Shown here: piece after piece, positions 1 through 32,270 of the stretch
Numbering within the stretch: the first letter of the stretch is position 1
Layout: each line of letters opens with the position of its first letter
DNA from: Microbacterium sp. B19
Lineage (GTDB): Bacteria; Actinomycetota; Actinomycetes; Actinomycetales; Microbacteriaceae
Assembly (NCBI RefSeq): GCF_000333395.1
Contig: NZ_BADA01000377.1
Span: 1-32,270, forward strand
DNA length: 32,270 nucleotides
Direction of reading: 5' to 3'
The notes under the pieces: generated by a model
What the model was told of the DNA's origin: nothing
What the model saw: only the letters and a program-made list of their open reading frames with translations
Databases searched by the model: none
Program-made: the position numbers and the translations under genes

Positions 1-103
1 GCACGTTTCCGTTCTGCTGAAGTGCCCTACCACGGGCGTCGAGGGGGAGTCGAGCTGAGGTCGACTCAGCGGGTGCGAAGGGGGAGGACGAAACCGACCG
101 TCC

Positions 104-238
104 GTGCGCGGCGAACTGCTCGCGCGCCTGGGCCGCGTCGAGGACGCCCGCGCGCAGCTGCTCGAGGCCGCGGGCCTCACCCGCAACGCCCGCGAGGCGG
201 CGCTGCTGCGCCGGAAGGCGCAGGCGCTGGGCGGCTGA
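104..238 (+). pseudogene. 3' remnant of an ECF (SigJ/DUF6596-type) sigma factor
   Basis: The 44 codons before the TGA at 236-238 read RGELLARLGRVEDARAQLLE and then a short arginine-rich tail. This resembles the C-terminal TPR-like end of large ECF sigma factors of the SigJ/DUF6596 group, where a helix of the form RADLLRRLGR precedes the stop. The frame has a TGA at 56-58, and the codons between 59 and 103 do not look like sigma-factor sequence. The sigma-2 and sigma-4 regions are therefore absent, and I read this as a remnant cut near position 103. GTG at 104 is simply the first possible start in frame. The family call rests on a short C-terminal stretch only. Confidence 0.45.
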
Positions 239-254
239 GGCTGCGCGGGGCGAC

Positions 255-341
255 GCGCGCAAACGTCGCAGATTTCCCCGTTCTTCGCAGGATTCGGCCG
301 GAAATCTGCGAAGAACCGCCGAATCTGCGAACTTTGCGCGC
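255..341. repeat. 87-bp nested palindromic element, type A copy 1
   Basis: The ends are GCGCGC, and four TCGCAG half-sites are present: direct at 266-271 and 285-290, inverted at 306-311 and 325-330. Spacing within each arm is exactly 19 bp and the whole is mirrored about position 298. The RNA or single strand would fold into a nearly continuous long hairpin. It aligns without gaps to the 87-bp copy at 25771-25857 (62 of 87 identical by hand count). It lies between the sigma remnant and the FMN reductase 3' end. Confidence 0.8.
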
Positions 342-384
342 GACGTCGGGGCCGGAGCCAAGCCCGACCCCGACGTGCGGAGCG

Positions 385-957
385 TCAGACCGCCGGAACC
401 GCCGCGGGAGCCGTGCGCTCGACGAGCGTCACGAGCGCCTCGATGATCGAGCGGAGGAACGCTGCCGTGCCCTCGTCGTTGACGGTGCCGTCCTCGCCGA
501 ACAGGCCGGGCGTCGACTGGATGTAGCCCTCGGGCTGTCCGAGCACGAGCGCGTTGTAGTGCAGGAGGACCGAGCGCAGGTGCTGCTGACCGGCGGCGGT
601 GGCGATACCGCCCTGGGAAGTGCCGACGACCGCGGTGGGCTTGTCGTTGAAGGACGCCTCACCGTAGGGACGCGCCGACCAGTCCAGCGCGTTCTTCAGC
701 ACACCGGGGATGGAGCGGCTGTACTCGGGGGTCACGATGATGACGCCGTCGGCATCCTCGATCGCGTTCTTGAAGTCCGTCGCGACCGGCGGGAAGTTCC
801 CGTCGTAGTCGGGCGAATAGAACGGGAGGTCCTTGATCGGGATCTCCTTCAGCGTCACGCCCTCGGGCGCGACCTTCTCGAGGGCTTTCGCCAGGCGGCG
901 ATTGATCGAGGTGCTGGAGATGCTTCCGACGATGTAGCCGATGGTGTGGTCGGTCAC
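385..957 (-). CDS. NADPH-dependent FMN reductase (flavodoxin-fold quinone/flavin reductase)
   Basis: This is a 190-residue flavodoxin-fold oxidoreductase of the NADPH-dependent FMN reductase family (FMN_red, SsuE/ArsH/ChrR relatives). The family reduces FMN, quinones, azo dyes or metals in the cytoplasm. The N-terminal GSISSTSINRRLAKAL is the FMN-phosphate loop, and TPEYSRSIPGVLKNALDW is the family's second hallmark. Length is normal. I chose the GTG at 955-957 because AGGAAGG lies 6 bases upstream and the protein then starts VTDHTIGYIVGS; a longer frame to 1014 adds a non-family extension. It is transcribed divergently from the histidine kinase at 1104. The physiological substrate cannot be read from sequence. 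Confidence 0.88.
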   Translation of the reverse strand: MTDHTIGYIVGSISSTSINRRLAKALEKVAPEGVTLKEIPIKDLPFYSPDYDGNFPPVATDFKNAIEDADGVIIVTPEYSRSIPGVLKNALDWSARPYGEASFNDKPTAVVGTSQGGIATAAGQQHLRSVLLHYNALVLGQPEGYIQSTPGLFGEDGTVNDEGTAAFLRSIIEALVTLVERTAPAAVPAV

Positions 958-1091
958 GATGATCCTTCCTGGGATGACGGAGACGCGGGGGCGCCCGTAT
1001 GCATTCCCGTGCAACTGTTGCGTTCCGCGGCCTGTTCCCCGCGGGGGTTGACTCCGTCCGAAGGGGGATGCCGAGTGTCGGGGGTCCCCCC

Positions 1092-1103
1092 TACCGTGGA
1101 GGG
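1092..1103 (+). promoter_or_regulatory. -10 box of a leaderless promoter (TACCGT-N6-ATG)
   Basis: TACCGT at 1092-1097 is followed by six bases and the ATG at 1104. This puts the expected transcription start on the A of the start codon. The intervening GGAGGG abuts the ATG and is too close to act as a ribosome site. The same TANNNT-N6 spacing recurs at six other genes here. Confidence 0.6.
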
Positions 1104-2375
1104 ATGCCGAACCTCACGCGCGCGCAGTGGCGCAGCGACGTCGTCCTCGCGGCGGTGCTGTTCGTCGGGGGGCTCCTGAGCGCGGTGCTGTCCGCGGTCG
1201 CGGGGATCTACGGCGACCAGCAGGCCGAGTTCATCCTCGCGGTCGTGTACGTCACGGTGCTGGCCGTACCGCTCGCCTTCCGCCGGCTCTGGCCGTCGAT
1301 CGTGACCGTGATCGTCTCGGTGGCGTACTTCGTCGCCGTCACGTTGCGCGTCCCGGAGGTGTACGCGGGCAACATCGCGATGTTCATCGCGATCTACACG
1401 GTCGGGGCGTGGTCGACGAACCGGCGCCGCGCCACGATCGTGCGGGTGGCCATCATCCTCGGCATGTTCGCGTGGCTGTTCGTCGTGATGTTCCAGGACG
1501 CCACGATGCCGGTCGACCAGGTGCCCGAGGGCTTCCCGTCGCGCACCGGAGCCTTCTCGCCCTTCGTCGCGGCGCAGTTGCTGACGCTGGGGATCAACGC
1601 CCTGTTCTTCGGCGGCGCGTACTTCTTCGGCGAGCGCTCGCACCAGCAGCGTCTGCAGCGCATCGCGCTCGAGGAGCGCACCGCCGAGCTCGAAGCCGAG
1701 CGCGAGATCACGGCGGCCCAGGCGGTCGCGCTCGACCGCGTGCGGATCGCGCGCGAACTGCACGACGTCGTCGCGCACCACGTCTCGCTCATGGGCGTGC
1801 AGGCGGGTGTCGCCCGTTCCGTGCTCGAGCGCGACCCCGACACCTCGCGGCGCGTGCTGAGCGGCATCGAGGAATCCGCGCGGACGTCGCTGAAAGAGCT
1901 GCGGCAGCTGCTCGAGACCCTCCGGACCCCGGATGCCACCCACGGCGAGGAGCCGAGCACCGACACCGCTCCGACGACGCACGGTCTGGCATCCCTCCCC
2001 TCCCTCGTCGCGGAGGCCTCGGCAGCGGGGCTTCCGACGACGTTCGCCGTGATCGGTGAGCCGGCGGTCGAGCCGCCGCCGCTCGTGCAGGTGAACCTGT
2101 TCCGGATCGCGCAGGAGGCGCTGACCAACGCCCGCCGGCACGCGGGGCCGGATGCCACGGCCGACGTGCGCGTCCGGTTCGACGACACGTCGGTCGAGCT
2201 CGAGGTGACCAACACCGGCCGGCGCGGGTCGGCGACCCCGGGGCTCGGGCAGCTCGGGATGCGGGAGCGCGCGGCGGTGTCGGGCGGCAGCATCGAGATG
2301 GGTCCGCGTTCCCGCGGCGGGTACCTCGTGCGGGTGCGCGTGCCCCTCGTCGAGAGCGAGGTCGTGCATGCCTGA
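1104..2375 (+). CDS. Two-component sensor histidine kinase, HisKA_3 (NarL/LiaS-type)
   Basis: A 423-residue membrane histidine kinase. The first about 180 residues hold five or six hydrophobic segments with almost no extracytoplasmic loop, as in intramembrane-sensing or DesK-like kinases. A short coiled coil (about 185-210) leads into the HisKA_3 dimerisation helix with RELHDVVAHH; the phosphorylatable histidine is residue 220. A HATPase domain follows, with the N-box EALTNARRHAG and a GLGQLGMRER box. The downstream response regulator overlaps its last 8 bases, so the pair is translationally coupled. Neighbouring ABC-2 exporter genes suggest the system senses membrane or envelope stress and induces the exporter; that target is inferred from context only. 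The ATG at 1104 fits the leaderless promoter. Confidence 0.9.
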   Translation: MPNLTRAQWRSDVVLAAVLFVGGLLSAVLSAVAGIYGDQQAEFILAVVYVTVLAVPLAFRRLWPSIVTVIVSVAYFVAVTLRVPEVYAGNIAMFIAIYTVGAWSTNRRRATIVRVAIILGMFAWLFVVMFQDATMPVDQVPEGFPSRTGAFSPFVAAQLLTLGINALFFGGAYFFGERSHQQRLQRIALEERTAELEAEREITAAQAVALDRVRIARELHDVVAHHVSLMGVQAGVARSVLERDPDTSRRVLSGIEESARTSLKELRQLLETLRTPDATHGEEPSTDTAPTTHGLASLPSLVAEASAAGLPTTFAVIGEPAVEPPPLVQVNLFRIAQEALTNARRHAGPDATADVRVRFDDTSVELEVTNTGRRGSATPGLGQLGMRERAAVSGGSIEMGPRSRGGYLVRVRVPLVESEVVHA

Positions 2376-3039
2376 CCTGCGCGTGCTGCTCGTCGACGAC
2401 CACGCGATGATGCGGGCGGGGTTCCGCACGATCCTGTCGCTCGAGCACGACATCGAGGTGGTCGGCGAAGCCGGCACGGGTGTCGAGGCGATCGCCGCGG
2501 CCGCGCGCCTGCGGCCCGACGTGATCTGCATGGACGTGCAGATGCCCGACATGGACGGCCTCGAGGCCACCCGACGCATCATCGCCGACCCGGAATCCGA
2601 CGCGGCGGTGCTCATCGTGACGACGTTCGACCGCGACGACTACCTCTTCGACGCGCTGGGGGCGGGGGCGAGCGGGTTCCTGCTCAAGAACGCCGGACCC
2701 GAAGAGCTCGTAGGCGCGGTGCGGGTGGTCGGCGCGGGCGATGCCCTCCTCGCGCCCGAGGTGACGCGCCGCGTCATCGCGCGGTTCGCCGGGCACTCCG
2801 GCGATGTCGTCCCGCCGTCGCCCGCGGTGGAGCCGCTCGTCCTCGCGGAGCCCCTCACCGACCGCGAGGCCGAGGTGCTGAGGCTCGTCGCCGAGGCCTT
2901 GAGCAACGCCGAGATCGCCGCGCGGCTCTTCATCGGCGAGGCCACGGTCAAGACCCACGTGTCGAACGTGCTGCAGAAGCTCGGCGCGCGCGACCGCGTC
3001 CAGGCCGTGGTGCTCGCCCACCGCCACGGCCTGACCTGA
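2368..3039 (+). CDS. Two-component response regulator, NarL/LuxR family
   Basis: A 223-residue transcription regulator. The receiver domain (about 4-120) carries the acidic pair D10-D11 and the phospho-acceptor D56 in CMDVQMPDMDG, then VTTFDRDDY and a conserved lysine in GFLLKNA. The C-terminal LuxR-type helix-turn-helix (about 158-220) has the standard LTDREAEVLRLVAE and ATVKTHVSNVLQKLGARDR. It starts inside the end of the kinase gene (ATG 2368, kinase stop 2373-2375), and is certainly its cognate partner. Likely targets include the ABC genes that follow 117 bases downstream, by position only. Confidence 0.94.
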   Translation: MPDLRVLLVDDHAMMRAGFRTILSLEHDIEVVGEAGTGVEAIAAAARLRPDVICMDVQMPDMDGLEATRRIIADPESDAAVLIVTTFDRDDYLFDALGAGASGFLLKNAGPEELVGAVRVVGAGDALLAPEVTRRVIARFAGHSGDVVPPSPAVEPLVLAEPLTDREAEVLRLVAEALSNAEIAARLFIGEATVKTHVSNVLQKLGARDRVQAVVLAHRHGLT

Positions 3040-3156
3040 CGCCCCGCGTGGCGCCGAGCTCCCCCGCGCGGTGGAGTCCCGGAACCCTCCCCCGGACGGA
3101 TGCCACGCCCCACCCTCGTCCGTAGCGTGGATGCCATCACCAGAAAGGGGTGGAGC

Positions 3157-4041
3157 GTGCTCGAACTGGACGGCATCACCAAGAGCTACGGCGGTCGCCG
3201 CGTGCTCGACGACGTGAGTTTCACCGTGGCTCCGGGACGACTGACGGGCTTCGTCGGCGGCAACGGCGCGGGGAAGACCACGACCATGCGCATCGCACTC
3301 GGCGTCCTCGGCAAGGACGCGGGCACGGTCGCGCTCGACGGCACGCCGCTCACGGCGGCCGACCGGCGGCGCTTCGGCTACATGCCCGAGGAGCGCGGCC
3401 TCTATCCGAAGATGAAGGTCGTCGAACACATCGCGTACCTGGCCCGGCTGCACGGTTTCAGCAAGGCCGAGGCCACCGCGAAGGCGACGGCGCTGCTTCG
3501 GCGGCTCGGTCTCGGCGAACGCCTGAACGACCTGGTCGAGACGCTGTCGCTCGGCAACCAGCAGCGCGCGCAGATCGCCGCGTCGCTCGTGCACGAGCCC
3601 GATGTCCTGATCCTCGACGAGCCGTTCTCGGGCCTCGACCCGCTCGCGGTCGACGTCGTCGCCGGCGTGCTGCAGGAGAAGGCGGCGACGGGCACCGCGG
3701 TGCTGTTCTCCTCGCACCAGCTCGACGTCGTCGAACGACTGTGCGACGACCTGGTGATCATCGCCGCCGGCACGATCCGCGCGGCCGGCAGCCGCGAGGA
3801 CCTCCGCGCGCAGCACGCGACGCACCGGTACGAACTGCTCTCGGGCGGCGACGCGGGTTGGCTCCGCGATCAGCCCGGCATCACGGTGGTCGACTTCGAC
3901 GGCGGGTACGCCGTGTTCGACGCCGCCGATGACACTGCGGCCCAGGCCGTACTGCGCGCGGCTGTCGCTCGCGGCGACGTGGCGAGCTTCGCGCCGCAGC
4001 GACCCACCCTCGCCGACATCTTCAAGGAGGTCATCCAGTGA
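3157..4041 (+). CDS. ABC transporter ATP-binding protein (ABC-2 exporter, NatA-like)
   Basis: A 294-residue ATPase that powers the permease encoded next. Walker A is GGNGAGKTT (34-42). The signature is LSLGNQQ (from about 130), a variant of LSGGQ common in NatA/YhaQ-type exporters, followed by Walker B LILDEP (about 151-156) and FSGLDP. The switch histidine lies in LFSSHQLD. A C-terminal region of about 85 residues matches the DUF4162 tail of NatA-like proteins. GTG at 3157 is chosen because AGAAAGGGG lies upstream and the protein then begins VLELDGITKSYGG; an ATG at 3100 adds 19 unlikely residues. The stop overlaps the permease start (GTGA). Substrate unknown; drugs, bacteriocins or Na+ are family possibilities. 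Confidence 0.92.
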   Translation: MLELDGITKSYGGRRVLDDVSFTVAPGRLTGFVGGNGAGKTTTMRIALGVLGKDAGTVALDGTPLTAADRRRFGYMPEERGLYPKMKVVEHIAYLARLHGFSKAEATAKATALLRRLGLGERLNDLVETLSLGNQQRAQIAASLVHEPDVLILDEPFSGLDPLAVDVVAGVLQEKAATGTAVLFSSHQLDVVERLCDDLVIIAAGTIRAAGSREDLRAQHATHRYELLSGGDAGWLRDQPGITVVDFDGGYAVFDAADDTAAQAVLRAAVARGDVASFAPQRPTLADIFKEVIQ

Positions 4042-5153
4042 GCACCGCAACGACGCCGCGCCCCGCCCCGAGCGAGCTCCAGAGCGTGTGGCTCGTGGCC
4101 GAGCGCGAGATCGGCTCGAAGCTGCGCAGCAAGGCCTTCGTGATCTCGACGGCGATCCTCGTCGTCGCGGCTCTCGCGTCGGTGCTGTGGGGCGGTTTCG
4201 CCGCCCGCGACGCCGGAGGCAGTGGCATCCCGGTCGCTGTCACGAACCAGACGCAGACCGCCCTGTCGGGGGTCGAGGGCGTGGACGCGACGGTCGCCGA
4301 CTCGGATGACGCGGCGCGTGCGCTCGTCGAGAACGGGACCGTGGATGCCGCCCTGGTGTCCGGATCGTCGAACCCCGCGTTCGACTACACCGTCGTGGTG
4401 AAGGACTCGGTTCCGCCCGCGCTCCTGCAGATGCTGAGCGAGACCCCGGAGGTCGAGACGATCGAGCCCGGTGCGGGTGCCGCCGACGCGCTCCGCTACT
4501 TCATCGCGCTCGGCTTCGGCATCGTCTTCCTCATCGCCGCGAGCACGTTCGGCGGCACGATCGCGCAGAGCGTCGTCGAGGAGAAGCAGACGCGGGTCGT
4601 GGAGATCCTGATCTCCGCCATCCCCGTTCGGGCGCTGCTGGCGGGCAAGGTGCTGGGCAACACGGTCCTCGCGATGGCCCAGATCGTGCTGCTGGCGGCG
4701 GTCGCAGTGATCGGCCTCGCGGTCACGGACCAGGTCGGGGTGCTGGGCGCCCTGGGCGCACCGATCGCCTGGTTCGCGATCTTCTTCCTCTTCGGATTCG
4801 TGCTGCTGGCGTCGCTGTTCGCCGCCGCGGCCGCGATGGTCTCGCGTCAGGAAGACATCGGCGCGACCACCACGCCGATCACCATGCTCATCATGGCGCC
4901 GTACTTCCTCGTGATCTTCTTCAACGACAACCCCGTCGTGCTGACGATCATGTCGTACGTGCCGTTCTCGGCGCCCGTCGGGATGCCGCTGCGCCTCTAC
5001 CTCGGCGACGCCCAGTGGTGGGAGCCCGTGCTCTCGCTGCTGATCCTCATGGCATCCTGCGTCGGAGCGATCGCCGTCGCCGCCCGGATCTACCAGAACT
5101 CCCTGCTGCGCATGGGGGCCCGCGTCAAGCTGGCAGAAGCGCTGCGGGGCTGA
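4038..5153 (+). CDS. ABC-2 type permease (NatB/YhaP-like)
   Basis: A 371-residue membrane subunit of the exporter. One N-terminal membrane helix (about 33-52, AFVISTAILVVAALASVLWG) is followed by an extracytoplasmic domain of about 100 residues, then five or six helices from about residue 152 to 360. A cytoplasmic VVEEKQTRVVEILISA segment, typical of the ABC2_membrane_3 family, sits between the first helices of the second block. The start GTG at 4038 overlaps the ATPase stop, giving fixed stoichiometry. The gene ends 21 bases before a strong bidirectional terminator, so the kinase-regulator-ATPase-permease genes form a self-contained transcription group. Confidence 0.9.
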   Translation: MSTATTPRPAPSELQSVWLVAEREIGSKLRSKAFVISTAILVVAALASVLWGGFAARDAGGSGIPVAVTNQTQTALSGVEGVDATVADSDDAARALVENGTVDAALVSGSSNPAFDYTVVVKDSVPPALLQMLSETPEVETIEPGAGAADALRYFIALGFGIVFLIAASTFGGTIAQSVVEEKQTRVVEILISAIPVRALLAGKVLGNTVLAMAQIVLLAAVAVIGLAVTDQVGVLGALGAPIAWFAIFFLFGFVLLASLFAAAAAMVSRQEDIGATTTPITMLIMAPYFLVIFFNDNPVVLTIMSYVPFSAPVGMPLRLYLGDAQWWEPVLSLLILMASCVGAIAVAARIYQNSLLRMGARVKLAEALRG

Positions 5154-5174
5154 CCGGCTCGGGCCCGGTCACCG

Positions 5175-5211
5175 GCGGGATGGATGCCATGGCTTCTGGC
5201 ATCCATCCCGC
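5175..5211. terminator. Perfect 14-bp bidirectional hairpin terminator
   Basis: The arms GCGGGATGGATGCC (5175-5188) and GGCATCCATCCCGC (5198-5211) are perfectly complementary around a 9-base loop. The hairpin lies between the convergent permease (stop 5153) and VOC gene (stop 5215). There is no U-tract, as is usual for actinobacterial terminators. The stem contains the heptamer GGATGCC that is over-represented across the window. Confidence 0.8.
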
Positions 5212-5214
5212 TTC

Positions 5215-5595
5215 TCATTCCTCGAGGACCGCGAGGACGTTGCCGGCCGGGTCGCGGAACCACGCGATCAGCGGGCCGCCCTCGCGCATGATGCCGCGCG
5301 AGTCGGTGGGGAAGTCGGCGTCGTCGTAGATCTTCGTCTCGACGCCGCGCGAGCGCAGGTCGTCGACGGCGGCCTCGACGTCGGAGACCGGGAAGTTCAG
5401 CACCGTGAACGACGCCGGGACGTGGTGCGGCTTGCCGTACACGAGGACGATCCCCCCGGATGCCAGGTGGAGGCGGAGGAACCCGGATCCCTCGAGCACC
5501 TCTACACGAAGGCCGAGGGTGTCGGCGTAGAAGCGGTGGGCGGCGTCGAGGTCGTCGACGGCGAATCCGGAGAACGCCCCTTCGGAGTGGAACAT
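5215..5595 (-). CDS. VOC-family (glyoxalase/bleomycin resistance-like) protein
   Basis: A 126-residue single-unit VOC protein. It begins with the typical opening FSGFAVDDLDAAHRFYADTL and ends with the family's closing DPAGNVLAVLEE. Members bind a divalent metal or a small ligand and act as lyases, dioxygenases or drug-binding proteins; the exact reaction is not readable here. ATG at 5593-5595 is preceded by GAGAAGGG at a suitable distance; the open frame running further upstream is not family sequence. It lies 14 bases downstream of paralogue 1 on the same strand and may be co-transcribed with it. Confidence 0.85.
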   Translation of the reverse strand: MFHSEGAFSGFAVDDLDAAHRFYADTLGLRVEVLEGSGFLRLHLASGGIVLVYGKPHHVPASFTVLNFPVSDVEAAVDDLRSRGVETKIYDDADFPTDSRGIMREGGPLIAWFRDPAGNVLAVLEE

Positions 5596-5609
5596 GGTCG
5601 TGCCCTTCT

Positions 5610-6275
5610 CTAGTTCTGCCTCACATAGGCCGTGACGCTCTCGGACAGCCGGACGGGAGTCCCCGCGACGGCGTCGTCGGCCGGGTCGCCGATGGCGACG
5701 GTGAGCTTCTCGTCCACGCCGAACACCGCGGCCCCGGGCCGGCCGCCGCTCGCGCACCCCGCCGACCAGGGCCGGTTCTCGGTGGAGGTGAAGACCGCGA
5801 TGCATTCCCCGTCGCCGTCGTCGGGGACGGCGAGGTAGATGCGGAAGTCGCGGATCGTTGCGATGTAGCGGATGCTCGCCGGGTCGATGCCGCTGTCGGA
5901 CAGGATGTCGCCGGAGATGACGTCCTCCGCGGTCTGCGCGAACGCGAGCTCGGGAAGGGCCGGTGCCGTCGCGTCGGCGGGAGCGGGCTGAGTGGCCGCG
6001 GCGAAGCCGATCGCGGCCCCGAGGCCGACCAGGGCGACCGCGGCGAGCGCGGTGAGGAGGCCACGGGTGACGGGACGGGGCCTGTGCGGGGTGGCATCCA
6101 CCGGCTGGTCGGGCGCGGGTGGCGTGGGTGGTGCGGGCGCGTCCGGTTCGGGCTCCGCGCGCATCTGATCCTCGAGCGTGCTGAGCCGGGCGATCTCGTC
6201 GGCGGTGGGCGCAGTCCCCCGCCCGCCGTACACGCGCTCGCGCAGCTGCGCCAGCTCGACGTCCTCGTCGCTCAT
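5610..6275 (-). CDS. Membrane-anchored protein of unknown function, paralogue 1
   Basis: A 221-residue protein not assigned to a named family. It has an acidic cytoplasmic start with a short helical segment (MSDEDVELAQLRERVYGG, then about residues 20-40), a proline/alanine-rich linker, one membrane helix (about 70-92) and an extracytoplasmic domain. The outer domain contains SGIDPASIRYIA, a PWSAGC segment with two cysteines nearby, and a C-terminal PVRLSESVTAY. All these blocks recur in the protein at 13908-14591, so the two are clear paralogues. The layout resembles anti-sigma-like or envelope proteins, but no anti-sigma signature is visible. The ATG follows a TAGAGT-N6 leaderless promoter, also shared with the paralogue. 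Confidence 0.8.
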   Translation of the reverse strand: MSDEDVELAQLRERVYGGRGTAPTADEIARLSTLEDQMRAEPEPDAPAPPTPPAPDQPVDATPHRPRPVTRGLLTALAAVALVGLGAAIGFAAATQPAPADATAPALPELAFAQTAEDVISGDILSDSGIDPASIRYIATIRDFRIYLAVPDDGDGECIAVFTSTENRPWSAGCASGGRPGAAVFGVDEKLTVAIGDPADDAVAGTPVRLSESVTAYVRQN

Positions 6276-6287
6276 GCCTCGACTCTA
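6276..6287 (-). promoter_or_regulatory. -10 box of a leaderless promoter (TAGAGT-N6-ATG)
   Basis: On the minus strand TAGAGT (6282-6287) is followed by six bases and the ATG of paralogue 1. The paralogue at 14591 has the identical box and spacing, so the promoter was duplicated with the gene or is under the same selection. Confidence 0.6.
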
Positions 6288-6338
6288 GGTGCGCGGTGAG
6301 TGGGGCGGGGCTGTGGGCGCCGGGTCGGGCGGCGCCGG

Positions 6339-6404
6339 CTCAGCGATCTGCACAAGCTCAGTGGAATCCGGCCCGATCGGACTGAGGGTGCGCGGATCGC
6401 TGAG
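6339..6404. repeat. 66-bp nested palindromic element, type C copy 1
   Basis: Four CTCAG half-sites are present: direct at 6339-6343 and 6357-6361, inverted at 6382-6386 and 6400-6404. Spacing is 18 bp in each arm, mirrored about 6371.5. The outer arms CTCAGCGATC/GATCGCTGAG are perfect over 10 bp. A fifth half-site (CTCAGCGATC) lies at 6439-6448. It matches 13811-13876 at 57 of 66 positions in the same orientation. It lies between the end of the fructan operon and the promoter of paralogue 1. Confidence 0.78.
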
Positions 6405-6507
6405 GTTGCGCGGCACGCGCGGGAGAGCCCGGCACCGACTCAGCGATCTGGCCCCGGCTTCTGCGCCCTGCAACAGCGCGCGGCGGGGATCTCGAATGAC
6501 ATACCGT

Positions 6508-6524
6508 CCGCCGGGGCCCGGCGG
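6508..6524 (-). terminator. GC-rich hairpin after the fructan operon
   Basis: CCGCCG and CGGCGG arms around a 5-base loop lie 15 bases past the stop of the last operon gene (minus strand). It is short but well placed. No U-tract is present. Confidence 0.4.
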
Positions 6525-6539
6525 TGAGACGGAGTCGGA

Positions 6540-7934
6540 TCAGACGGTCGCCGGAACCGCCCGACCCTTCTGGACGACGCCGTCGGAGACGACGAGGCGC
6601 ACCCCGGGAGCACCCGCCCCGGTCGGAACGTGCGTCGAGGCGGTCACCGGGCCTGAACCGAGGGTCACGAGGTGCGAGAGCACGGTCGCGCCGTCGTCGG
6701 CGAAGATCTCGAGGAGGGGTCCGTCGAGGATCGCGGTGAGGACGCCGGTGCGGCCGTCGAGAAGCGGGGCGACCCGGGTGCCCGCGAAGTCGGGATGCAG
6801 GGATCGGGCAACCGTTCCGTCCCTCGACACGGACAGGGTGCCGGCGGCGGGGTCATGGACGATTTCGACCGTGGCATCCCCCTCCCCCTCCAGGGTCAGT
6901 CGCAGGGACCCGGTCACCGCCGGGTCCCACCGGACGTCCACGAGGACGTGCGGCTCGACCGTGACCGGAGCCTCGACCGCGTCCGCACGATCGTCGCGGA
7001 GGTCGACGGACGGTCGCTGCACGAGACGCAGCTCCCCGCCAACGTCACGGAGTCCGAGGGTGCGCGGGATCGACATCGCGCCCCGCCACGGCGACGTCGG
7101 GACGACGTGGGCGTAGCGCCAGTTGCTCATCCAGGCGAGCATGACCGCCGCTCCGTCAGGCGCATCGTGGAAGGTCACGCCCGCGTACAGGTCTCGACCG
7201 TGATCGAGGGGCACGAGGGCGTCGTGATCCGCGCGGAACGCACCGTCGATCAGGTCGCCGACCACGTAGTGCATCGCGGAACCGGCGGGGTCGGGATCCT
7301 CCCCGACGGGATTCGTGCTCAGCAGCAGCACCCAACGCCGACTGCCGGGCCGCCCTTCCACAGGGAGGTGAACGAGGTCGGGGCACTCCCACACCACGCC
7401 GTCCACACCGATCGGGCCGAAGGATCCGGACTCCCGCCACGAGAGCAGGTCGTCGGAGGTGAAGAACACCACGCGCCGCTCGACCGCTTCGACGGTCAGC
7501 ATCAGCCAACCGCCGTGCGGGAGCCGCACCACCTTGGGGTCGCGGAAGTCGGAACTCCCCCGGTCGATCACCGGGTTGTCGGCATCCGGGATCCAGGTCT
7601 CGCCGCCGTCGACGCTCGTCGCACGGGACTGCGCCTGGATGCCGTGGGAGTAGGCACTCGTGTAGAACGCCGTGAGCGTTCCGTCGGCGTCGATGACGGT
7701 CGAACCCGAGTAGATCTGCTCCCCGGGTCGATGCGGCAGGGCAACGGGATGTTCTTCCCACTGCAGGAGGTCGCGGCTGGACGCGTGTCCCCAGCTCATG
7801 TTGCCCCAGTCGTTCCCCTCGGGGTTGTACTGGAAGAAGGCGTGCCAGCGATCGTCGACGAAGACCAGACCGTTGGGGTCGTTCATCCAATTGCGGGCGG
7901 GGGCCAGGTGGAACCGCGGCCGGGGAAGGTTCAC
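6540..7934 (-). CDS. Glycoside hydrolase family 32, cytoplasmic beta-fructosidase / sucrose-6-P hydrolase type
   Basis: A 464-residue GH32 enzyme that hydrolyses beta-fructosyl linkages in sucrose, fructo-oligosaccharides, inulin or levan. The three catalytic motifs are intact: WMNDPNG with nucleophile D19, FRDPKVV with transition-state stabiliser D132, and WECPDL with acid/base E183. The five-bladed propeller is followed by a beta-sandwich C-terminal domain of about 150 residues. There is no signal peptide, so it acts inside the cell on imported sugars. The GTG start at 7934 overlaps the LacI stop (GTGA), with GGGAG upstream inside lacI. It is the last gene of the operon. Substrate preference is not determinable from sequence. 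Confidence 0.93.
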   Translation of the reverse strand: MNLPRPRFHLAPARNWMNDPNGLVFVDDRWHAFFQYNPEGNDWGNMSWGHASSRDLLQWEEHPVALPHRPGEQIYSGSTVIDADGTLTAFYTSAYSHGIQAQSRATSVDGGETWIPDADNPVIDRGSSDFRDPKVVRLPHGGWLMLTVEAVERRVVFFTSDDLLSWRESGSFGPIGVDGVVWECPDLVHLPVEGRPGSRRWVLLLSTNPVGEDPDPAGSAMHYVVGDLIDGAFRADHDALVPLDHGRDLYAGVTFHDAPDGAAVMLAWMSNWRYAHVVPTSPWRGAMSIPRTLGLRDVGGELRLVQRPSVDLRDDRADAVEAPVTVEPHVLVDVRWDPAVTGSLRLTLEGEGDATVEIVHDPAAGTLSVSRDGTVARSLHPDFAGTRVAPLLDGRTGVLTAILDGPLLEIFADDGATVLSHLVTLGSGPVTASTHVPTGAGAPGVRLVVSDGVVQKGRAVPATV

Positions 7935-8920
7935 AGCGACTCCCGGGGAACGGAGGGGCAGGAGACCAGCTGGCGAGCGCCCACGGCCGGGGCATCGAGT
8001 CCGAGGAGCGTCCGCACGCCGGCCGCGCCGAGCTCGTAGTGCGGCAGCGCGACGGTCGACAGGGGCGGTCGGAGATGCGCCGCGATGACGTCCTGGTTGT
8101 CGAAGCCCATGACCGCCATGTCGTCGGGGATGCGCAGGCCGCGTTCACGGAGCCCGTCGTACAACCCCATCGCGACCCGGTCGTTGTGGCAGAAGACCCC
8201 GGTGGCGCCGGAGGCGAGCACGCCGTCGACCGCCGCGTATCCGCCCTCCTGGTCGGGAGCGGTCTCGAAGGCGAGCCCGGCGTCGAAGGCGATTCCGGCC
8301 TCCTCCAGTGCCGACCGGTAGCCGGCGAGCCGTCCGTCCCGGGCCGGCGAGGGCGTCGTGGTGTTCAGGAAGGCGATGCGGCGATGCCCGGCCGCGAGCA
8401 GTTCCTCGGTCGCCGTCCGACCGCCCTGCTCCTCGTCGGGGACCACCGCCGGGAACGAGTCGTCGCCGGCGAAGCAGTTCACCAGCACCGTCTCCGTGTG
8501 CTGCAGCGGCGGGGGGACCTCGATCTCGCGGTGGTACCAGGTGGAGTACAGGATGCCGCGCACCTGGTGCTCCAGCATCATCGCGATCGCATCGTTCTCG
8601 GCGGCGGCATTGCCCTCGGTGTTGGCCACGAGAAGGACGAAACCGTGACGCCACGCCTCGTCCTGGGCGCCGTGGATGATCTGTCCGGCGAAGGGCGTGG
8701 TGGCGATGGCATCCGCCACCAGACCGATGAAGCGGGAACTGCCCTCCGAGAGCGTCTTGGCGAGAGCGTTCGGACGGTAACCGAGCGCCGCGATCGCCTC
8801 GTGCACGCGACGCCGGGCATCCTCGCCGATGCGCGCGCCGGGCTTGTCGTTGACGACGTGCGACACCGTCGCGACCGAGACGCCGGCCGCCTTCGCGACA
8901 TCGCGCATGGTGGTGGTCAT
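7931..8920 (-). CDS. LacI-family transcriptional regulator of the fructan operon
   Basis: A 329-residue repressor. The N-terminal LacI helix-turn-helix covers about residues 5-25 (MRDVAKAAGVSVATVSHVVN), followed by the hinge helix ALAKTLSEGSS and a periplasmic-binding-protein-like effector domain with the usual GFVLLVANTEGN and CHNDRVAMGLYDGL segments. It is encoded inside the operon it presumably controls, between the second permease (16 bases away) and the last GH32 gene (4-base overlap). The two palindromes at 13702-13713 and 13744-13755 are the likely operators. The inducer is probably fructose, a fructose phosphate or a fructo-oligosaccharide (inference from neighbours). The start ATG has AGGA about 9 bases upstream; a second ATG four codons on is also possible. 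Confidence 0.92.
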   Translation of the reverse strand: MTTTMRDVAKAAGVSVATVSHVVNDKPGARIGEDARRRVHEAIAALGYRPNALAKTLSEGSSRFIGLVADAIATTPFAGQIIHGAQDEAWRHGFVLLVANTEGNAAAENDAIAMMLEHQVRGILYSTWYHREIEVPPPLQHTETVLVNCFAGDDSFPAVVPDEEQGGRTATEELLAAGHRRIAFLNTTTPSPARDGRLAGYRSALEEAGIAFDAGLAFETAPDQEGGYAAVDGVLASGATGVFCHNDRVAMGLYDGLRERGLRIPDDMAVMGFDNQDVIAAHLRPPLSTVALPHYELGAAGVRTLLGLDAPAVGARQLVSCPSVPRESL

Positions 8921-8936
8921 GAGGGGATCCTCGTGT

Positions 8937-9848
8937 TCATCCCTTGGTGGCTCCGCTCTCGAGGCCGGCGATCATCGCCTTGTTCAGCACCAGGAAGACC
9001 AGCAGCAGTGGCGTCACCGTGACGCACACGGCGGCGAACGTCGCTGTCCAATCGGTGTTGCCCATCGCTCCGATGTAGTTTTGCAGGCCCAGCGGGATCG
9101 TCTTCAGTCCGTCGGACAGCACGAAGGTGTTCGCGAAGACGAAGTCGTTCCAGATGAAGATGCTGTTGACCAGCACGACGGTGATGATGGTGTTCACCGA
9201 CAGCGGCGCCGTGATCTGCAGGAAGATCCGGTACGGACCGGCACCGTCGAGCGAGGCCGCCTCGTACAACTCTCGCGGGATGTACTCGTAGAACGACGAG
9301 AAGAGGTAGACGCCCATCGGAAGCGAGAACGCCGCCAGCGGCAGGATCATCGACAGGTGGGTGTCGAGCAACCCCACCTGCGAGTAGTCGATGAAGAGCG
9401 GGACGAGCGCGATCTGCACCGGCACGATGATCCCGAGCAGGAACAGCGCACGGACGAGCCCGCTGAAGCGGAACCCGAGCACCTGCAGGGCGTAGGCGGC
9501 CATCATCCCCGCCACGACGATGAGTGCGCTCGCGCCGAGGGTGACGATGAAGCTGTTGCCGATGTTCAGCGCGAGGTTGCCCGTCGCGAATGCACGCGCG
9601 TAATTGTCGAGCGTCCACTCCCGCGGAAGGGCGAACGGGTCGCCGCCCGCGAAGTCCGAGGCCGTACGGAAGCTGGTGAGGAAGAGCCACAGCAGCGGGT
9701 ACACCTGCACGACGACGATCAGGATCACGGTGACCGTGAGAAGCGCGCGCTGGGCCCGCAGGCGCGGCGAGTGGTGCACCGGCCGGGGTTCGATCTCGGG
9801 ATTCCGGGGGGCGGATGCCGCCGGCGCCGGGACGAGAGTCGCGGTCAT
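8937..9848 (-). CDS. Carbohydrate ABC transporter permease, MalG-like
   Basis: A 303-residue inner-membrane subunit of a CUT1-type sugar importer. Six hydrophobic segments are visible; the first is TVTVILIVVVQVYPLLWLFL. The EAA loop that docks the ATPase reads YEAASLDGAGPYRIFLQI. ATG at 9848 overlaps the stop of the first permease (ATGA), so the subunits are coupled; the longer upstream frame is not protein-like. No ATP-binding subunit is encoded in the operon, so the pair presumably uses a shared MsiK/MalK-type ATPase from elsewhere, as is common in actinobacteria. Confidence 0.93.
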   Translation of the reverse strand: MTATLVPAPAASAPRNPEIEPRPVHHSPRLRAQRALLTVTVILIVVVQVYPLLWLFLTSFRTASDFAGGDPFALPREWTLDNYARAFATGNLALNIGNSFIVTLGASALIVVAGMMAAYALQVLGFRFSGLVRALFLLGIIVPVQIALVPLFIDYSQVGLLDTHLSMILPLAAFSLPMGVYLFSSFYEYIPRELYEAASLDGAGPYRIFLQITAPLSVNTIITVVLVNSIFIWNDFVFANTFVLSDGLKTIPLGLQNYIGAMGNTDWTATFAAVCVTVTPLLLVFLVLNKAMIAGLESGATKG

Positions 9849-10738
9849 CACGCGTCCTTTCGACGGAGGAGCAGGAAGATCAGCCCGACCGCGACGAGGC
9901 ATTCCACCACGATGAAGACGGAGAGGGCGCTGGCATAGCCGTAGTCGGTGTGCACGAAGGCGGTCTTGTACATGTACGTCGTCAGGAGCTCGGATGCCTG
10001 CCCCGGACCGCCGTTCGTGAGGAGGTAGGGGATGTCGAATCCGCGCAGCGCGAAGGTGGTCGCCATCACGGTCGTGGTGATCCAGACGGGACGGATGTAG
10101 GGGAACCGGATGCGCCAGAACGTCTGCCACCACGAGGCGCCGTCCAGCCGGGCGGCCTCCTCGAGCTCCTTCGGCACGGCGATCAGCGCCGCGTAGATGA
10201 TGAGCATGTAGAGGCCCGTGAAGCGCCACCCCTCGGGAATGGACACGGCGGCCAGCACGGTCTGGAGGTTCGACAACCACGCGGTCTGCAGCCCGTCGAG
10301 GCCGACGAAGGCGAGCAGCTGGTTGATCAGGCCCACCGGTTCGAGCGAGTAGATCCGGAGGAACAGGAACGCGATGGCCACCGTGGAGATCACGGCGGGG
10401 AGCAGGTACAGCGTCTTGACGAGCTCCCGTGCGCGCGGCAGCGCGGTGAGCAGACCCGCGACGGCCAGGGCTCCACCGAGTTGCAGGACGAGGCAGATGG
10501 CGAGGTAGCCGAGCGCATTGCCGAACGCGGTCCAGAAGACGTCGTCGCGGGTGAACATCTTCACGTAGTTGTCCAGGCCCACGAAGGTCAGACGGGTGAT
10601 GCCGTCCCACGAGAAGAGGCTCAGCACGAGCGACTGCACGATCGGCAGCAGAACGGCGGCCCCGTACAGGAGCAGCGGAGGCACGAGGAAGACGGCGACG
10701 GCCAGGCCGGACCGGCGGGGAAGCATCGAGGTGCTCAT
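9848..10738 (-). CDS. Carbohydrate ABC transporter permease, MalF-like
   Basis: A 296-residue CUT1 permease with six membrane helices. The first is LAVAVFLVPPLLLYGAAVLL, and FVGLDNYVKMF, typical of the first periplasmic loop of these permeases, follows. The EAA loop is EEAARLDGASWWQTFWRI. ATG at 10738 is preferred: the GTG at 10807 would place the 14-bp hairpin 10757-10788 inside the coding region and add residues not seen in the family. It follows the binding-protein gene by about 60 bases and overlaps the next permease by 4. Confidence 0.9.
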   Translation of the reverse strand: MSTSMLPRRSGLAVAVFLVPPLLLYGAAVLLPIVQSLVLSLFSWDGITRLTFVGLDNYVKMFTRDDVFWTAFGNALGYLAICLVLQLGGALAVAGLLTALPRARELVKTLYLLPAVISTVAIAFLFLRIYSLEPVGLINQLLAFVGLDGLQTAWLSNLQTVLAAVSIPEGWRFTGLYMLIIYAALIAVPKELEEAARLDGASWWQTFWRIRFPYIRPVWITTTVMATTFALRGFDIPYLLTNGGPGQASELLTTYMYKTAFVHTDYGYASALSVFIVVECLVAVGLIFLLLRRKDA

Positions 10739-10756
10739 GGGCCGCCGACGGGTGGG

Positions 10757-10788
10757 CCGGCCGGCCCCGGTCACCCGGGGCCGGCCGG
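10757..10788 (-). promoter_or_regulatory. Intercistronic 14-bp hairpin between binding-protein and permease genes
   Basis: CCGGCCGGCCCCGG (10757-10770) and its exact complement (10775-10788) enclose a 4-base loop, and sit 12 bases after the binding-protein stop. In sugar ABC operons such hairpins often protect the binding-protein mRNA or partly terminate transcription, giving excess binding protein over permease. The structure is seen; the role is inferred. Confidence 0.65.
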
Positions 10789-10799
10789 ACGTCAGGACG

Positions 10800-12137
10800 T
10801 CAGCCACCGACGTTCTCCTTCAAGGTGGCATCCATCGTCCCCACGAACTCGTCGGGCGTGATGTCGCCCTGAACCAGCAGGGTCAGCTCCTGCTGGAGAC
10901 GCGTGTTCGTGGCGGGGTCCAGCTGCGTGTCCCACGGCATCGCGATCTTGGTGCCCACGTCGCCGGATTGGGCGATCGCCCGATCGTACAGAGGCGTCGC
11001 GTTGGACGGGATCGTGGTCTGGACATCGGTGGTCGGCGAGAGCGCGCCGGATGCGGCGACCTCAGCGGGGTAGCGCTCGAGCGCGAACTTCAGGAAGTCC
11101 CGGACCAGGGGGTCGTACGTGGCGGTGTTCACGGCCATCCCGATTCCCGACGGGGTGACGTATTCGTTGTCGGCCGTGGCCGCCCCGGGCAGCGTGGGGA
11201 GCGTGAAGTAGTCGACCTTGTCGCGGACGCCCGCGTCGAGCTTGTCCGTAGCCAGGTTCCCGAGTTCCCACGTGCCGATGTTGTACACGGCCGCCTTGCC
11301 GGACGTGAACTGCGCCTGCGCGTCGGCGTACCCGGTGGAGGAGAAGCCCTCCTGGAAGCAGCCGGCCTTACCCAGCCCGGACAGCCACTCGGCCGCGGCG
11401 AGGCCGGGGGCGTCCGAGAACTTCGCTTCGCCGGTCTTGAGCTTCTGCACGTACTCCGGGCCGACCTGGCGGAACGGGTAGTACGCCATGTACCGCTCGA
11501 GGGGCCATCCGTCGGCACCGTCCAGAGCGATCGGGGTGATGCCCTTCGCGCGGAGCGCCTGACACATCGGCGCGAAGTCGTCGAGAGTGGCCGGAACAGG
11601 GACTCCGGCCCGCGAGAGCAGATCACGGTTGTACCAGAAGAACTCGAGCTGGAACTCGAAGGGCACCATGTACAGCGAGCCGTCGTCGAAGCGCTGATAG
11701 CTCAGAGCGGCTTCGCGGTAGGTGTCGGCGAGGCCGAGGTCCTTCAGCAGCGCGTCCACGTCGATCATCCGACCCTGCTGCGCGAGCTTCTGCGCGAACG
11801 GGGTGGCATCCGTATCGAAGAGTTCGGGCAGTTTGTTGGCTGCGGCGAGCGTCTCGTACTTCTGGATGTAGCTGGGTCGGTCGGGCGTCGTGATGAGGTT
11901 GAGCGAGAAGCCCGGGTGGTCGGCGGCGTATTCGTCGGCGACCTTCTGCATCGCGGTGATGACGCCGCCATCCGCGGGGCGCGAGAGGAGCCACGAGATC
12001 TCGCGGGGCTTCACCTCGCCCTCGGGGTGGACGTCAGTCGGGTCCGTGCCGCCGCTGGAAGCGCCGCAGCCCGACAGGACGAGGGCGGTGGCGGCAGCGA
12101 GGGCGACCCAGGATGCCGTGCGCGTGAGGTTGACCAT
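10800..12137 (-). CDS. Extracellular sugar-binding lipoprotein (ABC solute-binding protein, family 1)
   Basis: A 445-residue lipoprotein that captures the oligosaccharide outside the membrane. The signal peptide MVNLTRTASWVALAAATALV ends in the lipobox LSGC with the lipidated cysteine at residue 24, followed by a glycine/serine-rich linker. The body has the family-1 SBP pattern: YETLAAANKLPELFDTDA near 90-110, and FTSGKAAVYNIGTWELG in the C-terminal half. ATG at 12137 has GGAG seven bases upstream. It is second in the operon after GH32 and just before both permeases. Ligand is presumably a fructan fragment, inferred from the two GH32 genes. Confidence 0.93.
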   Translation of the reverse strand: MVNLTRTASWVALAAATALVLSGCGASSGGTDPTDVHPEGEVKPREISWLLSRPADGGVITAMQKVADEYAADHPGFSLNLITTPDRPSYIQKYETLAAANKLPELFDTDATPFAQKLAQQGRMIDVDALLKDLGLADTYREAALSYQRFDDGSLYMVPFEFQLEFFWYNRDLLSRAGVPVPATLDDFAPMCQALRAKGITPIALDGADGWPLERYMAYYPFRQVGPEYVQKLKTGEAKFSDAPGLAAAEWLSGLGKAGCFQEGFSSTGYADAQAQFTSGKAAVYNIGTWELGNLATDKLDAGVRDKVDYFTLPTLPGAATADNEYVTPSGIGMAVNTATYDPLVRDFLKFALERYPAEVAASGALSPTTDVQTTIPSNATPLYDRAIAQSGDVGTKIAMPWDTQLDPATNTRLQQELTLLVQGDITPDEFVGTMDATLKENVGG

Positions 12138-12187
12138 AGGAATCTCCGTTGATGTGTGGTTCGGGTGGTGGGAAGGAGGAGAGCGGA

Positions 12188-13654
12188 TCAGGAGGACGCG
12201 ACCAGGAGGTCGTCGTGCAGGGGGTCGGTCACGTCGGGGGTCCGCGCGTACACGTCGAGTTCGAGGACGGTGACGGTCCCCTCCCCGACGAAGGCGCCGA
12301 CTGCTCCCTCGGTGCGGTCGTAGAGCCGTGTACTGAGGGTCACGGCACCGTCGACGGTCGCCACGCACAGGTCGTCGACGACGACGACGTCGAGCCGATG
12401 CCGGCCGGGCTCCAGGAGCACGGGCCGCTCGAGCTCGATGGCGAACGGGACGTCGCCCGAGATCTGCCACTGCTCACCGCCGGTGCGACGGCGCGGCCAG
12501 CGATCGAACACGAGGCGGCTGCGACGGGGTTCGAGGCGCAGCACGTAAGCCTCCCCACCGTCAGCGCTCGCCCGCAGCAACAGCCCGCACTCGGTGGTGT
12601 CCGGGGCGATGTCGAACTCCGCCTGCACCCGGAAGGAGGTGGGAGCCGTCGCGGGGAGAACGAGGTCGGAATATCCGTCGGGTGCGGACAGAACGGTCGC
12701 GGATGCCAGTCCTCCGGCGCCGCGATCGAAGGTCTCGAGCAGCTCGCGCGGAGGGTGGAAACGCAGCGTGCCGTCGGGATTCTGCTCCGCCTCCAGGACG
12801 GAGAGGGTACCGGCCCATTGCCAAGCGCCGTCGTCGGTGGAACCCTCTCGCGAGGAGATCCACCCGAAGAAGAAGCGGCGTCCGTCGCGCGCGGCCGATT
12901 TCGCCGCGTAGTACGCCCGCCCGTCGAGGGTGTCGTTCTCGGGCACGTTCCAGGGGCCGTTCAGGCTGCGCGAGACGCGATAGCGCGTGGTGAAGGACTC
13001 GCTGAACTCCGAGTAGACCAGGTACCACCACCCGTTCCATTCGAACACTTCCGGGCATTCGTGCGCGAGGTAACGCCGGGGGTCCCAGAACGGCTCGGCC
13101 GGCTCCCACGACCGGAGGTCGTACGAGACGCACTGCGCGATGACACCGCGGCGACGCTCGGGGCCGTGCGCGTGCCGGGCGGTCACGAGCATGCGCCACA
13201 ACCCGGCTTCCTCGTCACGGAACACGAAGGGGTCGCGCCAATCGGCCGTCTCGTAACCCGCCGTGGCGCCGAACGTGTCTTCCGGGTGACGTTCCCAGGT
13301 ACGCATGCCGTCCGTGCTCGTCGCATGAAGCACGAGCTGGAGGGGGAGTCCGTCGTTCCCGACGACGTCCGGATTCTGTCCGGTGTAGAAGACGTGGTGG
13401 ATGCCGTCGACCACGACGACGCTCCCGGTGTAGACGTTGAAGTCGTCGGCATCCGGTCCCCCGGAGGCCAACGCCGGGCCGGTTTCGGTGAAGCTGACGA
13501 GGTCATCGGTGACGACCCGGTGCCACGGCATGCCGATCTTGGGCGTGCGACGGGACTCGTGGAGGTAGAAGAGGTGGAACGTGCCGTCCTCCTGCCACGG
13601 GATGACGTCACCGACCCAGGCTCCGGACGGTCGGAAGAACCCTCTTTGGTCCAT
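12188..13654 (-). CDS. Divergent glycoside hydrolase family 32 protein
   Basis: A 488-residue, signal-less GH32-fold enzyme, first in the operon. The usual WMNDPNG is replaced by WVGDVIP, keeping the nucleophile aspartate (D16). The WRDPFVF (D141) and HECPEVF (E199) motifs are intact, so it should be active. About 160 C-terminal residues form a concanavalin-like beta-sandwich. The subfamily with GD in place of NDP is commonly annotated as beta-fructofuranosidase without known substrate. With the canonical GH32 in the same operon, a division of labour by linkage or chain length is plausible. ATG at 13654 has GGAG eight bases upstream; the frame upstream is not family-like. Confidence 0.88.
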   Translation of the reverse strand: MDQRGFFRPSGAWVGDVIPWQEDGTFHLFYLHESRRTPKIGMPWHRVVTDDLVSFTETGPALASGGPDADDFNVYTGSVVVVDGIHHVFYTGQNPDVVGNDGLPLQLVLHATSTDGMRTWERHPEDTFGATAGYETADWRDPFVFRDEEAGLWRMLVTARHAHGPERRRGVIAQCVSYDLRSWEPAEPFWDPRRYLAHECPEVFEWNGWWYLVYSEFSESFTTRYRVSRSLNGPWNVPENDTLDGRAYYAAKSAARDGRRFFFGWISSREGSTDDGAWQWAGTLSVLEAEQNPDGTLRFHPPRELLETFDRGAGGLASATVLSAPDGYSDLVLPATAPTSFRVQAEFDIAPDTTECGLLLRASADGGEAYVLRLEPRRSRLVFDRWPRRRTGGEQWQISGDVPFAIELERPVLLEPGRHRLDVVVVDDLCVATVDGAVTLSTRLYDRTEGAVGAFVGEGTVTVLELDVYARTPDVTDPLHDDLLVASS

Positions 13655-13701
13655 GCGGATGACTCCTCGGCGAGACGCTGTCTCCGATGAACCCGGGGTG
13701 G

Positions 13702-13713
13702 TTAATCGGTTAC
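13702..13713. promoter_or_regulatory. LacI-type operator 1 (TTAATCGGTTAC)
   Basis: An imperfect palindrome with a CG centre, close to TTAACCGGTTAA. It covers the expected transcription start of the fructan operon, just downstream of the -10 box. Its centre is 42 bp (four helical turns) from operator 2. Confidence 0.6.
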
Positions 13714-13717
13714 GCAG

Positions 13718-13747
13718 ACCATAGCAAGATGGGCCAGTGGTGGTCAA
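13718..13747 (-). promoter_or_regulatory. Promoter of the fructan operon (TTGACC-N18-TATGGT)
   Basis: Read on the minus strand, the -35 TTGACC (13742-13747) and -10 TATGGT (13718-13723) are separated by 18 bp. The predicted start near 13711 gives a leader of about 57 bases before the first GH32 gene. It is the best sigma-70-type promoter in the window. Confidence 0.7.
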
Positions 13748-13755
13748 CCGGTTAA
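13744..13755. promoter_or_regulatory. LacI-type operator 2 (TCAACCGGTTAA)
   Basis: A near-perfect CG-centred palindrome (5 of 6 positions per arm) overlapping the -35 box of the fructan promoter. Binding here would block RNA polymerase; with operator 1 it could close a small loop or be bound cooperatively. Confidence 0.68.
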
Positions 13756-13810
13756 TCATGCCTCTTCGACGCGGCCGATCCGGGCTACACCGACGGGTTC
13801 GTGACGTCGC

Positions 13811-13876
13811 CTCAGGGATCCACACAAACTCAGTGGCATCCGGCCCGATCGGACTGACATTGCGCGGATCGCTGGG
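13811..13876. repeat. 66-bp nested palindromic element, type C copy 2
   Basis: CTCAG half-sites lie at 13811-13815 and 13829-13833; degenerate inverted copies lie at 13854-13858 and 13872-13876, with 18-bp spacing and the same centre. A further inverted CTGAG at 13890-13894 continues the 18-bp period. Identity to 6339-6404 is 57 of 66. It lies between the operon promoter and the 3' end of paralogue 2. Confidence 0.75.
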
Positions 13877-13907
13877 GGTGCGCGAATCGCTGAGCAAGCG
13901 CGCCGGC

Positions 13908-14591
13908 TCACTCCGTCAGGTACGCCGTCACCGACTCGGACAGCCGCACGGGCAGGCCGCGGATCGACACGCGGGACGGGTCGCCGAGGGCGATGCTGAG
14001 GCGCCGGTCGACACCGAACACCGCGCCGTCGTCGAGGGCACCACCGGCGGTGCATCCCGCGGACCACGGCTGGTCGTTGACCGCGATGAACGTCACGACG
14101 CACACGCCGTCTCCGCGCTCTCGCTCGGCGAGGAACACGCGGAACCCGCGCATCACGGCGATGTACCGGGTGCTCGCCGGGTCGATGCCGCTGTCCGCGA
14201 TGATGCCCGACGAGATCTTGTCGTCGTCGGTCTGTGGGAACGCCAGTTCGGGATACGGGGATGCCATGGACGCCGACGGCGTGGGGGAGGCGGCGGCGAG
14301 CGAGGGCGACGCGGCGCCCGCGGCGTAGCCCGCCCCGATGAGCGCGGCCGCGGCGACGACCGCCACGATCACCGCGAGCGCGCGGGGGCGGTGCGGAGGG
14401 GCATCCACGATCGGTTCGGGAGCGGCGGGCTCGGCCGCGGTCGGCTCCGCGACCGACGTCGGGGCGCGGCCGGCGCGCAGCTCCTCCTCGAGGGCCGCGA
14501 GTCGCGCGATCTCGGCCTCGGTGGCCGGGCCTTCGGCTTCGCCGTAGACGCGCTCGCGCAGGTGGTTCAGCTCGACGTCATCGTCGCTCAT
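13908..14591 (-). CDS. Membrane-anchored protein of unknown function, paralogue 2
   Basis: A 227-residue paralogue of the 5610-6275 product with the same plan: cytoplasmic start MSDDDVELNHLRERVYG, an acidic/alanine-rich stretch, one membrane helix (about 74-95), a Ser/Ala/Pro-rich stalk and an outer domain. Shared blocks include SGIDPASTRYIAVMRGFR, PWSAGC and PVRLSESVTAY. Function unknown; I do not recognise a family. The ATG follows TAGAGT-N6, as in paralogue 1. It lies 27 bases downstream of the GH15 gene but has its own promoter. Together the two copies bracket the fructan operon in direct orientation. Confidence 0.8.
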   Translation of the reverse strand: MSDDDVELNHLRERVYGEAEGPATEAEIARLAALEEELRAGRAPTSVAEPTAAEPAAPEPIVDAPPHRPRALAVIVAVVAAAALIGAGYAAGAASPSLAAASPTPSASMASPYPELAFPQTDDDKISSGIIADSGIDPASTRYIAVMRGFRVFLAERERGDGVCVVTFIAVNDQPWSAGCTAGGALDDGAVFGVDRRLSIALGDPSRVSIRGLPVRLSESVTAYLTE

Positions 14592-14603
14592 GCCCCGACT
14601 CTA
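14592..14603 (-). promoter_or_regulatory. -10 box of a leaderless promoter (TAGAGT-N6-ATG)
   Basis: Minus-strand TAGAGT (14598-14603) followed by six bases and the ATG of paralogue 2, identical in box and spacing to paralogue 1. Confidence 0.6.
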
Positions 14604-14618
14604 GAACCGCCACGGGGG

Positions 14619-16388
14619 TCAGGGGGCGGTTGCGCCCAGGGCATCCGAGGCGCCCACGAGCGCGAGGTGCGACAGCGCCTGCGGGGTGTTGCCGGCCTGC
14701 CGCTTTCCCTTCGGGTCGTACTCCTCGGAGAGGAGGCCGACGTCGTTGGCGACCGCGGTCAACCGGCGCATGAGGGCGACGGCGTCGTCGCGGCGGCCGG
14801 ACCGCGCGTACTGCCCGACGAGCCAGAACGAGCACGCGAGGAACGGGTGCTCGTCCCCCGCGAGGCCGTCGACGCCCGTGGTGCGGTAGCGCAGCAGCCA
14901 CCCGTCGGGCATGAGCGTCTGCTCCATCCGGGCGACGGTCGCGAGCATGCGCGGATCGTCGAACGCGCAGAAACCCACCTGCGGCAGGATCAGCAACGAC
15001 GCGTCGACCTCGTCGGTGTCGGCGTGCTGCGTGAACCACCCGCCGGCGTGCACGCCGTGCGCGTCGATGTCGTCGCGCGCGCGATCGCGGAGCTGGCGCC
15101 ACGTGTCGACCTCGCCGTCCAGCCCGTTCTGCTCGACGGCCCGGATGCCACGATCGAACGCCGCCCACACCATCGCGCGCGAGTGCGTGAAGAAGTGCGG
15201 ATCGCCGCGCATCTCCCAGATGCCGTTATCAGGGCGGTCGAACCACTCCGCGAGCTGGTCGAGGAGGGCCCGCTGCAGCGCCCACGAGAACGACGTCTCC
15301 TCGACGCCCGCGTTTCGGGCGGCTTCGAGCGCGACCATCACCTCGCCGATGACGTCGGCCTGGTACTGATCCACCGCGCCGTTGCCGATGCGCACGGGCC
15401 GCGCGCCGTCGTACCCGGGGAGGCTCGTGATCTCGCGCTCGGGCAGGTCGCGCTCGCCCGCGATGCCGTACATGATCTGCACGTCGGCCGGGTCGCCGGC
15501 GATCGCGCGCAGCAGCCACGTGCGCCACCGGTGCGCGGCGTCGAGGTAGCCGTGGTCGATGTACGCGACGAGGGTGAGGGCGGCGTCGCGGAGCCACACG
15601 TAGCGGTAGTCCCAGTTACGTTCGCCGCCGAACGACTCGGGCAGCGACGTCGTGGCCGCGGCCACGATGCCGCCGGTCTCGGCGTGCGTGAGTGCGCGGA
15701 GGACGAGGAGCGAGCGCGTCACGAGGTCGGCGTGCTCACCCGCCGCGTGCACGCGCCGCGCCCACGCGGCCCACCACTCGATGGTGCGTTTGAGGGTGGC
15801 ATCCACGTCGATCGGGGCGGGCGCGGTCTGCCACGACGGTCCCCACGACAGCACGGAATCGACGCTCTCGCCCGCGACGGTGGTCCACAGCGCACGGTGC
15901 GCGGTGTCGACCGCGATCAGGCGCGGACCGCGCAGGATCACGGCATCCGGACCCGCGACCGCGAGGATCGCGTGCTCGTGCCCCTGTCCGACCTGCCGCA
16001 CCCACGGCACCGCGCGGGCGTAGTCGAAGCGGAACCGCACCTCGCTGACGAAGTCCACCGCGCCCGAGATCCCGATCACGCGCCGGATGAGCGCCTCGAC
16101 GCCCTCGTCGATCGGCATCGCATCGTGCACCTCGGCGACTCCGGTCGACGTCTCCCAGCGCGTGACCAGCACGAACGTGTCCGCGTCGTAGTGCCGGGTG
16201 ACCGTGGCATCCGGATCCGTCGGACGCAACGACCACGCCCCGTGCGACTCGTCACCCAGCAGCGCACCGAACATCGACGCGCTGTCGTAGCGCGGCAGGC
16301 ACAGCCAGTCGACGCTGCCCTCCCGGGAGACGAGGGCGGCGGATCGGCAGTTGCTGAGGACGGCGTAGTCCTCGATCGCGGTGCTCAC
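14619..16388 (-). CDS. Glycoside hydrolase family 15 (glucoamylase / trehalase-like)
   Basis: A 589-residue cytoplasmic GH15 protein. The N-terminal beta-sandwich domain begins IEDYAVLSNCRSAALVSREG, the hallmark of the bacterial GH15 group that includes mycobacterial trehalase. The (alpha/alpha)6 catalytic barrel contains NWDYRYVWLRDAALTL, GIWEMRGDPHFFTHSRAMVW and the later LPQVGFCAFDDPR. Substrates in this family are trehalose or alpha-glucans, releasing glucose. This fits the divergent glucose-6-phosphate dehydrogenase gene, which would feed that glucose into the pentose phosphate pathway after phosphorylation (inference). The GTG at 16388 starts VSTAIEDYAVLS; a CACAAT box seven bases upstream may make it leaderless. 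Longer upstream frames are shadows of zwf. Confidence 0.9.
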   Translation of the reverse strand: MSTAIEDYAVLSNCRSAALVSREGSVDWLCLPRYDSASMFGALLGDESHGAWSLRPTDPDATVTRHYDADTFVLVTRWETSTGVAEVHDAMPIDEGVEALIRRVIGISGAVDFVSEVRFRFDYARAVPWVRQVGQGHEHAILAVAGPDAVILRGPRLIAVDTAHRALWTTVAGESVDSVLSWGPSWQTAPAPIDVDATLKRTIEWWAAWARRVHAAGEHADLVTRSLLVLRALTHAETGGIVAAATTSLPESFGGERNWDYRYVWLRDAALTLVAYIDHGYLDAAHRWRTWLLRAIAGDPADVQIMYGIAGERDLPEREITSLPGYDGARPVRIGNGAVDQYQADVIGEVMVALEAARNAGVEETSFSWALQRALLDQLAEWFDRPDNGIWEMRGDPHFFTHSRAMVWAAFDRGIRAVEQNGLDGEVDTWRQLRDRARDDIDAHGVHAGGWFTQHADTDEVDASLLILPQVGFCAFDDPRMLATVARMEQTLMPDGWLLRYRTTGVDGLAGDEHPFLACSFWLVGQYARSGRRDDAVALMRRLTAVANDVGLLSEEYDPKGKRQAGNTPQALSHLALVGASDALGATAP

Positions 16389-16490
16389 CCTCGTGATTGT
16401 GGCAGGGGATGCCGACATCGCGGCCGTGCATCTCGCTAGCGGCATCGGTGTGCCCGCTGCAAGCGACCTGCCGGTGTCGGAACCGGGCGC

Positions 16491-16502
16491 TACGGTGGCC
16501 CC
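16491..16502 (+). promoter_or_regulatory. -10 box of a leaderless promoter (TACGGT-N6-ATG)
   Basis: TACGGT at 16491-16496, then six bases, then the zwf ATG. There is no purine-rich ribosome site, consistent with a leaderless transcript. Confidence 0.6.
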
Positions 16503-17870
16503 ATGCCGGCGGACACCACCCTGATCATCCTGGGCGCTTCGGGCGACCTCACCTCGCGTCTCCTCCTGCCCGCCCTCGGGCAGCTGCTCACGCGCGAGCC
16601 GAACCGCTCGGTGCGGCTGCACGGCGCGGGCATGGAGGACTGGACCGACCAGAAGTGGCGCGACACCGTGCGCGCGTCGTTCGCGACGATGGGCGCCGAG
16701 AAGGCCTTCGACAAGGTGGCCGACACCACCTACAGCCAGGCAGACATCACCAAGGCCTCCGACCTTCAGGAGCTCCTGGATGCCGCCGAGGGTCGGCCCG
16801 CGCTGTACTTCGCCGTTCCGCCCGCGGTCGCCGAGAAGGCGTGCGTGGCCCTGGCCGACGTGACCATCCCCGAGGGCACGATCCTCGCGCTCGAGAAGCC
16901 GTTCGGCACCGACGAGGCCAGCGCGCACGCGCTCAACCAGCAGGTCGCGAAGCTCGTGCCCGAGGACCAGGTGTTCCGCATCGACCACTTCCTGGGCCGG
17001 TCGACGGTGCTCAACCTTCTCGGGGTGCGCTTCGCCAACCGCCTCATCGAGAGCGTGTGGTCGGCCGACGACATCGCCGGGATCACGGTCGACTTCCCCG
17101 AGAAGCTCGGGCTCGAGGGGCGCGCGGGCTACTACGACCACGCCGGGGCGCTCGTCGACATGATCCAGAGCCACCTGTTGCAGGTGATGGCGTTCGTGAC
17201 GATGGAGCCGCCGTCCTCCCTCGACCAGCTCGACCTGCGGGATGCCACCTCCGCGGTGCTGCGCGCGACGCACGTGTGGGGCGACGACCCGGTGAAGAAC
17301 TCCCGCCGCGCCCGGTACACCGAGGGCACGATCGGCGACCGGCACTTCACGTCCTACGTCGACGAGCCCGGGGTCGACGCGTCGCGGCAGACCGAGACGC
17401 TCGCCGAGATGACGGTCGAGGTGCGCACCGCCCGCTGGCAGGGCGTGCCGATCGTGCTGCGGTCGGGCAAAGCCCTCGGACCGGATGCCGGCGACCCGGC
17501 CGTGACCGTCACCTTCAAGCCCGTGCGGCATCTGCCCGACGGCTTCGTCGGCGAGAGCGACCCTTCCGTGCTGACGTTCTCGCTCGGCCCCGACACCATG
17601 AGCCTCGGACTGAACGTGAACGGCGCCGACGACCCGCTCGAACTCGAACGTGTCACGCTCGCGGCAGACCTCGGCGAGGGCGGCCTGAAAGCCTACGGCG
17701 AGGTGCTCTCCGGCATCCTGGACGGCGACGCCATGCTCGCCGTGCGCGGTGACGCCGCCGAACAGTGCTGGCGCATCGTGCAGCCGGTCATCGACGCGTG
17801 GCGCGCGGGGAAGGTGCCGCTCGACGAGTACCCCGCGGGAACCGCGGGACCTGCGTCGTGGGGGCTGTGA
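16503..17870 (+). CDS. zwf: Glucose-6-phosphate 1-dehydrogenase
   Basis: A 455-residue enzyme oxidising glucose 6-phosphate to 6-phosphogluconolactone with NAD(P)+, first step of the oxidative pentose phosphate pathway. The nucleotide loop is GASGDLTSRLLLPAL at the N-terminus. EKPFG near 130 and the active-site RIDHFLGR (usually RIDHYLGK) follow. The length is slightly short for the family (about 480-510), and the divergent F and R in the active-site motif suggest the shorter actinobacterial isoform rather than the main OpcA-associated enzyme; no opcA, tal or tkt lies beside it. Divergent from the GH15 gene. Confidence 0.92.
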   Translation: MPADTTLIILGASGDLTSRLLLPALGQLLTREPNRSVRLHGAGMEDWTDQKWRDTVRASFATMGAEKAFDKVADTTYSQADITKASDLQELLDAAEGRPALYFAVPPAVAEKACVALADVTIPEGTILALEKPFGTDEASAHALNQQVAKLVPEDQVFRIDHFLGRSTVLNLLGVRFANRLIESVWSADDIAGITVDFPEKLGLEGRAGYYDHAGALVDMIQSHLLQVMAFVTMEPPSSLDQLDLRDATSAVLRATHVWGDDPVKNSRRARYTEGTIGDRHFTSYVDEPGVDASRQTETLAEMTVEVRTARWQGVPIVLRSGKALGPDAGDPAVTVTFKPVRHLPDGFVGESDPSVLTFSLGPDTMSLGLNVNGADDPLELERVTLAADLGEGGLKAYGEVLSGILDGDAMLAVRGDAAEQCWRIVQPVIDAWRAGKVPLDEYPAGTAGPASWGL

Positions 17871-17968
17871 CTTTCTCCGTCACACGGGAACATCCGGGGG
17901 CCTGACCGCGTTCGATGGACTGGGTCAACGGAGCCCCGGCATCGTTCTCACCCCCGAGGAGTACCCCC

Positions 17969-18553
17969 ATGTCCCACGTTCTCGACCGCACCGCGCAGAC
18001 CGACGTCCCGATCCTCGACGTCCTGGCCGAGCGCTGGAGCACCCGCGTCTTCGACGCCGAAGCCCCCATCGACGAGGAGGCCCTGCGCGCCGCCTTCGAG
18101 GCCGCCCGCTGGTCGCCGTCCGCCAACAACACGCAGCCGTGGCGCTTCATCGTCGGCCGCCGCGGAACCGACGCCCACGCGAAGATCGTCGAGTCGCTCG
18201 TCGGGTTCAACCAGGGATGGGCCCCGGCCGCCGGCGCGCTGATCGTGGTCCTGGCCGAGACCGCCGACGCCGAGGGCAACGCCCTCCCGTGGGCGACCTA
18301 TGACGCCGGTCAGTCGGCCGCGTTCTTCACGGTCGAGGCGCACGCCCGCGGCCTCGCCACCCACACCATGGGCGGCTTCTCGGGCGACGAGCTGCGCGGC
18401 GCGTTCGGCATCGACCCCCGCTTCACGCCGGTGACCGTCATCGCCGTGGGTGCCTTCGGCGACCTGGATGCCGCCGACGAGGCCTTCCGCGCCCGTGAGT
18501 CCGCGCCCCGCACGCGCCGCCCCCTCGCCGAGTCCCTGCTGCTCGACGCCTGA
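17969..18553 (+). CDS. Nitroreductase-family FMN oxidoreductase
   Basis: A 194-residue flavoprotein of the nitroreductase fold, which reduces nitroaromatics, quinones or related substrates with NAD(P)H. Visible are the FMN-phosphate motif RWSTRVFD near 23-30, ARWSPSANNTQPWRF (about 48-62), and the C-terminal GAFGDLDAADE. ATG at 17969 is preceded by GAGGAG at 8 bases; the upstream ATG at 17915 adds 18 unlikely residues. It stands alone, followed by a tandem 47-bp repeat of its own 3' end and a terminator. Confidence 0.9.
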   Translation: MSHVLDRTAQTDVPILDVLAERWSTRVFDAEAPIDEEALRAAFEAARWSPSANNTQPWRFIVGRRGTDAHAKIVESLVGFNQGWAPAAGALIVVLAETADAEGNALPWATYDAGQSAAFFTVEAHARGLATHTMGGFSGDELRGAFGIDPRFTPVTVIAVGAFGDLDAADEAFRARESAPRTRRPLAESLLLDA

Positions 18554-18625
18554 CGCCGCGTCGCCTCCCGGCATCCGGGTCCCTGCTGCTCGACGCCTGA
18601 CGCCGCGCCGGCTCCCGGCATCCGC
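18532..18625 (+). repeat. 47-bp tandem duplication spanning the nitroreductase 3' end
   Basis: Unit 1 (18532-18578) holds the last seven codons plus the stop of the nitroreductase and 25 bases beyond. Unit 2 (18579-18625) repeats it, with substitutions limited to a few bases near the middle and the last base. The duplicate therefore contains a second, non-translated copy of the protein's SLLLDA tail and stop. Confidence 0.85.
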
Positions 18626-18667
18626 CCTCCGCCCCCGTATCCGCGCATCGCGGTGCGGGGGCGGAGG
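18626..18667. terminator. Long GC hairpin (12-bp perfect stem)
   Basis: CCTCCGCCCCCG (18626-18637) pairs with CGGGGGCGGAGG (18656-18667). A second small stem CCGCG/CGCGG sits inside the loop. It is the likely terminator of the nitroreductase gene, placed directly after the tandem repeat. Confidence 0.65.
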
Positions 18668-18714
18668 CGTGTCCGGGCGGGGTCATTCGGCGCCGCCGCG
18701 GTGGCGCCGCGCGC

Positions 18715-18732
18715 GGTCCGCCGCGGCGGACC
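18715..18732. repeat. 18-bp perfect palindrome GGTCCGCCGCGGCGGACC
   Basis: A self-complementary 18-mer in the region 18668-18895 upstream of the alpha/beta hydrolase. It could be a regulator site or part of a termination structure; nothing else in this stretch is recognised. Confidence 0.5.
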
Positions 18733-18895
18733 GTCGGAGACGCCAGAACCGGGCTTGTGACGTCGCGCGCAGCGGGCCGACATTGCGCTGGGCGCGACCG
18801 TCGCCCGCGGGGAGAGTGTGTGCCGTCGGCAGGTCCCCTGTCGAATGCTCACGGTCGGGGGGTCCGTCGAGAACCCGGACGGAGAAAGAACGCTC

Positions 18896-19684
18896 ATGCC
18901 CTACATCGACCTGGCCGACGGTGGCCGGCTCTTCTTCACGGAGGAAGGCGCCGGTCGCCCCGTCCTCCTCATCCACGGATGGGCGTGCGACGGTTCGGAT
19001 TGGGCCTGGCTCCAGGCAGACCTCGCCGCGGACCACCGGGCGATCGCGATCGATAATCGCGGACACGGACGTTCGAGTCGATCGGAGACGTACTCCCCCG
19101 CCGCTTTCGCTGCCGACGCCGCCGAGGTGATCGAAAGGCTCGAGCTCGGTCCGACCCTCGTCATGGGGCACTCCATGGGGACGATCATCGCCTCCGCCCT
19201 TGCCATCCGGCGGCCCGAGCTGGTGTCCGGTCTCGTCCTCGTCGATCCGGTCTACGGCGCCGATCCCGCAGTCATGGCCGGAGCGCTCCGCATGGCGAGG
19301 GCCGATCCGCACGGATTCACGGTCGCCGCCTGGGCGCCGTTCTACGGCGCACGAACTCCGGCGTGGCTCCCGATCTGGCATCGACGACGCACCCTCGCGA
19401 CCGACCCCCACACGGTGAGCGAGGCGCTCGCCGGTCTCTATGAGGGCGAGGGCGGTCTCGGGCTGGCGTCCGTCGGTGAGCGGGAGCTGGTCAAGCGGCA
19501 GGCTCCCACCCTCGCCCTGTATGCGGGCACGGGGCAGGCCATCGCCGACTGGGACGGCGCGCTCGAACACCGCGCGCCGTACGAGATCGAGATCTGGCCG
19601 GAGAACGGACACTTTCTGCACCAGGAGGACCCCGAGCGTTTCGCGGCCCGTGTCCGGTCGTGGCTCGCCGCGTCGGAGGTGTGA
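18896..19684 (+). CDS. Alpha/beta-fold hydrolase
   Basis: A 262-residue single-domain hydrolase with no signal peptide. The oxyanion-hole motif is LLIHGWACDG, the nucleophile elbow GHSMG, and the catalytic histidine probably that in ENGHFLHQE near the C-terminus; the acid is one of the aspartates before it. DNRGHGRS is the common strand-4 motif. The family includes esterases, haloperoxidase-like enzymes, lactonases and C-C hydrolases; no specific substrate is evident. ATG at 18896 has GGAG about 11 bases upstream. Convergent with the HxlR gene. Confidence 0.88.
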   Translation: MPYIDLADGGRLFFTEEGAGRPVLLIHGWACDGSDWAWLQADLAADHRAIAIDNRGHGRSSRSETYSPAAFAADAAEVIERLELGPTLVMGHSMGTIIASALAIRRPELVSGLVLVDPVYGADPAVMAGALRMARADPHGFTVAAWAPFYGARTPAWLPIWHRRRTLATDPHTVSEALAGLYEGEGGLGLASVGERELVKRQAPTLALYAGTGQAIADWDGALEHRAPYEIEIWPENGHFLHQEDPERFAARVRSWLAASEV

Positions 19685-19723
19685 CGAAACCCCGGCCGCA
19701 TGGCATCCATCGGCCCCGTGATC

Positions 19724-19769
19724 GTGGTGCGGGGGTGGCGCTCCCCGCCCGCGCCTGCCCTCGCACCAC
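19724..19769. terminator. Possible hairpin between convergent genes
   Basis: GTGGTGCG (19724-19731) pairs with CGCACCAC (19762-19769) around a 30-base GC-rich loop, between the alpha/beta hydrolase (stop 19684) and hxlR-like gene (stop 19818). The long loop makes it a weak call. Confidence 0.35.
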
Positions 19770-19814
19770 CCCCGGGCGCCGGGTCACGCGCTCGCTACCG
19801 CGTTCGCTGCCGCA

Positions 19815-19833
19815 GGATCACGTGACGTGATCC
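19815..19833 (-). terminator. Hairpin at the end of the HxlR gene
   Basis: GGATCACG and CGTGATCC arms around a 3-base loop overlap the stop codon of the HxlR-family gene (TCA at 19818-19820 on the plus strand). Confidence 0.4.
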
Positions 19834-20129
19834 GGCGCCTCGGTCGGCGCGGGGACGGCCGCACCCCACGCGCCGAGCGCCTCTATCGCGGGGCGGAGCG
19901 CCTCGCCCCGCTCGGTCAGAGCGTAGGCGCGCGTGTTGTGCTTCAGCGGGAGGCGACGGAGGACACCGGCCTCCTCGAGCTCGCGCAGGCGCACGGCGAG
20001 GATGTTCGTGCCGACACCGAGGTCGCGCTGCAGATCGCCGTATCGCTGGGGACCGTCGAGCAGCCGCTCGACGATGAGCAACGCCCACCGGGCACCGACG
20101 ACGTCGAGGGCCGCGGCGAGGTCGCTCAC
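19818..20129 (-). CDS. HxlR-family winged-helix transcriptional regulator
   Basis: A 103-residue DNA-binding protein. The HxlR pattern is clear: VGARWALLIVERLLDGPQRY in helix 1-2, LGVGTNILAVRLRELEEAGV as recognition helix, then the wing with YALTERGEALRPAIEALGAW. The family often senses redox or reactive-electrophile stress; the typical sensor cysteine near the N-terminus is absent, so a ligand or partner-based signal is more likely. The GTG start overlaps the stop of the VOC gene upstream (GTGA), so the two are one transcription unit. Confidence 0.9.
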   Translation of the reverse strand: MSDLAAALDVVGARWALLIVERLLDGPQRYGDLQRDLGVGTNILAVRLRELEEAGVLRRLPLKHNTRAYALTERGEALRPAIEALGAWGAAVPAPTEAPDHVT

Positions 20130-20530
20130 TCGGACGCTTCGGCGTCCGGCTTCATCCAGAACGGCGAGTAGTGGTAGCCGTCCGGGTCGTCGAACTGGCG
20201 CTGGTACATGAAGGGGTAGTCGTCAGTGTCGCCGATGCGCCCGCCGGCCGCGCCCGCGCGCTCGACGAGTTCGTCGACGGCCTCGCGACTGCCGAGGTCG
20301 AACGACACGGTGATCTTCGACGGGGTGTCGGGCCCGCCGATCAGGTCTTCGGTACCGCCGACGGCGGCGTACATGTCGCGGCTGCCGAGCATGACGTACT
20401 GCTCGGGCGCGATCGCGAAGCACGAGACGTTGTGGTCGGACATCTGCTCGTTGAGCGTCCAGCCGAGGGCGGTGTAGAACGCGGTCGCCCGCTCGACGGA
20501 CTCGACGGGACACGTGAGGAAGAGGCTCAT
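20126..20530 (-). CDS. VOC-family (PhnB/glyoxalase-like) protein
   Basis: A 134-residue VOC protein with the opening FLTCPVESVERATAFYTALG and the closing FDDPDGYHYSPFWMKPD. This subgroup is often annotated as glyoxalase or extradiol dioxygenase-like, with no proven reaction. ATG at 20530 has GGAAG about 10 bases upstream. It is translationally coupled to the HxlR-type regulator, which probably regulates the pair. Confidence 0.87.
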   Translation of the reverse strand: MSLFLTCPVESVERATAFYTALGWTLNEQMSDHNVSCFAIAPEQYVMLGSRDMYAAVGGTEDLIGGPDTPSKITVSFDLGSREAVDELVERAGAAGGRIGDTDDYPFMYQRQFDDPDGYHYSPFWMKPDAEASE

Positions 20531-20573
20531 GGCCGCGATGCTTCCAAAAGTGAAGTGCGACGTCAAGGGCCGA

Positions 20574-21041
20574 TCAGCGCTCGACGAGCACACCGTCCTC
20601 GTCGGCCCACACGTGCCGCCCGGGCGTGAACACGACGCCCGCGATCGTCACCGGGACGTCGACCTCGCCGACGCCGTCCTTCGCGCTCTTGCGCGGGTTC
20701 GAGCCGAGCGCCTTGACCCCGAGCGGGAGGGATGCCATCGCCCCCCGGTCGCGGATCGCCCCGTGCACGATCACCCCGGCCCACCCGTTCTCGACCGCGG
20801 ACGCCGCGATCAGATCGCCGACCAGCGCGGACTCCAGCGACCCGCCGCCGTCGACGACGAGCACCGCGCCGTCGCCCGGGGTCGCGAGTACCTGCTTCAC
20901 GAGCGCGTTGTCGCGGTGGCACCGCACGGTCCGGATCGGGCCGTCGAAGGCGACACGACCGCCGAGGTCGAGCAGTTGCAGCGAAAGGGAATCGAGGTCG
21001 TCGCCGCGCTCGTCGTAGAGGTCGGCCGTCGCGATGGTCAT
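20574..21041 (-). CDS. RraA-like protein (RNase E inhibitor / HMG aldolase fold)
   Basis: A 155-residue protein of the RraA family, which covers ribonuclease-activity regulators and divalent-metal 4-hydroxy-4-methyl-2-oxoglutarate/oxaloacetate aldolases. The core GDLIAASAVENGWAGVIVHG followed by AIRDRGAMA contains the conserved R-D pair of the family. The compact length matches the RraA-type trimer subunit. Which of the two activities applies cannot be decided by eye. A TACCCT-N6-ATG leaderless promoter fixes the start at 21041. Confidence 0.88.
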   Translation of the reverse strand: MTIATADLYDERGDDLDSLSLQLLDLGGRVAFDGPIRTVRCHRDNALVKQVLATPGDGAVLVVDGGGSLESALVGDLIAASAVENGWAGVIVHGAIRDRGAMASLPLGVKALGSNPRKSAKDGVGEVDVPVTIAGVVFTPGRHVWADEDGVLVER

Positions 21042-21053
21042 GCGGCCAGGGTA
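21042..21053 (-). promoter_or_regulatory. -10 box of a leaderless promoter (TACCCT-N6-ATG)
   Basis: Minus-strand TACCCT (21048-21053), six bases, then the ATG of the RraA-like gene. Confidence 0.6.
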
Positions 21054-21145
21054 GCGACGCGGGCCCGTGCGGGGCGTGGGGTCGTGGCATCCACCGCCCC
21101 TGCTCGGGGGCTCGCGCTTCCGGCGGCGTGCTGGCCCCCGCCACT

Positions 21146-21216
21146 GCCGAGAAACGCGATCTGCGGCGAGAAACGGTGGGAGAGAGCGTTTCTCGCGGTG
21201 AATCGCGTTTCTCGGC
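21146..21216. repeat. 71-bp nested palindromic element, type B
   Basis: Four GAGAAACG half-sites: direct at 21149-21156 and 21168-21175, inverted at 21187-21194 and 21206-21213. Spacing is exactly 19 bp in each arm and the element is mirrored about 21181. The outer arms are perfect over 15 bp, the inner over 10 bp. It fills most of the gap 21054-21295 between the rraA-like promoter and the 3' end of clpB. Confidence 0.85.
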
Positions 21217-21295
21217 GGCGTGGGTGGGGTGCTGGCGGAGCTCCGCGCGAGATAGCGGGGCACCCGGGGCGGGGAGCCCGCGCCCGGGTCCGGTG

Positions 21296-23497
<2,202 letters not shown>

Positions 23498-23520
23498 GGG
23501 GTCTCCTGGAAATCTGTCGC

Positions 23521-23547
23521 AAACTTGAGTTGCGTTGGCTCAAGTTT
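23521..23547. promoter_or_regulatory. HAIR (HspR operator) upstream of clpB
   Basis: AAACTTGAG (23521-23529) and CTCAAGTTT (23539-23547) form a perfect 9-bp inverted repeat. It matches the HAIR consensus CTTGAGT-N7-ACTCAAG with one difference. It is centred 37 bp upstream of the clpB start. A minus-strand TAAACT (23543-23548) overlapping one arm may be the -10 box. It predicts HspR repression and heat induction. Confidence 0.85.
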
Positions 23548-23598
23548 AGCAGCGCGGGTGGGCCGCGGCAATGGGGCCGGCGGCGGCGCGCGCCCCCG

Positions 23599-23677
23599 AG
23601 GCCGCGAGACTGCATCTAGCCGACGAAACCGCCGCACGCTGCAGTGGGCTTGTCAGCAGCGTGCAGTCTCGCGGCCT
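23599..23677. repeat. 16-bp perfect inverted repeat between clpB and the AraC gene
   Basis: AGGCCGCGAGACTGCA (23599-23614) and its exact complement (23662-23677) enclose 47 bases. A second, non-concentric pair, GCACGCTGC/GCAGCGTGC (23634-23642, 23656-23664), overlaps it. The general look resembles the nested elements elsewhere, but inner half-sites at 19-bp spacing are degenerate at best, so membership is uncertain. Confidence 0.6.
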
Positions 23678-23730
23678 GGGACCGGCCGGAGACGACCGAC
23701 GGATGCCAGCACCCCGCGCAATACCCGGAC

Positions 23731-24720
23731 TCAGGCCGGAACGGCCTCGCGGGATGCCGCGATCACGTCGTCGGCGCACGAGAAGCGCGCGCGGTACGCG
23801 GTGGGCGTGAGGCCCATGGTGCGGGCGAAGTTCTGCCGCAGCACGGCGGCGGAGCCGAATCCGCACTCCGACGCGATGCGGTCGAGGCCGAGGTTCGTCT
23901 CCTCGAGGAGCCGCTGCGCGTGCAGCAGCCGCTGGCGCGCGAGCCACGCCGCGGGCGTCGCGCCGAAGTCGGCCTTGAAGCGGCGGGCGAACGTCCGCGG
24001 CGACATGTGCGCGCGCGCCGCGAGCCGCTCGACGGACAGGTCGGCGTGAAGGTTCTGCAGCATCCATTCGGTCACCGGCGCGAGCGAGAGCGACGTGTCG
24101 ACGGGGAGCGGCGCGGCGATGAACTGCGCCTGCCCGCCGTCGCGCTGCGGCGCCACGACCATGCGCCGCGCGATGCGGTTCGCGAGCTCTGCGCCGAGCT
24201 CCTGGCGCAGCAGGTGCAGGCACGCGTCCAGCCCGGCGGCGGTCCCGGCGCTCGTGATGATGTTGCCGGACTGCACGTAGAGCACGTCGGGGTCGACCTC
24301 GATCCGCGGGTACATGCGCGCCATGGTCTGCGCGTAGCGCCAGTGCGTGGTGGCCCGCCGCCCGTCGAGCACCCCCGCCGCGGCGAGGACGAACGACCCG
24401 CTGCACACGCTGAGCAGCCACGCCCCGCGGGCGTCGGCGCGCCGCACGAGCTCGGTGACCCGCGGATCGATCGCGCCCCATTGCTCTCGGGGGACCGGGG
24501 CCAGCACGAGGATGTCGACGTCGTCCGCGGCATCCAGGCCCTTCTCGACGTTGATCGAGAAGCCGATGTTCGACGGCACGACCCCGGGGTCGGGGCTCAC
24601 GATCCGGAAGTCGAAGTTCGGGATGCCGTCGTCGCTGCGGTCGAGGCCGAACGCCTCACAGGCGAGGCCGAACTCGAAAGGCGCGAAGCCGGGCTGGACG
24701 ACGACGGCGACGGAACGCAT
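23731..24720 (-). CDS. GlxA-family AraC-type regulator (DJ-1/PfpI-like domain plus AraC HTH)
   Basis: A 329-residue transcription regulator. The N-terminal DJ-1/PfpI-like amidotransferase domain (about 3-170) carries the VCSGSFVLAAAGVLDGRRAT nucleophile-elbow region with a cysteine, and the C-terminal AraC domain (about 225-320) has two helix-turn-helix motifs (LSVERLAARAHMSPRTFARR, and LDRIASECGFGSAAVLRQNF). GlxA-type regulators control amine, arginine or osmolyte catabolism in various bacteria; the target here is unknown. ATG at 24720 is preceded by GGAGG. It is divergent from a small membrane protein gene with an 8-bp palindrome in between. Confidence 0.9.
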   Translation of the reverse strand: MRSVAVVVQPGFAPFEFGLACEAFGLDRSDDGIPNFDFRIVSPDPGVVPSNIGFSINVEKGLDAADDVDILVLAPVPREQWGAIDPRVTELVRRADARGAWLLSVCSGSFVLAAAGVLDGRRATTHWRYAQTMARMYPRIEVDPDVLYVQSGNIITSAGTAAGLDACLHLLRQELGAELANRIARRMVVAPQRDGGQAQFIAAPLPVDTSLSLAPVTEWMLQNLHADLSVERLAARAHMSPRTFARRFKADFGATPAAWLARQRLLHAQRLLEETNLGLDRIASECGFGSAAVLRQNFARTMGLTPTAYRARFSCADDVIAASREAVPA

Positions 24721-24758
24721 GGATCCTCCATGTGGCAGAAAAGATTCGAACAACGTTC

Positions 24759-24781
24759 ATCATGCCACTCGTGGGCATGAT
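24759..24781. promoter_or_regulatory. Palindrome in the glxA-like / small-protein divergent region
   Basis: ATCATGCC (24759-24766) and GGCATGAT (24774-24781) flank 7 bases. Its position between divergent genes suggests an operator, perhaps for the adjacent AraC-type regulator. This is a guess from position only. Confidence 0.4.
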
Positions 24782-24792
24782 TCGTACAGACG

Positions 24793-24805
24793 TAGCTTCT
24801 CTGCC
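24793..24805 (+). promoter_or_regulatory. Probable -10 box (TAGCTT-N7-ATG), leaderless
   Basis: TAGCTT at 24793-24798, then seven bases and the ATG at 24806. No ribosome site is visible. Confidence 0.45.
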
Positions 24806-25057
24806 ATGGCATACCTCATCGCTCTCGGCATCCTCTCCCTCATCGGGATCGTCTCCACCGCGTGGCTCCTGTACACCGACGGCTACGGCCGCGTGCCCAC
24901 CGACCCGCGCGGCCTCCCCGGCGGTGCCGAACGCACTGCACCCGAACCTCCCGCGGCGAAGGCCGCAGCAACACGAACCGCCGACGCCCGGGCCGCCGAG
25001 GGACGGACCCCCGCGGCCCCGGTCGCGCGGCGTCAGCGCCGAGCGGCGCGCGCGTAG
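24806..25057 (+). CDS. Small membrane protein of unknown function
   Basis: An 83-residue protein with a single N-terminal membrane helix (MAYLIALGILSLIGIVSTAW) followed by TDGYGRVPTDPRG and an alanine/arginine-rich, basic C-terminal tail that is probably cytoplasmic. The TDGYGR-P-D-R pattern resembles small conserved actinobacterial membrane proteins, with no known function. It overlaps the 3' end of the convergent glycosyltransferase gene by 25 bases. Codon third-position GC bias and the promoter support a real gene. Confidence 0.72.
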   Translation: MAYLIALGILSLIGIVSTAWLLYTDGYGRVPTDPRGLPGGAERTAPEPPAAKAAATRTADARAAEGRTPAAPVARRQRRAARA

Positions 25058-26322
25058 ACCGCGACCATCGCGGCCGTGCGCGAGGACTGCCGGAAGCGCT
25101 CCCCGATCGTCGGATCCACTGCGACCGGGGAGCCGGCGGCGATGTCGGCGGCCGCGCGCCGCAGTGTCTCCGCGAGCGCCGCGACCGAGGCATCCGCGAC
25201 GCTCCAGACTCCGGCGCCGAGTTCCGCGGCGATGTCGGGGTCGCTGACCACCGCGGGAGTCCCGAGCGACGCCGCTTCGAACACCGTCATCCCCTGCGTC
25301 TCGAAGCCGATCGAGGTCTGCACGACGGCGTCCGCCTCCGCGAGCCGCGCGAGGGTGTGGGCGTATGGCATCCGTCCCGAGAAGCGAATGGATGCCACCG
25401 GCCGCGAACGCTCCACGAGGCGCCGCGCCGCGCGGAGCTGCGCTCCGCCGCCGATGACCTCGACGTCCGCCTCAATTCCGGACGCGGCGACCGCCTCGAG
25501 GAAGGGCAGCAGGCGCTTCTCGGGGCTCATCCGGCCGATCCAGACGAAGCGCGGACGCCCGGGGGGACGCTCCCCCGGTCCGGCCGTGAGCGCCGCGTCG
25601 AGGATGTCGTCGTCGATGCCGTTCCACACCACGTCGACGGCCGCCTGACCGTCCGCACCGGGAACGGCGCCGTGGGCCTCGAGGCGCCGCGCGAAGTGCG
25701 CGGACGGAGCCGTGACCGCGGCCGACAGCTGCGCGAGGCGGCGGAGGTACGCCCAGCCGTCGGGGGCTTCGCGCGCGAACGTCGCAGAATCCGCCGAATC
25801 TCGCAGAATCCCCGCCGAATCCTGCGAGGAACGCGGGATTCTGCGAACATCACGCGCCCGCAGCAGCGCGGGCCGCAGCGCCCGCCGCGCCCACGCGTTC
25901 AGCACCCGCAGCACCAACCCCGGGAACGGCGCGGTCGCCTCGATGCCGACGTCGACGCGGTTGTGCATCGTGTGCACGACGGGGAGCCCGTGGCGTGCGG
26001 CGTAACGGTGGCCGATGAAGGCGCCCCAGAAGTCGGCCTGCACGTGCACGACGTCGACGGGCGGACGCCCCGCGAGGGCGGCATCCACGAAGCGATCTGT
26101 CCGGATGCCGGGCCACGACAGCGCGTACTCGCGATCGGGCGTGATCGGGATCGAGGGGAGGTCGACGTAGGCACGGTCGGTGGGAGCCGGCCGGTGCAGG
26201 CGCGGCGCGACGATCGTCACGGTGTGCCCGGCGCGTTCGAGGAACCGCCGCTGCAACCGCATCGACACCTGTGCGCCGCCCAGCGACTCGACGTGCTGGT
26301 CGGCGAACATCACCACGTGCAC
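25033..26322 (-). CDS. Glycosyltransferase family 4 protein with an in-frame palindromic element
   Basis: A 429-residue GT-B glycosyltransferase, probably transferring a sugar to a lipid or polysaccharide at the inner membrane face. The N-terminal acceptor domain starts MFADQHVESLGGAQVSMRLQ. The C-terminal donor domain has FVWIGRMSPEKRLLPFLEAV and the E-x7-E region FETQGMTVFEAASLGTP. Between the domains about 29 residues (RDVRRIPRSSQDSAG onward to FAREAP) are encoded by an 87-bp dispersed element at 25771-25857, inserted without breaking the frame. GTG at 26322 has GGAG upstream within the previous gene's end; the two genes are 4 bases apart. The insertion falls at the domain linker, which may be why it is tolerated. 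Confidence 0.87.
   Translation of the reverse strand: MHVVMFADQHVESLGGAQVSMRLQRRFLERAGHTVTIVAPRLHRPAPTDRAYVDLPSIPITPDREYALSWPGIRTDRFVDAALAGRPPVDVVHVQADFWGAFIGHRYAARHGLPVVHTMHNRVDVGIEATAPFPGLVLRVLNAWARRALRPALLRARDVRRIPRSSQDSAGILRDSADSATFAREAPDGWAYLRRLAQLSAAVTAPSAHFARRLEAHGAVPGADGQAAVDVVWNGIDDDILDAALTAGPGERPPGRPRFVWIGRMSPEKRLLPFLEAVAASGIEADVEVIGGGAQLRAARRLVERSRPVASIRFSGRMPYAHTLARLAEADAVVQTSIGFETQGMTVFEAASLGTPAVVSDPDIAAELGAGVWSVADASVAALAETLRRAAADIAAGSPVAVDPTIGERFRQSSRTAAMVAVYARAARR
25771..25857. repeat. 87-bp nested palindromic element, type A copy 2, inside a coding region
   Basis: Half-sites TCGCAG at 25782-25787 and 25801-25806, CTGCGA at 25822-25827 and 25841-25846: exactly the same offsets as in 255-341. 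The ends again are GCGCGC/CGCGC. The length (87 = 29 codons) keeps the glycosyltransferase frame open. Confidence 0.8.
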
Positions 26323-26326
26323 GCGG

Positions 26327-26935
26327 TCACTCCGGCAGGGGCCGTCCGCGGTACAGCGCCTCGAACGTGTCGAGGGTGCGGCCGATGTCGTGCACGCGCA
26401 CGCCGTCGAGCGACGCCTGCTGCATGCGGCGGCGCTCCTCGGGGGCGGCGGTGAAGACGTCGGTCAAGCGCGCCGTGAGCTCATCGACGTTGCCGGGCTC
26501 GAACAGGTACCCGTTCTCGCCGTCGTGTACGAGGTGCGGGAGGGCGACGGCGTTCGCGGCGACGATCGGCAGACCGGATGCCATGGCCTCCATCGTCGCG
26601 ATCGACTGGAGTTCCGCGATCGAGGCGATCGCGAAGACGCTCGCGCGCGTGTAGAGCGCACGCAGCTCCTCCTCGGAGGCATGCCCGTGGAAGGTCACCC
26701 GATCGGCGATGCCGAGCTGGCCGGCCAGCTGCTCGAGGTTGCGGCGCTGGTCGCCGCCGCCGACGATGTCGAACGTCGCGTCGAGCGCGGGGTCGAGCCG
26801 CGCGAGCGCGCGGAGCACGACGTCGATGCCCTTCTCGGTCGTGAGGCGCCCGACGAAGAGGATGCGGTTCGCGTCACGCGGCTCGAGATCGGCCGTGTAG
26901 TTCGCGCGATCGATTCGCTCAACGACCTCGAGCAC
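26327..26935 (-). pseudogene. Glycosyltransferase family 4, C-terminal half only (5'-truncated)
   Basis: About 200 residues matching the donor-binding half of a GT4 enzyme: NRILFVGRLTTEKGIDVVLR, DIVGGGDQRRNLEQLAG, TFHGHASEEELRALYTRA, and the E-x7-E block ATMEAMASGLPIVAANAVAL. The N-terminal acceptor domain, normally about 180 residues, is absent: homology stops around VERIDRANYT (near 26910), and the opposite strand beyond is the MprF-like gene. GTG at 26935 would permit a short product but no full enzyme. It is followed after 4 bases by the intact GT4 gene, so the original was probably a two-gene glycosyltransferase operon. Confidence 0.75.
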
Positions 26936-26944
26936 GTCCTCGCG

Positions 26945-28438
26945 GTGGCCCTGGTGCTCGCCGTCGACCGCTCGCTGCGTCCGCAGCGCGTGTCGGTCCG
27001 GGAGCAGCGGCTCATCGCGTTCGTGGGGGTCTGCGGGCTCGGGGCGATCGACGTCCTCACCTACCTCAGCCCCACGACGGGGCCTTTCGGCTCCTCGGAT
27101 CCGGTGTCGGGATCGTGGATCGACGTCGCGGTGAACACCGCGGTCGTCCTGGCGGTGGCGAACGGCATCCGTCGGGGTCGGCGCTGGGCGTGGGTGCTGC
27201 TGGTGGGGTATGGCATCCTGAACGCCCTCGTGCTGGTGCTCGCGGCGGTGCTCCTCGTCGCGGTGGGACTCGGCGGGATCGAAGACGCCGCGGACCTCGA
27301 CCTGACGGTCACGCTCGCGTCCTCGGCGACGTGGGTCGTCGCGCTCGTGTACCTGATCCTCGTTCGGGCGGCGTTCCGCGCGCGACCGAAGGCAGCGCTC
27401 GGCGAGGCCCCGGCGCCGACCGTCGACGACGTGAAGGCGGAGCTGCGCGCCACCGGCGGCGGAACCCTGTCGTGGATGACGACGTGGGAGGGCATGTCGT
27501 ACGCGCGGTTCGGTCGCGGGATCGTGGCATTCCAACGGCGCTCCCGCGTGGCGCTCGTCCTGGGAGATCCGCTCGGGCCCGAGGAGACGCGAGCCGAAAC
27601 GGTCCGCGCGTTCGTGGAGCGCGCGGAGAACGCCGGGCTCGCGCCGTGCTTCTTCAGTGCCGGCGAGGCGACCCGCGCGGTGGTGCCGGAGGGATGGCGG
27701 AGCGTCGTCGTGGCGGACGACACGATCGTCGACCTGCCGGGTCTGCAGTTCACGGGGAAGGCGTGGGGCGCCGTGCGCACGTCGCTCAACCGCGCCGAGC
27801 GCGAGGGTATGACGTTCCGCCTGTCGCGTCTGTCCGACGAGACGTGGGGCGTGCGGCAGCAGCTGCGCGCCATCTCGGAGAGTTGGGTGGGCGACAAGGG
27901 ACTGCCCGAGATGGGCTTCACCCTCGGCACCCTGCACGAAGCGGCGGATCCAGAAGTGCGGATCGCGCTGGCCGTCTCGCCCGCGGGCGACGTGGACGGA
28001 TTCCTGTCCTGGCTGCCGGTGTACGGCGAGGGACGCGTGCGCGGCTGGACGCTGGACCTCATGCGGCGTCGCGAGGGCGGCTTCGGACCCGTGATGGAGT
28101 ACCTGATCGGTTCGTCCGCGCAGCAGTTCTCGAACGAGGGGGCCGAGGTCATGTCGCTCTCCGGCGCTCCGCTCGCGCACGAGTATCCCGCGGATGCCGG
28201 AGTCCTCGCCGATCTGCAGGAGCGGATGGCGTCGATGCTCGAGCCGGTCTACGGCTTCGCATCACTGCACCGCTTCAAGCAGAAGTTCCACCCGCGCTAC
28301 GAAACGATGTACCTGCTCTACCGCGACGAAGCAGATCTCACCCGTATCGGAGCCGCGCTGACCCGGGCGTTCCTCCCGCATGCGACCCTGCGGCAGTTCG
28401 CCGCCGCCGGTGTGGAGTTGGTCCGACCCGAGAAGTGA
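26945..28438 (+). CDS. MprF-like phosphatidylglycerol lysyltransferase C-terminal region (5'-truncated)
   Basis: About 497 residues: four membrane helices within the first 150 residues (the first, RLIAFVGVCGLGAIDVLTYL, from about residue 20), then a DUF2156/LPG-synthetase domain (about 160-470) with TTWEGMSYARFGRGIVAFQR, LVLGDPLGP, and SLHRFKQKFHPRYETMYLLYR near the end. This domain transfers an aminoacyl group to membrane lipids or a related acceptor. Full-length relatives in this lineage carry an extra N-terminal membrane (often rhomboid-like) domain of about 250-350 residues. Here the frame runs straight into the antisense of a glycosyltransferase, so the gene is probably cut near 26910-26945. 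The GTG start is arbitrary. Confidence 0.65.
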   Translation: MALVLAVDRSLRPQRVSVREQRLIAFVGVCGLGAIDVLTYLSPTTGPFGSSDPVSGSWIDVAVNTAVVLAVANGIRRGRRWAWVLLVGYGILNALVLVLAAVLLVAVGLGGIEDAADLDLTVTLASSATWVVALVYLILVRAAFRARPKAALGEAPAPTVDDVKAELRATGGGTLSWMTTWEGMSYARFGRGIVAFQRRSRVALVLGDPLGPEETRAETVRAFVERAENAGLAPCFFSAGEATRAVVPEGWRSVVVADDTIVDLPGLQFTGKAWGAVRTSLNRAEREGMTFRLSRLSDETWGVRQQLRAISESWVGDKGLPEMGFTLGTLHEAADPEVRIALAVSPAGDVDGFLSWLPVYGEGRVRGWTLDLMRRREGGFGPVMEYLIGSSAQQFSNEGAEVMSLSGAPLAHEYPADAGVLADLQERMASMLEPVYGFASLHRFKQKFHPRYETMYLLYRDEADLTRIGAALTRAFLPHATLRQFAAAGVELVRPEK

Positions 28439-28439
28439 A

Positions 28440-28455
28440 GCGCGCCCCGGCGCGC
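28440..28455. terminator. Compact hairpin between convergent genes
   Basis: GCGCGC arms around CCCG (28440-28455) begin two bases after the stop of the MprF-like gene and precede the convergent cold-shock gene end at 28513. Confidence 0.5.
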
Positions 28456-28512
28456 GATCAGGTCGGCCGGACCGCCTCGAACCCGACGCCGCGGCCGCCG
28501 GGGCAGCGACCG

Positions 28513-28719
28513 TCAGAGCGGGCGGATGTTCTCCGCCTGGAGGCCCTTGGGGCCCTGGGCGATATCGAATTCGACGCGCTGGTTCTCCTCGAGCGAGCGG
28601 TAGCCGCCCGACTGGATCGCGCTGTAGTGGGCGAAGACGTCCTGGCCGCCCTCATCGGGCGCGATGAAGCCGAAGCCCTTCTCCGAGTTGAACCACTTGA
28701 CCGTGCCCTGCGTGCTCAT
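28513..28719 (-). CDS. Cold-shock protein (CspA family)
   Basis: A 68-residue single cold-shock domain that binds single-stranded RNA/DNA and acts as an RNA chaperone. The opening [19 protein letters not shown] contains RNP1 (KGFGFI), and VFAHYSAI is RNP2. Length is standard. ATG at 28719 follows GGGAAACGG. The upstream region to 29038 is long (319 bases) and contains a strong hairpin, so a structured 5' leader, common for csp genes, is possible. Confidence 0.95.
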
Positions 28720-28859
28720 GGACGTGCCGTTTCCCGCTCTTGTCGGCGCCGAGCGCGCCGATCTGTGCCCACGGTAACGGCAGGGACCGGGGCGGCGCAT
28801 CGGCCCGTGACACAAACGTTGCACGGCGTCACGGAGGGCATCCTCCCCTTAAGCCCATA

Positions 28860-28899
28860 CGACGCCCGGGCTGAGCAGAAGCTCGAAGCCCGGGCGTCG
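28860..28899. other. Strong hairpin in the 319-base csp / GntR intergenic region
   Basis: CGACGCCCGGGC (28860-28871) and GCCCGGGCGTCG (28888-28899) are perfectly complementary over 12 bp with a 16-base loop. A second hairpin GTCACGC-GAG-GCGTGAC lies further right near 28919-28935. Both genes flanking are divergent, so this is not a simple terminator. It could belong to the csp leader or to a small RNA. No other gene is seen between 28720 and 29038. Confidence 0.5.
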
Positions 28900-29026
28900 A
28901 CGGATCCCCCCGGATATGTCACGCGAGGCGTGACGGCGATAACTGTACCGCCGCGAATGCCCTTCGCGCGACACGAAAGCTGGGAATTCTTCACGGATGA
29001 CGGGGATGTGTGGTAACCGGGCGTCA

Positions 29027-29038
29027 TAGAATCCGCGT
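29027..29038 (+). promoter_or_regulatory. -10 box of a leaderless promoter (TAGAAT-N6-GTG)
   Basis: TAGAAT at 29027-29032, six bases, then the GTG start of the GntR-family gene. Confidence 0.6.
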
Positions 29039-29656
29039 GTGGACGAGCGGCGCCAGCCTTCCGCCCTCGTCGACGAGGCGTATTCGGCTCTCGGCGAGGC
29101 GATCGTTGACGGCCGTCTCCGGCCCGGCGACCGGCTCCGTGACGTCGAACTCGCCGCCCACATGGGCATCTCCCGGACACCGGTGCGCGAAGCATTGCAG
29201 CGTCTCGCGGCGATCCGACTCGTCGAGATCTCGCCCCACCGGTTCACCCGCGTGACGGCGCCCAGCGACAAAGAGATCGCGGACATGCAGGACTACACGG
29301 TCCACATGATCGCGATGACGATGCACCTCGCACTCCCCCGGTGCTCCGATGAGGACGTCACCGAGGGCGCGCGACTGCTCACGGGACTGATGGATGCCGC
29401 CCGCGCGAACTCCTCCCCCGCCTACGTGGACGCAGGATTCGCCCTCCTCGCCCACTTCACCCGGGCTTCCGAGAACATCGTGCTGGTCGAGACGCTGAAG
29501 CAGACGACGTTCCTCGTGCGCCGGAACCTCCGCGGCTGGATGTGCGCGCACGTGGAGGACTGCGAGGAACTGTTCCTCCTCCTCGCCGACGGCATCCGCG
29601 AGCGCGACACGGCGCTGGCTGCACACCTCTGGCTCCGCCTGCACGGCCTCTATTGA
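29039..29656 (+). CDS. GntR-family transcriptional regulator (FadR/FCD type)
   Basis: A 205-residue regulator. The winged-helix N-terminus (about 8-75) reads VDEAYSALGEAIVDGRLRPG, then LRDVELAAHMGISRTPVREALQRL, the GntR signature. The C-terminal all-helical FCD domain (about 85-200) is short, and only some of its usual metal-binding His/Asp residues are visible (HFTRAS, HLWLRLHGL). It probably responds to an organic acid or related metabolite; no metabolic genes lie beside it to name the target. The GTG start is fixed by the leaderless promoter. Confidence 0.88.
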   Translation: MDERRQPSALVDEAYSALGEAIVDGRLRPGDRLRDVELAAHMGISRTPVREALQRLAAIRLVEISPHRFTRVTAPSDKEIADMQDYTVHMIAMTMHLALPRCSDEDVTEGARLLTGLMDAARANSSPAYVDAGFALLAHFTRASENIVLVETLKQTTFLVRRNLRGWMCAHVEDCEELFLLLADGIRERDTALAAHLWLRLHGLY

Positions 29657-29704
29657 GGCCGTGGCCCCGAGCGCAAGGCATCCCGTCCTCCCCGGTGCTC
29701 CCGC

Positions 29705-29716
29705 TACCGTGACGTC
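29705..29716 (+). promoter_or_regulatory. -10 box of a leaderless promoter (TACCGT-N6-ATG)
   Basis: TACCGT at 29705-29710, six bases, then the ATG of the GNAT gene; same box and spacing as at 1092. Confidence 0.6.
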
Positions 29717-30145
29717 ATGACCCGCATCGAACTCCGCGACCTCCGTGACGACGACCGGGATGCCGCCTACGCGGCGCTGCGCGCGAGCGCATCGACGTGG
29801 CCGCGCGGGCAGGTCGCCGATCGCGCGGCTTTCGATGCGTGGGTGGATGCCGACCGGGTCACGGCCCGCACGATCGTGGACGGCGACGAGGTGGTGGGGC
29901 TCGCCGCGACGCTCGACGTCGACGGGGACCGCGAGGCCCTACTCGCGGTGTCGCCCGACACGTCCCGGGAATCCGCGACGGAGGCGCTGCGGCTGCTCAC
30001 GCTCGCCGAACCGGAGCGCCCGCTGTACGCGTGCGTCGCGGCCGACGACGACCCGTCGCACGACACGCTCGCCCGGCTGGGCTTCGTCGAGCACGGGCGC
30101 GACGGGGCCGACATCGTCTACGTGCTGCCGCCGACCCTGGAGTGA
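29717..30145 (+). CDS. GNAT-family N-acetyltransferase-like protein
   Basis: A 142-residue protein with the outline of a GNAT fold: opening MTRIELRDLRDDDRDAAYAA, a central strand DEVVGLAATLDV, and a C-terminal ARLGFVEHGRDGADIVYVL typical of GNAT motif B. The acetyl-CoA P-loop (Q/R-x-x-G-x-G/A) is poorly conserved here (SRESATEA), so catalytic activity is uncertain. It converges on the EEP-family gene with 10 bases between stops. Confidence 0.78.
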   Translation: MTRIELRDLRDDDRDAAYAALRASASTWPRGQVADRAAFDAWVDADRVTARTIVDGDEVVGLAATLDVDGDREALLAVSPDTSRESATEALRLLTLAEPERPLYACVAADDDPSHDTLARLGFVEHGRDGADIVYVLPPTLE

Positions 30146-30155
30146 GCCGACGCGG

Positions 30156-31184
30156 TCAGCGACGCGACAGCACCGCCACGACCGGACGGTGATCGCTGCC
30201 GGCGTCGTCGAAGTCGGTGCGCACCTCGAAGCTGCGGACCTCCCACGCCGAGCCGACGAGTATGTGGTCGATGGGCGCCGCGAGCGCGGTGGGCAGGTCG
30301 ACCGGCCACGTTCCCCGCGCCGCGGCTCCGGCTTCCCGCGCGGCATCCTCGCATTCGCCGACGGTGCCGCCGTTCCGCCCGAGTCCGGAGAGGTGGTCGA
30401 GGGTCGAGTTGAGGTCGCCGGCGAGGATGACATCGGGCCTCGCGCACTGCGCGGCGATCCAGTCGATGCCCCGGGTCCAGTCGTCGAGCATGAACGGCAG
30501 CGGGGGCAGCGGGTGGGCGGCGACGAGCGTCGGCCCGGTGCCGTCGACCGGCCGCCAGACCCCGCTCGGCGCACCCGGCGTCGATCCGGCGGCGGGATCG
30601 AGGACGTACGGGCCGAGCGCGTCCGCGACCAGCAGCGAGGTCGGCACCGGGCGATCGCCGGGCGCGGCGTCCACGGTCGCGGCCGTCATCCGGATTCCGC
30701 CCCGCTCCAGGATGCCGACGACCTCCGCTGCCGCGCGGGAGTCGGTCTCGGGGAGGCTGACGACATCCGCACCGCTCTCGCGGACGAGGCGGGCGATGGC
30801 GTCGGGCGACGCTCCCCCGCCGTACGTATTCCACACCGCCACGGTGAGGTCGCCCTCGGCGACGGAGCCGCCCCAGCCCCGCGCCAGCAGCACCGCGCCG
30901 TTACCGACCGCCACGGCCGCGCAGACGACGGCCAGCCCGAGGGCCACCGCCGCGCGGCGACGCAGGAGCGCGACGATCCCGGCCACGACGGCGAGCGCCG
31001 CGAACCCGATCGCCACGGGCGCCCGGAACGAGATCAGCAGGGCCACGCCCTGCCACCGTTCCGCACCGATGAGCTGCGGCCAGACGACCAGGACGGCGAG
31101 GAGACCGGCCACCAGGAGCGTGATCAGGAGCGGGAGTCGGCGGCGCGAGGCGGTCGGCATCCCCACAGTGAAGCGGAGTTCCAT
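30156..31184 (-). CDS. Membrane-anchored endonuclease/exonuclease/phosphatase (EEP) family protein
   Basis: A 342-residue protein. Three membrane helices lie in the first about 105 residues (from LPLLITLLVAGLLAVLVVWP), followed by an extracytoplasmic EEP domain (about 115-340). EEP motifs are present: VAVWNTYGG, SLPETD (metal-binding Glu), AGDLNSTLDH (catalytic Asp/Asn), PIDHIL and GSDHRPVVAVL (catalytic His). The family includes DNases, phosphodiesterases and sphingomyelinases; the membrane form is probably a secreted-face phosphodiesterase. ATG at 31184 lacks a clear ribosome site; ATG at 31160 (MPTASRRRL) is an alternative. It is divergent from csoR and shares its 53-base promoter region. 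Confidence 0.85.
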   Translation of the reverse strand: MELRFTVGMPTASRRRLPLLITLLVAGLLAVLVVWPQLIGAERWQGVALLISFRAPVAIGFAALAVVAGIVALLRRRAAVALGLAVVCAAVAVGNGAVLLARGWGGSVAEGDLTVAVWNTYGGGASPDAIARLVRESGADVVSLPETDSRAAAEVVGILERGGIRMTAATVDAAPGDRPVPTSLLVADALGPYVLDPAAGSTPGAPSGVWRPVDGTGPTLVAAHPLPPLPFMLDDWTRGIDWIAAQCARPDVILAGDLNSTLDHLSGLGRNGGTVGECEDAAREAGAAARGTWPVDLPTALAAPIDHILVGSAWEVRSFEVRTDFDDAGSDHRPVVAVLSRR

Positions 31185-31210
31185 GAATATTCGCCGGATC
31201 GGCCCCTCGG

Positions 31211-31227
31211 ATACCCTAGGGGGGTAT
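31211..31227. promoter_or_regulatory. CsoR-type copper operator
   Basis: ATACCC (31211-31216) and GGGTAT (31222-31227) form a perfect inverted repeat around TAGGG. This matches the known CsoR-family operator pattern of AT-flanked runs of C and G. It overlaps the probable -10 TATGGT (31225-31230) of csoR, so binding would block its own operon. Confidence 0.8.
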
Positions 31228-31237
31228 GGTATCCATC

Positions 31238-31519
31238 ATGAACGGGTACGACGGACACAAGGACGACCTGCAGAAACGTCTGCGGCGCGTCGAGGGCCAG
31301 GTGCGCGGCATCGCGCGAATGGTCGACGAAGACAAGTACTGCATCGACATCCTCACGCAGGTGTCCGCCGCGACGAAGGCGCTCGAGACCGTCGCGCTGT
31401 CGCTCCTGTCCGATCACCTCAGCCACTGCGTCGCCGAGGCCAGCGCGGAGGGCGGCCAGGTCGCCGCCGAGAAGATCCGCGAGGCCAACGACGCCATCGC
31501 CCGGCTCGTCCGGTCCTGA
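31238..31519 (+). CDS. csoR: Copper-sensing transcriptional repressor CsoR
   Basis: A 93-residue all-helical repressor of the CsoR/RcnR family. The Cu(I) ligands C35, H60 and C64 are present with the same spacing as C36-H61-C65 of the mycobacterial protein (DKYCIDIL, DHLSHC). The start RLRRVEGQVRGIARMV is the family hallmark. Cu(I) binding releases the operator at 31211-31227. ATG at 31238, seven bases after TATGGT, fits a leaderless start better than the in-frame ATG at 31226, which lies inside the operator. copZ follows after 17 bases. Confidence 0.94.
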   Translation: MNGYDGHKDDLQKRLRRVEGQVRGIARMVDEDKYCIDILTQVSAATKALETVALSLLSDHLSHCVAEASAEGGQVAAEKIREANDAIARLVRS

Positions 31520-31536
31520 CCCCCGAGGAGAACACC

Positions 31537-31824
31537 ATGAACGAACGCATCGATCTCGGTCTCCGCGAGGCCGCGGCATCCACTCCCCTGCCGGAAGGCG
31601 CGGTGATCCAGGAGATCGGCGTCACGGGGATGACGTGCGCGCACTGCGTCCGCAGCGTGACCGAGGAGATCTCGGAGATCGCGGGGGTGCACGGCGTCTC
31701 CGTCGACCTGCGCGTCGGCGACGTCTCGCGCGTCACGATCGCCAGCGAGACCCCGCTCGACGCCGCCCTCGTGCGCGACGCCGTCGAGGAGGCCGGCTAC
31801 GCCCTGGCGGCCGACCCGTCATGA
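31537..31824 (+). CDS. copZ: Copper chaperone (heavy-metal-associated domain, CopZ-like)
   Basis: A 95-residue cytoplasmic copper carrier. After a non-conserved N-terminal extension of about 25 residues, the HMA domain has the metal site GMTCAHC and the closing VEEAGYALA. It hands Cu(I) to the exporting ATPase CopA. GAGGAG precedes the ATG. Its TGA overlaps the ATG of what should be copA (ATGA), so the csoR-copZ-copA order is conserved, but copA is cut off. Confidence 0.92.
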   Translation: MNERIDLGLREAAASTPLPEGAVIQEIGVTGMTCAHCVRSVTEEISEIAGVHGVSVDLRVGDVSRVTIASETPLDAALVRDAVEEAGYALAADPS

Positions 31825-31934
31825 GCACCACCGACGTCGAGCTCGACATCACCGGGCGGGAGGCGCGCCGGGCGGGATTCGGTGCTAGTCGGACACGGGC
31901 GGGAAGCCCCCGCCGAACAGCAGCACGGGCGTGA
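31821..31934 (+). pseudogene. copA: 5' stub of copper-exporting P-type ATPase (copA)
   Basis: The ATG overlaps the copZ stop and the first 12 codons read MSTTDVELDITG, the standard start of actinobacterial CopA, where MTCASC should follow. From about 31857 the frame departs into unrelated residues and stops at 31934, antisense to the next gene. About 700 residues (HMA domain, membrane helices, DKTGT site) are missing. This is an abrupt truncation, not gradual decay. Confidence 0.7.
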
Positions 31935-32270
31935 GGATCTCGGCCGCCTTCGGGCTCGCGAGGGTCGGCCACGCGGCCTCGGTGTTCGGGTGCAGCGTGT
32001 CGAAGCCCTCTGCGACCCACTTGTCCCACAGGCCCGCCTTCATGGCGTGCGGAAAGAGGAACTCGCGCGTGTAGACCATGATTCCGTCGCGGATCTTCTG
32101 CTCCGTCGATTTCTTCGCGAGGTCGCGATACATCGACAGTGTGCCCTTCTGCGCGATCTGGGAGTAGGTCGCGATCTCCTCGGGGGTGACGACGCGCAGT
32201 TCGCCCATCGGGGTGTCGCGCGTGTCACGGGCGAAGACGGCGACGCTCTCGATGTAGTCGAGATAGTTCG
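31885..32270 (-). CDS. Unrecognised protein, C-terminal part (runs off the right edge)
   Basis: At least 127 residues read leftward from the window edge to the TAG at 31885-31887, ending GGGFPPVSD. The visible part is soluble and mixed helical, with YLDYIESVAVFARDTRDTP, TPEEIATYSQIAQKGTLSMY, FLFPHAMKAGLWDKWVAEGF and TLHPNTEAAWPTL. I do not recognise the family. An internal ATG at 32206-32208 exists, but the frame and its residue composition continue upstream, so the gene is probably longer. It converges on the truncated copA with only 28 bases of non-coding sequence between the last copA-like codon and its stop. Confidence 0.65.
   Translation of the reverse strand, partial: NYLDYIESVAVFARDTRDTPMGELRVVTPEEIATYSQIAQKGTLSMYRDLAKKSTEQKIRDGIMVYTREFLFPHAMKAGLWDKWVAEGFDTLHPNTEAAWPTLASPKAAEILTPVLLFGGGFPPVSD

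Follow-up and report, generated by a model that had tools for sequence, protein, structure and literature searches.

Palindrome families with four half-sites at 18-19 bp spacing are paired with DUF559 genes in Microbacterium and may form a two-part system

We studied a stretch of 32,270 nt from Microbacterium sp. B19 (in the following called the window), which is contig C200 of a draft genome (3.65 Mb, 576 contigs, 87% complete). The window carries palindromes of four types, here named A to D, whose coordinates are compiled in Table 1 along with the reading frame that hosts the second A-type copy (A2).

Table 1. Palindromes of the window and the reading frame hosting copy A2.
Feature	Position	Strand	Details
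A-type palindrome, word TCGCAG	251..345 (core 255-341)		half-sites 266-271, 285-290, 306-311, 325-330; spacing 19 bp
C-type palindrome, word CTCAG	6326..6417 (core 6339-6404)		half-sites 6339-6343, 6357-6361, 6382-6386, 6400-6404; spacing 18 bp
C-type copy, decayed	13805..13885 (core 13811-13876)		right half-sites altered; aligned to 6326 element
B-type palindrome, word CGAGAAACG	21135..21227 (core 21146-21216)		half-sites 21148-21156, 21167-21175, 21187-21195, 21206-21214; spacing 19 bp
D-type palindrome, outer word GAGACTGCA	23596..23680		inner word degraded in this copy
Glycosyltransferase ORF, host of A2, outside the system	25033..26322	-	Pfam Glyco_transf_4 / Glycos_transf_1
A-type palindrome (A2), word TCGCAG	25771..25857		half-sites 25782-25787, 25801-25806, 25822-25827, 25841-25846; spacing 19 bp; in frame inside glycosyltransferase ORF

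A concentric word scan of the window, i.e., a scan for four mirrored words of equal spacing, yields exactly three mirrors with words of at least 6 bp, namely the two TCGCAG mirrors and the B-type mirror, compared to none in 20 dinucleotide shuffles. For 5-bp words, 14 raw matches are found (shuffle mean 0.75). Among these is the CTCAG mirror at 6339; the raw matches at 2363, 14319, 31694 and 31712 were taken as chance. Scoring of palindromes gives six with a score of at least 15 in the window and none in 6 shuffles, the six including the D-type element, in whose arm no 18-19 bp direct repeat is present, and a short hairpin at 5175-5211. When folded as single-stranded DNA and compared to 200 shuffles each, the elements at 255 (z -6.9), 21146 (z -8.2), 25771 (z -3.7), 6339 (z -3.8) and 23596 (z -4.4) fold better than their shuffles, and no significant hairpin is obtained for the element at 13811 (z -0.46). 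The latter is homologous to the element at 6339 (local alignment score 50 over 80 columns) and lacks the four-site layout because its right-hand half-sites are degraded.

A first-pass annotation of this DNA had listed five four-site mirrors, all with a spacing of 18-19 bp that was said to be kept to the base. Four of them stand as described and the fifth, at 13811-13876, has decayed; to say that the spacing is kept to the base goes slightly too far, since types A and B use 19 and type C uses 18. The D-type palindrome at 23596-23680 was absent from that list. The same annotation had described the two A-type copies as equally long (87 bp) and alignable without gaps at about 71%, which we can reproduce with 62 of 87 identical positions. 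Apart from these elements, the C-type outer arm CTCAGCGATCTG is repeated exactly at positions 6439-6450, 35 bp past the C-type element, where it is perhaps the stub of a second C-type copy.

Further copies, as anticipated in the first-pass annotation, exist elsewhere in the genome. Beside the two of the window, we find 12 A-type copies on eight other contigs, i.e., on C432, C227, C489 (two), C97, C139 (three, in tandem), C550, C348 (two) and C571, of which the C432 copy is identical to the window's own (same stretch). D-type copies lie on contigs C200, C349, C42, C348, C432 and C522, and a whole-genome search for the exact four-site pattern GAGAAACG returns the window copy alone. With regard to the genus, A-type DNA was found in 7, B-type DNA in 10 and D-type DNA in 13 of 119 genomes; as about 7 candidates per genome were scored for these three types, the copy numbers within a genome are lower bounds. 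The palindromes form hairpins, are dispersed and come in families, as is known from REPINs. The relation to contig C432 also touches the assembly: window positions 98-740 (643 bp) are identical to an internal part of C432, where both sides differ. Since a comparison to the relative G009 joins the left flank of C432 with the window from position 98 on, positions 1-97 may be a misjoin.

We also compared the A2 site to its orthologous sites. The element is present in G009 and absent in G053, G025 and G012, a presence/absence pattern that the first-pass annotation had proposed to look for; in four further relatives the site holds other, variable sequence. The borders of the insertion are not sharp and run through a variable stretch, such that a target-site duplication is not resolved. 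The A2 stretch is 92% identical between G009 and this genome, like its flanks, a comparison of element and flank that could be read for A2 only of six (four of the other five were without one anchor and C139 was without a usable element alignment). Six of the seven A-type sites of G009 are shared with this genome, four of them by both flanks and those of C97 and C550 by one flank only, which implies that movement is slow or past. Active movement of the elements is presumed, and the shared sites speak against its being fast. Within the glycosyltransferase ORF, the in-frame palindrome insertion adds length between the two domains.

The partner gene of the palindromes is located outside the window, elsewhere in the genome. 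On contig C489, two A-type copies bracket one gene, whose product matches DUF559 (PF04480), named by Pfam as a protein of unknown function, and additionally REase_MTES_1575 below the curated cut-off. PF04480 has six matches in this genome, one of them just under the cut-off. The DUF559 genes on C489, C221, C469 and C338 each lie between two strong palindromes of the same type, with a word that differs from gene to gene; the gene on C304 has weaker palindromes with one word common to both sides, and the gene on C437 has a palindrome on one side only. PF04480 genes are present in 39 of 39 genus genomes examined for them.

To quantify this arrangement within the genus, we collected 152 DUF559 genes, of which 147 are non-identical after removal of duplicates and 139 have at least 200 bp on both flanks. 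For 92 of the 139 genes, left and right flank match each other (local score at least 20) compared to 6/695 mismatched pairs, and none of 63 control stretches located 1.24-1.5 kb away does so. A partner gene flanked by copies of the same palindrome family, which is a hallmark of REPIN/RAYT systems, is found here for these 92/139 genes. Palindromes with a score of at least 13 are present on both sides of 66 genes, on one side of 55 and on neither side of 18. In terms of density, 81 palindromes fall into the 23.3 kb within 150 bp of DUF559 genes vs. 22 into the 578 kb beyond 1 kb, i.e., 3.48 vs. about 0.04 per kb (about 90-fold). As a further control, 30 loci of GNAT genes show 4 palindromes and no same-type pair, compared to 30 palindromes for 30 DUF559 loci, 8 of which show a same-type pair.

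Positions and spacing of the flanking elements are constrained, too. Searching 260 bp on either side and using heuristic gene starts, the distance from the end of the upstream element to the inferred start has a median of 101 bp (IQR 95-114, n=69), and the distance from the stop codon to the downstream element a median of 18 bp (IQR 6-40, n=83). DUF559 genes of the genus are commonly part of a unit that runs from a palindrome through a leader of about 100 bp and a single gene of about 280 codons to another palindrome about 20 bp further on. The two palindromes of a unit mostly share a type that sets them apart from other units, and palindromes of that type are also scattered over the genome with no gene attached. 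To assess the spacing on data independent of the window, we used 144 flanking palindromes (score at least 15, length at least 60 bp), of which 116 are scorable, i.e., their arm contains a direct repeat of 5 bp or longer. The best arm spacing is 18 or 19 for 98/116, compared to 31/261 for shuffled arms, such that the layout first described for the window recurs in palindromes next to DUF559 genes.

Most window elements lie in gaps between annotated ORFs, where coincidental terminators or low-complexity hairpins of a GC-rich genome might be expected. We consider this explanation practically negligible given the shuffled windows without any equal-spacing mirror of at least 6 bp, the GNAT control and the excess of matching flanks at DUF559 genes.

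Given this genus-wide pairing, we related the window's types to individual DUF559 genes. The A2 element (25771-25857) is matched best by the sequences flanking the DUF559 gene of G000:C489. The C-type element matches both flanks of the DUF559 genes in loci L106 (G009) and L062 (G006). D-type elements bracket DUF559 genes in L355, L343 and L360, and the element arms of L355 and L343 agree best at a shift of 19. Here, a profile (HMM) search near 30 D-type loci found one DUF559 gene and a tblastn search with that gene's protein two more, which the HMM had missed, and HMM negatives are therefore weak. Four stretches of this genome with D-type copies were inspected, and a gene of the D subfamily was not found in them. 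For the B type, no DUF559 gene was found near the elements of 30 loci (26 different places), and neither did tblastn find one in the 30 B loci and 20 further stretches (12 of them B-type), the queries being the D-type protein and every third of the collected DUF559 proteins. As far as sequence matches tell, three of the window's four families (A, C and D) are matched to a DUF559 gene and B is without one.

We then investigated whether elements and proteins vary together, using 133 genes that passed a length filter and considering elements similar for scores of at least 17. Similar elements are shared by 1-4% of the gene pairs with a protein identity below 45%, by 16% at 50-55%, by 40% at 60-70%, by 75% at 70-80% and by 20/20 pairs above 80%. 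Within six locus groups for which both neighbors are shared, the two flanks of the same gene match in 39/43 cases, while orthologous flanks match in 107/206 (upstream), 82/206 (downstream) and 79/412 cases (crossed); in one of the six groups all flank comparisons matched alike. Copies within one unit thus tend to stay alike while the word drifts. Among A-clade relatives, for instance, the word drifts from TCGCAG to TCGGAG. Palindrome word and nuclease thus appear to evolve together in a lock-and-key fashion, as judged from these identities and flank scores. In a scan for specificity determinants, partial correlations did not exceed 0.17 for single residues or 0.01 for domains, i.e., no region stood out.

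The co-occurrence of gene and DNA across genomes points in the same direction. A full-length A gene (at least 65% identity) is present in four genomes, 3/4 of which have A-type DNA compared to 4/115 others (Fisher p 5e-4). A partial A-gene match (66% over residues 101-291) is present in genome G100, where A-type DNA was not detected; when this genome is counted, the numbers change to 3/5 vs. 4/114 (p 1e-3). For a looser A-clade definition (E<=1e-60), A-type DNA is found in 5/40 vs. 2/79 genomes (p 0.04). On the level of single genomes, G009 has A-type DNA at seven sites and G064 has A-type elements, and for both no A-clade gene was found at E<=1e-60. G019 encodes a 65% identical gene, and A-type DNA was not found there at the threshold used.

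To get an idea of what the partner protein might do, we inspected its predicted structure. An AlphaFold2 model based on 54 sequences (mean pLDDT 93, pTM 0.83) suggests that an AbiEi-like winged helix is followed by an EDxHD/Vsr-like nuclease in one fusion protein. For residues 193-289, the homing endonuclease I-Bth0305I is matched with Z 13.7 (rmsd 1.9, 94 residues) and Vsr with Z 11.2, i.e., this part is predicted to take the fold of EDxHD homing endonucleases. The fit of residues 10-191 to AbiEi (6y8q_A) is looser (Z 8.7, rmsd 5.1 over 175 residues); AbiEi is nevertheless the first Foldseek match (E 1.3e-5), in accordance with an AbiEi fold. On the profile level, DUF559 is matched in 54/54 aligned relatives and Pfam AbiEi_4 in 15/54. 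The alignment of the 54 proteins shows E196, D222, D234 and D248 to be invariant and H239 to be nearly so, positions among which we take the residues of the EDxHD motif to lie.

A Y1/RAYT domain is not matched at E<=0.1 in the six PF04480 proteins of this genome. This bears on the possibility that the palindromes are classical REPINs moved by a Y1/RAYT transposase encoded elsewhere, and that DUF559 genes merely ride along with a preference for such sites. The palindromes do resemble REPINs in being dispersed, hairpin-forming and equipped with family-specific words (PMC3116915). Nevertheless, across genes and species the type of the element goes with the DUF559 protein, which a passenger would not predict, and together with the missing Y1 match in the six proteins this renders the passenger explanation very improbable.

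DUF559 loci are mostly found at conserved sites, i.e., the 60 named loci for which 3.5 kb of sequence are available to either side group into 19 sites, and DUF559 proteins of up to 74% identity are found at sites without a shared flank. We studied the aminotransferase/murB site of contig C221 in this genome and 20 relatives. As the relatives were picked from 117 matching genomes for their spans, the following numbers are not frequencies. This genome, G025, G039 and G072 carry a full unit of about 1.1 kb with room for one gene between the flanking palindromes; the identity of the gene is 64-76% over 281-295 residues. G022 shows two gene fragments between two palindromes, G009 and G019 a single palindrome, and G053, G062, G103, G071, G092 and G069 other inverted repeats; G083 holds other sequence and seven of the 21 genomes are bare (22-50 bp only). 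At this site, arrays of palindromes of another type are found in two loci, namely of three in L307 (G062:C12:275800-276950) and of two in L310 (G103:C168:18950-20100).

The series of full unit, broken gene, solo palindrome and bare site is also what one would observe for a selfish homing or addiction unit, whose nuclease cuts DNA without the protected palindrome arrangement, such that losing the unit is penalized or homing copies it, and whose solo palindromes are recombination scars between flanks; the closest nuclease fold being that of a homing endonuclease fits as well. Such scars, however, cover the solos at unit sites and not the many same-type palindromes at unrelated sites. Furthermore, with 7/21 genomes bare, absence of the unit is tolerated. 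We thus regard a homing or addiction unit as rather improbable.

Taking the sequence comparisons together, palindromes and DUF559 genes are paired, share one geometry, co-vary and are present or absent at orthologous sites. We therefore propose, and consider it fairly probable, that each palindrome family forms with one DUF559 protein a two-part system similar to RAYT/REPIN, in which the nuclease spreads or maintains the palindromes in trans. Herein, the N-terminal AbiEi-like winged helix would bind the four half-sites, probably with one protomer each, the C-terminal EDxHD/Vsr-like nuclease would nick or cut the DNA at the palindrome, and repair would copy the palindrome, and rarely the whole unit, to new places. 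An element of 65-95 bp with four sites would suit four protomers of an AbiEi/EDxHD fusion. The individual steps differ in how much we trust them: specific half-site binding by the N-terminal part is very likely, nicking or cutting at the palindrome by the DUF559 nuclease is likely, and for a spread of the palindromes via this cut the chances appear about even.

The main alternative to the two-part system assigns the palindromes the role of operators, i.e., the DUF559 protein would be an autoregulator like AbiEi and the dispersed copies would make up a small regulon or serve to organise the chromosome. In line with this, AbiEi is matched by the N-terminal part, AbiEi and Rv2827c bind inverted repeats (PMC7319586), and the narrow distance distribution of the upstream elements would be expected for an operator. 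On the other hand, an operator is not expected right behind the stop codon, where a same-type element is found as well. Dispersed copies inside a coding gene, the tandem array of three, and whole units being present or absent at one orthologous site do not fit either, and the conserved nuclease domain is left unexplained. Overall, we consider operators to be unlikely.

The first-pass annotation had offered two guesses, i.e., a mobile REPIN- or MITE-like family or sites for a protein of diversifying specificity. The two-part system would make both one phenomenon, which is partly supported: dispersion in many copies and presence/absence at orthologous sites hold for the former guess, where active movement is what we infer from them, and each word tracks a particular DUF559 protein as to the latter, with binding being presumed.

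Considering known systems, REPIN/RAYT is similar in organization. According to PMC3116915 and PMC3733652, it shares dispersed families of imperfect palindromes, an own partner gene per family beside the same palindromes, a suggested co-evolution of partner and word, tandem arrays and a partner that is mostly vertically inherited at the species level. Yet the partner here is an AbiEi-like winged helix with an EDxHD/Vsr-like nuclease and not a Y1 HUH transposase, and the REP doublet is replaced by four half-sites that are spaced at 18-19 bp. As the partner gene is not a Y1 transposase, the system is not a member of REPIN/RAYT.

MITEs are short non-autonomous inverted-repeat elements, for which a larger gene-bearing unit has the same ends. 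This is alike here, but the ends are whole palindromes rather than terminal repeats and the unit's gene is DUF559.

Regarding the protein parts, I-Bth0305I and the Vsr-like DUF559/REase_MTES_1575 nucleases share the C-terminal fold and the conserved E, D, H and D residues. In contrast to EDxHD homing endonucleases, no intron or intein is seen, the gene is bracketed by palindromes of its own type, and there are multicopy non-coding relatives. I-Bth0305I forms a dimer on its target, which spans nearly 60 bp (PMC3943268). The AbiEi antitoxins of type IV toxin-antitoxin systems (S. agalactiae AbiEi, Rv2827c) are alike in the fold of residues 10-191 and in having paired or fourfold inverted repeats as DNA sites: the inverted repeats bound by AbiEi are paired and 23 bp long, while Rv2827c occupies four of them, located upstream of its own operon (PMC7319586). 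They are unlike in that here a nuclease is fused, sites are dispersed and the murB-site units provide, between their flanking palindromes, no room for a second gene such as that of an AbiEii nucleotidyltransferase toxin.

Searches of the open-access literature found no paper connecting DUF559 with palindromes in its title or abstract. The MTES_1575 Vsr-type domain is named in a giant HEPN fusion (PMC3710099), and a paper on a Caulobacter Vsr-like protein mentions DUF559 once (PMC12907096).

Beyond the genus, PF04480 is found in 59/148 genomes of the class (E<=1e-6), and 3/30 class-wide DUF559 loci outside the genus show a same-type palindrome pair, i.e., the arrangement is not confined to Microbacterium and is rarer elsewhere. 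In the respective loci L403, L419 and L420, two of which are also outside the family, the same-type palindromes are about 1.0-1.3 kb apart. That AbiEi-winged-helix/EDxHD nucleases constitute a new class of mobilisers, which read four half-sites at 18-19 bp spacing and spread the palindromes in trans, with a very large number of protein-word pairs diversified independently in Microbacterium and some in other actinobacterial families, has in our view somewhat less than an even chance. If true, DUF559 gains a role as a convergent counterpart of RAYT/REPIN, and if the nuclease does spread the palindromes, RAYT-type partnerships between a bacterial chromosome and short selfish palindromes would have arisen at least twice with unrelated enzymes. 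Already the link itself gives the DUF559 family a DNA target, such that its function becomes directly testable, and the many protein-word pairs are readily available for working out how AbiEi-like winged helices encode their specificity.

Finally, the 7-mer GGATGCC/GGCATCC occurs at 79 places in the window compared to 7.7 expected from dinucleotide shuffles, and it is also seen in the loops of several DUF559-flanking palindromes.
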